From Mariniflexile gromovii (GTDB taxonomy: Bacteria > Bacteroidota > Bacteroidia > Flavobacteriales > Flavobacteriaceae): a DNA stretch of 64,000 nucleotides. The notes under the pieces were generated by a model. That model had not been told where the DNA came from. It made no database searches and saw only the letters and a list, made by a program, of their open reading frames with translations. Position 1 is the first letter of the stretch. Every line of letters starts with the position of its first letter. The position numbers and the translations under genes are program-made. Shown in pieces: positions 1 through 64,000 of the stretch. The stretch covers positions 310,001 through 374,000 of the forward strand of contig NZ_JAGJCB010000003.1 in NCBI RefSeq assembly GCF_017814435.1. Reading direction: 5' to 3'.

Positions 1-35
1 AGTATTGGAATACCTTATTTGTTAAAATTTAAAGT

Positions 36-668
36 ATGATTCCCACACAACAAGAGCGCATAGCAGCAACTTTAGCTGAACTTTACACAGATGCTAAAAG
101 CGATTATTTTACAATGATGAAGGGTTTTGCGAAAAGTATATTTAGATCTATAGAACCATCTGATTTTAAGGATGTCTATCTTTCTATTTCCAAAGAACAA
201 GGAGCAGATTTAGTACAGCTTATAAAGGAAAACAATCTTAAAAGCATAGTGGAATTCGGAACTTCTTTTGGAATATCTACGCTATTTTTGGCAAAAGGTA
301 TTATAGAAACTAAAGGCAAAATAATTACCACAGAGTTGATTGAATCGAAAGCTCAAAGAGCCATTGAAAACTTTAAAAAGGCAGGTGTAAATGACTTAAT
401 AGAACTTAGAATTGGAGATGCCGTTGAAACCTTAAAAAATCATAACGAACCCATAGATTTATTGTTGCTAGATGGTTGGAAGGATTTGTATTTATCAATC
501 TTTCAAATGTTAGAGCCTAATTTTCATGCCAACACTTTTATTTATGTAGATAATGCTGAAATGGCAGAAACCCAGCTGTTTTTAAAGGAAATAAGTAAAA
601 ATAGCAGCTATCAATTGCAGCCTAAATTTGGCGGAAAGGTAGTATTGATTACTACTATTAAAATATAA
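36..668 (+). CDS. Class I SAM-dependent O-methyltransferase-like protein
   Basis: The 210-residue protein has a Rossmann-type methyltransferase core. The glycine-rich SAM loop appears as VEFGTSFGIST near residues 71-81, followed by an acidic strand end (TTEL, about residues 99-102) that would hold the ribose, and a LLLLDGWKD strand typical of catechol-O-methyltransferase-like and Methyltransf_24 proteins. There is no signal peptide, so it should be cytosolic. The substrate cannot be told from the sequence. It stands alone, 57 bp before an exported hydrolase on the same strand, and I see no promoter because the window starts just upstream. Fold confident, specific reaction unknown. Confidence 0.75.
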   Translation: MIPTQQERIAATLAELYTDAKSDYFTMMKGFAKSIFRSIEPSDFKDVYLSISKEQGADLVQLIKENNLKSIVEFGTSFGISTLFLAKGIIETKGKIITTELIESKAQRAIENFKKAGVNDLIELRIGDAVETLKNHNEPIDLLLLDGWKDLYLSIFQMLEPNFHANTFIYVDNAEMAETQLFLKEISKNSSYQLQPKFGGKVVLITTIKI

Positions 669-725
669 GAATAGGATTATAGACACAAAAAAAATATAGA
701 TTAAGAATAACTAAAATCCAATAGA

Positions 726-2150
726 ATGAAAAAAATTAAAAATCAGATACTAGACATCCATCTCGGTAAAATAAAACAGTATAACTTAAATATAAGAAAC
801 ACCATGCTTATATTGGGAATTGTTTTTTTTCAGGCCTGTATTAATTCTCCTGAAAAAAAGAGTTCACAAGGACAAGAGCATCCGAACATTACCAAACTTA
901 AAGCCCAATCAGCTGAATTTAAGCCTGATATTATTAAGCTAAATGAAAATGTGTATGTGGCTGTAGGTTATGATGGATCAAACGCTTCGATGGTTATTGG
1001 GGAAGAAGGAGTTGTTATTGTTGATGCACTCCGTGCTTTAGGTGCAGCAGAGAAAGTGGCGGACGAATTTCGTAAAATAACCAATAAACCTGTAAAGGCA
1101 ATCATTTACACACACGGTCATTTAGACCATACAGGAGGAACATCTGCCTTTACGGGAAATGATACAGATGTTAACATAATTGCGAGAGCAGGATTTAAAG
1201 ATGAACTAGAAGAGAATTCACCGGTTGAGCCTATCTTGAAACAACGTAACATACGACAATTTGGAAGGGATTTGCCAGCTAGTGAGGTTATAAACAGGGG
1301 AGTGGCACCTGGTATTACTCCAACGGACAGGGCAGGAAAAGGATATATTGCACCTAATCTAACATTTCAAGACTCCATAATCTTAAACCTAGCGGGTCTA
1401 GATGTTGAACTCCATGCCGCTGATGGGGAAACAAATGATGAACTCTTTGTATGGATTCCCAGTTTAAAAACCCTATTTACAGGAGATAATTATTATAAAT
1501 CATTCCCTAACCTTTATGCAATTAGGGGTTCGCAATATAGAGATGTTAAATCATGGGGGGAGTCCATACAGAAAATGAGTGCACTGCCGATAGAATATCT
1601 TGTGCCTGGACATACACAACCATTAACTGGAAAATCAGTTATTTATAAGAATCTAAAAAACTATTCTACTGCAATTTTAAGTGTTTACCAGCAAACAATT
1701 GATGCCATGAACATGGGATATACGCTGCAACAAACGGTTGATAGTGTTAAGTTGCCAGATTCATTAATAGATCAACCAAACTTGCAAGAATTTTATGGGT
1801 CTGTTCCTTGGGGAGTACGTTCAGTGTTTCTCCACTATGTAGGTTGGTTTGATGGAAATCCAACAAATCTTTATCCACTTTCTTCAGTACAAGAGGCAAA
1901 CAAAATTATTGAACTAGCAGGAGGAGACAAAAAGATGTTTAAGGAACTAAACAAGGCTTTAAAAGAAGGTCATTATCAGTGGGGACTGCAATTAGCAGAC
2001 TATTTACTTCAAACAGATTACGAAAAAACAAAAGTCATTGAAATTAAAATAAATCTGTTAAGAGCGTTGGCAGCTCAACAAGTAAACGCCCCGGCAAGGA
2101 ACTACTATCTTTCATATTCCTACGAGTTGGAGAATAAAAATAAAAAATAA
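726..2150 (+). CDS. Metallo-beta-lactamase-fold, alkylsulfatase-like lipoprotein
   Basis: The protein carries the HxHxDH metal signature THGHLDHTGG (H130, H132, D134, H135). It also has a downstream ETNDE segment, an FTGD strand and a VPGHTQP histidine, then an alpha-helical region with GWFDGNPTNLYPL that resembles the dimerisation domain of SdsA1-type alkyl sulfatases. The C-terminal SCP2-like domain of full-length SdsA1 is absent, since the protein ends at 474 residues. A lipobox ending in Cys38 (FFQAC) follows an internal Met27 at 804, so the true start may be 804 rather than 726. It is probably an outer-membrane or periplasmic lipoprotein hydrolase. Sulfate-ester activity is an inference; any MBL hydrolase remains possible. 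Confidence 0.75.
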   Translation: MKKIKNQILDIHLGKIKQYNLNIRNTMLILGIVFFQACINSPEKKSSQGQEHPNITKLKAQSAEFKPDIIKLNENVYVAVGYDGSNASMVIGEEGVVIVDALRALGAAEKVADEFRKITNKPVKAIIYTHGHLDHTGGTSAFTGNDTDVNIIARAGFKDELEENSPVEPILKQRNIRQFGRDLPASEVINRGVAPGITPTDRAGKGYIAPNLTFQDSIILNLAGLDVELHAADGETNDELFVWIPSLKTLFTGDNYYKSFPNLYAIRGSQYRDVKSWGESIQKMSALPIEYLVPGHTQPLTGKSVIYKNLKNYSTAILSVYQQTIDAMNMGYTLQQTVDSVKLPDSLIDQPNLQEFYGSVPWGVRSVFLHYVGWFDGNPTNLYPLSSVQEANKIIELAGGDKKMFKELNKALKEGHYQWGLQLADYLLQTDYEKTKVIEIKINLLRALAAQQVNAPARNYYLSYSYELENKNKK

Positions 2151-2164
2151 TAAAAAACATAATT

Positions 2165-2359
2165 ATGAGTCAAGTATCCATCTGTCCAACCTGTGGCAGC
2201 AAATCAAAAACAAAAGAAAAAAACGGAGTAATCTTTTATCAAGCGCTTCAAGATGAAGAAGTTTTGAAAAAAGTATCTCAACTTAAAAATGCTATGGAGA
2301 AATTTAAAATGAAAGCAGAGGCATTAGAGAAGGAATTGTTGACCTTAAAAGCAAAATAA
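2165..2359 (+). CDS. Small zinc-ribbon/coiled-coil protein, unknown function
   Basis: This 64-residue protein begins 14 bp after the MBL-fold gene and probably shares its transcript. A single CPTCGSK knuckle near the N-terminus could provide two zinc ligands. The second half (from about residue 30) is a Lys/Glu-rich amphipathic helix with heptad character, so it may dimerise with the two CxxC halves forming one zinc site. I do not recognise the family. Its coding character is supported by operon-like spacing, an ATG start and a plausible protein composition. Confidence 0.6.
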   Translation: MSQVSICPTCGSKSKTKEKNGVIFYQALQDEEVLKKVSQLKNAMEKFKMKAEALEKELLTLKAK

Positions 2360-2401
2360 ATCTTTTATAACGCGAATCAACGTTTAATGGTAAATCAATT
2401 A

Positions 2402-3424
2402 TTAAACTTTAAGTGTAGAATCCCTAATTATTAGATTGGTTTTTATTTCAATAGTTTTGTTCATTAAAACTTCATTAGGTGCGTTAATTTCTTCTATTAA
2501 ATAGTGTACTGCAGTTTTGCCAATCCGGTTTCCGGGTTGGTCTATAGTGGTTAGTTGTGGTTCTATTATGGTTGAGTTTGCGTTATTGCTAAAGCCAACA
2601 ACTGCAATTTCTTCAGGAATTTTTACATTGAATTTTTTTAAAGCTTTTATAGCTCCTATAGCTGCGGTATCGGTTATGGCAAAAATGGCATCAGGTCGTT
2701 CTTTTAGGCTCAACAGTATATTGGTTAATCTTTTTCCTTGGTCTAAGTTTATGTCTTCACAACTTTGAATTATTTTCTCATCGACTTCAATATTATGGTC
2801 TTTTAGGGCTTTTAAATAGCCAGCAAATCGTTTTTCAGAATTATATGAAAATTCAAATTCTTTAATAATGGCTATGCGTTTTTTACCTATGTTTATAAGG
2901 TGTTCTACTGCATTGTAGGCTGCTTCTTCATCATTAATAACTACTTGTGTACAAGGGATTTTGCTGGAAACTTTATCGAATAATATAATAGGTATTTTAT
3001 GGAGTGTCTTTAACACACCTTGCACATCTTTAGTTAGTTTTGAAAGTGAAAGCAATACACCATCAACCCCAAATTGTATCATAGTATTTAACATTTCCGT
3101 TTGTTTTTCCACATCATTGTTTGATTCGGAAATAATAACTTTATAGCCTCGGGAAGCGGCTTCTTCTAGAACCCCTCTAATAATAGTGGTTGTGTAATGA
3201 TGCGTAATACTTGATACCACAACTCCTATAATGTTTGATCTATGATGTCTAAATCCTTTTGCAAATACATTGGGTACATAATTTAATTCCGTGGCCAGTT
3301 TTTTTACTTTTTCCTTTGTTGGTTGGCTAATATCAGGATGGTCGCTTAAAGCTCTGGATACTGTTGAAATTGAGACACCTAAGTTTTCTGCCATCTTTTT
3401 AAGTGTGGTTATGTCTTTTTTCAT
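2402..3424 (-). CDS. LacI-family transcriptional repressor
   Basis: The 340-residue protein has the N-terminal LacI helix-turn-helix (KKMAENLGVSISTVSRALSD, then a hinge with NYVPN) and a periplasmic-binding-protein-like effector domain (IGVVVSSI, GVDGVLLSLS, AVVGFSNN). It is divergent from the TonB receptor/glycosidase/symporter/glycerate kinase genes. Two LacI-type half-palindromes lie in the shared 129-bp intergenic space, 25-47 bp from its own start. The natural reading is a local repressor of the glycosylglycerate locus that is also autoregulated, released by the sugar or one of its breakdown products. The effector is inferred only from the neighbouring genes. Confidence 0.9.
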   Translation of the reverse strand: MKKDITTLKKMAENLGVSISTVSRALSDHPDISQPTKEKVKKLATELNYVPNVFAKGFRHHRSNIIGVVVSSITHHYTTTIIRGVLEEAASRGYKVIISESNNDVEKQTEMLNTMIQFGVDGVLLSLSKLTKDVQGVLKTLHKIPIILFDKVSSKIPCTQVVINDEEAAYNAVEHLINIGKKRIAIIKEFEFSYNSEKRFAGYLKALKDHNIEVDEKIIQSCEDINLDQGKRLTNILLSLKERPDAIFAITDTAAIGAIKALKKFNVKIPEEIAVVGFSNNANSTIIEPQLTTIDQPGNRIGKTAVHYLIEEINAPNEVLMNKTIEIKTNLIIRDSTLKV

Positions 3425-3448
3425 AAAAAATGATAAATTAAAAAAATT

Positions 3449-3472
3449 GCAAACGTTTCCGCAAACGTTTGT
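3449..3472. promoter_or_regulatory. Tandem LacI-family operators
   Basis: Two copies of the palindromic core CAAACGTTTG (exact at 3462-3471; one mismatch, CAAACGTTTC, at 3450-3459) sit 12 bp apart in the lacI/TonB-receptor intergenic region. The spacing is about one helical turn, so two dimers could bind the same face. The central CG within an A/T palindrome is typical of LacI/GalR operators. The second copy overlaps a TTTG that could serve as the -33 element of the receptor promoter, which would give simple steric repression. Confidence 0.7.
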
Positions 3473-3553
3473 TTACAAATATGGCACTTTTTTAGCTAAA
3501 TTTATGTTAAGTTATTATTTAATTAGCCGTAAAATTAACTAATTCTAAATATT

Positions 3554-6148
3554 ATGAAAAAATTTGTTTTAACGTTTACATGTTTGTTTAGCATTTTTGC
3601 AATGTTTGCGCAAACTGAAATTACGGGTACTGTAAAAGACAATTCCGGTGTTCCAGTACCTGGTGCTAATGTTTTTATTGTAGGAACAACATCGGGTACA
3701 ACCACAGACTTTGATGGAAACTTCAATTTTATATCTAATGAAAGTGGTGTACAAAAAATTCAAGTATCTTATTTAGGTTACAGTACTTACCAAAAAGCTA
3801 TAACTCTTAATGGAGAAAAAATTACATTAAAAGTAGTTTTGATAGAAGGAGGGAATACTTTGGATGAAGTGGTTTTAACAGCAACATCTTCAACGCGTTC
3901 TCAAAAAGAAACACCACTTTCTATTACATCATTTGGCGCTAATGAATTATCAAAAACCAATACTAGTAGTCAAGCAGATATTTTGGTAAGTGTGCCTGGT
4001 ATTACTGCCGAAGGTGGAGGTGGCGAGGTTGCATCAAATATTTTTGTAAGAGGTTTGCCGTCAGGTGGTCAATATCAATTTAACCCGTTACAAATAGATG
4101 GGATGCCTGTTTTAAGTACGTTTGGTTTAAACTCGTCTGCACATGATGTTTATTTTAGAAATGATTTAGGAATTAAAAGCTTAGAGTTTGTTCGTGGAGG
4201 TTCTTCCATATTATATGGTGTTGGTTCGGTAGCCGGTATTATTAATTACACGAGTGTTACGGGAACTTCAAACCCAAAAAACATTATTAGAACAGAGGTT
4301 GCATCAAACTCAAGATATAAAGGTGAATTTTTAACAAGTGGCCCTTTAGGAGGAGAAAATTCGAATACGTTTTATGCCCTGTCTGGATTTTATAGATACG
4401 ATGATGGCCCTATAAAAACAGGTTTGCCAACTGAAGGGTTTCAATTACGAGGTAATATAAAACAAGTTACAAAAAATGGCTCAATAACATTATCTGGTCA
4501 ATTTATAGATGATAATGTACAGTTCTTTTTACCTTATCCATTAAAAGGAGGTTCTAGAGACCGTCCAAACGGGAATGATGGAGAAACTATTTATACCTTG
4601 CAAACAGCCGCAGCTTCTGATATATCTTATAGAACGCCAGATGGTATTTACAGTTCGCCTATTGAAGATGGTGTAGCAACTAAAGGTGGCTATTTCTTAA
4701 CTAATTTTAAACATAATTTCTCTGAAGATTTAAAATTAGATGCAAAATTAAGATATTCAAAATATAAACATCAGTTTAACCTATTCTTAGATGGTAGTGG
4801 TGTTTCGGGTGCTAAAGCTGTAGAAACGCAAGCTGAGTATTTGGCGGCAAGAGGCTTGTCTTCAGGTAGTTTTACGTCGCTTAACGGCCAGCCCTTAGCT
4901 TCTAATGCTTTGTTATTCGAAAATAGAATTTTAGATAGAAGTAGACCCCTACAGGAATTGGTTGCAGATATAAAAATGACAAAAACCGCAAATCAACACA
5001 CACTTACCTTCGGAACATTCATGTCTAGGTCTGAGGCAGGCGATTTTAATGTAGTTACAAATTATTTGAGTGAATATAATAACAATCCAGATTTAGTGGA
5101 ACTATCAGGGTATTCAATAAATGGTGTAACCAATAGGGGAACCAGCTATGGTAACAAAAACATTAGCAGTAATAAAATTGCTTTATTCTTTACCGATGAG
5201 ATTAAATTGGACCGTTGGAATTTGGATTTTGGTGTGCGTTATGAAAGAGCATCTGGAGACATAGAAAGTGAAGGGTCTGAGTCATATTTAGTTGATGATA
5301 CAGGTATTGCTAATTTAGATAATGTGATGTGGGGTAATGGTACTTGGACTAGAGGACATGTATCAGCTGATGATTTTGCAGTAGCACTTGCGGCGCTTTA
5401 TAAAGTGAACGATAACTTAAGTGCATACGGAAACTTTTCTAGAGGTTATTTCTTTCCAGAGCTTAGAAGTGTAAAGTTTGATGGTTTGGGCAATCCAAAC
5501 AAGTATAGTAGTGAGAAAATTGTTCAAGGTGAGTTGGGTATAAAGTATGGTCAAGGTAATTTCTCTGGTACTGCCGCGCTCTATGGCGTTACACTTAACG
5601 ATCGTAGAAATGTAACTTTCGTTAATGCGCCAGGTGGTGGATTTGTTGAGGAAGTAGATATTCAGAATACTAAAACTTTTGGTATAGAAACTACTTGGAA
5701 CTGGAAATTTGCTGAAAATTATGCTTTTTCAGGATCTTTTTCCGTTCAAGATCATGAAATCACAAAATCTGATTCCAATCCTGGTTTTGAAGGCAATGAG
5801 TTGGGAAGACAGCCTAAAGTATTGGGAACTTTTGGTTTGGATTATGACAATTCAGCGTTTGATGGAAACTTTGTTTACAACTATACAGGAAAAAAATTCA
5901 CAAACGATTCTAATAGTATCCAACTAGACGCTATAGGTATCGCTAACGTAAACTTTGGGTACACATTCCCAGTTGGTGAAGATGGAGAATCGTTACGATT
6001 AGGAGCGCAGGTATATAATTTATTTAATTCTGAAGGTATCACTGAAGGGTCTCCAAGACTTAACAATAGCCAAACTGAAGAAGAATATTTTGTAGGGCGC
6101 CCTATATTACCAACACGTGTGTTCTTTAACGCAACATTTAATTTTTAA
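3554..6148 (+). CDS. TonB-dependent outer-membrane receptor with carboxypeptidase-like N-terminal domain
   Basis: The 864-residue protein starts with a cleavable signal peptide (about residues 1-19, ending FAMFAQ). A beta-sandwich CarboxypepD_reg-like domain follows (EITGTVKDNSGVPVPGANV, to about residue 95), then a plug domain (LGIKSLEFVRGGSSILYG, about residues 200-230) and a beta-barrel ending in the aromatic ATFNF. No susD partner follows, so this is a stand-alone TonB receptor rather than a SusCD pair, which fits a small osmolyte substrate better than a polysaccharide. It is the first gene downstream of the LacI operators, and a glycosidase follows after a hairpin. The substrate is inferred from context as a glycosylglycerate. 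Confidence 0.88.
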   Translation: MKKFVLTFTCLFSIFAMFAQTEITGTVKDNSGVPVPGANVFIVGTTSGTTTDFDGNFNFISNESGVQKIQVSYLGYSTYQKAITLNGEKITLKVVLIEGGNTLDEVVLTATSSTRSQKETPLSITSFGANELSKTNTSSQADILVSVPGITAEGGGGEVASNIFVRGLPSGGQYQFNPLQIDGMPVLSTFGLNSSAHDVYFRNDLGIKSLEFVRGGSSILYGVGSVAGIINYTSVTGTSNPKNIIRTEVASNSRYKGEFLTSGPLGGENSNTFYALSGFYRYDDGPIKTGLPTEGFQLRGNIKQVTKNGSITLSGQFIDDNVQFFLPYPLKGGSRDRPNGNDGETIYTLQTAAASDISYRTPDGIYSSPIEDGVATKGGYFLTNFKHNFSEDLKLDAKLRYSKYKHQFNLFLDGSGVSGAKAVETQAEYLAARGLSSGSFTSLNGQPLASNALLFENRILDRSRPLQELVADIKMTKTANQHTLTFGTFMSRSEAGDFNVVTNYLSEYNNNPDLVELSGYSINGVTNRGTSYGNKNISSNKIALFFTDEIKLDRWNLDFGVRYERASGDIESEGSESYLVDDTGIANLDNVMWGNGTWTRGHVSADDFAVALAALYKVNDNLSAYGNFSRGYFFPELRSVKFDGLGNPNKYSSEKIVQGELGIKYGQGNFSGTAALYGVTLNDRRNVTFVNAPGGGFVEEVDIQNTKTFGIETTWNWKFAENYAFSGSFSVQDHEITKSDSNPGFEGNELGRQPKVLGTFGLDYDNSAFDGNFVYNYTGKKFTNDSNSIQLDAIGIANVNFGYTFPVGEDGESLRLGAQVYNLFNSEGITEGSPRLNNSQTEEEYFVGRPILPTRVFFNATFNF

Positions 6149-6174
6149 GATTGTTTAATTGGTTTAGTTTAATG

Positions 6175-6213
6175 GCTCATCACTTATTATTGAGTGTAGG
6201 TGATGGGTTTTTT
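6175..6213 (+). terminator. Hairpin with T-run between TonB receptor and GH63 gene
   Basis: A stem of about nine pairs (6175-6183 with 6200-6208, two of them G-T) is followed by six Ts. It sits between two co-directional genes that look functionally linked, so it probably gives partial termination and higher expression of the receptor than of the intracellular enzymes. Confidence 0.55.
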
Positions 6214-6224
6214 ATAAAAATAAG

Positions 6225-7532
6225 ATGAAAGATTTACAGAATAAAGCTATAGAAGTTCTAAACAATAACTGGAAAAATGGTTTTAGTGTGCCATGTGCCA
6301 ATTTATATCCATTCCAATGGTTTTGGGATTCCGGATTTATAGCCATAGGTTTTTCACATGTTGATATGGCAAAAGCAGAAAAAGAAGTTGAGACTTTATT
6401 GGATTCTCAATGGGATAATGGGTTTATACCTCACATAATATTTCATACTGAAACCGATTCATATTTTCCAGGACCAGATTTCCATCGTTCCGATTTAAGT
6501 CCACAGTCTTCAAAAAAATACAAATCCACAGGCATGACGCAACCCCCAGTTACTGGATTTGTTTTGCGAGAATTATTTAGGATAAGTAAAGATAAAATAG
6601 AGACATTAAAATTTATAGGAGGCGTTATTGATAAGGTGTATTTTAACCATGAATACTTCTATAATAATAGAGATCCTAAAAATGAAGGGCTTGTGTATAT
6701 TTACCATAACTGGGAATCTGGCACTGATAATTCTCCAATTTGGGATGATATTTGGGCAACTATGAATCCGCCAGAATATAATTTTGAAAGACGTGACACC
6801 ACGCATGTTGATGCGTCACAACGTCCATCAAAAAGAGAGTACGATCATTATTTACACATTATTGATATTGCCAAAGAACACAATTATAGTGATAAAAAAA
6901 TCGCGGAATTGTCACCGTTTTTAGTGCAAGATCCACTTTTTAATACCATGCTTATAAAATCCAATCAAAGTTTGATAGATTTATACAAACTAATTGGGAA
7001 TAACGAAGACAAAATTAAACAACTTCAAAAGTGGCTAGATAAAGCTATTAAAAACTTCAATTCGAAATTATTTGATAAGGAGTTGGGTGTTTACGTTCAT
7101 TACGATTTAAGAAACGAAAAACCATTACGATTCATTTCATCATCATCATTTTCACCCCTGTTTGCCGAAATTCCTAATAAAGAACAAGCGGCATCATTGG
7201 TAAGTGTTATGATGGAAAAATTTGGAAACGATAATCAATACTTATGTGCATCCTTCGATCCTACCAGTGAACGTTTCAATCCTAAAAAATATTGGAGAGG
7301 CCCTGTTTGGGTAAATTTAAATTGGATTCTATATTATGGATTGAAAAATTACGGATACAATGATATTGCAAATCGTGTAAAAAAAGACACGATTGAAATT
7401 ATTGAAAAAGCCGGTTTCTATGAGTATTTCGATTCCAGAAAAGAAGAATATAAAAACGGTAATATCGGGTACGGTGGTAATAATTTTTCTTGGAGTGCAG
7501 CTTTATTGATTGATATGTTGCAAGACAACTAA
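6225..7532 (+). CDS. GH63-type glycosidase, mannosylglycerate/glucosylglycerate hydrolase-like
   Basis: The 435-residue (alpha/alpha)6-barrel-type protein resembles the short GH63 mannosyl- and glucosylglycerate hydrolases in length and motifs. An N-terminal PFQWFWDSGF precedes HNWESGTDNSP, in which D168 matches the general-acid aspartate of this clan. KYWRGPVWVNLNW follows, then YEYFD with E400 as candidate base, and a terminal FSWSAAL. It lacks a signal peptide and should be cytosolic. Hydrolysis of a glycosylglycerate would release hexose and D-glycerate, and a glycerate kinase is the last gene of the same cluster. The family is clear. The substrate is inferred, and another alpha-glucoside or alpha-mannoside is possible. 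Confidence 0.78.
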   Translation: MKDLQNKAIEVLNNNWKNGFSVPCANLYPFQWFWDSGFIAIGFSHVDMAKAEKEVETLLDSQWDNGFIPHIIFHTETDSYFPGPDFHRSDLSPQSSKKYKSTGMTQPPVTGFVLRELFRISKDKIETLKFIGGVIDKVYFNHEYFYNNRDPKNEGLVYIYHNWESGTDNSPIWDDIWATMNPPEYNFERRDTTHVDASQRPSKREYDHYLHIIDIAKEHNYSDKKIAELSPFLVQDPLFNTMLIKSNQSLIDLYKLIGNNEDKIKQLQKWLDKAIKNFNSKLFDKELGVYVHYDLRNEKPLRFISSSSFSPLFAEIPNKEQAASLVSVMMEKFGNDNQYLCASFDPTSERFNPKKYWRGPVWVNLNWILYYGLKNYGYNDIANRVKKDTIEIIEKAGFYEYFDSRKEEYKNGNIGYGGNNFSWSAALLIDMLQDN

Positions 7533-7551
7533 TTAACTAAAACTAAACATT

Positions 7552-9199
7552 ATGAATTGGCTAGACTATAGTATCGTTATTCTTTACATTGCTTTCTTTT
7601 TAGGAATGGGGTTTTTCTTTAAAGAAAACAAAGATTCTAAAGATTATTTTTTAGGTGGAAAAAGCATGAGTTGGTTTCCGTTAAGCCTTTCTACTATGGC
7701 TACACAATTATCGGCAATCAGCTTTATTTCGGCACCGGCATTTGTCGGACTTAAATTGGGCGGTGGGATGAAATGGCTCACCTTCGAGTTTGCTGTTCCG
7801 TTAGCGATGATTTTTATCATGATTGTCATCATTCCACCTTTATTTAAATCGGGTGTAGTAAGTATTTATGAGTTTGTTGAAAAACGTTTTAGCGTATCTA
7901 CGCGTCTGGTTTTAAGTATCGTATTTCAAATAAGTCGAGCACTGGCAACAGGTGTTATGGTATATGCCATCGCCATTATTTTACAAGCTGTTCTAGATAT
8001 CGACTTTGTTTATACCATTTTAATTATTTCAGTAATTACTATTGTTTATTCTTGGCAAGGCGGTATGAAAGCAGTTGTTTGGGGTGATGCTATTCAAATG
8101 ATTATTCTGTTCGCAGGATTGATTATTTGCTTGTATTATGGTTGGAATTTGTTACAAGAAAATGGGGGTCTGCCAAACGGTTTCGACCCAGAACGGTTAC
8201 AGGTTATAAACTATAATTTAGGAATAGGTGAAGGCAATGAATACGGCATATTGCCTATGCTATTGGGAGGCTTGTTTTTATATGCTTCTTATTATGGGTG
8301 CGACCAAACTCAAGCCCAAAGACTATTATCGGCTAAAAATGAAAAAACCATAAAACAACTATTGTTAGCAAATGGATTGCTTCGTTTTCCTGTGGTTTTG
8401 GTTTATTGTACTATGGGGCTGGTTATTGGAGGATTGGTATCTGTTGCGCCAGATTTTTTTAATGAAATAGCGTTAACCACCCAAAAGTATTTCCCTGAGG
8501 AGTATGCAAAAACAGGTATGAAAGTAGATCTAATGCTACCTGTTTTCATCATAAAGTATTTACCCCATGGACTTATTGGAATTTTAATGGTTGGAATTTT
8601 ATCAGCAGCCATGTCCTCATTAAGCTCTACGGTAAATTCATTATCTGCAGTAACGGTTGAAGACTTTTTTAATAGAGGAAAAGTAAAGTTAACCAACAAA
8701 AAATATATGCTTATTTCTAAAGCGTCGGTTGTATTTTGGGGTGTAGTTTGTATAGCCAGTGCGTTTCTTTTTGGTGGGAGTAAAAGTGCGGTTATAGAAA
8801 TTATAAATGCAGTTAGTTCTGTGTTTTATGGCCCTGTATTGGTAACCTTCGTTCTTGCGTTTTTTTTCAAAAAAGGTTAATCATGTTGGTATGAATGCGG
8901 GTATTATTTCAGCAGTAGTTGTTAACCTTGTATTATCTAAAACCATGCAACAGGTGTTTCGTGTAGATTTAGGGATTCATGTTTTTTGGATTTGGTTAAA
9001 TGTAACTGGTGTCGTTATTTCATTAGTAGTGGCATATGCAGTAAGTGCCTTTACTAAACACGTTGAGGTGAAAGCAATTTCAAATTTCAACGTAAAAATT
9101 AAAAAAGAAGATTTCATGATAAAAGAGGTTTATATTTTATTGGCTTTTTTTATAGGTATATTGGTGTTCAGTTATTTTATACCAGTTATTTTCGGATAA
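7552..9199 (+). pseudogene. Sodium:solute symporter (SSS/SGLT family), frameshifted near the C-terminus
   Basis: Frame one (7552-8880, 442 residues) holds the SSS core: SKDYFLGGKSMSWFPLSLS near the N-terminus, many hydrophobic helices and GILSAAMSSLSSTVNSLSA. It stops at TAA in LAFFFKKG. The +1 frame continues immediately with KKVNHVGMNAGII and further membrane helices to 9199. Joining the two gives about 548 residues, normal for SGLT-like symporters. The break lies at T8-C-A6-GG (8860-8876), so one extra T or A would explain it. Possible causes are sequencing error, a real mutation, or slippage. It sits between the GH63 enzyme and glycerate kinase and would be the inner-membrane importer of the locus. 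Confidence 0.82.
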
Positions 9200-9222
9200 A
9201 TAATTTAATCAATTAATTAATT

Positions 9223-10344
9223 ATGAAAATTGTTCTCGCCCCTGATAAATTTAAAGGCTCCTTAACAGGGTTGCAATTTTGTAATGCTGTAGAAGAAGGT
9301 ATTAAGGAAGTTTTTCCAAAAGTGGAAATTGTTAAAATGCCATTGGCTGATGGTGGGGATGGTACTATTGATATTCTTGAATATCATTTAAAGGGAAAGC
9401 GTGTTACCGTAAAAGTAAACGACCCACTTTTTAGGGACATTGAAGCGTCTTACCTGTATATGAAATCCATACAAACGGCATTTATTGAAATGGCGGAAGC
9501 TTCTGGTATGTACCTGCTAAAAAAAGAAGAACAGAATTGTTATAATACTACAACTTTGGGTACAGGAGAACTTATTTTAGATGCCATCAATAAGGGTGCT
9601 AAAACCATTATTTTAGGAATTGGTGGTAGCGCCACCAACGATTGTGGTATGGGTATGGCAACGGCTTTGGGCTATAAATTTGAAGACGAACATGGTAAGG
9701 AGTTGCTGCCAATTGGGAAAAACTTATCAAAAGTAAAGTTGATACATAGTAGTGGTGTTGTAGAAGCTTTAAAATCGATTGAATTTAAAGTTGCTTGCGA
9801 TGTTACAAATCCATTATTCGGAAAAAATGGGGCGGCCTATGTTTATGGGCCGCAAAAAGGAGCATCGGATGATGAAATTGAACAATTGGATAAAGGCTTA
9901 AAAAACATGGAAGCCATTTTTAAAAAACAATTTAACATAGATATTCAAAATATAAAAGGAGCTGGTGCTGCAGGTGGTATGGGAGCGGGAACTTTTGTGT
10001 TTTTAAATGCCGAATTGAAATCGGGTATTGATTTGGTGAAAGATTTAGTAGATTTTGATACTAAAATTAAAGGAGCCGATTGGGTTGTTACAGGTGAAGG
10101 GAAACTTGATTCGCAAACGCTATCTGGAAAAACTATTGATGGTGTTGTGAAGTCAGCAAAAAAACAGAACATTCCTGTAGCTGCTCTTTGCGGGAGTAAT
10201 TCACTGTCTAAAGCTAAAGCAGAAAAATTTGGTATTTCCTATACGGATTCAGTAATAGAGAATGCAAAATCATTAGATGATGCTATGGAAAATGGTTATA
10301 CTTATTTGAAAAATATTTCAAAATATTTCATAATGAAAATATAG
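9223..10344 (+). CDS. glxK: Glycerate kinase (GlxK/GarK family)
   Basis: The 373-residue protein begins with the family hallmark KIVLAPDKFKGSLTG and contains MPLADGGDGTIDIL, LGIGGSATNDCGMGMA, GAGAAGGMGAG and DWVVTGEGKLDSQT. The family phosphorylates D-glycerate with ATP, the E. coli enzymes giving 2-phosphoglycerate that enters lower glycolysis. It begins 23 bp after the symporter reading frame ends and closes the cluster. Its presence is the main reason for assigning a glycosylglycerate as substrate of the locus, because cleavage of an ordinary disaccharide would not need this enzyme. Confidence 0.92.
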   Translation: MKIVLAPDKFKGSLTGLQFCNAVEEGIKEVFPKVEIVKMPLADGGDGTIDILEYHLKGKRVTVKVNDPLFRDIEASYLYMKSIQTAFIEMAEASGMYLLKKEEQNCYNTTTLGTGELILDAINKGAKTIILGIGGSATNDCGMGMATALGYKFEDEHGKELLPIGKNLSKVKLIHSSGVVEALKSIEFKVACDVTNPLFGKNGAAYVYGPQKGASDDEIEQLDKGLKNMEAIFKKQFNIDIQNIKGAGAAGGMGAGTFVFLNAELKSGIDLVKDLVDFDTKIKGADWVVTGEGKLDSQTLSGKTIDGVVKSAKKQNIPVAALCGSNSLSKAKAEKFGISYTDSVIENAKSLDDAMENGYTYLKNISKYFIMKI

Positions 10345-10385
10345 AAATGGCACCTAGGTACAATTAGGTTTAATAGGCATATTTA

Positions 10386-10439
10386 AATTTGTTTAAAATA
10401 AAATATGTAAACTAAGGACCTACCTTATTTAAACAAATT
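10386..10439. repeat. Inverted repeat after glycerate kinase, in the 10345-10830 gap
   Basis: Arms at 10386-10401 and 10425-10439 match except for one bulged A around a 23-bp loop. It lies 42 bp after glxK in a 486-bp gap that otherwise holds an integrase remnant and no intact gene. There is no T-tract, so it is a poor terminator; it may be a structural or mobile-element remnant. Confidence 0.4.
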
Positions 10440-10600
10440 AAAATTATATTGTTGAGATTTAGTGTCGTGAGATAGGGGTGTTAGTGATTCTAAAAGATTT
10501 AGGCTGTTCATTTGGAGATTACAAAACCTAAACAAGATTAAGCCAGGAATTTAGGAAATTTAACGAATTCAATACTTCTATAGAAAAGTATTACGCACCT

Positions 10601-10740
10601 TTAAAAATTAACAACTTTATCCAAAGCATCATCAGCATCTTTATGCATAAAGTTAGCTTGATATCTAATTGTAGTAGTAACTGAGGAATGTCTATATAAT
10701 TTTTGAAGCATTTGGATGAGTATTCTGAAAACCGAAGAAG
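10601..10740 (-). pseudogene. Tyrosine recombinase (integrase) C-terminal remnant
   Basis: On the minus strand, the frame ending with TAA at 10601-10603 reads LYRHSSVTTTIRYQANFMHK and then DADDALDKVVNF. This matches the C-terminal box of tyrosine recombinases (L-x-H-S-S-x-x-T-T-x-x-Y), including the HxxT context and the catalytic tyrosine position. Only about 45 residues are recognisable, and no catalytic core is present upstream. It marks an old integration event between the sugar locus and the AlkD-like gene. Confidence 0.6.
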
Positions 10741-10830
10741 CGCTTAAAATAAATATAATAAGAGCCATAAACTATCTATTGGGCAAAGAAAGATTCATAG
10801 GTAGAGATAAACCCTAAAAAACAGTTTTAA

Positions 10831-11478
10831 ATGAATGCTGAAGAATTTATTGAAACTTTAAAGATAATTGGTCAAGATTATTCAGAAGGAATTCCGAAAA
10901 GGGAGCTGTTTTCTTTAGCAAAAACGTATCAGCAAATTCCAGTATTTGAAGTTATAAAATTACTTAAAGATGAAAATGACGATCATCGACTTGGGGCCGT
11001 TTCTATATTAGATTGGAAGGCTCGAAATAAAAAGACTACAGCAGAAGAAAGGGAAGCAATATACAAAGCCTATATGGATAATCATGAATGGATTGATAAT
11101 TGGGGAATGGTAGATAGGGCGGCCCCTTTTGTGGTTGGACGGTATTTGTACCATAAGGACCGAAAACCATCGTATGATTTAGCAAGGTCCAAAAATCCAA
11201 TGGAGCGAAGAACGGCAATGGTTAGTACTTACTATTTTATCAGAAAAAATGACGTAGAAGATACATTCAAAATTGCAGAAATTCTCGTGAACGACGTAGA
11301 TGAATATGTTCAAAAAGCCGTAGGAAGTTGGGTAAGGGAAGCGGGTAAACGTTATGAAGAAAAACTAATAACTTTCCTAAATAAATACGCTTCTAAAATG
11401 CCAAGAATAATGCTGCGTTATGCCATAGAGAAACTTGATAAAAAAACAAGAGAACATTACTTGAATTTAAAACAGTAA
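10831..11478 (+). CDS. DNA alkylation repair protein, AlkD-like HEAT-repeat glycosylase
   Basis: This 215-residue all-helical protein matches the AlkD family, which excises N3- and N7-alkylated purines without base flipping. The active-site pattern is visible: the segment WIDNWGMVDRAAP supplies the tryptophan and catalytic aspartate, and ERRTAMVST supplies the arginine, in the order and spacing known for Bacillus AlkD. It is cytosolic with no signal sequence. It lies alone after an integrase remnant, 41 bp before a YdeI-like gene with which it may be cotranscribed. Confidence 0.8.
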   Translation: MNAEEFIETLKIIGQDYSEGIPKRELFSLAKTYQQIPVFEVIKLLKDENDDHRLGAVSILDWKARNKKTTAEEREAIYKAYMDNHEWIDNWGMVDRAAPFVVGRYLYHKDRKPSYDLARSKNPMERRTAMVSTYYFIRKNDVEDTFKIAEILVNDVDEYVQKAVGSWVREAGKRYEEKLITFLNKYASKMPRIMLRYAIEKLDKKTREHYLNLKQ

Positions 11479-11519
11479 GTAAACTATCAATACAAAAAGT
11501 ATGTAAATTAGAGATACAA

Positions 11520-12095
11520 ATGGAAAAAGTTGATAAGTATTTAGAAAAGATTAAAAATTGGAAAGAAGAATCAAAGTTGTTAAGAAGCATCTGTTTGGAA
11601 TGTGGATTGACCGAAGATTTTAAATGGATGCATCCTTGTTACACCTATAAAGGCGACAATGTTGTTCTTATTCATGGTTTTAAAGAATATTGCGCCTTAC
11701 TTTTTCATAAAGGTGTTTTATTAAAAGATACTAATGGAATTCTAATTCAACAAACAGAAAATGTGCAATCGGCACGCCAGATCCGATTTAAAAGTTTGCA
11801 TGAAATAACAGAGTTAAAACCCATTATTAAAACTTATATTTTTGAAGCTATTGAAGTTGAAAAGGCAGGTTTGGAGGTGAAAATGAAAAAGACTTCAGAA
11901 TATGAAAAACCCCAAGAATTGCTTAATACCTTTGATAAAGACCCAAAATTCAAAACAGCATTTAATGAATTGACACCTGGCAGACAAAGAGGCTATTTAT
12001 TATACTTTTCTCAAGCCAAACAATCTAAAACGCGTCAATCAAGAATTGATAATTCAATACCTAATATAATCGCAGGCAAGGGTTTAAATGATTAA
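11520..12095 (+). CDS. YdeI/DUF1801-family protein
   Basis: The 191-residue protein has an N-terminal DUF1801-like (YdhG) domain (DFKWMHPCYTYKGDNVVLIHGFKEYCALLFHKG) and a C-terminal YdeI/OmpD-associated helical tail (FNELTPGRQRGYLLYFSQAK followed by TRQSRI). Bacillus YdeI and related proteins have been linked to peptide resistance, but the biochemical role is unknown. No signal peptide or membrane helix is seen. It follows the AlkD-like gene by 41 bp and ends before an AT-rich gap with a terminator-like hairpin. Confidence 0.75.
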   Translation: MEKVDKYLEKIKNWKEESKLLRSICLECGLTEDFKWMHPCYTYKGDNVVLIHGFKEYCALLFHKGVLLKDTNGILIQQTENVQSARQIRFKSLHEITELKPIIKTYIFEAIEVEKAGLEVKMKKTSEYEKPQELLNTFDKDPKFKTAFNELTPGRQRGYLLYFSQAKQSKTRQSRIDNSIPNIIAGKGLND

Positions 12096-12121
12096 TCTTG
12101 CTATGTTTATGGTCGCAAAAT

Positions 12122-12154
12122 AAAAAAACCGACGTATATGATGGTTTTTTTTTA
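12122..12154 (+). terminator. Intrinsic terminator after YdeI-like gene
   Basis: An A-run ending AAACC pairs with GGTTT and a run of nine Ts across a short loop, 27 bp past the YdeI-like stop codon. The symmetrical A and T runs would let it work in either direction. Confidence 0.5.
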
Positions 12155-12162
12155 TGTTGACT

Positions 12163-12377
12163 TTATTGAAATACTCTCCTGTTTCGCTCCATGTATATTT
12201 TCCATGCTAATTTATACATTCTTTTTTTTAATTGTACAATGTTGTTGACCTCTCGTTTATTTTTATAAACATCAACAGTAATACTGCCATTATATTTAGA
12301 AAAAGCTTCTATTTGAGTCTTTCTCCAAAAGGTTCAGGGTCAATATAGTAATGTCCTCTACAAGTCTCAAACTTAAT
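12163..12377 (-). pseudogene. Unidentified gene remnant on the minus strand
   Basis: Within the 616-bp gap before the polyol locus, the minus strand keeps about 70 protein-like codons in two frames. The first reads KFETCRGHYYIDPEPF and the second EAFSKYNGSITVDVYKNK followed by KLAWKIYMERNRRVFQ and a stop at 12163. A frameshift near CTTTTGGAG joins them. I do not recognise the family. The rest of the gap is AT-rich and carries the two operator-like palindromes upstream of the next gene. Confidence 0.35.
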
Positions 12378-12511
12378 TTATATAAATAACTAAAAATTGA
12401 AACACCAATAAATTTGGTATATGCAATTGGGAATTGGAAGTTTTAGTTCATGAATTTTTTTTGACATCAATGTTGCCAGTTTTTTAAGAAAATCACAGTA
12501 AAATATATTTT

Positions 12512-12535
12512 ATAAACGTATAAAATACATTTTAT
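12512..12535. promoter_or_regulatory. Second, degenerate copy of the polyol-operon palindrome
   Basis: ATAAACGT, a 7-nt spacer and ACATTTTAT repeat the geometry of the perfect palindrome at 12661-12683 with about two mismatches in the right arm. Centre-to-centre distance is roughly 148 bp, which could allow looping by one regulator. Confidence 0.4.
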
Positions 12536-12653
12536 GTAATTTTTTTTCATCTGAAAAACCCTTGTTTTCATTGGTAATTACAAACACTTAGAGGTTAATA
12601 TAGCATATAAATTAAAAAATAAATTTGGTTTTATGGATTAAATTATATTACAT

Positions 12654-12683
12654 TTGAAAAATAAACGTCTAAAGTACGTTTAT
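12654..12683 (+). promoter_or_regulatory. Promoter with overlapping 8-7-8 palindromic operator of polyol transport operon
   Basis: TTG at 12654-12656, an 18-bp spacer and TACGTTTA at 12675-12682 fit the Bacteroidetes -33/-7 promoter pattern with one mismatch, placing the start of transcription about 20 bp before the ATG at 12712. A perfect inverted repeat, ATAAACGT (12661-12668) and ACGTTTAT (12676-12683), fills the space between the two elements and overlaps the -7 box. That position suits repression. The Nudix-fold regulator at 21357 is the best candidate binder, but nothing in the sequence proves the pairing. Confidence 0.6.
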
Positions 12684-12711
12684 AATTTCAACAACTAAAC
12701 TATTTTAAAAT

Positions 12712-13602
12712 ATGAAACCACAATTAAATCATTTAAAAGATAAAATTAATCTGGATTTATCAAAAAGCATCAAACAAAACCTGTTTGGATTTAGTAACTT
12801 AACATCAGGTTTATTGTCAATAAGTTTGTTCTTTTGTTTGAGTGCTGCTTTTGCTCAACAAAATATTGAGGAAGATGATTATAAAGCATTTTCTGCCGGA
12901 GCTCATATAAAAAACATGCATTTATGGCATGGATTTGTTGTACACCCAGGCGCTATGATAGCAACCAACTTAGAGTTTAATTCGCGAAACAAGAAATTTA
13001 CTTTTGGTGTATGGGGTGGTGCAAGTTTAACAACCGTTGATGTTGTAAATAAAAATACAAATGAGCCTGTAAGTGCACATTATCAAGAGTTTTCTATTTA
13101 TACAAAATATCGTTTTTCAGATAAGTTTTTTATTGAAGCTGTTACACATAACAACTACACAGGTGTTGAAGAACGTGGTGATATGTTACACTATTGGAGT
13201 TACGATAAAACTCAAGGGTATAATTTTGTTGATGTTAACTTTGGTTATAATATCACCCCTAACACCTTATTGTATTTAGCAACTATAGTTGGTGGTGGCT
13301 CTGGAGATTACGAAGTGCAAGAAGATGGTTCTTTGAAAGATTCTTGGACGCACTACTTTGAAGTAAGTAGTAAAGTTTGGGAGAAGGGAGATTCTAATTT
13401 AACTCTTTTCGCAGGAGGAGCTTGGTCGTTCGCAACAGATAAAACCTTTTATACGCAAGGGGCAGGAAATGTAATAAACGTTGGTGCTACGTATAGCAAA
13501 AATGTTAAATTAGGTAATTATAATTTACCTATTGGTGTAACCGCCATGTGGAACCCCGAAAAAGAGAAAACCGTTCTTCAGGTTGATTTTAAAATTTTCT
13601 AG
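12712..13602 (+). CDS. Outer-membrane beta-barrel channel of the polyol operon
   Basis: The 296-residue protein has a long N-terminus with a hydrophobic signal segment ending in AAFAQQ (about residues 30-45), followed by alternating aromatic and polar strands (HAHY-like and YTKYRF segments, repeated glycine turns) and a C-terminal strand ending VDFKIF. This is the pattern of a small outer-membrane barrel. It is the first gene after the palindromic operator and is followed 57 bp later by a binding protein and a CUT2 ABC transporter, so I infer a porin-like role in letting the polyol cross the outer membrane. Substrate and family name are uncertain. Confidence 0.65.
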   Translation: MKPQLNHLKDKINLDLSKSIKQNLFGFSNLTSGLLSISLFFCLSAAFAQQNIEEDDYKAFSAGAHIKNMHLWHGFVVHPGAMIATNLEFNSRNKKFTFGVWGGASLTTVDVVNKNTNEPVSAHYQEFSIYTKYRFSDKFFIEAVTHNNYTGVEERGDMLHYWSYDKTQGYNFVDVNFGYNITPNTLLYLATIVGGGSGDYEVQEDGSLKDSWTHYFEVSSKVWEKGDSNLTLFAGGAWSFATDKTFYTQGAGNVINVGATYSKNVKLGNYNLPIGVTAMWNPEKEKTVLQVDFKIF

Positions 13603-13659
13603 AAGAAAACTAAATACCATTTAAAACTAAATATTAACATAATCTAAAAACCATTAATA

Positions 13660-14724
13660 ATGAAAACATTAAATAAGAAAACAGGTTTAGCAAAATTTTT
13701 AAAGCCTTTATTGGCACTAGTATTAATTTTTAATTTATCTAGTTGTGTAGATCAAAATAATTCTACAAAAGCAAATGTAAATTCTGAAGCAGAAACAGGA
13801 GAAAAAATTGAAAGCGCTATCGATCTTACAGGTAAAAAAATAGGATACTGTACACCATCTTTAAACGCGCCTTATTACCAGGCTTTATTACAAAGCATTC
13901 AAGCAAACGTAGAGAAAAACGGTATGGAGTTTTTATCGGCCGATGGGCAAGATGATATCAATAAGCAAGTTGCTGCTGTTGAAGATTTAATTACCAAAGG
14001 TGTAGATGTCTTGTTGTTAAACCCTAAAGATCCAGACGCCTTAGTTGGTGTAACCAAAGCGGCAAAAGCTGCTGGAATTCCAGTGTTTATTATAGATAGT
14101 TCTATAAGCCCTGAAGCAGATTACGTAACTACTATTCAATCTAACAATTTGGCAAATGGCGAGTTAGCAGGTGAGTGGCTTGTTAAAAAAATGGGTAATA
14201 CCAAAATGAACATTGCTTTGTTAAGTGGTAATGCAGGGAACCCTGTTGGTAAAACACGTAAACAAGGTTTGCTACAAGGTATTACTGAAGAGCAGTTAAG
14301 AACCCAAGGAAAGATTGATTTAAATGTAAAAACGCAGGCCTACACCGATTGGTCGTATGCAGGTGGTTTAAAAGCCATGGAAGATATATTAGTAGCCCAC
14401 CCAGATATTAATGTAGTTATTACGGAGTCAGATGTTTGTGTATTAGGCGCTATTAAGGCAATCGCACAAGCTGGGAAAACGGATGACATTCTAATTGTTG
14501 CCGGTGCCGATGGTCAAAAAGAAGCCATTAAATACATTATGGAAACAGATTTTTATGGATGTACAGCTATGAATAGTCCTGTGCAAATTGGTAAAAATGC
14601 TGTGCAGTATGCAATTCAATACATGAATGGAAAGACAGATTTCCCTAAAACGTCATACACAGCCCCCTTATTGATTACAAAGGAAAACGCTGCAAAGTAT
14701 TACAATCCTAAAGCATTATTTTAA
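13660..14724 (+). CDS. CUT2-type sugar/polyol ABC transporter, substrate-binding lipoprotein (RbsB-like)
   Basis: The 354-residue protein has a lipobox ending LSSC (about Cys29), a short acidic linker, and a type I periplasmic binding fold: KKIGYCTPSLNAPYYQALLQ, VDVLLLNPKDPDAL, ADYVTTIQSNNLANGELAG and NVVITESDVCVLGAIKAI. It belongs with RbsB and XylF-like proteins. Lipid anchoring is usual for Bacteroidetes. It precedes the ATPase gene by 18 bp. Because polyol dehydrogenase and fructokinase genes follow, the ligand is probably mannitol or a related polyol rather than ribose. Confidence 0.9.
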   Translation: MKTLNKKTGLAKFLKPLLALVLIFNLSSCVDQNNSTKANVNSEAETGEKIESAIDLTGKKIGYCTPSLNAPYYQALLQSIQANVEKNGMEFLSADGQDDINKQVAAVEDLITKGVDVLLLNPKDPDALVGVTKAAKAAGIPVFIIDSSISPEADYVTTIQSNNLANGELAGEWLVKKMGNTKMNIALLSGNAGNPVGKTRKQGLLQGITEEQLRTQGKIDLNVKTQAYTDWSYAGGLKAMEDILVAHPDINVVITESDVCVLGAIKAIAQAGKTDDILIVAGADGQKEAIKYIMETDFYGCTAMNSPVQIGKNAVQYAIQYMNGKTDFPKTSYTAPLLITKENAAKYYNPKALF

Positions 14725-14742
14725 CCATTAAAATTAATTGAT

Positions 14743-16272
14743 ATGCAAAACTTAGAACAGGAATACCGGGTAGAAATGACGGGAATATCAAAAAGTTTTG
14801 GTGTTGTTTCAGTACTCGAAAATGTAAATTTAAAGGTGAAACCAGGAGAAATCCATGCCTTACTTGGTGAAAACGGTGCTGGAAAATCTACATTGGTTAA
14901 AATCCTTAATGGTGTTCACCAAAAGGATAGCGGTAAAATAACCTTAAATGGTGTAGAGATAAACCCAAAAAATACCCACGACGGACAAGTTCTAGGTATT
15001 AGTGTTGTGTATCAAGAATTATCATTAGTGAACGATTTATCGGTTGCAGAAAATATTTATTTGCACAAACTGGGTGCAAGCAAGTTCTGGATGAATTGGA
15101 AACAACTCACAAACGATGCGCAAGAATTAATCGATTCTTTAGGTTTTAAAATTAATGCTTCGGCAAAAGTTAGAAGCTTAAGCATTGTTCAAAAACAAGT
15201 TGTTGAAATTGCAAAAGCCTTATCAGAAGACACTAAGGTTTTGGTTTTGGATGAGCCAACTACTGTTTTTGATCCAACCGATACCCAGAAACTATTTGAT
15301 AATCTTTTTAAATTGAAAGCAAAGGGCGTTTCTATTATTTATATCTCCCACCATTTAGATGAAATTTTTAAAATAGCCGATTCGGTTACCGTGCTTAGAG
15401 ACGGGGTTGATACCGGATCTATGGATGTGGCAGATACTGATACTGATGGGGTTATTCGATTAATGATTGGGAGGGAGTTAAAAGATTTATACCCGGTACG
15501 CCAAAACAAAATAGGTGAAGTGCCTGTTTTTGAAGTTAAAAACTTAACGGCACGAGATACCATAGTTCATGACGTGGCTTTTTCGGTACGCCCAGGTGAA
15601 GTACTTGGTGTTGCAGGTTTAGGGGGTAGCGGCAGAACGGAAATGGCCAAACTTATTTTTGGTGCCCATAAAAAGAAATCAGGAACCATGCTTTTAGATG
15701 GTAAGGAGATAAAAACCAATACGCCAGTATGTGCCGTTAAACATAAAATAGGTTTTGTGTCTGAAGACAGAAAAGAAGAAGGCGTTTTTTTACCACTGTC
15801 CATTAGACGGAATATTAGTGTTACCGATTTTAGTCCTATTTCTGATAAATATGGATTTATAAAAGTTGACAATGAGTATAAAAAGGTTTTGGAATTAATT
15901 GAAAAATTAAATATTAAAACACCAAGTTCAGAGATTGTTGTTAATAATCTAAGTGGTGGTAACCAGCAAAAAGTAGCCTTGGCTAAGTGGTTGAGTATTG
16001 ATAGTAAAGTCATTTTTATAGACGAGCCAACTAGAGGGGTAGATGTGGGAGCCAAGATAGAAATTTATAACCTTATTAATGCTGTGGCCCAAAAAGGGGT
16101 TGGCGTTGTGGTTATTTCTTCAGATATGCCCGAAATAATGGGTATTGCAGACCGAATTTTGGTGATGCATAAAGGAACATTTTACGGTGAATTATCCAAA
16201 GAAGAATTTTCCGAAGAAAACATTTTACGCTACTCTATTGGGAAGCCACTTAAACAACAACAATTAAATTAA
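14743..16272 (+). CDS. CUT2 ABC transporter, tandem-ATPase subunit (RbsA-like)
   Basis: The 509-residue protein holds two ABC domains. The N-terminal one has Walker A GENGAGKST, an SIVQKQVVEIAKAL signature region and Walker B VLVLDEPTT. The C-terminal one has a degenerate P-loop (GLGGSGRTE), SGGNQQKVALAKWL and VIFIDEPTRGVDVGAK. One fully active and one altered site is normal for RbsA/MglA/XylG. It lies 18 bp after the binding protein and 12 bp before the permease, so the three subunits are surely cotranscribed. It powers uptake across the inner membrane. Confidence 0.95.
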   Translation: MQNLEQEYRVEMTGISKSFGVVSVLENVNLKVKPGEIHALLGENGAGKSTLVKILNGVHQKDSGKITLNGVEINPKNTHDGQVLGISVVYQELSLVNDLSVAENIYLHKLGASKFWMNWKQLTNDAQELIDSLGFKINASAKVRSLSIVQKQVVEIAKALSEDTKVLVLDEPTTVFDPTDTQKLFDNLFKLKAKGVSIIYISHHLDEIFKIADSVTVLRDGVDTGSMDVADTDTDGVIRLMIGRELKDLYPVRQNKIGEVPVFEVKNLTARDTIVHDVAFSVRPGEVLGVAGLGGSGRTEMAKLIFGAHKKKSGTMLLDGKEIKTNTPVCAVKHKIGFVSEDRKEEGVFLPLSIRRNISVTDFSPISDKYGFIKVDNEYKKVLELIEKLNIKTPSSEIVVNNLSGGNQQKVALAKWLSIDSKVIFIDEPTRGVDVGAKIEIYNLINAVAQKGVGVVVISSDMPEIMGIADRILVMHKGTFYGELSKEEFSEENILRYSIGKPLKQQQLN

Positions 16273-16284
16273 AAAAATAAAATC

Positions 16285-17253
16285 ATGGCATTAACATTAA
16301 AACAACAATTAAGTACTCCAGCAGGTATACTTCAGTTTATTGTAAAACACAATACAATAATAATATTTTTATTGTTGGTAATATTTTCAGCACTTATTTC
16401 AGATGTGTTTTTCACTTCTGTAAATCTTTCAAATTTATTAAAACAAGTATCTGGTATTGGTATTATAAGTATCGGTATGTTACTTGTAATTCTAACCGGA
16501 GGCATCGATTTATCGGTGGGCTCTATGGTAGCCTTACTAGCCGTTACTTTTGCAATTTTGGTAAACATTTTTGTTTTGCCAGTAGCCATTCTAATAACTT
16601 TAGTAATAGGTTTTGCTCTAGGAAGTATTTCGGGCTATCTCGTTGCATACCAAAAAATGGCGCCCTTTGTGGCAACATTGGCATTAATGACCATTGCTAG
16701 AGGTTTAGGGTTTATCTATTCTAAAGGGTCGCCTATTACTTTTAAAACGCCTGGCGGAGAGTTCATGTCCAACTTTGCAAATAATTCAACTTTAGGAATT
16801 CCTAATATCGCTATTGTATTTTTCATTATCGTGATTATGGCTATAGTTATGTTGCGTTATAATGTATTTGGCAGATTAATTATTGCTATTGGTAGTAATG
16901 AACACGCTTCTCGATTATCAGGAATAAAAGTAAATAAGTACAAATTTTTAGTTTATGCCATATCTGGCGCTTTAGCAGCTACAGCAGCAATAATTGTGGC
17001 GTCTAGAACAAATTTAGGGTCGCCAAACATGGGTATGGCATGGGAGTTAGATGCCATTGCTGCCGTGGTAATTGGTGGAGCAAGTTTAAATGGAGGAAAA
17101 GGAACGGCCATTAATACATTAATGGGGGTTTTAATTTTAGGTTTAATAGGAAATATTTTAAACCTCCTAAATGTACCATCATATCCACAGCAAGTGGTAA
17201 AAGGTGCCATCATCATTTTTGCCGTATTACTTCAAAGGTTTGAAACCAAATAA
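16285..17253 (+). CDS. CUT2 ABC transporter permease (RbsC-like)
   Basis: The 322-residue integral membrane protein has about 8-10 hydrophobic helices and the CUT2 permease signatures LTGGIDLSVGSMVAL, MAPFVATLALMTIARG, GRLIIAIGSNEHASRLSGI and GGASLNGGKGTAIN. A single permease gene suggests a homodimer paired with the tandem ATPase. It overlaps nothing and is 11 bp from the dehydrogenase gene. Complete CUT2 transporters are uncommon in Bacteroidetes, where most sugars enter through TonB receptors plus secondary symporters. Confidence 0.93.
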   Translation: MALTLKQQLSTPAGILQFIVKHNTIIIFLLLVIFSALISDVFFTSVNLSNLLKQVSGIGIISIGMLLVILTGGIDLSVGSMVALLAVTFAILVNIFVLPVAILITLVIGFALGSISGYLVAYQKMAPFVATLALMTIARGLGFIYSKGSPITFKTPGGEFMSNFANNSTLGIPNIAIVFFIIVIMAIVMLRYNVFGRLIIAIGSNEHASRLSGIKVNKYKFLVYAISGALAATAAIIVASRTNLGSPNMGMAWELDAIAAVVIGGASLNGGKGTAINTLMGVLILGLIGNILNLLNVPSYPQQVVKGAIIIFAVLLQRFETK

Positions 17254-17264
17254 AAAAAATTAAA

Positions 17265-18749
17265 ATGACAGATTATAAATTAAATAACTTGAATCTTTCT
17301 AAGTTAGAAAAACAGGTTTCAATACCAAAATATAACAGATCCAATATAAAAACGGGCATTGTACATGTTGGGATAGGTGGATTTCATAGAGCGCATCAAG
17401 CGTATTATACAGATAAATTATTATCGGATGAATCCATAAAAGATTGGGGTATATGTGGAGTGGCATTATTGGATTTTGATACAAAAATTTACAATGTTTT
17501 AAAAGAGCAAGATGGACTTTATACTTTAGTTGTTAAAGAATTAGATGGAACGCTTACCAAAAGCATCATAGGAGCTATAACAGAGTACATGTTTGCACCA
17601 GAGAATCCAATGCAAGTCATAGAAAAAATGGCGAGTCCAGAGGTGAAAATCATATCACTAACCATCACCGAAGGCGGATATAATTATAATGAAGCAACGA
17701 AAACCTTCAACTTTGAAAATCCATTAATTCAGCACGATTTAAAAAATCCGCAGGCACCAAAAACTATTTTTGGTTATTTAACCCAAGCTTTTAAATTAAG
17801 AAAAGAACGCGGGTTATTGGGGTGTACCGTGCAGTCTTGCGATAATGTTCAAGGTAATGGGCATGTGGCAAAAGAAATGATTTTAAGCTATGTGAAAGCT
17901 GTGGAACCAGAATTGGTATCTTGGATTGAAGCGAATGTGTCCTTTCCAAACAGTATGGTAGACAGGATTACACCGGCAACATCGCCTTCAGACATTACAG
18001 GTTTGTTAGAAACATCGGGTATTGATGATGTATGGCCAGTAGTGTGTGAACCATTTCATCAATGGGTTATTGAAGATGACTTTATAGCAGGAAGACCCGC
18101 TTGGGAAACTGTAGGTGCTCAATTTGTTAAGGACGTGGTGCCTTATGAAAAAATGAAACTAAGCTTATTGAACGCAGGACATTCTGTTTTAGGTATTTTA
18201 GGGGCTTTAATTGGGTATTCTACTATTGATGAAGCAGCGAACAATCCTGAAATATCAGCGTTTTTAAAATCCTTTATGGACAAAGAAGTGACCCCTATTT
18301 TAGGTAATTTAGAAGGTGTTAATTTAGAAAAGTACAAAGAATCTTTACTTCAAAGATTTGGGAATATTTATATAAAAGACCAAATTGATCGTATTTGTTC
18401 TGAAAGTTCTGCCAAATTTCCCATTTTCGTTTTGCCTACCGTAAATGCGCAGTTAAAACAAAACGGACCAATAGAATATGCGGCGTTTGTAGTTGCGGCT
18501 TGGGCAATTTACAGTTTAGGCGTTAATGAAACGGGTGATGAGTTGGTGGTAAAAGATGCCATGAAAACTATTTTAAATGAAAAGGCCATAGCTTCCAAAG
18601 AAAATCCGAAAGCCTTTTTGGAAATAGAATCTGTGTTCGGTAAAATTAAAGACTCGGCAGAATTTGTTGATATATATACAAATTCATATAACAATATTGT
18701 TGAGCATGGTGTAGAAAAGTGCGTTATGGAAATGTATAATAAGGATTAA
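17265..18749 (+). CDS. Mannitol 2-dehydrogenase-type polyol dehydrogenase (copy 1)
   Basis: The 494-residue enzyme belongs to the polyol-specific long-chain dehydrogenases, which oxidise mannitol (or arabitol, sorbitol) to the ketose with NAD+. Visible motifs are the nucleotide loop VHVGIGGFHRAHQAYY near residue 30, the substrate motif SMVDRITP near residue 230, and the catalytic K-x4-N-x2-H in KLSLLNAGH near residues 300-310. It starts 11 bp after the permease and 11 bp before a fructokinase, giving the route polyol to fructose to fructose-6-phosphate. A paralogue lies at 19726. Mannitol is the likeliest substrate but D-arabitol cannot be excluded. Confidence 0.9.
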   Translation: MTDYKLNNLNLSKLEKQVSIPKYNRSNIKTGIVHVGIGGFHRAHQAYYTDKLLSDESIKDWGICGVALLDFDTKIYNVLKEQDGLYTLVVKELDGTLTKSIIGAITEYMFAPENPMQVIEKMASPEVKIISLTITEGGYNYNEATKTFNFENPLIQHDLKNPQAPKTIFGYLTQAFKLRKERGLLGCTVQSCDNVQGNGHVAKEMILSYVKAVEPELVSWIEANVSFPNSMVDRITPATSPSDITGLLETSGIDDVWPVVCEPFHQWVIEDDFIAGRPAWETVGAQFVKDVVPYEKMKLSLLNAGHSVLGILGALIGYSTIDEAANNPEISAFLKSFMDKEVTPILGNLEGVNLEKYKESLLQRFGNIYIKDQIDRICSESSAKFPIFVLPTVNAQLKQNGPIEYAAFVVAAWAIYSLGVNETGDELVVKDAMKTILNEKAIASKENPKAFLEIESVFGKIKDSAEFVDIYTNSYNNIVEHGVEKCVMEMYNKD

Positions 18750-18760
18750 AAAATAAACAC

Positions 18761-19642
18761 ATGAAAAACATAGTTTGTTTCGGAGAAGTTTTATGGGACG
18801 TTTTTCCAACCCATAAAAAAATAGGAGGTGCGCCTTTAAATGTTGCCATAAGATTACAGTCTTTTGAAAATAATGTTTCCATGATTAGTAGGATTGGTGC
18901 AGATAATAAAGGCAAAAAAATAGTTGAATTCATTAAAGAACAAGGTGTAAATACTGAAAATATCCAGGTAGATGCTGAATTAAAAACAGGAAAAGTAAAA
19001 GTGATGCTGAATCAAAAAGGTTCAGCGTCCTATGATATAAATTATCCAAGAGCATGGGATAATATGCAAGTAACCGATGGCGCTAAAAAAATAACGCAAA
19101 CGGCAGATGTTTTTGTTTTTGGCAGTTTAATTGCACGCGATGATACTTCTAGAAATACATTGTATGAACTTTTAAAATTAGCGAAGTTTAAAATTTTTGA
19201 CGTAAACCTTAGAGTGCCTTATTATACTATAGAGGTTTTAGGTCACTTAATGAATGAAGCCGATTTTATTAAATTTAATGATGACGAAATTTTTGAAATA
19301 GCCAAAAAGCTGGGTTCTGAAACACAATCTTTAGAACAAAACATTCTTTTTATGGCTAAAGAAACAAATACAAAAAATATTTGTGTTACCAAAGGGCGCC
19401 ATGGAGCCATTTTGTATTACAACAATACCTTCTATTATAACAGTGGCTATCAAATACAAGTGGTAGATACGGTTGGGGCCGGCGATTCATTTTTGGCTTC
19501 ATTAATAGATAAATTGTTAAAAGGCGCATCTCCTCAAGAAGCCATTAATTTTGCATGCGCTATTGGTGCGCTTGTAGCCAGTAGTGAAGGTGCAAATCCA
19601 GAAATAAAAAAAGAAGTTGTTGAGAAAATGATTAACTCTTAA
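18761..19642 (+). CDS. PfkB-family fructokinase (copy 1)
   Basis: The 293-residue kinase has the PfkB ribokinase-fold signatures: an N-terminal CFGEVLWDVFPTHKKIGGAPLNVA substrate-binding region and the C-terminal DTVGAGDSFLA, where the aspartate of GAGD is the catalytic base. It would phosphorylate the fructose made by the adjacent dehydrogenase. It is the last gene of the transporter operon and is followed by a terminator hairpin. A close paralogue lies at 23188 with nearly the same motifs, so the locus carries two copies of both the dehydrogenase and the kinase. Confidence 0.9.
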   Translation: MKNIVCFGEVLWDVFPTHKKIGGAPLNVAIRLQSFENNVSMISRIGADNKGKKIVEFIKEQGVNTENIQVDAELKTGKVKVMLNQKGSASYDINYPRAWDNMQVTDGAKKITQTADVFVFGSLIARDDTSRNTLYELLKLAKFKIFDVNLRVPYYTIEVLGHLMNEADFIKFNDDEIFEIAKKLGSETQSLEQNILFMAKETNTKNICVTKGRHGAILYYNNTFYYNSGYQIQVVDTVGAGDSFLASLIDKLLKGASPQEAINFACAIGALVASSEGANPEIKKEVVEKMINS

Positions 19643-19675
19643 TTTTTTTTGATATTTATTAATAGCGAATTAAGG

Positions 19676-19705
19676 CTTTATGAGATTTTTCATAAAGATT
19701 TTTTT
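19676..19705. terminator. Terminator between convergent fructokinase and dehydrogenase
   Basis: CTTTATGA (19676-19683) pairs perfectly with TCATAAAG (19690-19697) and is followed by an A and seven Ts. It lies in the 83-bp space between two convergent genes, and it is best placed to stop the plus-strand operon. Confidence 0.65.
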
Positions 19706-19725
19706 ATTTGGTAAATTAAGTGTGC

Positions 19726-21207
19726 TTATTTAAAAAAATTAATGACACTCTCCTTTATGGAATGTTCTCTAATATAACTTAAGTACTCTGTATATTTTTT
19801 GGTAAAAACTTCGTTTGTATTCAAATCTTTAAAAATGGATTCAATTTCCAAAAATTTAATTGGGTTTTGGTGTGATAATGCCGCAGCTCTAATAAGTTTA
19901 TTGCTTATAGAATCTATAATGTTATAAGAGTTATCCATGTCATCAACACCATCATTGTATTTGCACCAAGCTGCAACTACAAAGGCGGCCCTATCTATCG
20001 TTTTATCTTTTAATAATTGCTTTTTTACTGTTGGTAAAATAAATGCAGGAATTTTAGCTGAACTTTCCGTGCATATCCTTGAAAGACTATCGTTTATGTG
20101 TGGGTTTTTAAATCTGGTTATTAAAGTGGTTTTGTAATCTTCAATAGAAAGGTTTTTAACAGGAACAAGTGTAGGCATAACTTCTTCATCCATATAGCCT
20201 TTTAAAAAACCAATAAAATCTTCGTCGTTTGCTGCTTCATGTACTGTTTTATAGCCGTTCAAAGTGCCTAAAATCCCTAATATGGTATGGCCAGCATTAA
20301 GTAACTGGAGCTTCATGTTTTCGTAGGGTTCTATATTTTTAACAAATTGAACACCAACTTTTTCCCATTGTGGTCTTTCGTTCAAAAAGTTGTCTTCTAT
20401 AATCCAACTGCTAAAAGAACCACAAATTACAGGCCACCTATCTTCTATTAAAAAATCTTGCTTTAAAGCATCTATATCTTGGGGCTGTGTTAATGGTGTT
20501 ATTCTATCAACCATGCTATTGGGAAAGGTGGTGTTTTCAATTAACCATGGCAACAAATCAGGATCTACGTTGCTTACATAACTAAAAAAAGATTGCCGCA
20601 TGGTGTCCCCATTGCTCTTAATATTGTCGCAAGATAGTATGGTGCAACCAGATACGCCTCTAAGTTTTCTAAGTTTAAAGGCTTGCGTTAAATACCCAAA
20701 AACAGTTTTTGGATAAAATGGGTTTTTAATATCTTCGGCTACGGCAGGATGGTTTTGGTCAAACTCACCCGTTATCTCATTTAAATGATAACCATCTTCC
20801 GCAATAGTTAGCGATATAATATGAATGTCCGGATTCGCCAATCGTTCAATAACGGCCATCGGGTTTTCGGGTCCAAAAAAATATTCAACAATAGAGCTTA
20901 TAATTTTGGTTTGGTGCAATCCGTTTGGGTCTTTCGTAATTAAGGTGTAAAGCCCATCTTGGTCCTTTAGAACGTTGTATATTTTTCTATCCGAATCCAA
21001 TAAATCAATGCCACAAATACCAAAGTTTAGTTCGTTATGTTTTTCAATCAATTCATGCATATAATATGCTTGATGTGCTCTGTGGAAATTGCTAACGCCA
21101 ATATGTGCTATACTGGTTACTACTTGGTCTCTGTCAAACGATGGCGTTGTTACGTCTTTGTTTAAGACATCTACATTTTCCATGTTTAAGTATAGGGCGT
21201 TGGGCAT
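19726..21207 (-). CDS. Mannitol 2-dehydrogenase-type polyol dehydrogenase (copy 2)
   Basis: The 493-residue enzyme is a paralogue of the dehydrogenase at 17265 and keeps SMVDRITP and KLQLLNAGH (catalytic K-x4-N-x2-H). The nucleotide loop differs: IAHIGVSNFHRAHQAYY replaces a glycine pair by Ser-Asn, which may alter cofactor handling. It is transcribed away from the Nudix-fold regulator across a 149-bp divergent region and converges on the transporter operon. It may oxidise a different polyol, such as arabitol or sorbitol, or serve under other conditions. Family assignment is firm, substrate unknown. Confidence 0.88.
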   Translation of the reverse strand: MPNALYLNMENVDVLNKDVTTPSFDRDQVVTSIAHIGVSNFHRAHQAYYMHELIEKHNELNFGICGIDLLDSDRKIYNVLKDQDGLYTLITKDPNGLHQTKIISSIVEYFFGPENPMAVIERLANPDIHIISLTIAEDGYHLNEITGEFDQNHPAVAEDIKNPFYPKTVFGYLTQAFKLRKLRGVSGCTILSCDNIKSNGDTMRQSFFSYVSNVDPDLLPWLIENTTFPNSMVDRITPLTQPQDIDALKQDFLIEDRWPVICGSFSSWIIEDNFLNERPQWEKVGVQFVKNIEPYENMKLQLLNAGHTILGILGTLNGYKTVHEAANDEDFIGFLKGYMDEEVMPTLVPVKNLSIEDYKTTLITRFKNPHINDSLSRICTESSAKIPAFILPTVKKQLLKDKTIDRAAFVVAAWCKYNDGVDDMDNSYNIIDSISNKLIRAAALSHQNPIKFLEIESIFKDLNTNEVFTKKYTEYLSYIREHSIKESVINFFK

Positions 21208-21265
21208 TTTTTTGTATTAAAACGTTCGTAAATTTCCTTTAAAATTACATAAAAATCTAAAATAA

Positions 21266-21291
21266 TCATTGAAAGTTTTCAGCTTTCATTG
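21266..21291. promoter_or_regulatory. Palindrome in divergent dehydrogenase/regulator space
   Basis: TGAAAG (21270-21275), 7 nt, CTTTCA (21283-21288) extends to an imperfect 9-bp arm on each side (CATTGAAAG and CTTTCATTG). It lies between the divergent dehydrogenase and Nudix-fold regulator genes. The 7-nt spacer equals that of the transporter-operon palindrome, but the arm sequence differs, so a different regulator may bind. Confidence 0.4.
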
Positions 21292-21356
21292 TATATTCAC
21301 AGAGTAAAATTACAAATAGGTAATTTTCTTCAAACTTTTTTTATTACTAGTTTTTA

Positions 21357-22082
21357 ATGGATTTTAGGAAGCGGGATAATGTATCTGTTGATTGTGTGAT
21401 ATTTGGTTTAGATTCATATGGTTTAAACATTCTATTGCGCAATAGAAAACTTAATATGTTTAATGATGATTTCCCTGTGATAGACGATTGGGTTATTGCT
21501 GGTGGCCCCGTAATTATTAGTAAAACATTAGGCGAAACTGCAGATTTAATTTTTAAAAGTATTACGGGACTTAATGCCTTTAATAGGATACAATTCCATA
21601 CCTATGGCAATCCTTCCAGATTAAAATCTGAAAAAGATTTATTGTGGATTAGAAGTCAAGGCTTAAAAAGGCAAACCATGACCATTGCATACTATTACAC
21701 ACAACCTAAAGAAAGTATAGTGTTAAAAAATAGCGATTTTAAGTGGTTTCCATTAAAATCTTTACCAGATTTGGGTTTTGATCATAAAAGAATAATAAAT
21801 GATGCCCATGAAGATTTGAAACAAAAAATTATGGTAGATCCAGTAATTTTTGATTTAATGCCTGTAAAATTTACATTAAACGAATTACAGTTAGCCTTTG
21901 AATCTATATTGGAAGTTGAATTGGACAATCGTAATTTTAGAAAAAAAGTACTAAATAAAGCATATATAGTACCTTTAAACCAAACAAAAAAAGGGTCGGC
22001 TAAAAAACCTTCTAAATTATACGTTTTTAGTCGTGACGTATATGATAAGGTAACCGAAACAGATTATATTATAAATATATAA
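21357..22082 (+). CDS. NrtR/AraR-like Nudix-fold transcriptional regulator
   Basis: The 241-residue protein has an N-terminal Nudix-like domain (VSVDCVIFGLDSYGLNILLRNR, then WVIAGGPVIISKTLGETADL) and a C-terminal winged-helix region (FTLNELQLAFESILE, then NRNFRKKVLN). The Nudix box is degenerate: the R-E-x2-E-E catalytic stretch is replaced by FKSITGL, so it should bind a ligand rather than hydrolyse one. Bacteroides AraR, which senses arabinose, has this architecture. It sits between polyol dehydrogenase and AraC genes, so a sugar or polyol effector is likely. Confidence 0.82.
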   Translation: MDFRKRDNVSVDCVIFGLDSYGLNILLRNRKLNMFNDDFPVIDDWVIAGGPVIISKTLGETADLIFKSITGLNAFNRIQFHTYGNPSRLKSEKDLLWIRSQGLKRQTMTIAYYYTQPKESIVLKNSDFKWFPLKSLPDLGFDHKRIINDAHEDLKQKIMVDPVIFDLMPVKFTLNELQLAFESILEVELDNRNFRKKVLNKAYIVPLNQTKKGSAKKPSKLYVFSRDVYDKVTETDYIINI

Positions 22083-22166
22083 ATGTGTTTTGAATGTGAA
22101 TTTTTATTGAAATAGACCTATTCAATAGGATAAACTCCAAATTTAAATAAAGTAAACAGTAGTTTA

Positions 22167-23033
22167 ATGAAACTTCATTTATTAGATAGAAGCACCATAA
22201 ACAGCAGCTCTTTTTCGGCAAAAAGACATAAAGAATCTTTTTTTTTAAAAACTTGGCATTACCACCCAGAGTTGGAACTGGTTTATGTTGAAAAAAGTTC
22301 TGGAACCCTTTTTATAGGTGATGGTATTGAAAAATTTGACAAAGGGGACCTTGTTTTAATTGGAAAAGATTTGCCCCATATGTGGTTAAACGACGAGATT
22401 TATTTTAGTAAAAATTCATCACTTAAGGCAAAAGCAATTACAGTGCATTTTAAAAAAGATTTTTTGGGAACTTCATTTTTTGAAACTCCAGAAATGTTTC
22501 ATTTGCTTCAGCTTTTTAAGAGGTCTTGTAATGGCATTAAATTTGAAAATGTTGATGTTAAGTTGATTAAAAAAATAAAAAAAGTGCTGCATCTGGAAGG
22601 GTTTGAAAAAACCATAGCATTGCTTAAGGTATTATATGAATTAGCGAAACATAAACAATACAAAATACTATCTAGCGCTGGGTTTTTAGATTCTTTTCAG
22701 CAAACAGATAATAAAAAACTAGATAAAATTTACGAATATCTTTTTAAAAATTTCGCACAGCCTATTTCATTAAACGCTGTTGCAGATATCGCTAATATGA
22801 ATGCGTCTGCTTTTAGTCGGTTTTTTAAAAAAATGCATAATAAAACATTTTCCAAATATTTAAATGAATTAAGAATTGGATATGCTTGCAAACTGCTCAT
22901 TACCAATAAGTACAATGTGTCTCGTGTTTGTTATGAGTCTGGTTTCAATAATATTTCAAACTTCAACAGGCAGTTTAAAAATATTATGGATTTAACACCT
23001 TCGCAATATTTAGAAAAACACAAAGGGTTTTAA
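22167..23033 (+). CDS. AraC-family transcriptional regulator with cupin domain
   Basis: The 288-residue protein has an N-terminal cupin-like sensor (TWHYHPELELVYVEKSSGTL and HMWLND) and a C-terminal pair of helix-turn-helices (ISLNAVADIANMNASAFSRF, then VSRVCYESGFNNISNFNRQF). This matches the AraC regulators of sugar use. It lies 84 bp after the Nudix-fold regulator in the same direction and before the second fructokinase, so it may control that gene or the divergent dehydrogenase. There is no membrane segment. The ligand is unknown. Confidence 0.88.
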   Translation: MKLHLLDRSTINSSSFSAKRHKESFFLKTWHYHPELELVYVEKSSGTLFIGDGIEKFDKGDLVLIGKDLPHMWLNDEIYFSKNSSLKAKAITVHFKKDFLGTSFFETPEMFHLLQLFKRSCNGIKFENVDVKLIKKIKKVLHLEGFEKTIALLKVLYELAKHKQYKILSSAGFLDSFQQTDNKKLDKIYEYLFKNFAQPISLNAVADIANMNASAFSRFFKKMHNKTFSKYLNELRIGYACKLLITNKYNVSRVCYESGFNNISNFNRQFKNIMDLTPSQYLEKHKGF

Positions 23034-23187
23034 ATGATTGCTGAAAATGTATCGAACTAGTAAAAAACAGATAGTTTATGCACACTGTTTTTAATGCTTA
23101 ATAACCTGGTTGTATTCTAATTTTCTGCTCAAAATCCATCATTTATATAAATAAATAATATCTTAGTTGTGTTTTTAATATTAAATT

Positions 23188-24069
23188 ATGTCTAAAATTG
23201 CGTGTTTTGGTGAGGTGTTATGGGATGTGCTTCCAACAAATAAAAAAATTGGAGGTGCTCCATTAAACGTGGCATTGCGTTTACAATCGCTGCAGAATGA
23301 AGTAACCATGATTAGTAGTGTTGGTAATGATGAACTTGGTAAAACACTGGTGGCGTATGTAGCTGAAAATGGTGTAAATACTAATTATATTCAACAGAGT
23401 AGTGCGTTTAAAACCGGTGTGGTAAATGTAACATTGAATGATAAAGGCTCTGCATCGTATGATATCAATTTTCCAAGTGCATGGGATTATATTTCCATAG
23501 ATGAAAAAACCATAGATTTAGTTAAACAAGTTGATGCCTTTGTTTTTGGTAGTTTAGTGGGTAGAAATGAAACTTCAAAAGAAACACTGTATAATCTATT
23601 AGAGCATGCTAAGTATAAGGTTTTCGATTTAAATCTTCGTTCGCCACATTATACCAAGGACATTTTGATTTATTTGATGAACAATGCCGATTTTATAAAA
23701 TTCAATGATGATGAACTTTACGAAGTGAGCAAATATTTAGGATCGAAATACAACTCTTTAGAACAAAACCTTCAATACATAGCAGAAAAAACAAACACAA
23801 AACATGTATGTGTAACCAAAGGCTCGCATGGCGCTGTGTTGTTGTATAATGGCAAACTATATTATAACAGTGGCTATTTAATTAAAGTTGTGGATACCGT
23901 AGGTGCTGGCGATTCTTTTTTGGCATCTTTAATTAGCCAACTTCTAAATAATGTCAATCCTCAAGAAGCTATAGATTTTGCATGCGCTGTGGGTGCTTTG
24001 GTAGCACAAAGTGAAGGTGCAAATCCTAAAATTACCATTTCAGAAATTGAGGCATTTATAAATCCTTAA
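23188..24069 (+). CDS. PfkB-family fructokinase (copy 2)
   Basis: At 293 residues this is a co-linear paralogue of the kinase at 18761, sharing CFGEVLWDVLPTNKKIGGAPLNVA, NADFIKFNDDEL and DTVGAGDSFLA with the catalytic aspartate intact. It has its own 154-bp upstream region after the AraC gene and is therefore probably expressed separately from the transporter operon. The second copy may serve fructose from other sources or go with the second dehydrogenase. Fructose as substrate is inferred from family and context. Confidence 0.88.
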   Translation: MSKIACFGEVLWDVLPTNKKIGGAPLNVALRLQSLQNEVTMISSVGNDELGKTLVAYVAENGVNTNYIQQSSAFKTGVVNVTLNDKGSASYDINFPSAWDYISIDEKTIDLVKQVDAFVFGSLVGRNETSKETLYNLLEHAKYKVFDLNLRSPHYTKDILIYLMNNADFIKFNDDELYEVSKYLGSKYNSLEQNLQYIAEKTNTKHVCVTKGSHGAVLLYNGKLYYNSGYLIKVVDTVGAGDSFLASLISQLLNNVNPQEAIDFACAVGALVAQSEGANPKITISEIEAFINP

Positions 24070-24116
24070 TTAAAAATAATCTTTGCATTCGTTAAAATTC
24101 ATGTAATACTCCTTTA

Positions 24117-24142
24117 TTGTGAGTTTAAATTTGCTATTTTTG
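24117..24142 (+). promoter_or_regulatory. Candidate promoter of FKBP gene
   Basis: TATTTTTG at 24135-24142 matches the Bacteroidetes -7 consensus TAnnTTTG exactly. A TTG lies at 24117-24119, with a spacer of 15 bp that is shorter than usual. The predicted start leaves a leader of about 20 nt. Confidence 0.45.
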
Positions 24143-24168
24143 GCATCAAATTAAATAAAATAAGAAAA

Positions 24169-24870
24169 ATGAAAATAATTAAATTTTTAGGAGTTGTGTT
24201 AACAGCTTCAATTTTATCATCTTGTGGAGGAAAAGGAGCTTCTAATAAAGCTTTAAAAACTGAAATTGATTCTGTAAGTTATGCTATTGGTATGGATGTA
24301 GCTAAAAACGTGAAAACAAGCGTTTCTGAAATTGATAGCGAATTATTCATTCAAGGTTATATGAATGTACTTGATTCTACCAATATATTGCTTAAGCCAG
24401 AAGATGGTCAACAAATTTTATCCGCATATTTTCAAAAGAAACAAGCTGAAAATATGAAAAAACAGCAAGAAGAAGCTGAAAAAGGAAAAGCTGTTGGTGA
24501 AAAATTCTTAGAAGAAAATAAATCTAAAGATGGCATAAAAGTAACCGAAAGCGGTTTACAATATAAAGTTTTAAAAGAAGGAACAGGTGCTAAGCCAACT
24601 GCAGAATCTAAAGTAAAAGTACACTACCACGGAACATTAATTGATGGTACTGTGTTTGATAGTTCAGTAGAAAGAGGTGAGCCAACCGAGTTTGGTGTAG
24701 GACAAGTTATTAGAGGATGGACTGAAGGTTTACAACTTATGTCTGTAGGTTCTAAATACAAATTCTTCATCCCTCAAGATTTAGCTTACGGTGCTAGACA
24801 GGCAGGTGAAAAAATCAAGCCTTATTCTACATTAATTTTCGAAGTTGAATTATTGGAAATAGTTGAATAA
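24169..24870 (+). CDS. FKBP-type peptidyl-prolyl isomerase lipoprotein
   Basis: The 233-residue protein has a lipoprotein signal ending SSC (Cys19), a helical FklB/Mip-like dimerisation region with SVSYAIGMDVAKN and a long charged helix (about residues 100-120), then a canonical FKBP domain: VKVHYHGTLIDGTVFDSS, FGVGQVIRGWTEGLQLM and IPQDLAYG. It should help fold exported or surface proteins as a membrane-anchored dimer. It stands alone between its own promoter and a strong terminator. Confidence 0.93.
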   Translation: MKIIKFLGVVLTASILSSCGGKGASNKALKTEIDSVSYAIGMDVAKNVKTSVSEIDSELFIQGYMNVLDSTNILLKPEDGQQILSAYFQKKQAENMKKQQEEAEKGKAVGEKFLEENKSKDGIKVTESGLQYKVLKEGTGAKPTAESKVKVHYHGTLIDGTVFDSSVERGEPTEFGVGQVIRGWTEGLQLMSVGSKYKFFIPQDLAYGARQAGEKIKPYSTLIFEVELLEIVE

Positions 24871-24895
24871 GTAATAAAACTTACTCAAAACAGCA

Positions 24896-24926
24896 AAAAC
24901 AGAAAGGAAACTTTCTGTTTTTTTTT
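24896..24926 (+). terminator. Strong intrinsic terminator after FKBP gene
   Basis: ACAGAAAG, a GAAA tetraloop and CTTTCTGT form a perfect 8-bp stem followed by a long T-run, 27 bp past the stop codon. Confidence 0.9.
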
Positions 24927-24987
24927 ACCCATAAATTTATTTAGATCGTAATTTACAATTCATAATTCGTAATTGAATTTATGGTTG

Positions 24988-24995
24988 TAAATTTG
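24988..24995 (+). promoter_or_regulatory. Candidate -7 element of era promoter
   Basis: TAAATTTG at 24988-24995 fits TAnnTTTG and lies 25 bp before the era ATG. No well-spaced -33 TTG is visible. The region just upstream (about 24950-24975) is a short imperfect repeat of the AATTCATAATTCGTAATT kind. Confidence 0.4.
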
Positions 24996-25020
24996 CAGTA
25001 TCTTAAAAAAAACAACAATT

Positions 25021-25902
25021 ATGAACCACAGAGCAGGTTTTGTAAATATAATAGGAAATCCTAATGTGGGTAAATCTACGTTAATGAATGCCTTTGTTGG
25101 TGAAAAATTGTCTATCATCACATCGAAAGCACAAACCACCCGTCATCGTATTTTAGGTATTGTAAATGGAGACGATTTTCAAATGGTTTTGTCTGATACC
25201 CCTGGTATTATAAAACCCGCTTACGAACTGCAAGAAAGTATGATGGGGTTTGTGAAGTCTGCTTTTGAAGATGCCGATGTATTGATATATATGGTTGAAA
25301 TTGGTGAACAGGAATTGAAAGATGAAGCCTTTTTTAATAAAATAACCAATTCAAAAATACCGGTATTATTGCTTTTGAATAAGATTGATAAATCGAACCA
25401 AGAACAATTGGAAACCCAAGTACAGCTATGGGCAGAAAAAGTACCGAATGCTGAAATATTTCCTATTTCTGCCTTGGAAGGTTTCAATGTAAAAGAAGTA
25501 TTTAATAGAATTATCGATTTGTTGCCCGAATCGCCAGCATTTTATCCAAAAGACCAATTAACCGATAAACCAGAACGTTTTTTTATAAACGAAACCATTC
25601 GTGAAAAAATCCTGCTTCATTATAAAAAGGAAATTCCATACGCCGTTGAAATAGAAACTGAAGAGTTTTTTGAAGAAGAGGAAATTATTAGAATACGTGC
25701 CGTTATTATGGTGGAGCGTGAAACCCAAAAAGGTATTATTATTGGCCATAAAGGAAGTGCATTAAAACGTGTGGGTGTTGAGGCAAGAAAAGATTTAGAG
25801 GCTTTTTTTGGAAAGCAAATCCATTTAGAGACTTATGTTAAAGTGAATAAAAACTGGAGAAGCAATCAACAACAGTTACGCCGATTTGGTTACAATAATT
25901 AG
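25021..25902 (+). CDS. era: GTPase Era
   Basis: The 293-residue protein has the Era layout: a G domain with GNPNVGKST (P-loop), the TTRH switch I threonines, DTPG and NKID, then a KH RNA-binding domain with IIGHKGSALKRVG. Era binds the 3' end of 16S rRNA and acts in small-subunit assembly at the membrane. Length is normal for the family. It is monocistronic here, with a convergent membrane-protein gene downstream. Confidence 0.97.
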   Translation: MNHRAGFVNIIGNPNVGKSTLMNAFVGEKLSIITSKAQTTRHRILGIVNGDDFQMVLSDTPGIIKPAYELQESMMGFVKSAFEDADVLIYMVEIGEQELKDEAFFNKITNSKIPVLLLLNKIDKSNQEQLETQVQLWAEKVPNAEIFPISALEGFNVKEVFNRIIDLLPESPAFYPKDQLTDKPERFFINETIREKILLHYKKEIPYAVEIETEEFFEEEEIIRIRAVIMVERETQKGIIIGHKGSALKRVGVEARKDLEAFFGKQIHLETYVKVNKNWRSNQQQLRRFGYNN

Positions 25903-26007
25903 TGAATACTAATGATAACATATTGTTTATCTAACCATTAATTAAACTTGGTTTTTAATATTTGAACACGGTATTCTGCTAAGTTTAGTTTGAGTTAGTT
26001 TAGTTTA

Positions 26008-26039
26008 AAAGTCTTAATTGTACCCTCAATTAAGACTTT
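26008..26039 (-). terminator. Hairpin overlapping the stop codon of the 26030 gene
   Basis: A 13-bp perfect stem (26008-26020 with 26027-26039) with a 6-nt loop contains the stop codon of the minus-strand gene. On that strand it is followed by TTTT and then a run of AACTAA-like repeats, an arrangement also seen after hemL and lysS. Confidence 0.65.
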
Positions 26040-26545
26040 GTTTTTTCTAATACAGTATTCATAAAATTGTGGAGTTGTGCCATCTCGTTTTTACTGGATG
26101 CTTTTCCAATACTTCCTGCAAAGTAAAGGGCAAACCAAATAATTACCATAAGCAACATGATGCTTAACTGTATTGCAAAACTCAATTTTAACGACCAATT
26201 GGTATAGGTCCAAATGCCAAATGCTATAAATACTCCTGCAATAAAAAAATGCAAAAACATAAAGAAAGTCCAAACAGTTGGGTTGGGACCAAACAGCCCA
26301 TGTAACATGCATGAGTTTTCATCAGTATAATTAATTTCAAGATGTAATTGTGGCGACCAAAAATGCTGTTTTTCTTTGGGGAATTTTATAAAAACATGGT
26401 CGTCTATACGATTGATAATAAATTCAGATTGTGTTTTTTTTGAGTCTTCAAATAATTGTAAAACCGTTTCATGGTGTTTGGGTATTTCTAACTTGAATCT
26501 GGGACGTAATGTAATAGTGTTGGTAGTTGGCATTTTGGGTGTCAT
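26030..26545 (-). CDS. Hypothetical protein with two C-terminal membrane helices
   Basis: The 171-residue protein begins with about 90 soluble residues rich in beta-strand (RPRFKLEIPKHHETVLQLF, then WSPQLHLEIN). Two hydrophobic helices follow at about 100-122 and 130-152, then a short charged tail. ATG codons at residues 1 and 5 are both possible starts. The family is not one I can name, though the layout suggests a soluble N-domain held at the inner membrane. It is convergent with era and divergent from der, with its own hairpin terminator. Confidence 0.65.
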   Translation of the reverse strand: MTPKMPTTNTITLRPRFKLEIPKHHETVLQLFEDSKKTQSEFIINRIDDHVFIKFPKEKQHFWSPQLHLEINYTDENSCMLHGLFGPNPTVWTFFMFLHFFIAGVFIAFGIWTYTNWSLKLSFAIQLSIMLLMVIIWFALYFAGSIGKASSKNEMAQLHNFMNTVLEKTKS

Positions 26546-26632
26546 TTTAATATCAGTAAATTACTAATTTTTCTTCAAAACGCTAAAAATTTAATAGTTA
26601 GCAAAAAAAGGCTGTTCATAGAGTATATTTCC

Positions 26633-26640
26633 TATTTTTG
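26633..26640 (+). promoter_or_regulatory. Candidate -7 element of der promoter
   Basis: TATTTTTG fits TAnnTTTG and lies 56 bp upstream of the der ATG. No TTG is present at the usual -33 distance (the position reads CTG/GTT), so this is a partial match. Confidence 0.4.
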
Positions 26641-26696
26641 CAAAATATTTCAACAAACATAAAATAAATCAGTCAAGGCTGGTTTCAAAATAAATC

Positions 26697-28001
26697 ATGA
26701 GTAATATCGTCGCAATAGTAGGTCGTCCAAACGTAGGGAAGTCAACATTTTTTAATCGCTTAATTCAACGTAGAGAGGCTATTGTTGATGCCGTAAGTGG
26801 TGTTACCAGAGATCGCCATTATGGTAAAAGTGATTGGAACGGAAAGGAGTTTTCGCTTATTGATACAGGTGGATACGTATTGGGTAGTGATGATGTTTTT
26901 GAGGCTGAAATAGATAAACAAGTTGAGTTGGCCATTGATGAAGCTGATGTGATCATTTTTATGGTTGATGTTGAAAGTGGCGTAACAGGCATGGATGAAG
27001 ATGTTGCCAAATTACTTCGTAAAGTTACCAAACCGGTTTTTCTTGTAGTTAATAAAGTTGATAATGCCCAACGAGCCGAAGATGCAGTAGAGTTTTATTC
27101 ATTAGGTTTAGGGGAATATTATACCGTGGCTAGTATTAACGGAAGTGGTACGGGCGATTTGTTGGATGCTTTAGTAGAGGTGTTGCCAGAAAAAGAAACC
27201 GTGGTTAATGAAGAATTACCTCGTTTTGCTGTTGTGGGTCGTCCAAATGCAGGAAAATCATCATTCATCAATGCTTTAATAGGTGAAGATAGATACATTG
27301 TAACCGACATTGCAGGTACTACTAGAGATGCTATTGATACGAAATACAATCGTTTTGGATTTGAATTTAACTTGGTTGATACGGCTGGAATCCGCAGAAA
27401 ATCGAAGGTAAAAGAAGATTTGGAATTTTATTCTGTAATGCGCAGTGTACGTGCTATAGAACATAGCGATGTGTGTTTATTGGTTTTAGACGCTACCCGT
27501 GGGTTCGATGGTCAGGATCAAAACATATTTTGGTTGGCAGAGCGTAATAGAAAAGGGGTGGTTATTTTAGTAAACAAATGGGATTTGGTAGAAAAAGACC
27601 ATAAAACAACTCTAGAATACGAAAAAGCCATTAGAAAGGAAATGGAACCTTTTACCGATGTGCCAATTATATTTATTTCTACATTATCTAAACAACGTAT
27701 TTACAAAGCTATAGAAACGGCTGTTGAGGTTTATAACAACCGTACCAAAAAGATCAAAACAAGTGTGCTTAACGAGGTTATGTTGCCTATTATTGAAAGT
27801 TATCCACCGCCTGCAAACAAAGCAAAATATGTGAAAATAAAATACGTTATGCAGTTACCAACACCACAACCGCAGTTTGCTTTTTTCTGTAATTTACCGC
27901 AATACGTAAAAGAACCTTACAAGCGCTTTTTGGAAAATAAGCTTCGTGAAAAATTCGATTTTACTGGGGTTCCTGTTAGTGTTTATATGCGTAAGAAATA
28001 G
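26697..28001 (+). CDS. der: GTPase Der (EngA)
   Basis: The 434-residue protein carries two tandem G domains, GRPNVGKST with NKVD in the first and GRPNAGKSS with DTAG and NKWD in the second, followed by a KH-like C-terminal domain. Der is the only bacterial GTPase family with this duplication and acts in 50S ribosome assembly. Length and motif order are typical. It lies in the same neighbourhood as era, as is common in this phylum. Confidence 0.97.
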
Positions 28002-28147
28002 TTTAGTTTTATCCATTCAAGTTAAAAAAGTAGAAAAATAGTTTCTAACCAGTTAGGGGTAATTGCTCATTTTTTTATATCAAATTCTAATTGGTTCACA
28101 TGTTTATCAATTGTATAGAATACATTTGATTAAAACTTATATAAACC

Positions 28148-29254
28148 ATGGGAAAACTATTTTTAATTTTATGGATATCTATGTTTTCTGCAACAATCCA
28201 AGCACAGAAAATCATAAATAATCCAGATTACATCAATACCAATATAAATGGTAGCGTCACTAAGGTAGAGTTAACAGATTCCGAAACTATTCTTCATTTT
28301 CATATTAAAGTTAGAATGGGAAGTTGGTTTTCAGTTCCTAATCAAACTTACATAGAGTCTTCGGTTGATGGTAAACGGCTATTTGTAGTTAAAGCTGATG
28401 GAACTACCTTACATCGCAAACACCATATGACAGATTCTGATGAGGTTAGATTCAAATTGTATTTTCCTCCATTACCGAAAGATGTTGAAACAATTAATTA
28501 CGGCGAATCCAACAAGGATGGTAATTGGTTTATATATAAATTAGATGTCACTAAAGATGGGAAACGTTTTTTGAACACATCAAATACTAATAATCTCAAT
28601 CCTTGGAAAATATCCATTGGGTCTTCCAATCCAGCAGCTTCTAGTAAAGATAGAGTTGTGGAAATGCTAGATTATAAAAGGGCTAACTATGTGAGTATTG
28701 GTGGTGAGTCCATACTTGCTAAAGATTTACCCAGTAATTTTTTTGGTAGCTGGTACGATAAATATGATACGTTAATTTTAATAGCAACTCCAGATTATAT
28801 TGTTTCAGATTATAGAGTTCAATATTATCAGGATATAAAAAAAATAGGTGAGAATAAGTTCTTTATAAAATCGGCGAATAGAGGTTTTGAAATTTTAAGT
28901 TTAGATAAAGAAACCATGACCATTAGAACCGAAAGGCTAAGTACTTTAAAGAGGAAACCAAGTAGCAATCAGGTACCTAAGTTTTTAAAAGGCAATTGGT
29001 TGCATTGGGATAATAAAAAAGAAATTAAAGTAACCGATGATTACTTTTATAATAATGACCATGGAGATTTAGGTGTTTATGAAGTTAAATACCGTATCGA
29101 CCAAGTTGTGGAGTCAGAGTCGGGTAATGTTATCTGGTTTGTACTGTATAATCAAGGTGATTATTATTTATACAGTGCCAGAAAATCAGAAGGTGAGTAT
29201 GTTCTACAACCCAGAGGCTTTGCAAATGCTAGGTATAAAAAAGTTAAAAATTAA
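28148..29254 (+). CDS. Secreted two-part protein sharing domains with the neighbouring sensor kinase and thioredoxin
   Basis: The 368-residue protein has a signal peptide ending in IQAQ. Residues about 20-145 (VELTDSETILHFHIKVRMGSWFS-like) are clearly homologous to the N-terminus of the TlpA-like protein at 33562. The second half carries two FGSW/KGNW units (LPSNFFGSWYDKYDTLILIA; PKFLKGNWLHWD) like those in the extracytoplasmic part of the kinase that starts 17 bp downstream. It is probably periplasmic or surface-exposed and a partner or ligand module for that kinase. The function is unknown, and no known enzyme motif is visible. Confidence 0.7.
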   Translation: MGKLFLILWISMFSATIQAQKIINNPDYINTNINGSVTKVELTDSETILHFHIKVRMGSWFSVPNQTYIESSVDGKRLFVVKADGTTLHRKHHMTDSDEVRFKLYFPPLPKDVETINYGESNKDGNWFIYKLDVTKDGKRFLNTSNTNNLNPWKISIGSSNPAASSKDRVVEMLDYKRANYVSIGGESILAKDLPSNFFGSWYDKYDTLILIATPDYIVSDYRVQYYQDIKKIGENKFFIKSANRGFEILSLDKETMTIRTERLSTLKRKPSSNQVPKFLKGNWLHWDNKKEIKVTDDYFYNNDHGDLGVYEVKYRIDQVVESESGNVIWFVLYNQGDYYLYSARKSEGEYVLQPRGFANARYKKVKN

Positions 29255-29271
29255 ATCGAAATAATATTTAA

Positions 29272-30615
29272 TTGAAATTAACAAGAGTCATTTTCTTTTT
29301 GTTATTTATTCCTTTTGCATCAACAGGTCAAGGGGTAAGTATGTTGCCATCAGAGCTTCCAAAAAACTTATTTGGAAGCTGGGTAGATAGCAAAAAGAAT
29401 ATAGTGCTTATTGTTTCAGAAAACTACATTGTTATTCAAAATGAATTGTACTTTTTCAATGAGATCGTGCAGGATAATGAAGTTGTAAATTTCACCTGTG
29501 TCCGTAATTTTGATGTAAAATACATAGGTATAACAAACTTTGGTACCTCTAACATTTCATTAGATGAAGGCTATAAAATATCTCAGCTAACCAAGGCAAA
29601 AGTCAGTAGCACAGATAAATTGCCTAAAACCCTACTAGGTAGTTGGTTTTATAATAAAGAGCAGGTGGAAATTTTAGAAGATGTTGTGCTTTATTCTGGG
29701 GGTTCTTATTTATTGGATTATGCCATTTCTACCAATAATGTCAATTATTATTTGGTGCTTTATAAGGAAGGCGAATATTACTTAGCATATAATTATATAA
29801 ATGACGAAGGTCAATTTTTAAATACCCATTTTTTAAATAATAATGTTTTTAAGAAAGAATCCTTTTTTCATAAGCATTTTAAAGAATTTGTTTCTGTTGG
29901 TGTTTTGCTACTTTTTATTCTTGGATTTTGTTTGTTTAGATGGAAAATTGCTTTAACCAAAAAGAAAGAAGTTACCAAGCGCAAGTTTACGGAAATGCAG
30001 CTTAAAAGCATCCGTTCGCAAATGAACCCACATTTTTTGTTTAATGCCTTAAGTGCCATTCAAAATCTTATCAATAAAGGTGATAGTGAACGGGCAAATC
30101 ATTATTTAACCGAGTTTTCGCAGCTCATGCGGCTTACTTTAGATAAAAGTGAAAAGGGCTTAGTGCCGTTATATGATGAAATAGAATCCATAAAAAAGTA
30201 TTTGGAATTGGAGCGTTTACGTTTTTCATTTAATTATGAAATAATTTTAGACCCACAAATTAATACCAATGAAATAGAAATTCCTGCAATGCTTATTCAA
30301 CCATTGGTCGAAAATGCTATTGTTCATGGCTTGAAAGAGAAAAATGGTGACAAAAAATTAACTATTAAATTTAAAACTGAAAAGCAAAATTTAATATGCC
30401 TAATTGCGGATAATGGTATAGGCATTGAAGCATCGGAAGCTAAAAAAAACACGCATCTAAAAAGAGAACCTTACGGACTTAAATTAGCAAAAGATCGTAT
30501 ACAATTAATTAATGAAAATTATAATACCAATGCCAAGGTTCATATAACAGATATTTCTAATAATAGTGATGAAACGGGTACGTTAGTAGAAATTTTCATG
30601 CCATTACAGTATTAA
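29272..30615 (+). CDS. LytS-type sensor histidine kinase with FGSW-repeat sensor domain
   Basis: The start codon is TTG at 29272. A short signal-like helix leads into an extracytoplasmic region with two repeats, LPKNLFGSWVDSKKNIVLIV and LPKTLLGSWFYNKEQVEIL, matching those in the upstream secreted protein. A membrane helix follows near residues 208-225, then a coiled region and the His_kinase box MNPHFLFNALSAIQNL with the phospho-histidine near residue 253, and a HATPase domain with LVENAIVHGL. The partner regulator follows after 44 bp. The single-pass layout differs from the multi-pass LytS of Gram-positives. Confidence 0.88.
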   Translation: MKLTRVIFFLLFIPFASTGQGVSMLPSELPKNLFGSWVDSKKNIVLIVSENYIVIQNELYFFNEIVQDNEVVNFTCVRNFDVKYIGITNFGTSNISLDEGYKISQLTKAKVSSTDKLPKTLLGSWFYNKEQVEILEDVVLYSGGSYLLDYAISTNNVNYYLVLYKEGEYYLAYNYINDEGQFLNTHFLNNNVFKKESFFHKHFKEFVSVGVLLLFILGFCLFRWKIALTKKKEVTKRKFTEMQLKSIRSQMNPHFLFNALSAIQNLINKGDSERANHYLTEFSQLMRLTLDKSEKGLVPLYDEIESIKKYLELERLRFSFNYEIILDPQINTNEIEIPAMLIQPLVENAIVHGLKEKNGDKKLTIKFKTEKQNLICLIADNGIGIEASEAKKNTHLKREPYGLKLAKDRIQLINENYNTNAKVHITDISNNSDETGTLVEIFMPLQY

Positions 30616-30659
30616 AATACAATCAGAAAACTATCTTTATAAGCGTAAAAAAATAGGGA

Positions 30660-31412
30660 ATGGTAATAAAAAGTATCATAATTGATGATGAAGCACATAA
30701 TCTAGAAAACCTAAAAGGGTTGCTGGAAAAAAACTGTACAAGTGTTCAGGTTGTTGCTATGTCAACTTCTGTTGAAGAAGGATTGAAAATGATTGCAAAT
30801 TATCAACCCGATTTGGTTTTTTTAGATATAGAAATGCCACATAAAAACGGTTTCGATTTATTGGAAGCCATCGAAGATATTAATTTCGAGGTCATTTTTG
30901 TAACCGCATATAATCAATATATTCTCCAAGCCATAAAATCTTGTGCTTTAGATTATTTGATGAAACCTATTGCCATTCCAGAGTTGAAGGAATCCGTTTC
31001 TAAAGTATCAAAATTGGTTGAAAGGAAAAGAGAAAACTATAAGCTAAAGGCTTTAGTTGAAAACCTAAAAAATATAAATCAACCCCAAAAAATAGCCTTA
31101 CCAACTACAGATGAACTTTATTTTGTGTCTATTGATGACATTGTACGGTGCAAGGGAGAAAACAATTATACCATGTTTTTTCTAGCTAATGGCAACTCTA
31201 TATTAGTGTCTCGTACATTAAAAGAATGGGACGATTTGCTGTCATCGCATCAATTTATTAGAACCCATCAGTCGCACCTTATTAATAGCATTCATGTAAA
31301 ATCTTATGTAAAAAAAGATGGCGGTTACATTTTAATGAACGATGGCAGTATGGTAAGCGTTTCTAAACATAAAAAAGAACAAACTTTAAATGCGTTAGCT
31401 TCTTTAAAATAG
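30660..31412 (+). CDS. LytTR-family response regulator
   Basis: The 250-residue protein has an N-terminal receiver (IIDDEAHNLENL with the acidic pair, LVFLDIEMPHKNG with the phospho-aspartate, and LMKPI lysine) and a C-terminal LytTR DNA-binding domain (ELYFVSIDDIVRCKGENNYT, then RTHQSHLINSIHVKSY). It surely pairs with the kinase before it. The genes that follow encode TlpA-like thioredoxin proteins, which are plausible targets by position only. Confidence 0.93.
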   Translation: MVIKSIIIDDEAHNLENLKGLLEKNCTSVQVVAMSTSVEEGLKMIANYQPDLVFLDIEMPHKNGFDLLEAIEDINFEVIFVTAYNQYILQAIKSCALDYLMKPIAIPELKESVSKVSKLVERKRENYKLKALVENLKNINQPQKIALPTTDELYFVSIDDIVRCKGENNYTMFFLANGNSILVSRTLKEWDDLLSSHQFIRTHQSHLINSIHVKSYVKKDGGYILMNDGSMVSVSKHKKEQTLNALASLK

Positions 31413-31454
31413 AATTCTAACAGAATAAAAAGTGTGAATTGTAAAATAAAAAAA

Positions 31455-32935
31455 ATGAACCTTCAGAAAATAATCTTACTTGTTTTATTAATGAGCTTTA
31501 TTAGCTGTTCAAAAAAGGATGGAATAACAATCCGCGGAAAAATTCATGGAAATTTTTCAATTACTGATGAAATTGAATATACTACACCAGTTAATGGAAC
31601 TTGGTTTTACGGAGCAAAAAAAACGGTAGATTTAGATTCTTTAGGAAATTTTATAATTTCCTTGAAAACAGATGTAACTTCATTTATAACTTTATATATA
31701 CCCAACAAAGCTTCGGCAATATTATTGGTGGAGCCAGATGAAAAATATGAAATTGATTTCTATTTGAATTCAAAAGACCAAAAAGTAAAAATAAAAGGAA
31801 AGAGCAGCGAAGCACTTACTCTATATAATTCATTTGCTCTTCCAGAATTTTATGTTCTTAGTAATTCTAACGAGCTGCTAAAAGACTCTCTTCTAGCTAC
31901 CATATCATCAAAAATAACTACTTTAAAAAAGAAAGAAATATTACAATTCCAAAATTATTTCGAGAACCAAAATGTAACCAAAGATTTTTATGATTTGGCA
32001 GAATTGGATAGAAAATATTACTACTCAGCGTTAGAAACTAGTATTGCATTTATAAATTATAAAGGGGATTTCGATAGTAATGAAACTCAAAATGCTATTT
32101 GGAAAGGATTATTTGGGATATCTCTACCAACAGACTCCTTCGATATTCGCTCTCCTTGGTCATTTTCCTTAATAAGCAATTATATTGATTTTATTCAATC
32201 AAAGGATGAAATTGATGATTTTGATAAAATTCGAGAAATTTATGAACAAGGAAAAATTCATTCTTACAATATTAACAGAGCTAAAAAGTATTTGAAAGGA
32301 AAAGTATTGGAATATTATTATGCCACCTATATTTTAAGTAATAGTTATGAAAACAAAGACAATTCAAAGGAATTAATTACTCTATTTGAAAATTTCAAAA
32401 AGGAGTACCCTAATAGCAATTATACCAAACATTTGAAACCCCAAGTTCAACCAATTATTGATTTCCATAACAAGATTATGGAATCTACTAACAATAAAAA
32501 GATTTATTTAGTTGAAAATTATAAGAGCATTGACACTTTTGAGGAACTGATGAAAACCTTAGAGGGTCAAAAGGTACTAGTAGACATTTGGGGTACTTGG
32601 TGCAGCCCTTGTAAAAGAGAATTTCAGGAAAAAGATAAGTCGGTTGAATTCCTTAAGTCCAAAAAAATTACAACACTCTATATTTGTGAAGGAAAAACAG
32701 AAAAGAAAAGGTATGGAAAGAAATGATTGATTTTTATGATTTAGAAGGACGACATATACTTGCAAATGAAAAACTAATAGCGGACATAATAAATAAATTT
32801 GGCAATAATGGAGCATTTGCTTATCCGAGGTATTTACTTGTTGACGAGCAAGGAAATGTTGTAAATAAACAAGTAAGTTATCCATCGCAAATAGAGAAGT
32901 TGGAAAAAGAAATAAATGAAAACTATGCGTGGTAG
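31455..32935 (+). pseudogene. TlpA/thioredoxin-like lipoprotein, frameshifted
   Basis: From ATG 31455 (an in-frame GTG lies at 31434) the protein has a lipobox ending FISC, a beta-rich N-domain, a helical middle and a thioredoxin motif VDIWGTWCSPCKRE. It stops at 32726 just after CxxC. The -1 frame carries the rest of the thioredoxin fold (EMIDFYDLEGRHI, then YPRYLLVDEQGNVV) up to 32935. One missing A in the AAAAGAAAAGG stretch around 32701-32710 would restore a protein of about 490 residues. Without the repair, the fold and resolving surface are lost. It may be true decay or a sequencing error. Confidence 0.75.
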
Positions 32936-33090
32936 TGTTTAAGCCAAAAGTAGCAAACATTAATAAGTTGGCTTCTTTAAAATAGAATTCTTGCAAAAAG
33001 AGACAAATTCCTAATTGAACAGGCTAAATATCTAATTGATGTCATGTAAGCTTATTTCTATGAGTTATATTTATTTCATATATCTAAATT

Positions 33091-33527
33091 ATGAAAAAAA
33101 TCATAGGGCTTTTTCTATTTGTATCTGTTTCGGGCTTTTCTCAAATTCTGGAACCCGTTAAATGGGCAACTTCAGTTGAAAAAATTTCCAGTTCAGAATA
33201 TAATCTTGTTTTATTGCCCAAATAGAAGATACTTGGCATTTGTATTCTCAAAATGTTCCTAAAGACGGACCACTTCCTACGGTATTTTTGTTTGAAAGCC
33301 ATTCTAATTATGAACTGATAGGTAAAATGTCCGAACCAAAAGGAAAAACAGTTTACGAATCCGTTTTTGAAATGGATACTAAATATTTTGAAAACAAAGC
33401 AGTTTTCAAACAGCGAATAAAAATAAAAAACAATACCACTTTTAAAATAAAAGGTGATATCGAATTTATGACTTGTAATAGTGAGAAATGTATTCAAGGA
33501 TATGACAATTTCGAAATAAAAATATAA
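33091..33527 (+). pseudogene. DsbD N-terminal-like secreted protein, frameshifted
   Basis: ATG 33091 begins a signal peptide (ending VSGFSQ) and a segment ILEPVKWATSVEKISSSEYN typical of the DsbD alpha-domain-like proteins of Bacteroidetes. The frame then stops at TAG (33223). In the -1 frame, FIAQIEDTWHLYSQNVPKD and KGDIEFMTCNSEKCIQ continue the same domain to 33527. Restoring one T in the run near 33210 makes a continuous protein of about 145 residues. Two cysteines (TCNSEKC) could form the redox pair. It lies between two thioredoxin-like genes, which fits an extracytoplasmic thiol-transfer role. Confidence 0.72.
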
Positions 33528-33561
33528 TTTAAATTCATCAATCAAAAAACGAACAATCATC

Positions 33562-35754
33562 ATGAAAAAATACCAACTTATATTGTTAATGGCTTTTATT
33601 TGTAGCTATGCATTCGCTCAAAAAACAATTAAAAATCCAGAACACAGTTTCAGTTCATTTCCAGGTAAAATAACTAGTGTTGAGTTGATAGATACCGCTA
33701 CGGTAGTACATTTTCATATTAAAATGACTAAGGGTAGCAAATTTTCCATTCCCAAAAAAACCTATATTCAAGATTTAAGTGGGGAAGAAAAGTTATTTGT
33801 TACAAAAGCTGATGGAATAAAACTAAATAAATGGGAGGTAATGCCTGATACAGGTGGAATTTTTTACCATCTCTTTTTTCCTAAATTAGATAAAAAGGCA
33901 ACCGTTATAGATTATGGAGAGGCAAATGAAGGTGGAAGTTGGGGTATTTATGGAATTCAGTTGGTTGAAAATGACAGTGAAACTAAAGTTGATTTTATTC
34001 CAGAAAACATTAAAAAATGGCTTGATTCAGAATTAACAAAAACTAAAAAACAACCTATTAAAGATTATAATTCTGATACTTTTTTTAATAGGAACTCGGG
34101 TCGTTTAGTGGGGTATATAAAACATTATTCACCACGTTTTGGCTTTAAAACTGGCATTATTTATACCGGTAATGACATCACCAGAGAAGATTATCCTGTA
34201 GTGGTTCCTATAGATGAAAATGGGCGTTTTGAAGTGGAGGTGCCTATGTTGTCTCCAAAATTTTCTTATTTAAGTTTTAACAAAAAGGTTATAAAGTTTT
34301 ATTTAGAGCCAGAACAAACATTGGGCATTGTGGTAGGTAGCGATGTTGAATATTTGGGTGGTTTAGCAAAAATTAATGAAGACTTAGTAGGTTTTGAATC
34401 AGGAAAGTATGATTATAAAAAATTTAGAGAAAAACTTAAAGAGCAATCTCCTGAAACATTTAAAGAAGAGGAAACACTTCAGTATAAAAATAATTTAGAA
34501 ACGTTATCAACCTATTTTGAAAATAATACAATCACTGAAAAGGCAAAAGTTCTGTTGAAAAACGAAATTTCTTTGGAATACGCAAATCATTTATTTGATT
34601 TTGTTATGAGTAGAACTTATGAGGCTAGAAGAGATAGCATCAATGAGGTTTTAAAAATACCGGTTAAAGATGAATATTATGATTTTTTACAAGAAATGGA
34701 TTTGAACGACAAAAGTCTTTTAGTTTTAGAAAGGTTTTCAACGTTTGTAAATAGGTTTGAATTTAGCGACCCTATAAATATTTATCCAAAAATAAAGCCA
34801 TCTAGTTTTAAGCCAGAAAAGACATTTTTAGAATATTTAGATGAAGAAAAAATCGATATTTCTGATAGTGAAAAAGAGTTAATAAAGAACTATGAAACTA
34901 AAAAAATCAAGTCTGCTGAAGTTTATATGAAATACATGGAAGCGCTTAGTGAACATCGTAAAAGTGATTTAAAAGCCTATAGTGATAAATATATTAAGCC
35001 TCATTATGAAACAATTTCTAAAAAAGAGATGTCTAAAGAAATAGCCATGGAAAAATGGCAATTAAGGGATTCTGTGGTGAAAAACACCTACCATTTAGAT
35101 AAAAACCTTGTATACGATTTGGTGAAAATTAGAGCTTTGGATTTTGATATTAAAAGAAGTGATAGTGAAAACGCCCACGCCTATTGGGAAACCTTAAAAA
35201 AAGATATAGACCATTCATTTTTAAAAGAAGAAGGTGAACGTATGGTAAATAAGGCATTTCCTATTCAATCAATCAAACAAAATGGTTTAGAAGACAACAC
35301 AAAGAAGATGGTAAATATGGATGTTGCAACTACCACTACAAAATTGCCTTTAGGTAAAGCAACGGATGTTTTTAAGGGGATTATCGATTCACATAAAGGA
35401 AAAATATTGTTTGTAGATTTTTGGGCAACATCATGTGCACCGTGCGTGGGAGGTATAAAACGTATGAATGGAACAAGAAAAAAATACGAAAACAATCCAG
35501 ATTTTGACTTTGTTTTTATTACAGACGAGCGTTCTTCTCCTTTAAAAACATACAATGATTTTGTGGAGGAACAAGACCTTAAAAATATTTACAGACTATC
35601 GCTGGATGATTATAATTATTTACGACAATTATTCAAATTTAATGGCATTCCCAGATATGTGGTTTTAGACAAAAAAGGAGATGTTATTAATGAGAATTTC
35701 CCAATGCATAATTTTGATTATTTGTTAGACGGTATTTTGGAAAAATATAAATAG
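33562..35754 (+). CDS. TlpA-like thioredoxin-fold protein with DUF-type N-domain
   Basis: The 730-residue exported protein (signal ending YAFAQ) has an N-domain of about 130 residues homologous to the secreted protein at 28148. A beta-rich region and a long helical middle (about 270-560) follow, then a C-terminal thioredoxin domain with FVDFWATSCAPCVGG and a cis-proline loop GIPRYVVLD. The CxxC is CAPC. Such fusions are usually periplasmic disulfide reductases or have unknown redox partners. It is intact, unlike the two redox genes before it. Its N-domain links it to the two-component system upstream. Confidence 0.82.
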   Translation: MKKYQLILLMAFICSYAFAQKTIKNPEHSFSSFPGKITSVELIDTATVVHFHIKMTKGSKFSIPKKTYIQDLSGEEKLFVTKADGIKLNKWEVMPDTGGIFYHLFFPKLDKKATVIDYGEANEGGSWGIYGIQLVENDSETKVDFIPENIKKWLDSELTKTKKQPIKDYNSDTFFNRNSGRLVGYIKHYSPRFGFKTGIIYTGNDITREDYPVVVPIDENGRFEVEVPMLSPKFSYLSFNKKVIKFYLEPEQTLGIVVGSDVEYLGGLAKINEDLVGFESGKYDYKKFREKLKEQSPETFKEEETLQYKNNLETLSTYFENNTITEKAKVLLKNEISLEYANHLFDFVMSRTYEARRDSINEVLKIPVKDEYYDFLQEMDLNDKSLLVLERFSTFVNRFEFSDPINIYPKIKPSSFKPEKTFLEYLDEEKIDISDSEKELIKNYETKKIKSAEVYMKYMEALSEHRKSDLKAYSDKYIKPHYETISKKEMSKEIAMEKWQLRDSVVKNTYHLDKNLVYDLVKIRALDFDIKRSDSENAHAYWETLKKDIDHSFLKEEGERMVNKAFPIQSIKQNGLEDNTKKMVNMDVATTTTKLPLGKATDVFKGIIDSHKGKILFVDFWATSCAPCVGGIKRMNGTRKKYENNPDFDFVFITDERSSPLKTYNDFVEEQDLKNIYRLSLDDYNYLRQLFKFNGIPRYVVLDKKGDVINENFPMHNFDYLLDGILEKYK

Positions 35755-35853
35755 AAGTTGTGAGGGAATTTATATTTATTGTTAAATAGGTATTCAAAAG
35801 CTTCTTAGAAAAAAATATGGATATTTGATATTATTGGTGTTAAAGCTGGAAAC

Positions 35854-36336
35854 CTACTTCCATTTGGTCATTATAGAATCCAAAGCATTATTTATGCCTT
35901 CATAATAGTTTCCGTTTTTAAACTGTGGGACTATGGTGTTTTCTATAATTGTTTTGCACATGTAATCTGTAATAATCTTTTCAGTGCTATAACCTGTTGC
36001 AATTGCTATTTGCCTGTCGTATTTAGAGATAAGTATCAGAAGTCCGTTGTCTTTTTCTTTTTTACCAACACTTAAATCCTCGGCAATTTTTGTGGCATGA
36101 TATAAAGCAGTTTCATCATTTGGAATGGAATCGATAGTGTACACACATATTTCATTAGTTGAAAATTGCTCAAAATCTATAATTTTTTTAGACAAAGAAT
36201 CGGTTTCAGTTTTAGAAAATATTTGGGCATAATCTTGAACTACAGATTGGTTTGTTTCTGAAAATTCTTCGGTTTTTGTTTTACAAGAAATTATAACTAA
36301 AGAAACTATAAGTATGTAAAGTATCGTTTTTTTCAT
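35854..36336 (-). CDS. TPM-domain lipoprotein
   Basis: From ATG 36336 (a GTG at 36345 would add three residues and overlap the gene before it) the protein has a lipobox ending VIISC. A TPM domain follows (VQDYAQIFSKTETDSLSKKI, then KEKDNGLLILISKYDRQIAIATGYSTEKIITD). TPM domains, as in YgcG and plant TLP18.3, have been associated with phosphatase-like or assembly roles. It is the last of four LemA/TPM genes, two bases after its neighbour. It lacks the Gly-rich tail and second membrane helix of the preceding paralogue. Confidence 0.82.
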   Translation of the reverse strand: MKKTILYILIVSLVIISCKTKTEEFSETNQSVVQDYAQIFSKTETDSLSKKIIDFEQFSTNEICVYTIDSIPNDETALYHATKIAEDLSVGKKEKDNGLLILISKYDRQIAIATGYSTEKIITDYMCKTIIENTIVPQFKNGNYYEGINNALDSIMTKWK

Positions 36337-36338
36337 GT

Positions 36339-37181
36339 TTACCACCCACCAGAAGCACCGCCGCCACCAAAGCCACCGCCACCAAAGCCACCACCAAAGC
36401 CGCCGCCACCGCTGAAACCACCACCAGAGCTTCCGCTGCCAAAACCTCCGCCAGAGGAACGCCCCATGTTGCTTAAAATAATGGCATCTAAAATGCTGAA
36501 ACCACCCGATTTGTTACCTCGGTTTCCGCCCTTACCACCACGTCGGTTATTTTTTGAAATTGAAAGAATAATAAATATCAGAACTAGTATAATAACAAAC
36601 CCAAAAGGGAATCCGCTATCATTTGACTCTATACGTGTGCCTTGATATTCACCTGTTAAAACTTCAAAAATAGCATCGGTACCTCGGTTTAAGCCACCAT
36701 AATAATCTTCTTGTTTAAAATAAGGAATAATATCTTGTTCTATAATGCGCTTAGACATCGCATCGGTAAGCAAATGCTCAACACCATAGCCTGTTTTTAT
36801 AGATATTTTACGGTCGCCTTTTGCCAATAGAATAAAAACCCCATTGTCTTCTTTAGCTTGCCCAATGCCCCAGGCGTGTGCCCATTTTGCGCCTAAATAA
36901 TCTATGTTTTCACCTTCGGTGGAATTAATAGTTGCTATAACTATTTGGGTTGAAGTAGTATCAGAATATTTAATGAGTTTTTCCTCTAAACTGCTTTTTT
37001 GTGAAGGAGTTAATAAATTAACATAATCGTAAACACTTGTTTGGAATTCTGGTTTTTTTGGAATTTCAAATTGTGCATAAGAAAAACTAAAAGATAAAAT
37101 AGTAATTAATAAGAATAAAATTAATTGACTATTTTTCTTAAACTGAGACTGCGACTGAATACTAAATATTGAATATTTCAC
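36339..37181 (-). CDS. TPM-domain protein with membrane helix and Gly-rich tail (YgcG-like)
   Basis: The 280-residue protein has a signal peptide, then the TPM domain (VYDYVNLLTPSQKSSLEEKL, AKEDNGVFILLAKGDRKISIKTGYGVEHLLTD), a membrane helix near 193-207 and a low-complexity Gly/Ser/Phe tail ending GGASGGW. This is the classic YgcG layout. Its ATG overlaps the previous stop as ATGA, so translation is coupled. The first 15 residues (SIFSIQSQSQF) come from a short repeated DNA motif unlike the rest of the protein, suggesting that an intergenic repeat was absorbed into the coding region. Confidence 0.88.
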   Translation of the reverse strand: MKYSIFSIQSQSQFKKNSQLILFLLITILSFSFSYAQFEIPKKPEFQTSVYDYVNLLTPSQKSSLEEKLIKYSDTTSTQIVIATINSTEGENIDYLGAKWAHAWGIGQAKEDNGVFILLAKGDRKISIKTGYGVEHLLTDAMSKRIIEQDIIPYFKQEDYYGGLNRGTDAIFEVLTGEYQGTRIESNDSGFPFGFVIILVLIFIILSISKNNRRGGKGGNRGNKSGGFSILDAIILSNMGRSSGGGFGSGSSGGGFSGGGGFGGGFGGGGFGGGGASGGW

Positions 37182-37615
37182 CCTTTAGAAATTTCGTTTG
37201 ATAGTTCGTTGGTATCTAAATTTGAATATGGAAAAAACTTTTTAAGCTGCTCTCCCGATTTTAAAATACCATCAACCAGACCTTGTTTAAAATTACCAGC
37301 TTTAAAGTGTGCTTGCATCACATCTTTGGTACTGTCCCAAAAGGTTTTGGAAACCACATCATTAATACCTTTGTCGCCGTAAATAACAAATGTTTTTTCA
37401 TCCACAGCCACATAAATTAATACCGCATTTTGTAGTTTGGTATTATCCATTTTCAGCATATAAAAAACCTCTAACGCACGATTTGTAGCATCGCCATTAG
37501 AGGTTTTTTCTATATGAACCCGTATTTCGCCCGAGGTGTTTAACTCTGCTGTTCTTATCGCATCAATGATTTCTTGTTCTTCACTTGCGGTTAAAAAATC
37601 TTCAACTTTAGACAT
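37178..37615 (-). CDS. TPM-domain protein, cytosolic form
   Basis: The 145-residue protein is a lone TPM domain without signal peptide (DFLTASEEQEIIDAIRTAEL, then VAVDEKTFVIYGDKGIND and HFKAGNFKQGLVDGI). It lies directly after lemA with no gap and overlaps the next TPM gene by four bases. The three TPM paralogues in a row are cytosolic, membrane-anchored and lipid-anchored, so they would place the same fold on both sides of the inner membrane. Confidence 0.85.
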   Translation of the reverse strand: MSKVEDFLTASEEQEIIDAIRTAELNTSGEIRVHIEKTSNGDATNRALEVFYMLKMDNTKLQNAVLIYVAVDEKTFVIYGDKGINDVVSKTFWDSTKDVMQAHFKAGNFKQGLVDGILKSGEQLKKFFPYSNLDTNELSNEISKG

Positions 37616-38203
37616 TTAAAATTCAACTTTTGGAGCATTTTCACTACCAGCATCAGATTTGTATAAAGGCATACCGTCAAACCCGCCTATACTTGCAATA
37701 AGATTTGTTGGTATTTTTTTAATTGTGATATTGTATTCTCCTGCCATGTCATTAAACCTGTTTCGCTCAACATTAATTCTGTTTTCAGTACCTTCTAGCT
37801 GTGACTGTAATTCCAAAAAGTTTTGATTTGCTTTTAGGTCAGGGTATCTTTCAACCACTAATAATAATTTTGATAAAGCGCCAGTTAAACCTTGTTGAGC
37901 CTGCTGAAACTGTGCCATGTTTTCTGGTGTTAGGTTATTGGCATCAATAGTTGTTTTAGTTGCTTCAGAACGGGCTTTTATAACGCCTTCTAAAGTTTCT
38001 TTTTCATGAGCAGCATATCCTTTTACGGTTGCAACCAAGTTAGGGATTAAATCTGCACGACGTTGATATGAACTTTCAACATTTGCCCATTGTGCTTTTG
38101 CTAAACCTTCTTTTTCAACAAGCATATTATTAACTCCAACACCCCATTTTAATGCTAAAAGAATTAAAGCGACAATAATTATTAATGGTAACCATTTCTT
38201 CAT
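37616..38203 (-). CDS. lemA: LemA family protein
   Basis: The 195-residue protein has one N-terminal membrane helix (about residues 4-22) and the LemA helical bundle with NNMLVEKEGLAKAQWANVES and RRADLIPNLVATVKGYA. LemA proteins are inner-membrane anchored with the bundle outside the membrane. They often neighbour TPM/YgcG genes, exactly as here. It heads a four-gene minus-strand operon. The biochemical role of the pair is not established. Confidence 0.93.
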   Translation of the reverse strand: MKKWLPLIIIVALILLALKWGVGVNNMLVEKEGLAKAQWANVESSYQRRADLIPNLVATVKGYAAHEKETLEGVIKARSEATKTTIDANNLTPENMAQFQQAQQGLTGALSKLLLVVERYPDLKANQNFLELQSQLEGTENRINVERNRFNDMAGEYNITIKKIPTNLIASIGGFDGMPLYKSDAGSENAPKVEF

Positions 38204-38266
38204 TGTAATTAAATTTTGTGGTTTATAAATTGGTTTTGATTGTAAGTAGTAAAATCTTAAAAAATG

Positions 38267-38596
38267 TTACAAATGTTGTTTTATTTTTATAAGTTGATTT
38301 TTTACATCTTCTAATTTACTGATAATTTCAAAATTAGTAAGCGTTTCTTGCTTTTCTTCTTTTAAATGAGTTTTAGCACCTTCAAGCGTAAAACCACGTT
38401 CTTTTACCAAATGGTAAATAAATTTTAAATTCTTTATGTCTTCGGGTGTGAATTTTCTATTGCCTTTAGCATTTTTTTTTGGCTTAAGGGCGTCAAATTC
38501 TTTTTCCCAAAAACGAATTAAAGAAGTGTTTACACCAAATGCTTTGGCAACTTCGCCAATATTGTAGTATCGTTTTTCGGGTAGTTCTATATGCAT
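38267..38596 (-). CDS. MerR-family transcriptional regulator
   Basis: The 109-residue protein has a MerR winged helix (RYYNIGEVAKAFGVNTSLIRFWEKEF, then NRKFTPEDIKNLKFIYHLV) and a short C-terminal helix, but no effector domain. The stop of the upstream peptidase gene and its ATG share one base (TAATG), so the two are translationally coupled. Small MerR proteins of this kind are widespread in Bacteroidetes next to M23 peptidases. The target is unknown, and a role in envelope control is only suggested by the coupling. Confidence 0.88.
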   Translation of the reverse strand: MHIELPEKRYYNIGEVAKAFGVNTSLIRFWEKEFDALKPKKNAKGNRKFTPEDIKNLKFIYHLVKERGFTLEGAKTHLKEEKQETLTNFEIISKLEDVKNQLIKIKQHL

Positions 38597-39567
38597 TAAT
38601 CTAATGATTGATTTTCTAGTGAAGCATGCTCCAACATTTTGTTAAATTCTTCTGCTGTTAAACTTCCGTAGTAGAAGTTAATGGGGTTTATACGTTCACC
38701 ATCTTTAAAGACTTCATAGTGTAAATGTGGCGCTTCCGAACGTCCTGTGCTTCCTACAAACCCTATAAGGTCGCCTCGTACTACTTTTTGGTTTTTTCTA
38801 ACGTTATATTTATATAAATGAGCGTATAAACTTTCATATCCATAACCATGGTTAATTCTAATATGGTTTCCATAACCGGTTGCTGTATTGTCGGCACGTT
38901 CTACAACACCATCGCCACTTGCGTAAATGGGTGTGCCTCTAGGTGCGGAGAAATCCATGCCATAGTGCATCTTTCTAACTTTTGTAAAAGGGTCTGAACG
39001 CATCCCATAACCCGAAGCCATTCTTTTTAGATCTTCATTTCTTACGGGTTGAATAGCTGGTATGGCGGCTAATAATTTTTCTTTTTCTTCGGCAAGTACC
39101 GCAATTTCGTCAAGCGATTTCGATTGTACCACTATTTGTTTTTGAAGAATGTCTAAACGTTTGTTGCTTTCTATAATTAATTTAGAATTATCAAAACCCT
39201 CTAAGTTTTTATATCTATTTACACCGCCAAATCCGGCTTTACGTTGTTCGTCTGGTATTGGGTTGGCTTCAAAATAAACGCGGTATATATTATTGTCTCT
39301 TTCTGCAATACTAGCCAAAACAGTTTCGGCTTCTTTCATTTTTTTATTCAACAATTCAAACTGTAATTCAGCATTTTGTAGTTCTCTTTTAAGACTGCGT
39401 TCTTTAGGAGATTCCACAAATTGACTTGCCAAAAAAACAAATAAGAATCCAAATAAAGCCGACCCTAAAAGAAACACCGCAGCATACTTAAGTGTATTCC
39501 TTTTTTTACGTTGTATTTTCTTGTAAGACAACGATTCTGCATCGTAATAATATTTTACCTTACTCAT
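38596..39567 (-). CDS. M23 family (LytM-type) metallopeptidase, membrane-anchored
   Basis: The 323-residue protein has an N-terminal membrane helix (about 28-50), a coiled-coil stretch to about 170 and a C-terminal M23 domain. The zinc site is visible as H-x3-D in KMHYGMDFSAPRG and as HLHYEVF near the C-terminus, so the peptidase should be active. M23 enzymes cut peptidoglycan cross-links. The single helix plus coiled coil resembles Bacteroidetes M23 proteins placed at the division site or envelope. It heads the operon with the MerR gene. Confidence 0.9.
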   Translation of the reverse strand: MSKVKYYYDAESLSYKKIQRKKRNTLKYAAVFLLGSALFGFLFVFLASQFVESPKERSLKRELQNAELQFELLNKKMKEAETVLASIAERDNNIYRVYFEANPIPDEQRKAGFGGVNRYKNLEGFDNSKLIIESNKRLDILQKQIVVQSKSLDEIAVLAEEKEKLLAAIPAIQPVRNEDLKRMASGYGMRSDPFTKVRKMHYGMDFSAPRGTPIYASGDGVVERADNTATGYGNHIRINHGYGYESLYAHLYKYNVRKNQKVVRGDLIGFVGSTGRSEAPHLHYEVFKDGERINPINFYYGSLTAEEFNKMLEHASLENQSLD

Positions 39568-39779
39568 TTCCTAATTTATTCTATTTTTGCACTTTATTAA
39601 ATGCCGTATATATTTAATTTTAATAGCTAACGCCCAAATTTTCTAAATAGTATCTTTTAATTGTTTGATACTAAGATTAAAGTCGTTTTTTATTAAAGTT
39701 TGAAATATTATGAAAAGAGTAAAGATAAAAATTGTTTTGCAATTAACACCAATTTAAAAACAGAGTAACCATTTTATAA

Positions 39780-42449
39780 ATGAAGTCACAAGATATTCGT
39801 TCTAAATTTTTAAGTTTTTTTGAAGATAAAAAACACAGCATTGTACCATCTGCACCTATGGTTCTTAAAGATGATCCAACCTTAATGTTTGTAAACTCGG
39901 GGATGGCACCTTTTAAAGAGTATTTTTTAGGGAACGCACAGCCAAAAAACAGCCGTATTACCGATACTCAAAAATGTTTGCGTGTGTCTGGTAAGCATAA
40001 CGATTTAGAAGAAGTTGGTTACGATACCTACCACCATACCTTGTTTGAAATGCTTGGTAACTGGAGTTTTGGCGATTATTTTAAAGAAGAAGCTATTGCT
40101 TGGGCGTGGGAGTTGTTGGTGGATGTTTACGGTATTGATAAAGATATTTTATACGTAACGGTTTTTGAAGGTAGTGATGAGGATAACCTTCCTATGGACA
40201 CCGAAGCTTACGATTTATGGAAGCAGTTTATTTCTGAAGACCGCATTTTAAAAGGAAGCAAAAAAGATAATTTCTGGGAAATGGGCGACCAAGGCCCCTG
40301 TGGACCATGTAGCGAAATACATGTTGATATTCGCTCTGCAGAAGAAAAAGCTAAAATTTCTGGTAAAGATTTGGTAAATCAAGACCATCCGCAAGTGGTG
40401 GAAATTTGGAATTTGGTATTCATGCAGTACAACCGAAAAGCCAATGGTAGTTTGGAAAGTTTACCAGATAAACACATCGATACTGGTATGGGCTTCGAGC
40501 GTTTGTGTATGGTGTTGCAAGGGGTTCAATCTAATTACGATACCGATGTGTTTACCCCAATAATTAGAGAAATTGAAACTATTACCAATTATAAATATGG
40601 TAATCCCTATCCTTTGGCAAAAAAAGTAGATGTTGCCATTCGTGTTATAGCAGACCACGTGCGTGCTGTGGCCTTTTCAATTGCCGATGGGCAGTTGCCT
40701 AGTAACACAGGTGCGGGTTATGTAATTCGCCGTATTTTACGTCGTGCGGTGCGATACGGTTTCACGTTTTTAAATAAAAAAGAACCTTTTATATACAGAT
40801 TGGTTGATGTGTTAAGCGAAAAAATGGGAACCGCGTTTCCAGAAATGAAAGCACAAAAACAATTGGTTGAAAATGTTATTAAAGAAGAAGAGCAATCGTT
40901 TTTAAGAACTATTTCTGCAGGAATTTCTGAATTAGATGAGATAATGTACAGACTAAAAAGATTAAAGTTATCTGGAAATATTGATGATGTACAAAAACAG
41001 CATTTAAATAAGATACCTGGAAATATTGCCTTTAGATTATATGATACTTCTGGTTTTCCGTTGGATTTAACACAATTAATAGCTAGAGAAAATGGTTTTG
41101 AGGTTGATGTTGAAGGATTTAATGATTATATGGAAAAACAAAAAAATCGTTCACGTGCAGCAAGTGAAATGAGTACCGATGATTGGACTATTTTAGTAGA
41201 GGATGCTGATGAAGAATTTATTGGATACGATAGTTTAGAAGCAAATGTTAAAATTACACGATACAGAAAAGTGGTCTCTAAAAAAGATGGCGAAATGTAT
41301 CAATTGGTGTTTAATTTAACACCGTTTTATCCAGAAGGCGGTGGGCAAGTAGGCGATAAAGGCTATTTGGAAGACACGCATGGCGATGTGGTTTATATTT
41401 TAGATACCAAAAAGGAGAACAATGTTATAATTCATTTTTCTAAAAATTTACCAAATCATTTAAATGAGTCATTTAAAGCGGTGGTAGATGAAAAACAACG
41501 TTACAGAACCGAATGCAACCATACAGCAACCCATTTATTGCATCAAGCATTACGCGAAATTTTAGGCACCCATGTTGAACAAAAAGGAAGTGCGGTGCAT
41601 TCAAAAGGGTTACGTTTTGACTTTTCGCATTTTTCAAAGCTTACAAACGAAGAATTGCAAGATGTTGAAAATTTTGTAAACGCAAGAATATCGGGTAAAT
41701 TACCATTGGTTGAAAAGCGAAATATTCCTAAAGAAGAAGCTATTGCCGAAGGCGCTATGAGTCTGTTTGGTGAAAAATATGGTGATACGGTTCGTGCCAT
41801 TCGTTTTGGAAAATCTATAGAGCTTTGTGGCGGTACACACGTTAAGAATACAGGAGATATTTGGCATTTCAAAATCATATCTGAAGGTGCGGTAGCGGCA
41901 GGGATTCGTCGTATTGAGGCCATAACCAATGATGCTGTAAAAGACTTTTATTCTGAAAACAACAAAGTGTATTTTGAAATGAAAGAGTTGCTTAACAATG
42001 CCCAAGAGCCTGTTAAAGCGCTACAAAATTTACAAGATGAAAATGCCCATTTAAAAAAGCAGATAGAAGTTTTATTAAAAGAAAAAGCTAAAAACATTAA
42101 AGGAGAACTTAAAAATGAATTGCAGGATATTAACGGCATTCAGTTTTTGGCTAAGAAATTAGATTTAGATGCTTCGGGCATTAAAGATGTGTCTTTTGAA
42201 TTGGGACAAAACAGCGATAATTTATTTTTGTTATTCGCAACCGAAAGTGATGGTAAAGCGTTATTATCTTGCTACATCTCAAAAGAGTTGGTGGCTAGTA
42301 AAGGCTTAAATGCCGGACAAGTGGTTCGTGAACTTGGTAAGTATATTCAAGGCGGTGGCGGTGGACAACCGTTTTTCGCAACTGCAGGTGGTAAAAATCC
42401 AGCAGGAATAGATGAGGCTTTGGAAAAGGCGAAAAATTATATAGGATAG
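39780..42449 (+). CDS. alaS: Alanyl-tRNA synthetase
   Basis: The 889-residue enzyme has an N-terminal class II catalytic core ([35 protein letters not shown]), an editing domain with the zinc pattern [12 protein letters not shown] and [11 protein letters not shown], and a C-terminal Gly-rich DHHA1 region ([15 protein letters not shown]). Length is typical. It charges tRNA-Ala and clears Ser/Gly mischarging. It is divergent from the M23/MerR operon, with a 212-bp space between them. Confidence 0.97.
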
Positions 42450-42460
42450 TTTAAATAAGC

Positions 42461-42542
42461 TTCAAAGAAGCAAAGTTACAAAGCTTCAAAGCGAATATTA
42501 GTTCTCTGTAGCTTAGCATCTTTGTAACTTTGCTTCTTTGAA
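42461..42542. repeat. Perfect 23-bp inverted repeat between alaS and GSCFA gene
   Basis: Arms 42461-42483 and 42520-42542 are exact reverse complements around a 36-bp loop. The arms are built from TTCAAAG/CAAAG words that also recur just outside them. It lies between co-directional genes, ends 11 bp before the next ATG, and lacks a T-tract. It looks like a dispersed palindromic intergenic element rather than a plain terminator. Confidence 0.7.
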
Positions 42543-42553
42543 ACTTTGAAAAA

Positions 42554-43519
42554 ATGAAACTACAAACACAAATACCATTACAAAAACAGTCTAGCAATCT
42601 CATAGACTATAATTCTAACATACTACTGTTAGGGTCTTGTTTTGTTGAAAATATTGGGGAGAAGTTATCGTATTTCAAGTTTCAAAACCTTCAAAACCCG
42701 TTTGGTATTTTGTTTCAGCCTAAGGCTATTGAGACTTTAATTTCAAACGCTATTAATCATAGGGGATATTCAGAAAAAGACATCTTTTTTCATAATGAAC
42801 AATGGCATTGTTTTGAGGCGCATTCAAAATTAAGCAACCCTTCAAAAGATGTGTTGTTAAGTAATTTGAATGGAGCATTTGAAGCAACAAATCATCACAT
42901 CAACACATCAACCCACATCATCATTACTCTAGGAACTGCTTGGGGATATCGGTTTTTAGAATCGAATCAATTAGTTGCGAATTGCCATAAGGTGCCGCAA
43001 AAGCAGTTTGGTAAAGAGTTACTTTCGGTTGAAATAATTACATATTCTATAGAAGCCATTGTAGATTCCATTAAAAATGTAAACCCTAACGTTTCTATCA
43101 TTTTCACCGTTTCACCTGTGCGCCACATTAAAGATGGTTTTGTTGAAAATACACAGAGTAAGGCGCATTTAATTACTGCAATCCATCAGTTCTTAAATCG
43201 TCAATCGACAATCGACAATCGTCAATTATCATATTTTCCATCCTTTGAAATCATGATGGACGAACTTCGCGATTATCGTTTTTATGCTGAAGATATGTTG
43301 CATCCCAATCAAACAGCCATCCATTGCATTTGGGAAAAATTTCAAGAAGTTTGGATGTCATCGGAAGCAATAAAAACAATGAAAGTTGTAGAAGAAGTTC
43401 AAAAAGGGTTACAGCATAAACCTTTCAATCCAAATTCTGAAGCACATCAAAAATTTGTTTCAGTAATTAAAGAAAAGCAATTTCAGCTTCAAAAAATACA
43501 CCCTCATATCGTTTTTTAA
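42554..43519 (+). CDS. GSCFA domain protein (SGNH-like)
   Basis: The 321-residue protein carries the GSCFA hallmark near the N-terminus (LLLGSCFVENIGEKL, then NPFGILFQP) and a later TVSPVRHIKDG and MLHPNQ. GSCFA proteins resemble SGNH/GDSL hydrolases, but no substrate has been shown to my knowledge. There is no signal peptide. Residues about 216-227 (NRQSTIDNRQ) derive from a short tandem DNA repeat at 43198-43225 that looks inserted. The last four bases overlap the convergent AraC gene. Confidence 0.82.
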   Translation: MKLQTQIPLQKQSSNLIDYNSNILLLGSCFVENIGEKLSYFKFQNLQNPFGILFQPKAIETLISNAINHRGYSEKDIFFHNEQWHCFEAHSKLSNPSKDVLLSNLNGAFEATNHHINTSTHIIITLGTAWGYRFLESNQLVANCHKVPQKQFGKELLSVEIITYSIEAIVDSIKNVNPNVSIIFTVSPVRHIKDGFVENTQSKAHLITAIHQFLNRQSTIDNRQLSYFPSFEIMMDELRDYRFYAEDMLHPNQTAIHCIWEKFQEVWMSSEAIKTMKVVEEVQKGLQHKPFNPNSEAHQKFVSVIKEKQFQLQKIHPHIVF

Positions 43520-44697
43520 GCTCTAATGGTTTTTAAATAATCTTGAGGAGAATGACCTGTTACTTTTTTAAAGGCATTAAAAAACGGATTGTATGAGGCA
43601 AATCCTGTTTTGTATGCTAAAGACTCTAAAGTGTTTGTTCTTAAATAACCTTGTTCTATTAAATGGATGCTGTCCTTTATTCTAGAATGCATGCGGTATT
43701 CCGAAAAAGGGATGTTCGAGTGGTATTTAAACAAGTACACAATATGGCTTGTAGGCACGCCCAATTTATTGGCGATATCAGTCGGGGATGCTTTTGGGTT
43801 TCTAAAAATATGCTGTTCTATACTTAGTTTGTCCACTTCATGTATATAACTAACTATGTTAGACATTATTTTTTCTTGCAATTTTAAATCTTGATCACTT
43901 TTTTGGTTACTTATTTCTAAAATCCAATTATCATTTTTTAACAAATGGTTTTGTTCATTTTCTTCTGTAGGTAAACTGAATTTTAGTGTTTTTTTATTGA
44001 GAATAGGAAGTCCGTATAAAATTTCGGGTGCAGTTAAAATTTTAAAGTAAATAAATAACCAATATAGGAGCAGTAATACAGCCATCGATTTTCCTGAAGG
44101 GTTAGATCTTGAATGCATTTCAGAAAAAATGGAGACTAATAAGGTTATAACTGCTAATAGATTTTGTGTAAATAGCCAAATGGTCCAGTTTTTTACCAAG
44201 CTAAATTGTTTGTTATTTATAAGAAGGTCTTTTTTTAACCAAATGTTTTTTCTTAGAAGCTTAAAAATTAATGTTAAATAGAAAAGTATAAAGAAACCTA
44301 TTAGAATAAAATTAATTATGTCTCGAAATTGAAATAGAAGCCTCTCTTTAATAAATGAGTTAATGTTAATAAAGTATAAAAATCCTATAAAAATAAAGTG
44401 CTTTAAATCTCTAATATTATAGGTGTTATTCTCCTCAAGTACCAAATTTTTGTAATACAAATAAAAACAGGGCACTACAGTAAGATAAAATACGGAATAT
44501 ATACCTTGATCTGGAGAAAAATAATCTTGTAAACCCAACTTAAAGCTACCATGAATTAGAAAGCGAATAGAAATTATGCTAATAATTACTAATAAGAAAA
44601 AATTATAAAAGGGGTTCGATTTATAAGAAGTAATCATTATGGCGATGGTTACTATGCCAACAATGCCCGTAAATAAAAATAAAAATGATTCTAGCAC
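43516..44697 (-). CDS. Membrane-bound AraC-family regulator
   Basis: The first 220 of its 393 residues hold about seven hydrophobic helices, followed by a linker and a C-terminal AraC domain (ASPTDIANKLGVPTSHIVYLF, then LESLAYKTGFASYNPFFNAF and VTGHSPQDYL). This 7TM-AraC layout is common in Flavobacteriaceae and places the DNA-binding domain on the cytosolic side of the inner membrane. Its signal and target are unknown. It is convergent with the GSCFA gene and divergent from the small-RNA pair at 44772 and 45119. Confidence 0.88.
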   Translation of the reverse strand: MLESFLFLFTGIVGIVTIAIMITSYKSNPFYNFFLLVIISIISIRFLIHGSFKLGLQDYFSPDQGIYSVFYLTVVPCFYLYYKNLVLEENNTYNIRDLKHFIFIGFLYFININSFIKERLLFQFRDIINFILIGFFILFYLTLIFKLLRKNIWLKKDLLINNKQFSLVKNWTIWLFTQNLLAVITLLVSIFSEMHSRSNPSGKSMAVLLLLYWLFIYFKILTAPEILYGLPILNKKTLKFSLPTEENEQNHLLKNDNWILEISNQKSDQDLKLQEKIMSNIVSYIHEVDKLSIEQHIFRNPKASPTDIANKLGVPTSHIVYLFKYHSNIPFSEYRMHSRIKDSIHLIEQGYLRTNTLESLAYKTGFASYNPFFNAFKKVTGHSPQDYLKTIRA

Positions 44698-44771
44698 TTA
44701 GTATAAGAGAGTTTACTGCAAAAATAACAAATAACCTTTGGCATTTATTTAATTTTTTGTAAATTATAGTA

Positions 44772-44862
44772 GAGTTTGAATAATTGAGGGGCATTATTTT
44801 TATGAAGAAACTCTAAACATTGTAGAAAAGGTTGTTCTTATTTAGAGCAGCCTTTTTGTTTT
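44772..44862 (+). ncRNA. Candidate small RNA, copy 1, with own terminator
   Basis: An outer stem GAGTTT/AAACTC (44772-44777 with 44808-44813) encloses an inner stem AATAAT/ATTATT (44779-44784 with 44793-44798) with a GAGGGGC loop. A terminator hairpin follows (44826-44837 with 44845-44856) plus T-run. Upstream, TTG (44738-44740), 19 bp, then TAAATTAT (44760-44767) looks like a Bacteroidetes promoter placing the start near 44772. Copy 2 at 45119 has the same architecture with paired changes in both stems, which supports a selected RNA structure. No open frame is present. The 604-bp gap 44698-45301 holds nothing else I can name. Confidence 0.65.
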
Positions 44863-45118
44863 AATAAGATTTATCAAACAACTTATGTGTATTTGTGTGA
44901 AAAATAATATTTATGGCTTTTTAGATATTTTTACCTTAAAATTTCAAGTTTACTGAATTGCTCAAATTCTTATTGATTTACTAAAATTCAATTTCTAAAT
45001 TGTTGGTTGTCGATATTTTATATGTTTTTATCGCTATGTTTACATTGCTATTATTAATGAATCTTTATTATAGTGTACTCTATATTATATAGAGATTTTG
45101 TTTATGTATTTTGTGTTA

Positions 45119-45208
45119 GAATCAAATTATTGAGGGCAATAATTTTAAAGAAGTGATTCTGATGTTTTTAGCAAAGGCTGACTTAATTAAGTACAGCCTT
45201 TTCTTTTT
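45119..45208 (+). ncRNA. Candidate small RNA, copy 2, with own terminator
   Basis: The same plan as copy 1: outer stem GAATCA/TGATTC (45119-45124 with 45154-45159), inner stem AATTATT/AATAATT (45125-45131 with 45138-45144) capped by GAGGGC, a shared GAAG just before the outer 3' strand, then terminator AAAGGCTG/CAGCCTTT (45173-45180 with 45194-45201) and T-run. Both stems differ from copy 1 by compensatory pairs. A weak -7-like TATTTTG sits at 45107-45113, and a 7-bp palindrome lies at 45078-45094. It could be a free RNA or a leader attenuator of the gene at 45302. Confidence 0.65.
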
Positions 45209-45301
45209 CTATTTTCCTAAAATATACGTAATTCATCGTATTGATTTCATTTTGTTGAAGTTGCAAATTTGTGATTCTATTAATCATAAACAAAATCAAC
45301 A

Positions 45302-47212
45302 ATGAGAAAATTAAGCCAATTTGTATTACTGCTAGTAGGGATTATGGTTGTAAACATAACTACCGCCCAAAAAGCCGAAACACCACAAAACACATATGAT
45401 TTAGGGGCAAATATTAACGAAATGACACTTACAATAGGCGGCATATTAATTGCCGCAACTAATGAAGGATTAGTGGGTATAGACCCAAAACAAAGTGCCC
45501 CTGTTTTTACTTTTAACAACTTTGGGAAGTTAAAACCAGAAGAAACCGATTTTATTCCAGCATCACCATACATTGTGGTGTCGCAAGGAGCCGATTCCAA
45601 GTTTGCAGGACTTGCCAAAACAAAAAGGGCTGTTATAAACTACATCACAGGAAAAGTCATTTTCAATTCTGAAACCGATAATTGGAATCAAATTTATACC
45701 TGTAACATTGTATTGCCACAAAACAAATTGATAGTGAGCGGCATTCAAAAAGAAGGTGATAAGTTCGAAAAAATGACGCCAAAAGTAGCAGTGTACGATT
45801 TAAGCACACAAAAACTAGACTATAGTTTCTTTTTAGATAAACCAGGTAGAGTAGGTATCGCAAAAGATTTTAGTGTAACAGGTGTGCCTTTACTACTTAA
45901 AAGCATGTTAATTATACCAACCGCCCAAGGGTTAATTGCAAAATCGCATAAAGGTGATGATTTATGGGAGTGTAAAATTAAGGGCATTAACTGGATGGTT
46001 TCAGATGAAACTGAAAAGGAAATATACGGTTTTGAAACTACCACAAATGGAAAAAACACACGCATCCATAAAATAGGAAGCAACGGCGCAGAACTTTGGA
46101 AAGATGATAGAAAAGTACAAGGAAATGTGTCTAATTTTCAAATATTGCCACAAGGTTTAGCTGTGGTAAGCGATAAAAGTTCTGGAGGAAGTACAAGTGT
46201 GTTTGCCACTAGCGATGAGTCTGAAATTGCTTTCCTTAGCGCTTCAACAGGTGAAGATTTATGGGAGAAAGCCCCTAAAACAAAAGGTTATGTACAGCAT
46301 TTTTATGTTCAAGATGATGGGATTTTGTTCGGTATTCAGCAAGGAGGTATCAACAAAATTTCATTTGACGGAAAAACTTTGTTCAAAAAACCATTAAAAA
46401 CCGGTGAGAATATAATGGTTATGGCAGAATCGCCACAGGGTTTAATCTATATAACCAGTGAAGATGCCAATATTGTAGATTTAAAAACAGGCGATCAAGT
46501 ATGGAATAAGCCATTAAAATATAAAAATTCGGCAGCGGTAGCTTCAACTTTTGATAGCACTAAAAATAGGTATTTAATTGCTGCAGATGGAGAAATTTTT
46601 GCCATTGATGCTAACTCTGGAGATGTAACCGATTTTGCAAAAGTAAAGTTTGATGAAAAAGAAGTTGCAAATACCATGCAAATGCGAAATGGTAACATCT
46701 TTTTAAGTTCTTCTCAAAACTTAGCGTTATTGGAAAGTAACGGAAATGAAGTGTACCAAGGGTATTTCAAATCGCCTTCACAAAGTGGTTTTGTAAAAGT
46801 GCTTTCTGGAGCATTGGCAGTAGCATCAACAGGTTTGGCTATGGCGCATGCAGCTAAAGCAGGTATGAATAGAACCAATAGCTATGGAAGCGCTAACGAT
46901 TTAAGTAATTATAACGATTATGGTAAAGAAAACAAACGTGCTGCCGATATGTTTGCTTCTATTGGTGATGCTGCTTTTGATGTAATGTCAAAACGCTTTA
47001 AAGCAACAGCGGCTACCGAAAATGCACAATTTATTTTAACAAAGCTTGATGCTGGTGTTGGCTTGGTTAAAGTGAACAAAGATACCGGTAAAGTAGATAA
47101 AGAAATTGTACTAAAAGATAAAAAACCAGAATACCAAGTAGATGAGATTGCAGGTGTTTTATATTACAAAGCCAACGATAAAACAATATATGCTTATAAT
47201 CTTCAAAAATAA
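45302..47212 (+). CDS. PQQ-like beta-propeller repeat protein, exported
   Basis: The 636-residue protein has a signal peptide (ending TTAQ) and repeated strand patterns of the quinoprotein/WD type, each ending in a W-K or W-E-K motif (GKVIFNSETDNW, GDDLWECKIKG, GEDLWEKAPK, GDQVWNKPLK). These indicate an eight-bladed PQQ-like propeller without the cofactor residues of true dehydrogenases. A short Ala/Ser-rich segment near 505-560 interrupts the last blades. It is probably periplasmic, with a scaffold or binding role. It follows the two small-RNA candidates and ends in a strong terminator. Confidence 0.75.
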   Translation: MRKLSQFVLLLVGIMVVNITTAQKAETPQNTYDLGANINEMTLTIGGILIAATNEGLVGIDPKQSAPVFTFNNFGKLKPEETDFIPASPYIVVSQGADSKFAGLAKTKRAVINYITGKVIFNSETDNWNQIYTCNIVLPQNKLIVSGIQKEGDKFEKMTPKVAVYDLSTQKLDYSFFLDKPGRVGIAKDFSVTGVPLLLKSMLIIPTAQGLIAKSHKGDDLWECKIKGINWMVSDETEKEIYGFETTTNGKNTRIHKIGSNGAELWKDDRKVQGNVSNFQILPQGLAVVSDKSSGGSTSVFATSDESEIAFLSASTGEDLWEKAPKTKGYVQHFYVQDDGILFGIQQGGINKISFDGKTLFKKPLKTGENIMVMAESPQGLIYITSEDANIVDLKTGDQVWNKPLKYKNSAAVASTFDSTKNRYLIAADGEIFAIDANSGDVTDFAKVKFDEKEVANTMQMRNGNIFLSSSQNLALLESNGNEVYQGYFKSPSQSGFVKVLSGALAVASTGLAMAHAAKAGMNRTNSYGSANDLSNYNDYGKENKRAADMFASIGDAAFDVMSKRFKATAATENAQFILTKLDAGVGLVKVNKDTGKVDKEIVLKDKKPEYQVDEIAGVLYYKANDKTIYAYNLQK

Positions 47213-47234
47213 ATCTTGTTGTTGAGATTTGTTC

Positions 47235-47276
47235 GATTAGGCGTAATATACAACATTATTGCGCTTAATCTTTTTT
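47235..47276 (+). terminator. Terminator after beta-propeller gene
   Basis: A 14-bp stem with two G-T pairs (47235-47248 with 47257-47270) is followed by six Ts, 22 bp past the stop codon. Confidence 0.85.
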
Positions 47277-47464
47277 AATAACGTTTTATCGAAAAATTAA
47301 CAATGGTTTAAGTTATTAAGTTAAATTTATTATGCTATTAATCAGTTCATATCAAAAACATCAACTCGTAAAATCATTAAAAGGGATTCGCGGTTGGTGT
47401 TTTTTTTATGGGCTTATTAGAAGTTTCTATTCCTTTGGTTTAATCATTTTGTTTCTCAATCATC

Positions 47465-47749
47465 ATGTTTAGCAATCTATTTACTTTCGGAATTTTTTTG
47501 CTGGTTTTTGTTTTAATACTGTTCATTATTAAAACAATGTATCAAACTATATTTTTAAAAAGAATGGTCAATAAAACATATGCCAAATTGCAAGAAAAGA
47601 TAGGAAGAGAACAGTTTAAATTTCAGAGGAATAGCGAAAAAATTCGAATGTTAGAAGATTTACACGAATCATTATTCAATCGTCTTTTTAAGATAACAAG
47701 AGATATTATTCTAATGCAAAAGTTTATATTTGAAACACACATCAAGTAG
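47465..47749 (+). CDS. Small membrane-anchored coiled-coil protein
   Basis: The 94-residue protein has one N-terminal membrane helix (about 7-25) and a Lys/Glu/Arg-rich helical tail with heptad character (FLKRMVNKTYAKLQEKI to the end). It stops three bases before the TPR histidine kinase, so it is likely cotranscribed with it. I do not recognise the family. A role as accessory to the kinase is possible but only from position. Confidence 0.6.
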   Translation: MFSNLFTFGIFLLVFVLILFIIKTMYQTIFLKRMVNKTYAKLQEKIGREQFKFQRNSEKIRMLEDLHESLFNRLFKITRDIILMQKFIFETHIK

Positions 47750-47752
47750 TTT

Positions 47753-49843
47753 ATGAAGAAATTAATACTCTCAATATTTCTTATAATTTATAGTTTTTAT
47801 GGTTTTTGCCAAAGTTCGCAAAACAAAATAGACAGCTTAAAAACAATTTATACAACAAGCAAAATTTCTAAGGAAAAAGCCGAAGCTTTAAATAATTTAG
47901 TCGATCAGTATTTCGATAAAAACAAAGATTCTGCTGAGGTTTATATTTTAAAAACTTTGAAATTTACCGAAGGCAAGAAAGGTTTAGAGCAAATACATAT
48001 TCACAGTTTGCTAAAATATGCCCAATTATTTATAGTTAAAGGCGATTATGACACTTCCACTTCATACTACAAAAAATCTTGGGAAAAGCTGAAAAACAAA
48101 TACGACTATTTTCTATATAATAAGTATTATGGCGATTTAGGGGTTTTGAATTTTTATAAAGGCGATTTTAAAGCAGCCTTATCCAATTTCGATAAAGCAC
48201 TTCAATTGGCTAAAAAGGAAAAAAATGAAGAAGACCAATTACGTTATTTAAACAACAAAGCATTGGCAATGTCCTATTTAGGGGAAGCAGAGGCGTCTTT
48301 GGATGTTCATGAAGAAGCCATAAAACTTGCCGAAAAATTAAATGATTCTACCGCCTTGGGTAAATCGTTCAATAACATTGGTTTGATTTACGAGGACATG
48401 AAAGAATACGAAAAAGCTTTGGAGTTTTATTTGCAGTCCTTAAAAATTAAGCAAAATAGTACCAGTAAAATAGATATAGCCAATAGTTTGTACAACGTTG
48501 CGGGTATGTACAAAGAAATAGGTGAAAAGAATAATGATACGCTGTATTATGCTAAGGCAGAAAAGCATTATCGATTGGCCGAAGAAAAAGCCAAAGAGGT
48601 TAATTACGGAAAAGTAATCCTATTTTCAAAAGCAGGTATGGCACAATTGGCAACTGTTAGAAATCAACCTCAAAAAGCGATTGAAATTTATAAATCGGTC
48701 TTGGATGAAGCCGAAAAAGCAAACGATAGCCAAACACTTAGGGTAACCTATCTTAATTTGGGTGTGAATTATTCAAAATTAAATAATCTTGTTAATGCAG
48801 AAAATTATTTCTTAAAGGCATTACCGTTAATAATTAAAGCTGAAAACCCATCGGATATTGCTAGTATTTACAAAAACCTTGCGGCTCTTTACAGTAAAAA
48901 ACACGATTATGAGAAGGCTTATAATTATTTAAACAAACAATATGAGGTAGAACAGGAACACTCAAAAAACTCATTGAAAGATAAAATATCGGAGTTTGAG
49001 ATTAAATATGAAACCGAAAAAAAGGAAAAAGAAATCTTGTCGCAACGGGCAAACATTGCAGAAAAAGAGCTTCATCTCAATCAAAAAAACACACAAATTA
49101 TTGGCTTAGTAATTTTAGCTTGCGTTGTTGCTGTTTTGGGCTATTTGCTTTACAATCAGCAAAAATTAAAAAATCAGCAACTTAAAAAAGAAAGTGAGTT
49201 GAAAGAGGCTTTAATTAAAATTGAAAGTCAAAATAAATTGCAAGAACAGCGTCTTACCATCTCAAGGGATTTGCACGATAATATTGGGGCGCAACTCACC
49301 TTCATTATTTCGTCTATTGATAATTTGCAATACGGATTTAAAATGACCAACGAGAAGCTAACCAATAAACTTTCAAGCATAAGTGCTTTCACAAAAGAAA
49401 CTATTTATGAGTTGCGCGATACTATTTGGGCCATGAATAAAAGCGAAATTTCTTTTGAAGACTTACAGGTTAGAATTTCAAATTTTGTAGATAAAGCCAA
49501 TAGCGTTTCAAAAGACACCACGTTTGAATTTGATTTGGATCCACAAATAACAAAAGAAACCGTTTTCACGTCCATTCAAGGTATGAATATATACCGGATT
49601 ATTCAAGAAGCTGTAAATAATGCATTAAAATATTCCGAAGCTAAAAACATTCAAGTAACGTTTCAAAAACTAGAAAATAAATTTCAAATTAGGGTGACCG
49701 ATGATGGGAAAGGTTTTGATTTGAAAACAGTTGAATTGGGTAACGGACTTAATAATATTAAAAAACGGGCCACCGAGATAGGGGCAACTTTAAACATTGC
49801 GAGTCAATTAGGAGAAGGCACGACCATTCAGTTAGAAGTATAA
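47753..49843 (+). CDS. TPR-domain sensor histidine kinase (NarL-type, HisKA_3)
   Basis: The 696-residue protein has a signal peptide, about seven tetratricopeptide repeats (YGDLGVLNFYKGDFKAALSNFDKAL, NNIGLIYEDMKEYEKALEFYLQSL and others) up to residue 410, a coiled coil, one membrane helix near 450-470, and a HisKA_3 domain (LTISRDLHDNIGAQL with the phospho-histidine). A HATPase domain follows (IIQEAVNNALKYSEA, DDGKGF, GNGLNNIKKRA). This layout is a large family in Bacteroidetes. The partner regulator follows after 16 bp. The ligand is unknown. Confidence 0.93.
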   Translation: MKKLILSIFLIIYSFYGFCQSSQNKIDSLKTIYTTSKISKEKAEALNNLVDQYFDKNKDSAEVYILKTLKFTEGKKGLEQIHIHSLLKYAQLFIVKGDYDTSTSYYKKSWEKLKNKYDYFLYNKYYGDLGVLNFYKGDFKAALSNFDKALQLAKKEKNEEDQLRYLNNKALAMSYLGEAEASLDVHEEAIKLAEKLNDSTALGKSFNNIGLIYEDMKEYEKALEFYLQSLKIKQNSTSKIDIANSLYNVAGMYKEIGEKNNDTLYYAKAEKHYRLAEEKAKEVNYGKVILFSKAGMAQLATVRNQPQKAIEIYKSVLDEAEKANDSQTLRVTYLNLGVNYSKLNNLVNAENYFLKALPLIIKAENPSDIASIYKNLAALYSKKHDYEKAYNYLNKQYEVEQEHSKNSLKDKISEFEIKYETEKKEKEILSQRANIAEKELHLNQKNTQIIGLVILACVVAVLGYLLYNQQKLKNQQLKKESELKEALIKIESQNKLQEQRLTISRDLHDNIGAQLTFIISSIDNLQYGFKMTNEKLTNKLSSISAFTKETIYELRDTIWAMNKSEISFEDLQVRISNFVDKANSVSKDTTFEFDLDPQITKETVFTSIQGMNIYRIIQEAVNNALKYSEAKNIQVTFQKLENKFQIRVTDDGKGFDLKTVELGNGLNNIKKRATEIGATLNIASQLGEGTTIQLEV

Positions 49844-49859
49844 TTTAATAACACAACCC

Positions 49860-50510
49860 ATGAATATTAAAATAGCCATTGCAGACGACAACACCTTTTT
49901 AATAAGTACTGTAAAGGAAAAATTATCTTTTTTTGAAGACTTAAACGTGAAGTTTTCGGCTATAAATGGCTCTGATTTGTTGTGTAAACTTGAAGAAAAC
50001 CACAACCTCGATTTAATTTTAATGGATATTGAAATGCCTGTTTTAAACGGTATTGAAACCACCGAAATTGTCAAGCAAAAATACCCACATATTAAAATAA
50101 TTATGCTCACGGTTTTTGATAACGACGAAAACATATTCAACGCCATAAAAGCAGGAGCCGATGGTTATTTGTTGAAAGAAATAAATGCTAAAGATTTACA
50201 TGATGGCATCACAGAAACCCTAAACGGTGGTGCTGCCATGAATCCTTCAATAGCATTAAAAACACTAAAACTATTAAGGAACCCTATAGATTTTAACTAT
50301 AAAGACGTTCAAGAAGATATTAAACTTTCTGAAAGGGAAATTCAGGTTTTAGAGCAATTAAGCAAAGGTTTGAGCTATAATGTTATTGCCGAAAACCTTA
50401 TTTTGTCACCTGGTACTATTAGAAAGCATATTGAAAATATCTACAAAAAGCTACAGGTGCACAACAAACTGGAAGCGGTAGAGAAAGCCAAAAAAAATAA
50501 TTTAATATAA
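49860..50510 (+). CDS. NarL/LuxR-family response regulator
   Basis: The 216-residue protein has a receiver domain (IAIADDNTFL, LILMDIEMPVLNG with the phospho-aspartate, LTVFDND, GYLLKE) and a C-terminal LuxR helix-turn-helix (LSEREIQVLEQLSKGLSYNVIAENLILSPGTIRKHIENIY). It pairs with the TPR kinase upstream, and a hairpin terminator follows. Confidence 0.95.
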   Translation: MNIKIAIADDNTFLISTVKEKLSFFEDLNVKFSAINGSDLLCKLEENHNLDLILMDIEMPVLNGIETTEIVKQKYPHIKIIMLTVFDNDENIFNAIKAGADGYLLKEINAKDLHDGITETLNGGAAMNPSIALKTLKLLRNPIDFNYKDVQEDIKLSEREIQVLEQLSKGLSYNVIAENLILSPGTIRKHIENIYKKLQVHNKLEAVEKAKKNNLI

Positions 50511-50588
50511 CCTATTGGTAACTTTCCGGTAATGCACAAAACGGAATTATACACTATTTTTGACCTGTTTAGAATTAGTTAAATTTAA

Positions 50589-50631
50589 CATTAGTTAGGG
50601 CTTCTCTGTCGAAGCAAACTAATGTTTTTTT
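50589..50631 (+). terminator. Terminator after LuxR-type regulator
   Basis: ACATTAGTT and AACTAATGT form the outer stem, GCTTC/GAAGC the inner one, with a small bulge and a T-run of seven from 50625. It ends the kinase/regulator operon before the DUF4230 gene. Confidence 0.75.
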
Positions 50632-50646
50632 ATTTACATTAGCACC

Positions 50647-51261
50647 ATGCGAAAAATTCTATTTGGTGTAATAGTTGTGGCTGCACTTCTATTCACGTTT
50701 AAACAGTGTGGTTCTAACAAAGAAGACAAAATTGTGCTTCAGGAAAGTTCTGCGCTTATTCAAGAGCAAATTAAAAATGTTGGAAAGTTGGTAGTCACCG
50801 AAGGTCATTTCAGTGAAGTTTTCAATTATAAAAATTCAAAAGAAATTCTAGGAAGCTTTTTCACTTCAGATAAAAAAGCACTGGTAGTGGTGAATGCCGA
50901 TGTGACCGTGGCTTACGATTTAAGTAAAATTGAATACAAAATTGATGAAGCCAATAAAACATTAATCATTTTAAGTATTCCAAAAGAAGAAATTAAAATA
51001 AGCCCAGATTTGAAGTATTATGATATTCAGGCAGATTATTTCAATCCGTTTGGAGCAGAGGATTATAATAATATTAAAGAAACCATCAAAAAATCGTTGG
51101 TTAAAAAGTTAGAAAAATCTGAAATTAAAGCAAACGCAAAGAATCGTTTAATTAGCGAACTATCAAAATTTTATATTTTAACCAATTCACTTGGTTGGAC
51201 GCTTAAATACAACGAAAATATTATTGAAAGTTCCAATCAGTTGGAAACTATTAAATTATAG
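50647..51261 (+). CDS. DUF4230 family protein, membrane-anchored
   Basis: The 204-residue protein has one N-terminal hydrophobic helix ending FKQCGS and the DUF4230 body with GKLVVTEGHFSEVFNYKNS, KKALVVVNADVTVAYDL and YFNPFGAEDYN. Its function is unknown. Anchoring outside the inner membrane is likely; whether C21 is a lipobox cysteine is unclear. Its 3' end overlaps the convergent rhodanese gene by six bases. Confidence 0.85.
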   Translation: MRKILFGVIVVAALLFTFKQCGSNKEDKIVLQESSALIQEQIKNVGKLVVTEGHFSEVFNYKNSKEILGSFFTSDKKALVVVNADVTVAYDLSKIEYKIDEANKTLIILSIPKEEIKISPDLKYYDIQADYFNPFGAEDYNNIKETIKKSLVKKLEKSEIKANAKNRLISELSKFYILTNSLGWTLKYNENIIESSNQLETIKL

Positions 51262-51561
51262 TTTGTTTTTCAAACGCGTCCAGCCACCACCATTAATAGC
51301 TTCAATGCCGTTGCTTTTTAAAATACTGGCAGCACTACCTGAACGCATACCGCTGGCACAACAGGTAATAACGGGTTTGTTTAGTTTTTTAATGTCGTTA
51401 ATTTTTGAAGCAATAGTTTGTAAAGGAATGTTTTTGGAACCCTTAATATTGCCTTGTTGATATTCACCCGTAGTTCTCACATCTATTATAATGGCACCTC
51501 TTGTTTGAAATTCCTTAATTTTGTCCTGTTTGTTTCCAAATAGAAAATCTAATAATCCCAT
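51256..51561 (-). CDS. Rhodanese-like domain protein
   Basis: The 101-residue single rhodanese domain has GAIIIDVRTTGEYQQGNIKGSKNIPL and an active-site loop TCCASGMRSGSAA. The catalytic cysteine is in the usual C-x-x-G-x-R context, and the preceding Cys is an extra one. It is cytosolic with an N-terminal helix (LLDFLFG). Such small rhodaneses move sulfane sulfur or dispose of thiosulfate, and the acceptor is unknown. It is convergent with DUF4230. Confidence 0.9.
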   Translation of the reverse strand: MGLLDFLFGNKQDKIKEFQTRGAIIIDVRTTGEYQQGNIKGSKNIPLQTIASKINDIKKLNKPVITCCASGMRSGSAASILKSNGIEAINGGGWTRLKNKL

Positions 51562-51685
51562 AATTTTAATTTTTTCACAAATTACTTTAAATTTTCTTAT
51601 AACAACGGTAACATAAGTTACTTATCCAGTCATCAAAAATTTATGTATATTCAGCCTTTTAAAAATCACGTCAAATTATTATAAA

Positions 51686-52438
51686 ATGAATGTACCTTAC
51701 GTTACGTTAAACATTAAAAATAGTGTTGGTTATATTGAGTTTTTTCATCCAAATAGAAACTCCATGCCAAGTGATATTTTAATAAAATTAAAGGACACTA
51801 TTGAAGAAGCTGGCAATAACAAATCTATAAATGTTATCGTATTGCAAAGCGGAGGTGATAGAACTTTTTGCGCAGGTGCAAGTTTTAATGAAGTGATGGC
51901 GGTTAGTAATGCCGAAGAAGGTAAAACTTTTTTTTCAGGGTTTGCCAATGTTATTAATGCCATGCGTACCTGCCCAAAACTTATTATTGGGCGTGTGCAA
52001 GGTAAAACAGTAGGTGGAGGTGTTGGTTTGGCGGCTGCAACCGATTATTGTTTAGCAACCAAATATGCCTCTATAAGGTTGAGTGAACTAAGTATTGGTA
52101 TTGGCCCTTTTGTTATAGAACCTGCGGTAACCAGAAAAATTGGGTTGGCAGCCATGTCTCAAATGACGATTGACGCTGAAACGTTTTTTTCTTCGGAATG
52201 GGCAAAAGAAAAAGGATTGTATGCCGATGTTTTTGAAACTGTAGAACTTTTAGACGGAGCCGTAAAAGAATTGGCCGAAAAATTAAGCGCTTACAACCCT
52301 GAAGCTTTAAAACAAATGAAAACCGTATTTTGGGAAGGTACCCAACATTGGGATGTACTTTTAACCGAACGTGCCGAAATTAGTGGCGCTTTGGTGTTAA
52401 GCAAGTTCACTAAAAAGACGTTAAAACGGTTTAGGTAG
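51686..52438 (+). CDS. Enoyl-CoA hydratase/isomerase family protein
   Basis: The 250-residue crotonase-fold protein has the two oxyanion-hole segments TFCAGASF and GKTVGGGVGLA, then RLSELSIGIGPFVIEPAV where the catalytic glutamates normally lie. The first Glu (SEL) is present, and the second position reads FVIEP, shifted from the usual pattern. It may act on an unsaturated acyl-CoA in leucine or aromatic breakdown. The aromatic amino acid hydroxylase gene is convergent next door, which fits but does not prove an aromatic route. Confidence 0.85.
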   Translation: MNVPYVTLNIKNSVGYIEFFHPNRNSMPSDILIKLKDTIEEAGNNKSINVIVLQSGGDRTFCAGASFNEVMAVSNAEEGKTFFSGFANVINAMRTCPKLIIGRVQGKTVGGGVGLAAATDYCLATKYASIRLSELSIGIGPFVIEPAVTRKIGLAAMSQMTIDAETFFSSEWAKEKGLYADVFETVELLDGAVKELAEKLSAYNPEALKQMKTVFWEGTQHWDVLLTERAEISGALVLSKFTKKTLKRFR

Positions 52439-52444
52439 TTTATT

Positions 52445-52485
52445 TTCTCTATTCTCTATTCTCTATTCTCTATTGTCTATTGCCA
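52445..52485. repeat. TATTCTC tandem heptamer repeat at convergent gene ends
   Basis: About five imperfect copies of CTCTATT fill the junction between the enoyl-CoA hydratase stop and the 3' end of the hydroxylase gene, running into the latter's last codons. Similar short repeats occur elsewhere in this window. Confidence 0.6.
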
Positions 52486-54235
52486 TCGATTTCTCAGCAA
52501 TAATTTTAAGTCCATCATCAATCAATCGGCCTACTTCGGGTTTATTTTGTTTTATGGTTTCTAAATGATTTATAATGGCATCGCAAAGTTTTGTTTCATT
52601 GCCAATAAACGCCAATTCATACAACTCTACAGGTAATAGCCAATCGTTAGGAAAGTCATCCATTAATTGTTCCAAAACTTTAGTTCTTGAAATGGTTTTA
52701 TTCTTGCCTTCACGGTAATCACGAACTTGTCCGTAAAGTGTTTGTAGCTTTAGTTGCTCGCTTGTTTTTTTAATGTGAATGGTTTTAGATGAAGGAACAT
52801 GCGTAATTAAATCGAAACTATTCAAATCGGCAGGTCCTGAAAATGCCGAAACAATATGTTTTCCAACCGCCATATCAAAAATGCCCCATTCTGGTTTAAA
52901 TAAAAAAGTATCATGATGTTTAACGGTGCAATTTTTAAAACTGATAAGGATTATTTTTCCTTGAAGATTGCGTTTCCCGGTAATGATCTCGCCTGAAACC
53001 GTAATGCCACCTTCAAACTCTAGTGTTACGGTTTTTTCTTCGTAAATATGGTAAGCACTTAAATCGCGCGGACTCATATCTTCAATAGCTAAATTGATGC
53101 CTTTTAATTTTCCAACGGGCGATCCAAACGCTTTTTCATGGGTGTTTGTGCCATGCCCTACCAGTTCTTTTTCTCGGTAAGCCAAAGCGGTTTTTCCAGT
53201 GGTTTGAAAATAAATAGGGTTTCCGTGGTCTTCAATAACTTTTGTAAAAACACCCGAAATTTGCAAGCCTGTACTCAATTCTATAGTTCCTAAAGCTTTA
53301 GATTGAATGAGCTTGTTAATACCCATAAGTCCACCTTTACGCAATGCCATCGTGTTAGCAAACTCTTCCAATACCAAACTTAAATGTGCAAAATCGGGCG
53401 TTACAAACAGCTGAGGTTGCGGTTTTGTAATGTCGAAGTTTTTAAAGGTAGCTTCTATATTATACGGTAGTTTTTTTACGGCATCGGTCATGCACCAAGC
53501 GCTTTCACCAATAGAGGACAACAAACCGGCGCCATAAATTTTCGGGTTTTCTAAAGTGCCAATCAAACCATATTCCACAGTCCACCAATGAAGGTTTCTA
53601 ATAAGCGCCATTTCACTGGGTTCACCCATGTTTTTTTGTAAATCTTCTACTTTTTTTTCTGCGGAAGCGATATCTGCTTGGTTGGAATTTGCTGCTTCTT
53701 TGATGATGGATAGATGCCTTACGGCTTCATAAAGTTCATAATCTTTGGCCGATGATATGGCTTTACAACCAATTTCACCAAACCTACGCAAATATTCGGC
53801 ATATTCCGGGTTTGCAATTATAGGGGCATGTCCTGCGCCTTCGTGAATGATATCGGGTGCGGGTGTGTATTCAATATGTTCGAGTTGCCTAATGTCACTC
53901 GCAATTACCAACACATTATACGCTTGAAATTCCATAAACGCATTTGGAGGAATGAATCCATCAACCGCTACGGCTGCCCAACCAATATCTTTTAAAATAC
54001 GGTTCATGCCATACATGTTCGGGATGCTATCAATAGAAATACCCGTTTGCTTCAACCCATCTATATACGATTTGTGAGCAACGTTTTTTAAAAAATCCAC
54101 GTTTTTACGCATCACATACCGCCAAACTGCTTGGTCTATAGCCGAATAATCTTCATAGTTTTGAGGCTTAATAAACTGTAATAAATGTTTAGGTAAGCGA
54201 TTTAAAATAGGATTTGATTCTATAGAATTAAGCAT
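52463..54235 (-). CDS. Aromatic amino acid hydroxylase (phenylalanine 4-monooxygenase-like), long form
   Basis: The 590-residue protein contains the iron-binding H-x4-H (H131 and H136 in IIHEGAGHAP) and the glutamate in HWWTVEYGLIG, so the non-heme iron and pterin site is intact. Typical bacterial PhhA is about 260-300 residues. Here about 300 further C-terminal residues of mixed composition follow (LQGKIILISFKNCTVKHHD and a helical end). It should convert phenylalanine to tyrosine with tetrahydropterin. The role of the extra domain is unknown. Its end overlaps the TATTCTC repeat. Confidence 0.92.
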   Translation of the reverse strand: MLNSIESNPILNRLPKHLLQFIKPQNYEDYSAIDQAVWRYVMRKNVDFLKNVAHKSYIDGLKQTGISIDSIPNMYGMNRILKDIGWAAVAVDGFIPPNAFMEFQAYNVLVIASDIRQLEHIEYTPAPDIIHEGAGHAPIIANPEYAEYLRRFGEIGCKAISSAKDYELYEAVRHLSIIKEAANSNQADIASAEKKVEDLQKNMGEPSEMALIRNLHWWTVEYGLIGTLENPKIYGAGLLSSIGESAWCMTDAVKKLPYNIEATFKNFDITKPQPQLFVTPDFAHLSLVLEEFANTMALRKGGLMGINKLIQSKALGTIELSTGLQISGVFTKVIEDHGNPIYFQTTGKTALAYREKELVGHGTNTHEKAFGSPVGKLKGINLAIEDMSPRDLSAYHIYEEKTVTLEFEGGITVSGEIITGKRNLQGKIILISFKNCTVKHHDTFLFKPEWGIFDMAVGKHIVSAFSGPADLNSFDLITHVPSSKTIHIKKTSEQLKLQTLYGQVRDYREGKNKTISRTKVLEQLMDDFPNDWLLPVELYELAFIGNETKLCDAIINHLETIKQNKPEVGRLIDDGLKIIAEKSMAIDNRE

Positions 54236-54307
54236 AAAACGTGATATAAAATGTGTTTAGTAAAAATACAAATTCTATATATAAGCTTTTATAAAGTGGT
54301 GTTAAAT

Positions 54308-54339
54308 AAAAAAAGCAACTTTTCAAAGTTGCTTTTTTT
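54308..54339. terminator. Bidirectional terminator between hydroxylase and DUF4136 genes
   Basis: GCAACTT/AAGTTGC with a TTCA loop is flanked by seven As on the left and seven Ts on the right. It ends 10 bp from the stop of the minus-strand DUF4136 gene. Confidence 0.85.
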
Positions 54340-54348
54340 ATAATGTTG

Positions 54349-54906
54349 TTATTGTTGAGCTCCAGGAGGATATTTTGCCATAATTTCGGTAACAAACTCT
54401 TTAATGCGTTCTTCTTTTTTCTCCATATTTTGGGTTAAATAGCCAGTGCCCATACCTTGCCAAACCAGTTCTTTTTTATTGGCATCAATTAAATCGATGA
54501 ACAATACACCTTCGGTTCTTGTTGATACATTAGGTTGGTTCCACCCCCAGCCCCAACCAGGACCAAAGCCACCATAACCTCCCCAGCCCCAACCGCCGTA
54601 ACCCCAAGAGTTGTTGTAAACATCAACACGTTGGTTCGACTTGGTAAAAAGGCTAATAAGTACATCTGGATTATCTGATTTTGTAAATCCTTTAGCAAGC
54701 ATTTCAGCTTCAATAGCGCGAAGAATTCTACGTTTATCTAAATCACTAATTTCAGCTTTATCTATGCCTGTCTTAAAAAAAGCAAAAGTTTTGTATGTTG
54801 AAAAATTAGCATTTTTATCATAATCGGATGCAACTCTAACAGAGCTGCAAGATGTTACCACCAATAGTAAAGCTAAAAATGGTAAGGTTTTAAGTAATTT
54901 TTTCAT
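54349..54906 (-). CDS. DUF4136 lipoprotein
   Basis: The 185-residue protein has a lipobox ending VVTSC and the DUF4136 body (VASDYDKNANFSTYKTFAFF, RRILRAIEAEMLAKGFTKSDNPDVLI). A Gly/Trp-rich loop near residues 99-125 (WGYGGWGWGGYGGFG) is typical of the family. It is probably anchored to the outer membrane; the function is unknown. It is monocistronic with its own terminator. Confidence 0.88.
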   Translation of the reverse strand: MKKLLKTLPFLALLLVVTSCSSVRVASDYDKNANFSTYKTFAFFKTGIDKAEISDLDKRRILRAIEAEMLAKGFTKSDNPDVLISLFTKSNQRVDVYNNSWGYGGWGWGGYGGFGPGWGWGWNQPNVSTRTEGVLFIDLIDANKKELVWQGMGTGYLTQNMEKKEERIKEFVTEIMAKYPPGAQQ

Positions 54907-54999
54907 AGCTGTTTAAAATTTATTAGTTTAAAAAGTAAATGTTTCTGTGATAAATAGCATCAACAATCATACCAAGGGAATATTGAAAACTGGGTTTTA

Positions 55000-55170
55000 T
55001 TATTTGGAGTGTTTTATTCTATTGGTTTTAGTGTTAAACCCATAGGGGCAATGTCTACAACCACTTTCACAACAATACCCTCTTTTTAATAAGTATTGTT
55101 CGGTAAAACAGCGATACCCTTCTGGGGTTAGGTAGTAGTCGCCTTCTTCAATGGGGATTATTTTTTTCAT
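55000..55170 (-). CDS. Small Cys-rich DUF5522-like protein
   Basis: A 56-residue frame from ATG 55170 to TAA at 55000-55002 reads MKKIIPIEEGDYYLTPEGYR, then CFTEQYLLKRGYCCESGCRH and CPYGFN. The CC-x2-GC-x2-C cluster preceded by YxTPEGYxxFTExY(L)xxRGxCC is the hallmark of a short family (DUF5522), related to a C-terminal region in some tRNA-modification and nucleotide-related proteins. It could bind zinc or an Fe-S cluster. Start and stop are unambiguous. Confidence 0.75.
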   Translation of the reverse strand: MKKIIPIEEGDYYLTPEGYRCFTEQYLLKRGYCCESGCRHCPYGFNTKTNRIKHSK

Positions 55171-55219
55171 CTATAACAAATATAATGTATTTTGGATTGA
55201 TTTTTGACACGCTTAAAAC

Positions 55220-55570
55220 ATGATTTTTATTTCGAAATATTTAGTGCCCAAAGGTTATTTAGGAGTAACATGCTATCCTTTTGTGTTTTTGAAAACGAAG
55301 GAATTAAAACTTGATTCGGTATTGATTAACCATGAAAATATTCATTTAAGGCAACAAATTGAAATACTTGTGATTCCTTTTTACTTCATTTATGGTGTGG
55401 AGTTTGTAATACGCTTGATTCAATATAAAAATTGGCGTGCAGCGTACAGAAACATCTCGTTTGAACGAGAAGCTTATGCACATGAAACCCAATTAGATTA
55501 TTTAAAACAACGAAAATTTTGGAGTTTTTTAAAGTATCTTCGCCCTAATGAATTTCAACTTAAAACATAG
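55220..55570 (+). CDS. Hypothetical protein with HExxH motif
   Basis: The 116-residue protein carries HENIHLRQQ, an HExxH-type motif, followed by a hydrophobic helix (VIPFYFIYGVEFVI) and FEREAYAHE, whose glutamate could be a third zinc ligand. This is the smallest plausible layout for a membrane-attached gluzincin-like peptidase, but the protein may simply be a conserved Flavobacteriaceae family with a chance motif. Its 3' end overlaps the PLP gene by 23 bp in another frame. Confidence 0.65.
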   Translation: MIFISKYLVPKGYLGVTCYPFVFLKTKELKLDSVLINHENIHLRQQIEILVIPFYFIYGVEFVIRLIQYKNWRAAYRNISFEREAYAHETQLDYLKQRKFWSFLKYLRPNEFQLKT

Positions 55571-56459
55571 TGTAAACCAGCACATAGTTTTGCCTAATAA
55601 AAGCGGTGTTACCTTATATCTTAAAAGAGAAGATACCATTCATCCGTTTGTTTCTGGAAACAAGTACCGAAAACTTAAATATAATCTTCTTGAAGCTGAA
55701 AAATTAGGTTGTAAAACCTTGCTTACTTTTGGTGGTGCTTTTTCAAACCATATTGCTGCGGTGGCTTCGGCAGGCCAACTTATGGGTTTTAAAACTATTG
55801 GTGTTATTCGTGGCGATGAGTTAAAAGATGCTGTAAATGAAAATGCAACTTTGAAGTTTTCACAACAATGTGGCATGCAGTTTAAGTTTGTTTCTCGAGA
55901 GGTTTACAGAGAAAAAACATCTGTATTTTTTATTGAAAATTTAAAAGCAGAATTTGGCGAATTTTATTTAATTCCCGAAGGAGGAACAAATACCTTGGCA
56001 ATTAAAGGCTGCGAAGAGATTTTAACACCTGAAGATGATGGGGTCGACTATATATGTTGTGCCGTTGGAACGGGTGGAACCATATCCGGACTTATAAATT
56101 GTTCAAAACCTAGTCAACAAGTTTTAGGATTTCCTGCCTTAAAAGGAAGTTTTTTACAACAAGATATTAGTAAATTTGCAATGAAAACCAATTGGGAGCT
56201 TAAAACCGAATACCATTTTGGAGGTTATGCAAAAATAAACACCGAATTGGTAGCGTTTATCAATCAGTTTAAAAAGCAATACCATATTCCGTTAGATCCC
56301 GTTTATACGGGAAAAATGATGTTTGGTATTTTCGACTTAATTGAAAAAGGCTATTTCCCAAAAGGAACAAAAATATTGGCTATTCATACAGGTGGTTTGC
56401 AGGGGATAGAAGGCATGAATGCGGTTTTACAAAAGAAAAATTTACCATTAATTGTATAA
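55548..56459 (+). CDS. PLP-dependent ACC deaminase/D-cysteine desulfhydrase-like enzyme
   Basis: The 303-residue protein is a fold type II PLP enzyme. The Schiff-base lysine lies in GNKYRKLKYNL near residue 40, the phosphate/substrate loop in TFGGAFSNHIAA, and a Gly-rich phosphate clamp in VGTGGTISG. It matches the ACC deaminase/D-cysteine desulfhydrase family. In this phylum many members are annotated as 1-aminocyclopropane-1-carboxylate deaminase, but D-cysteine or other amino acids are just as likely. It overlaps the preceding gene and is followed directly by a lipoprotein gene. Confidence 0.85.
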   Translation: MNFNLKHSVNQHIVLPNKSGVTLYLKREDTIHPFVSGNKYRKLKYNLLEAEKLGCKTLLTFGGAFSNHIAAVASAGQLMGFKTIGVIRGDELKDAVNENATLKFSQQCGMQFKFVSREVYREKTSVFFIENLKAEFGEFYLIPEGGTNTLAIKGCEEILTPEDDGVDYICCAVGTGGTISGLINCSKPSQQVLGFPALKGSFLQQDISKFAMKTNWELKTEYHFGGYAKINTELVAFINQFKKQYHIPLDPVYTGKMMFGIFDLIEKGYFPKGTKILAIHTGGLQGIEGMNAVLQKKNLPLIV

Positions 56460-56463
56460 TTTA

Positions 56464-57486
56464 ATGAAGAAAATAGTAGTTTTTTGCTTGATGGCAAGTT
56501 TTATATTTAGTTGTGGTTCTAAAAAAGCCGTTACAAAAAAGAAATCTTCAAGTAGAACAAAAACAGAGAGCGTTGTTACTGAAAATCACCCTCGAGATAA
56601 TCCAAAAATGGAAAATGGAGAGGAAGTTGTGAATGGTGTTGAGGTTAAAATTACATCAACGGATGAATATATTGCCCTTTTTAGAGCCATTGCACAAGAA
56701 GAAATGCGTTTATACGGCATACCTGCCAGTATTACTTTGGCGCAAGGTATTTTAGAATCGAATTCTGGAAAAGGACGACTTGCAGTTGAAGCCAATAACC
56801 ATTTTGGTATCAAATGCCATGATTGGACAGGTGAAAGAATTTATCATGATGATGATGCCTCCCAAGAATGTTTCAGAAAATATAATGATTCCAAATATTC
56901 ATACAGAGACCATTCGCTATTTTTAACGCAGCGTTCCCGTTATGCGGCTCTTTTCAAACTAAAAAAAGAAGATTACAAAGGTTGGGCAAGGGAACTTAGA
57001 AATGCAGGATATGCTACCGATAGAAAATACCCAGAGAAATTAATAAGTTTGATAGAGAGGTACCGTTTGCATAAATATGATGAAGAAGTTTTAGGAGATG
57101 TTTACGTGAAGTATGAAGATGAAATAGGCGATTTCTCTATATATTATGTTGAAAGGGGCGATACGATGTACTCTATTTCCAAAAAGTTCAATATGTCTGT
57201 AGAAGAACTAAAAGCGGCGAATAACTTATCTACAACCTCACTTAGTGTTGGCCAAAAATTAAAGATAGATAAGAATGCAAAAGAAACGGTGGCGGTTGCA
57301 TCAAAACCAAAAGCTTCAGAACAACCAGTAAAAGTCAATCGGTATCACATCGTTGGAAAAGGAGAAACTTTGTATTCCATATCAAAGCGGTACGATATGA
57401 CTGTTTCCGAACTTCAAAAAATGAATGGTTTAAAGGATAATGCCTTAAATATAGGGCAACAACTTCAAGTAAAACCAGCAAATTAA
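56464..57486 (+). CDS. Glucosaminidase (GH73) lipoprotein with two LysM domains
   Basis: The start is ATG 56464, giving a lipoprotein signal with FIFSC; an upstream TTG at 56452 would spoil it. A GH73 endo-N-acetylglucosaminidase domain follows ([19 protein letters not shown] with the catalytic Glu, [26 protein letters not shown]), then two LysM repeats ([47 protein letters not shown]). It should hydrolyse peptidoglycan at the envelope. Four bases separate it from the PLP gene, and seven bases separate it from hemL, so the three are likely cotranscribed. Confidence 0.92.
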
Positions 57487-57493
57487 AATACAA

Positions 57494-58780
57494 ATGAATT
57501 ATACAAGAAGTAGTGCTTTATTTGCACAAGCCGAAAAGGTGATTCCTGGAGGTGTAAATTCACCAGTTAGAGCATTTAAAGGTGTTGGCGGCACGCCCAT
57601 TTTCGTAAAAGAAGCCAAAGGCGCATATTTATATGATGAAGATGGTAACCGTTTGATTGATTATATAAATTCTTGGGGCCCTATGATTTTGGGGCACGCC
57701 TACCAACCTGTGGTAGATGCGGTTGTTGAGAAAGCCAAAAAAGGAACATCGTTTGGAATGCCTACCGAAATAGAAACACAAATTGCCGAATTAGCGGTTT
57801 CCATGGTACCAAATATTGATAAAATCCGTTTTGTGAATTCTGGTACCGAAGCTTGTATGAGTGCGGTACGTTTGGCAAGAGGTTTTACTAAAAAGGATAA
57901 AATTATAAAGTTTGCCGGTTGTTACCATGGGCATAGCGACTCGTTTTTAATACAAGCGGGTAGTGGTGCCAGTACTTTTGGAACGCCCAACAGTCCTGGA
58001 GTAACACAAGGTACAGCCAAAGATACTTTGTTGGCAGCTTACAACGATATTGAAAATGTAAAGCAATTAGTTGAAGCGAACAAAAACGAAATTGCTTGTA
58101 TTATTATTGAGCCTGTAGCAGGAAATATGGGTTGTGTGCCTCCGCAAAACGATTTTTTGAATAAATTAAGAACACTTTGTACAGCGGAAAATATCCTGTT
58201 GATTTTTGATGAGGTGATGACGGGTTTCCGATTGGCTAAAGGTGGCGCTCAAGAACTTTTCAATATAAATGCAGATATTGTTTGCTTTGGAAAAGTAATT
58301 GGTGGCGGTTTGCCTGTGGGGGCTTTTGCAGCAAGAAATGACATCATGAATGAGTTGGCTCCTTTAGGTCCCGTGTATCAAGCAGGAACTTTAAGTGGGA
58401 ATCCGTTGGCTATGGCAGCAGGTTTAGCCATGTTAACGGAACTGAACAATGATGCCGAGGTGTTTAATCGTTTGGCTGAAAAAACCGAATATTTACATAA
58501 GGGTATTGCTAAAGTTTTAAACGATAACCATATTGTACATACCATAAATAGAGTTGGTTCTATGATTTCGGTGCATTTTGATGCATCACCTGTTGTAGAT
58601 TTTGCAACCGCAGCAAAAGGAAACAATGATACTTTTAAAAAGTTCTTCCATGGGCTGCTTAACGAAGGTGTTTATATCGCGCCAAGTGCTTTTGAAACAT
58701 GGTTTATTACCGATGCTTTGTCTTATGAAGATTTGGATTTTACCATTAATGCCGTAAACAAGGTTGCAAAAACATTATAA
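57494..58780 (+). CDS. hemL: Glutamate-1-semialdehyde 2,1-aminomutase
   Basis: The 428-residue fold type I PLP enzyme has [15 protein letters not shown], the [19 protein letters not shown] phosphate region, [16 protein letters not shown], and the Schiff-base lysine in [15 protein letters not shown]. It makes 5-aminolevulinate in the C5 pathway of tetrapyrrole synthesis. Length and motif order are standard. It lies seven bases after the glucosaminidase and ends in a hairpin. Confidence 0.96.
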
Positions 58781-58786
58781 ATAAGA

Positions 58787-58818
58787 AAGCGCATTTCTTA
58801 ATTTAAAGAAATGCGCTT
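58787..58818. terminator. Hairpin after hemL
   Basis: A 13-bp stem (58787-58799 with 58806-58818) with a 6-nt loop starts six bases past the hemL stop. There is almost no T-tract. It is followed by a run of AACTAA-like words to 58855. It has the same geometry as the hairpin at 26008-26039. Confidence 0.65.
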
Positions 58819-58855
58819 AACCAACTAAACTAACTAAATTAATCAAACTAAATCA

Positions 58856-59335
58856 TTATTGTTTTTTTTGGCCTTTGCCTCTTTGCTTTTCACCATCTTT
58901 TTTCATGCCAACAGCTCTCTCGCGCATTTTTCCTTGAACTTTTTCCCATTTTTCAAATTGCTCTTTGTTTAAAATCGATTTCATTTTAGCTTTTGTTGCA
59001 ATTTGATGGTCCAACTTAGCGTTTTCCATAGCCAAGCGTTGTTCTTTGGTTGGTTTTTCCATGTTGCCACTTTCTTTTTTTGCTTTAAAAGTTGCCATCA
59101 TTTCTTTGCGTTTTGTGGCATTTTTAAGATTCATGGCGTATATTTCTTTTTGTTGCGATGCATTCAAATCCAAATGCAAGGTCATTTTTTTGGTTTGAAG
59201 ATTTGCTACTTCGTCTGGCGTAAGGTCGCTCATTCTATGTGTTCTCTCTCCGCGGTTTGGGCGTTCTTTTCTTTCTTGTTGGGCAAAACCTTGAATAGAT
59301 ATTAAGGCTAATGCAATGATTATAAGTCTTTTCAT
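58856..59335 (-). CDS. Spy/DUF4890-like periplasmic protein
   Basis: The 159-residue protein has a signal peptide ending GFAQQ and a charged helical body with LTPDEVANLQTKKMTLHLDL, then KMKSILNKEQFEKWE, which resembles LTxxQ/Spy-type periplasmic chaperones and the DUF4890 proteins of Bacteroidetes. The last 20 residues are very basic and Gln/Lys-rich. It may buffer misfolded envelope proteins or metal stress. It is convergent with hemL. Confidence 0.75.
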   Translation of the reverse strand: MKRLIIIALALISIQGFAQQERKERPNRGERTHRMSDLTPDEVANLQTKKMTLHLDLNASQQKEIYAMNLKNATKRKEMMATFKAKKESGNMEKPTKEQRLAMENAKLDHQIATKAKMKSILNKEQFEKWEKVQGKMRERAVGMKKDGEKQRGKGQKKQ

Positions 59336-59547
59336 TTTTATAAATTTTTAATGTTATTTGCTATTAGGACTTTTAGAACTTAAAAAGGTTTAAAGTGCTT
59401 GCCTGTTTTAACAAGAAGTTAACTTTAAAAAGGATATCCTTTGTGGGTATTGGAAACACCTTGCAGAGTAGGCATTGGATAATTTGAAGATGCTTTAGTT
59501 TTTTAGAGTAGTAAACTTAAATAAGAAACTTTTTGCTTTAAAAGTGG

Positions 59548-59567
59548 ATTCCTGCATTCGCAGGAAT
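59548..59567. repeat. Small palindromic unit ATTCCTGC-ATTC-GCAGGAAT in the 59336-59666 gap
   Basis: A perfect 8-bp stem with a 4-nt loop, flanked by GG and GAC, resembles REP-like units seen in Flavobacteriaceae intergenic DNA. The rest of this 331-bp gap is AT-rich with no gene, apart from the inverted repeat beginning at 59652. Confidence 0.5.
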
Positions 59568-59651
59568 GACAAAAGTATTTATACCATTCGTAAAAAATGA
59601 GCGGTAGGCGTGCTTATACTGGTTGGATTTTTTTATTGGTTATATACGTAT

Positions 59652-59661
59652 GTTGCCACAC
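59652..59661. repeat. Left arm of 10-bp inverted repeat flanking the SEC-C gene
   Basis: GTTGCCACAC at 59652-59661 is the exact reverse complement of GTGTGGCAAC at 61277-61286. The pair brackets the nuclease/SEC-C gene with only 5 and 11 bp to spare, like the ends of a small mobile cassette. Confidence 0.5.
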
Positions 59662-59666
59662 GTTTT

Positions 59667-61265
59667 TTATCCGCAACATTTTTTTAATTTAATACCACTA
59701 CCACAAAAACAGTAATCATTCCTACCAATGTTTTTAATGGTTTCAGGAAATTTTATTTCATACTTTTCCATTAATGGTTTATAGTAATCTAAATCGAACC
59801 TTTGAGCAAAATCTGCGTCAAATGCAACAATATCCGAGTCTGGTCTTTTTTCAAGTTTAGTTCTTAAATATCCACCAAAAAAACCTAGTTCACTATCTGC
59901 AATAAAATATTTTGAGTTTTGAGTTCGTTTTTTGAAATAATCAAAAAGAGTGTCAAAACCTTGCGAGTATTCCATAATTATTTCTAGGTCAAAAATACTC
60001 ATAGCGATAGGCGTAATTTTTTCTTTGTGAAAAAATAATCTAGTATGAGCTGTAATTGCAGGATAGCTATCAAGAACTAAACAAGCTGAATAAATTTCGT
60101 TTACTTCCGGAAGTTCAAGTTTTTTGCCACTATCTTTATATTGAAAATAACATTTATTGCTTAAAATTAATTCATAAGGTAAAATAGCTTGTTCGTGTGC
60201 GTCTCGAACTGCGAGTTTAAAGTCTTTCTCAAACGTAGCAATATCTCCATTTTTAGATAATTGACTTAGTCTTTTTGATTTGACTTGAAAAATCAGCATT
60301 TTATTATCTTTTACTACGCAAATATCAATATCAGTTACTGTTGTTGCTTTTACTTCTTTTACTTCGACTTCTGAATGAATAAATTTTGAGTCAATTTTTC
60401 TTGAAAGTAATTTAGCTACAATATTTTCAGCTATGTCTCCTCTGTTTTTTTGTGCTTTATTCCGATATTTTTTGTCATCAATCATCCAATAGAAAGGGCT
60501 GTCATAAATAGCCTCTGATACCGTGTAAGGTAATGGAATGATGTAACTGTTATCCGTTTTAATTACTGGTCGAATTTTGAATTGATTCAAATCTCCAATT
60601 CCATTAAAGTTTTGATTTAGAACTTCATTTTCTTTAAATGATAACGAGTCTAATATTTTTATAAAATTTGGATTTTTTTTAAATATGTAATTATTAAAAT
60701 TAAAAGTATAAAGTTCAATAAAATTGTCTCCGAAATCTTTAACATTTAATTTGAAATTTATAATAGATTTTAAATTAATGTAGAGATTTTTAGCATCTTC
60801 TAAACTGAAATTTTTGTTAGTTAGCAACCAATCTTTATCTAGTGAATATTTTGTTTCTAAAAAATTCATAAATTGATAATCATAAGCTCCTCAAGGTCCA
60901 TAAAAGACAGTTTCTCTGACAGATGCAGGGTTTGTTCTGAATTCTAGATGATAGTTTTCAAATTCTTCAGGTTTTGGAAAGTGTTTCAAGAAAGTTAAAT
61001 GATAATTGTCCATTAATTTATGAACTCTTTTTGCTTTTAACTTGAAATCTGTTTTATCTGTTAGTTGTCTATGTCTGTTTTTTAACCAAAGACCGAATAA
61101 AAAAGTTATTTCATTTTCGTTAAGTAACGCTCTGAAATTTCTAGTTGCTAATTGGTCGGTTGAACAGTTTAAGTTCTCTCCAACTAAGTAGAGTAAAACG
61201 ATCAGAAAATCAGAATGAGATGAAAATTCATTTAATTCCGCTAAAATTTCATTCTCATCTCGCAT
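59667..61265 (-). pseudogene. PD-(D/E)xK-like/SEC-C protein split by an in-frame TGA
   Basis: The frame from ATG 61265 runs in phase through TGA at 60891-60893 (VETVFYGP-stop-GAYDYQF) into the 400-residue frame from ATG 60869. Together they make about 532 residues. The second part has TDIDICVVKDNKMLIFQVKSK, with the D and QxK spacing of nuclease-like NERD/PD-(D/E)xK proteins, and ends in a SEC-C zinc motif (YCFCGSGIKLKKCCG). One base change in the TGA would restore the gene. As given, an intact 400-residue piece with its own ATG remains. Defence or DNA-handling is possible from fold and context only. Confidence 0.72.
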
Positions 61266-61276
61266 TTTTTTTAAAT

Positions 61277-61286
61277 GTGTGGCAAC
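61277..61286. repeat. Right arm of 10-bp inverted repeat flanking the SEC-C gene
   Basis: GTGTGGCAAC, the reverse complement of the arm at 59652-59661, lies 11 bp upstream of the SEC-C gene start. No further extension of either arm is convincing. Confidence 0.5.
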
Positions 61287-61439
61287 GTTTGTTATTGTTG
61301 TCTTGTAAATATAAAATTATTTTCTGTAAAAAAATACGCTATATATTTCTTTTGCTAAAAGCTAATTTGGTTTATGGGATGCACGTTAGGGATTACTCAT
61401 GCATTCTATTTTATATTAATGAAATCGTGAATGACGCAT

Positions 61440-61506
61440 TTGTAGTGGAAAGTCCATCGAGGTACGAGCGAGGACTTGTAACCCTTCGACTTCGCTCAGG
61501 ATAAAC
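61440..61506. repeat. REP-like palindromic element before the outer-membrane gene
   Basis: AGTCC...GGACT around a Gly/Cys-like GC-rich core, followed by CCTTCGACTTCGCTCAGG, resembles the dispersed CTTCGACTTCGCTCAG palindromes common in Bacteroidetes genomes. It is clearly GC-richer than its surroundings. Confidence 0.55.
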
Positions 61507-61543
61507 CCCAAGCACGACCTTTGTGGTATCGCCCAAAAAAATG

Positions 61544-62761
61544 TTATTTAAAAATGGGTAGTTTTAAACTAATGCCTGTTTGAAAATCGGGGGCGTTGTT
61601 TACACGAAAATCTTCATTGAAATAGAGAGACAATGTTAAGTTTGGGCGCCCATAGGTGTACATAAATGTCCAGAGCGATAAACTTTTGTACAATGTTTCA
61701 AAACCATGTTGCCAGCCACCATTTATTTCTTTCCATTTACCAATCATTCGGTAATAATCGGCTTCTTCTCGTTTGTTGTAACTGGATTGAATTTGGTAGT
61801 TAACACTAAAGGCATTATAATTTTTTTGTTTTGTGAATTTGGCTATTTCAAGATCGGCTTCAAAAGTTCCTAAATATGGATTGTTTCCTAAATCAACCAC
61901 GTCTTTAAAATTAATCATGTTTTTTCGAAGTACATTCAACCCTAAGCCCGCATTGAATTCATAATTATTTTTTATTTGAATTTTCTTGATAGCGTTTGCT
62001 GAAAGACCAAAATCTATAGATGAATTAAATTTAGAAGTGTTAATCCCTAAATGGCTTCCAAAATTGATATATATGTTTTTTGTTTTATTTATTGAAAGTG
62101 ATGGGTAATAATAATGGTTAACTTCGATGCCGCCTACAAAGAAATCATTGTTGTTTAATTCAAGCGTGTTTCCGTTTCTATCTTGATATTTAAAATTTAC
62201 CTGATTTAACCCATAGTAACGCCTTCCATAAGGGTCTTCACCTCCAGCTACATTGGTATGGAACCATTCGATACTTTCATCGCCAGTAAAAAGAGAAAAC
62301 GGATATTTTCCTTTTGTAATTAAATAAGAGCGTAAGGTGATATCGAGTTCATTTTTTTTATTTAAAGGTATATTGATGCCGAATCTAAATTCTTTAATTA
62401 CAGCATCTATAACGATGTTCATGTAATCTGCAGGCGTGGTTTCTTGATTTTCAAAGTGAAAATTTCTATGATACCATACTAATTTACTTTGCTCTGCTCT
62501 TACTTCGGGATCTTTTGGTATATAGGTTTCAACAAAAGGATGAAAGTTGTTGCCACTTGCCGAAGTAAATGTTAATGAGGTGTTTTTGTTAGGGGTTAAT
62601 TTAAAGTTTGTATTAATACGAGAACTGAAAATTCCAAAATGGTGGGTGCTTAAAATACTTGGTTTTTCAATGCCGTTTTTAAATGATAAACTATCTTGTT
62701 TTTGAGCCATTAAAATGAAGCAAGAACAACAAAAAAAGGTAAGCAAAATATTTTTTAGCAT
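61544..62761 (-). CDS. Outer-membrane beta-barrel protein, DUF3187-like
   Basis: The 405-residue protein has a signal peptide (ending LMAQ) and repeated amphipathic strands with aromatic girdles (RINTNFKLTPNKNTSLTFTS, FFVGGIEVNHYYYPSL, LWTFMYTYGRPNLTLSLYF) ending in LKLPIFK. It looks like a DUF3187-type outer-membrane barrel of unknown function. It is monocistronic on the minus strand. Upstream, in the 342-bp gap before lysS, a 45-bp hairpin at 62831-62875 could lie in its leader. Confidence 0.7.
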   Translation of the reverse strand: MLKNILLTFFCCSCFILMAQKQDSLSFKNGIEKPSILSTHHFGIFSSRINTNFKLTPNKNTSLTFTSASGNNFHPFVETYIPKDPEVRAEQSKLVWYHRNFHFENQETTPADYMNIVIDAVIKEFRFGINIPLNKKNELDITLRSYLITKGKYPFSLFTGDESIEWFHTNVAGGEDPYGRRYYGLNQVNFKYQDRNGNTLELNNNDFFVGGIEVNHYYYPSLSINKTKNIYINFGSHLGINTSKFNSSIDFGLSANAIKKIQIKNNYEFNAGLGLNVLRKNMINFKDVVDLGNNPYLGTFEADLEIAKFTKQKNYNAFSVNYQIQSSYNKREEADYYRMIGKWKEINGGWQHGFETLYKSLSLWTFMYTYGRPNLTLSLYFNEDFRVNNAPDFQTGISLKLPIFK

Positions 62762-62830
62762 GTTGTAAAAATATAGAAATTTTTAAGACTTGTGAAGTTA
62801 AGTTTATGAGGTGTGGTTCAGTGCTTTTAC

Positions 62831-62875
62831 ATGTTATATGAATGTTATTTTTCATAAAAAATTAACATTCAACAT
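62831..62875. other. Imperfect palindrome in the lysS/outer-membrane gene gap
   Basis: GAATGTTA (62840-62847) pairs with TAACATTC (62863-62870), and the outer ATGTT/AACAT (62831-62835 with 62871-62875) extends it past a 4-nt bulge. It lies about 70 bp upstream of the barrel gene start and may be an operator or leader hairpin. The rest of the gap shows nothing I can support. Confidence 0.4.
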
Positions 62876-63048
62876 TGTTTTTCTTAAAGAAGGTTTGAAA
62901 TTTTTATTTAGTTGTGTTAAACATTTCTAAATACTTTTAATACATGAAATAAAATGCTTCTATTTGTATGGTTATTTATTGGAAACATATAATGATTACA
63001 CAGTAGTTATTAGTTTAGTAATAAATTAAGTTTAGTTGGTTAGTTTGT

Positions 63049-63081
63049 AAAAGCCCAGTAATTAAAAATTACTGGGCTTTT
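63049..63081 (-). terminator. Terminator after lysS
   Basis: A 15-bp perfect stem (63049-63063 with 63067-63081) with a 3-nt loop, 23 bp past the lysS stop, is flanked by As and Ts so it has a short U-tract on the minus strand. AACTAA-like repeats follow it (63002-63048 read on the minus strand). Confidence 0.85.
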
Positions 63082-63103
63082 TAGTTTTAGTGTGTTTTTT
63101 GGT

Positions 63104-64000
63104 TTAAGAGAGTTCAACAACCAAATCATCATCCGTTTTTGTAACGCTGGCCAATTTGTGCTTGGTTAAACCTTTGATGCCTTTATCCCAAGCTTTATTG
63201 CTTAGGCCTGATTGCGATTTTAATTCGTTTAAAGATATGCTTTTTTGGGTTTTTAAAATTTCGAAGATGGCTTTTTCAGCATCACTCAATTCCACAGCTT
63301 TTTTCTCTGGGCGCATTTGCGGGAAGAACAATACTTCTTGGATGGATTGGTTGTTGGTTAAAAACATAATCAATCGGTCCATACCAATGCCCATACCCGA
63401 TGTTGGTGGCATACCGTATTCCAAAGCACGTAAAAAGTCGTAATCGATGGTTCCAGTTGCTTCATCATCACCTTTTTTGGCAAGTTCCATTTGGTGCTCA
63501 AAACGTTCACGTTGGTCAATAGGGTCGTTAAGTTCGGAATACGCATTGGCTATTTCTTTACCACAAACCATCAATTCGAAACGCTCGGTTAATTCTGGGT
63601 TTTCTCGGTGTTCTTTACATAACGGGCTCATTTCTTTCGGGTAGTCTGTAATGTAAGTAGGTTGTATGTAGTTGCCCTCACATTTTTCGCCAAAAATTTC
63701 ATCAATTAGTTTTCCTTTGCCCATGGTGTCGTCTACTTCAATGCCCATGCCCTTGGCAGCAGCTCTAATGTCATCTTCGGTTTTTCCGGTAATATCAAAA
63801 CCAGTAAATTCTTTAATAGAATCTGCCATGGTTACTCTGGCGTAAGGCGCTTTAAAATCTATTTCGTGTTTTCCAAAAGTAGCTTTTGTGGTACCGTTTA
63901 CGGCAATGGCACAATGTTCTAGCAAACGCTCGCAAAAATCCATCATCCAGTTGTAATCTTTATACGCTACATAAATTTCCATAGCGGTAAACTCTGGGTT
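63104..64000 (-). CDS. lysS: Lysyl-tRNA synthetase, C-terminal part (partial)
   Basis: The frame is open to the window edge (NPEFTAMEIYVAYKDY at the start), so this is the C-terminal portion. Class II motif 3 is clear in GIGMDRLIMFLTN, and the ending VLFFPQMRPEKK normally closes bacterial LysS. Here about 65 residues follow (LSDAEKAIFEILKTQ, then LNELKSQSGLSNKAWDKGIKGL), which look like a winged helix. The extension is common in Flavobacteriaceae as far as I recall. It charges tRNA-Lys. Confidence 0.93.
   Translation of the reverse strand, partial: NPEFTAMEIYVAYKDYNWMMDFCERLLEHCAIAVNGTTKATFGKHEIDFKAPYARVTMADSIKEFTGFDITGKTEDDIRAAAKGMGIEVDDTMGKGKLIDEIFGEKCEGNYIQPTYITDYPKEMSPLCKEHRENPELTERFELMVCGKEIANAYSELNDPIDQRERFEHQMELAKKGDDEATGTIDYDFLRALEYGMPPTSGMGIGMDRLIMFLTNNQSIQEVLFFPQMRPEKKAVELSDAEKAIFEILKTQKSISLNELKSQSGLSNKAWDKGIKGLTKHKLASVTKTDDDLVVELS

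Follow-up and report, generated by a model that had tools for sequence, protein, structure and literature searches.

The u1/u2 locus

Two paralogous units, u1 and u2, lie about 345 bp apart on the plus strand of the window (the whole 64-kb stretch of DNA analysed here), flanked by the divergent gene of an AraC-type regulator (43516-44697, minus strand) and by the gene of a PQQ-propeller protein (45302-47212). Unit u1 occupies 44770-44865, and u2 consists of a stem at 45113-45165 and a terminator reaching about 45205; in both, an outer stem encloses (A)TTGAGGG, a GAAG stands ahead of the 3' arm, and a terminator hairpin with a T-rich tail follows. The features of the locus are as follows.

43516-44697, minus strand: gene of the AraC-type regulator, 393 aa, GTG start, divergent from u1 and u2; orthologues found
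44719-44726, minus strand: -7-like box of the AraC gene, TATTTTTG, read by eye against the box consensus
44737-44767, plus strand: predicted u1 promoter, TTTG at 44737-44740, 19 nt, then TAAATTAT at 44760-44767; a consensus reading, significance not assessed
44770-44815, plus strand: u1 stem-loop, arms 44770-44777 and 44808-44815, TTGAGGG at 44784-44790, GAAG at 44804-44807; from sequence, fold and alignment
44825-44865, plus strand: u1 terminator hairpin and T-rich tail; from the fold
44950-44978, plus strand: direct repeat with a 20-bp period, TTACTGAAT...TTATTGATT, a putative site for the AraC-type protein; from pattern and model searches
45035-45042, plus strand: -7-like box of the u2 promoter, TATGTTTA, at a near-constant distance from the direct repeat
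45078-45094, plus strand: u2 5' hairpin, CTCTAT / ATAGAG; from sequence
45113-45165, plus strand: u2 stem-loop, arms 45113-45124 and 45154-45165, TTGAGGG at 45130-45136, GAAG at 45150-45153; from the alignment
45170-45210, plus strand: u2 terminator hairpin and T-rich tail; from the fold

The AraC-type protein has an HTH_18 domain at residues 308-389, and its five hydropathy peaks, all inside residues 5-223, are read as membrane spans; the start of its mRNA is predicted near 44714. The regulator locus, the T9SS operon found at this place in relatives and the promoter that u2 shares with that operon, all described below, were missed by the first-pass annotation of this DNA.

Fold and predicted starts of u1 and u2

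The first-pass annotation had recognised two similar plus-strand units with an outer stem, a G-rich loop, a GAAG and a T-tailed terminator, and this much was borne out, the folding of the whole units going beyond that of dinucleotide shuffles (z of -2.56 and -2.37, with 3 of 200 shuffles equal in each case). The outer stem that it put at 6 bp is real but longer, comprising 12 bp in u2 (several of them G-U) and 8 bp in u1. The 5' hairpin of u2 has, by eye, identical letters in the genomes G005, G162, G359 and G449 and is absent from some copies.

A promoter ending at the stem had also been proposed for u1. This is plausible, as a housekeeping-type promoter predicts a start at 44772 when the consensus TAnnTTTG is placed at -12 to -5 (as given in the available text of PMC9723704), and in G001 and G004 a box like this one lies before u1. 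A promoter of the same kind is not supported for u2, the promoter of which is of a different, repeat-box type, is conserved, and lies ~70 nt farther upstream; the 5' end of u2 is therefore likelier to be near 45047 than at 45119, and the predicted RNA (about 45047-45205) would be ~160 nt in length. An SM5-type box, TATTTTGT (45107-45114; the SM5 motif is TAnnTTGY in the part of PMC9723704 available), stands just 5' of the u2 stem and would give the start at 45119. We ranked this start below 45047 because paired changes link stem positions 45114-45115 to the bases opposite them, which argues that both are transcribed and that the u2 RNA should begin upstream of them. At the level of sequence, each unit appears to possess what a structured bacterial small RNA gene should have, namely its own promoter, recognised by the promoter model for u2 and by consensus reading alone for u1, and its own intrinsic terminator.

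Selection on the outer stem

Covarying homologues, the lack of which would have counted against a structured RNA, were found in relatives, and nine sequences from six genomes were aligned: the window's genome (G000), four others of its genus (G001, G003, G004 and G005) and G089. The main helix of the outer stem is paired in 98.9% of the cells, and changes on both sides occur at five of its 11 pairs (five of 12 if the closing pair is counted). For the complete structure with its terminator, covariation scored 0.233, against 0.180 in the shuffles, two of 500 of which reached it, and it dropped to ≤ 0.079 once the stem arms were slid. The number of paired cells was matched by 4 of 500 shuffles and that of cells changed on both sides by none of 500; no clear excess was seen in the number of both-sided pairs, which 49 of 500 shuffles reached, or in that of pair types, reached by 298 of 500. 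Three of the five covariation measures for the outer stem are therefore beyond nearly all shuffles and two are not. On this comparison of sequences, the outer RNA stem is under selection, kept through paired changes in homologues.

The paired changes had been claimed for an inner stem of 6-7 bp as well, and here the claim was not supported: 75.5% of the cells of the inner stem are paired, against 73.4% in the shuffles, with no excess covariation. Kept in the loop of the six clear genomes are UUGAGGG (UUGGGGG in u2 of G001) and GAAG, and the variants UUUAGGA and UAAUGGGGG are found in G077 and G185, respectively.

The u2 promoter and the AraC-type regulator

The u2 promoter consists of a direct repeat, the 20-bp unit of which is TTAYTGATTnnnnTAAATnn, followed by TTTTTATnnnTATGTTTAC at a spacing that is near-constant across 20 aligned sites, and the same arrangement precedes the surface-protein operon in relatives. 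Searched with up to three mismatches, the repeat pattern was found at 10 places in seven of eight genomes, nine of them being these promoters; the tenth, in G001 and by eye 5' of a gldL-like gene, is probably a chance match. The pattern had zero matches in G002, a genome of the same genus that lacks the AraC gene, and a reversed-pattern control gave one match, in G000.

A promoter sequence model built from the 20 sites was then searched in 37 genomes, 17 with the AraC gene and 20 without. It returned 22 sites at E ≤ 6e-7 (20 of them training sites), covering all 17 AraC-bearing genomes, and no strong site in the 20 that lack it, where the best E was 1.8e-4; weaker matches, with E as high as 0.05, were seen with and without the gene. 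Eleven of the 22 strong sites stand before this RNA (six before clear and five before diverged copies), ten before the operon and one, in G183, before neither. Of the two sites outside the training set, that on a separate contig of G449 (C30) has the RNA directly downstream and that in G328 the operon. In the window's genome, the sole match at E ≤ 0.05 is the u2 promoter. As expected of an AraC-controlled RNA, a conserved site of the u2 type stands at a fixed place upstream of the RNA and is confined, among the 37 genomes searched, to those bearing the regulator. It is probable, from these co-occurrences, that the AraC-type protein switches u2 on, and the direct repeat at 44950-44978 is probably its binding site, a putative assignment based on co-occurrence.

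G089 carries, elsewhere in the genome (L084, G089:C1:2551416-2552540), a second and distant AraC-type paralogue with 35% identity; the promoter model matches once in G089, at u2.

Distribution of the regulator and of the RNA

Within the family, 15 of 397 genomes have the AraC-type protein at E ≤ 1e-50, and 11 of these, G000 included, have it at E ≤ 1e-130. Among 395 genomes drawn from the order, three have it (E ≤ 1e-90), all belonging to the same family and G000 being one of them, and among 60 genomes around G162 it is found in five (E ≤ 1e-100), all of one genus. Within the genus of the window's genome, represented here also by G001 to G005, the gene is absent from G002 at E ≤ 1e-40, as is any RNA match at E ≤ 0.1, and neither the AraC gene nor the RNA was seen at the corresponding place in M. 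maritimum (L034).

A DNA search of 60 relatives included five further genomes of the genus, four of which (G001, G003, G004 and G005) matched the region of the units strongly; in G002 there were weak matches only, and the one examined (L012) was unrelated. Both u1 and u2 are present in G001 and G004, u2 and a decayed u1 in G003, and u2 only in G005. With the RNA model R1, the two units of G000 score 97.8 and 76.4 bits and the clear members in G001, G003, G004, G005 and G089 score 65.8-102.6 bits. Diverged copies score 39.7 bits in G077 and, for a second form of the RNA in G449, G359, G185 and G162, 28.1-32.9 bits; since terminator-only matches elsewhere score 30.0-38.1 bits, the diverged copies are little or no better by score, and they were assigned to this RNA because they stand directly behind the promoter and have a G-rich loop and a terminator of the same type. 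The loop of the second form is TGAGGGG in three copies and TGGGGG in G185 (TTAGGA in G077). All four second-form copies have the 5' hairpin, shorter in G185, and by eye three of the four have the stem ATTATC/GATAAT, which was not found in G185. In total, the RNA was recognised behind the promoter in 11 of the 17 AraC genomes; G134, G183, G328 and G448 gave no unit above 25 bits in the stretches examined, and the G447 stretch is too short to judge.

In a scan of the family with R1, 26 of 397 genomes matched at E ≤ 0.1 (29 loci), five with the AraC gene (G000, G003, G077, G089 and G359) and 21 without it. The 22 loci in the 21 AraC-less genomes were rejected as members: at the coordinates given by R1, each of the 22 runs out in a terminator-like hairpin and none has the G-rich loop, and 21 lack the direct repeat, the repeat-like match at the remaining locus (L124) sitting after the R1 match and not before it. 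The scan gives a lower bound because its strict filters gave no match in G162, G185 and G135, which, judging by another draw of equal size, were among the genomes scanned and in which units were found in local stretches. All 11 genomes with a recognised RNA carry the AraC-type gene, a co-occurrence weakened by the fact that the RNA was sought mostly beside AraC genes, the searches beyond those loci being the DNA search of 60 genomes and the R1 scan of 397.

The surface-protein operon in relatives

In G001, G077 and G359 the gene order is AraC gene (minus strand), operon, RNA. The operon encodes a small T9SS-sorted protein, an outer-membrane barrel, a larger and often repetitive protein (1401 aa in G001, 1779 aa in G077 and 501 aa in G359) and a further surface-type protein, which is a beta-helix in G001 and laminin-G-like in G077. 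The operon loci, with the repeat-box promoter also seen at u2 (L095, 3009-10537; L096, 2504-11630; L141) are variable between species. G003 has both ends of the arrangement of AraC gene, operon and RNA, split over two contigs. There is no operon between the AraC gene and u2 in G000, G004, G005 and G089, where AraC gene, promoter and RNA are kept, and a genome search of these four with the promoter model found no second strong promoter of the u2 type.

In G003 and G135, a unit like u1 also closes the operon (L098, 8086-8175; L143, 4281-4370). In G003, the decayed u1 starts 12 nt past the stop codon of the last operon frame, and in G135, which has no promoter-borne copy, an R1 match of 38.6 bits overlaps the stop of the third operon frame; u1 may have originated as a piece of the operon's 3' untranslated region or have been absorbed into it.

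Comparison with known RNAs

The motif flavo-1 is a Bacteroidetes motif, and the first-pass annotation had suggested that the units might belong to it or to another known Bacteroidetes motif, or be new. Rfam 15 gave no match at the gathering threshold anywhere in the 64-kb window, and at E ≤ 10 the region of the units had four sub-threshold matches, none of them flavo-1; among the titles listed in a literature search of the library available, none concerned this RNA. We suggest that u1 and u2 represent a new small RNA family, although of a known kind.

The nearest design is that of InvR of Salmonella, which, in the available text of PMC11925239, is a small RNA under the AraC-like regulator HilD, encoded in a secretion-system accessory locus, with hilA and ompD as targets and with the hilA mRNA binding Hfq. 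Like InvR, u2 would be a locus-borne small RNA under an AraC-like regulator, the adjoining HTH_18 protein being encoded in the same locus as the RNA. From what that text describes, the present case differs in its phylum, in a regulator with membrane spans, in having two sister RNAs and in that Hfq was not found in G000. Rfp18 of Flavobacterium psychrophilum belongs to the same bacterial family as u1 and u2, and is described in the accessible part of PMC9723704 as a structured RNA with one stem-loop as predicted pairing region and secreted-protein targets, widely conserved in Flavobacterium. The likeness of u1 and u2 to Rfp18, and to other Rfp RNAs, is by that partial description alone, and in contrast to Rfp18 the RNA of the u1/u2 type is seen only in genomes with this AraC gene. 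The genes of another pair of small RNAs, OmrA and OmrB, are adjacent paralogues. The sections of PMC11925239 at hand place this pair in a feedback circuit, OmpR-CsgD-OmrA/B; as u1 and u2 are likewise paired but differ from it in sequence, regulator type and phylum, we draw an analogy of design only.

Proposed regulation, targets and alternatives

We consider it rather probable that the two units are sister small RNA genes in an accessory locus, u2 being controlled by the AraC-type protein and both acting in trans. On this reading, the regulator, with its membrane spans, would bind the direct repeat at 44950-44978 and activate the u2 promoter (TATGTTTA), yielding an RNA of ~160 nt in which a 5' hairpin is followed by a long stem that exposes UUGAGGG and then by a terminator, while u1 would be a shorter sister RNA made from its own housekeeping-type promoter. 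In relatives, the u2-type promoter would also drive the operon of T9SS-sorted and repetitive surface proteins that separates the RNAs from the regulator gene; in the window's genome, from which the operon has gone from that place, u2 would be the only recognisable target left. The G-rich loop would then pair with mRNAs in trans and tune the expression of envelope and surface genes while the regulator is active. Transcription, activation by the AraC-type protein, the start sites and the mode of base-pairing are all inferred here.

Pairing of the loop with a target is possible, and none of the candidate targets that we tried gained support. With the operon leaders, five tests in four genomes gave p values of 0.12-0.67, and a ranking of 52 genes of the window yielded no usable outlier; the AraC leader fell outside that ranking because the AraC gene was there taken from its first ATG (44637). 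As for protein partners, Hfq was not found in G000 (five of 14 control genomes match), CsrA had no match in G000 (three of 14 control genomes match) and RRM proteins were not found in G000 (two of 14 control genomes match). A stronger form of the proposal, in which a membrane AraC sensor has been left, after loss of the operon, with one small RNA as its only remaining output and works without Hfq, CsrA or RRM proteins, seems to us doubtful and is put forward tentatively. If true, a signal at the cell envelope would be turned directly into RNA regulation. To our knowledge, a controller is known for few small RNAs of Flavobacteriaceae; in the present case, sequence by itself links the RNA to a single candidate regulator and a single promoter, and the window's genome offers a simple setting for studying the signal sensed by a membrane AraC protein and the role of a small RNA where Hfq and CsrA are not found.

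Several other readings of the units have to be weighed against action in trans. They might be cis elements only, that is, operon terminators or 3'-UTR structures left behind after loss of the operon, which would agree with the decayed u1 of G003 and the R1 match of G135 at the operon stops, with the terminator being better conserved than the rest of the unit beyond the six clear genomes and with the weak R1 scores of the second form. We nevertheless regard this as unlikely, as u2 has a conserved promoter of its own even where the operon is missing (G000, G004, G005 and G089) and the stem ahead of the terminator changes in pairs. It is quite improbable that the RNAs feed back on their own regulator through base pairs between the G-rich loop and the predicted, pyrimidine-rich start of the AraC mRNA, which by its position was the foremost candidate target. 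The predicted leader does begin with AAAC or AAAT and a pyrimidine run in several genomes, and pairings of 10 bp in G089 and of 10 bp with one bulge in G003 can be drawn; these single-genome pairings, good alone, were rejected as evidence. Against shuffled leaders, only two of 13 loop tests reached p ≤ 0.05 (the G185 stretch being placed less exactly in these than in the species-matching test), and RNAs matched with the leader of their own species paired no better than mismatched ones, with p values of 0.86-0.95 over ten genomes and 0.19-0.39 within the six-genome clade for four choices of stretch. The 3' arm tested against the AraC start reached p ≤ 0.05 in one of 13 full-core tests (G185).

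A protein decoy of the CsrB type, acting through UUGAGGG and GAAG, is less probable still: in G000, G004 and G001 (where u2 differs by one letter) both RNAs of the genome do carry the G-rich motif, but it is present in two copies only, the loop differs between genera and CsrA, as noted, was not found in G000. Least probable of all, in our view, is that u2 serves as a tiny mRNA, its product being a very short peptide that would read MYFVLESNY in the window and MLLSVFLF(N/I)EGFNFD in Confluentibacter. Such a reading would account for the ATG seen by eye before or at the stem in nine of 11 copies, with the frame continuing into the loop; G001 and G089, however, have no frame, the lengths range over 9-19 codons, u1 has no frame ahead of the loop, and coding alone would leave the paired changes of the stem unexplained. 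The nine-codon frame MYFVLESNY lies at 45104-45133 of the window and ends in the TGA of TTGAGGG, and longer short-peptide frames were seen by eye in the Confluentibacter copies and in G077.

An inverted element upstream of the PQQ-propeller gene

A conserved inverted element, approximately ATACGnnwTTCrTCGTAT with variants, is located 5' of the PQQ-propeller gene at 45221-45247 of the window and is found in many genera. By eye, and uncounted, most of 17 loci compared have it ahead of this gene or of genes next to it; in several loci it is also found 5' of adjoining small-protein genes, and it occurs with or without the small RNAs.
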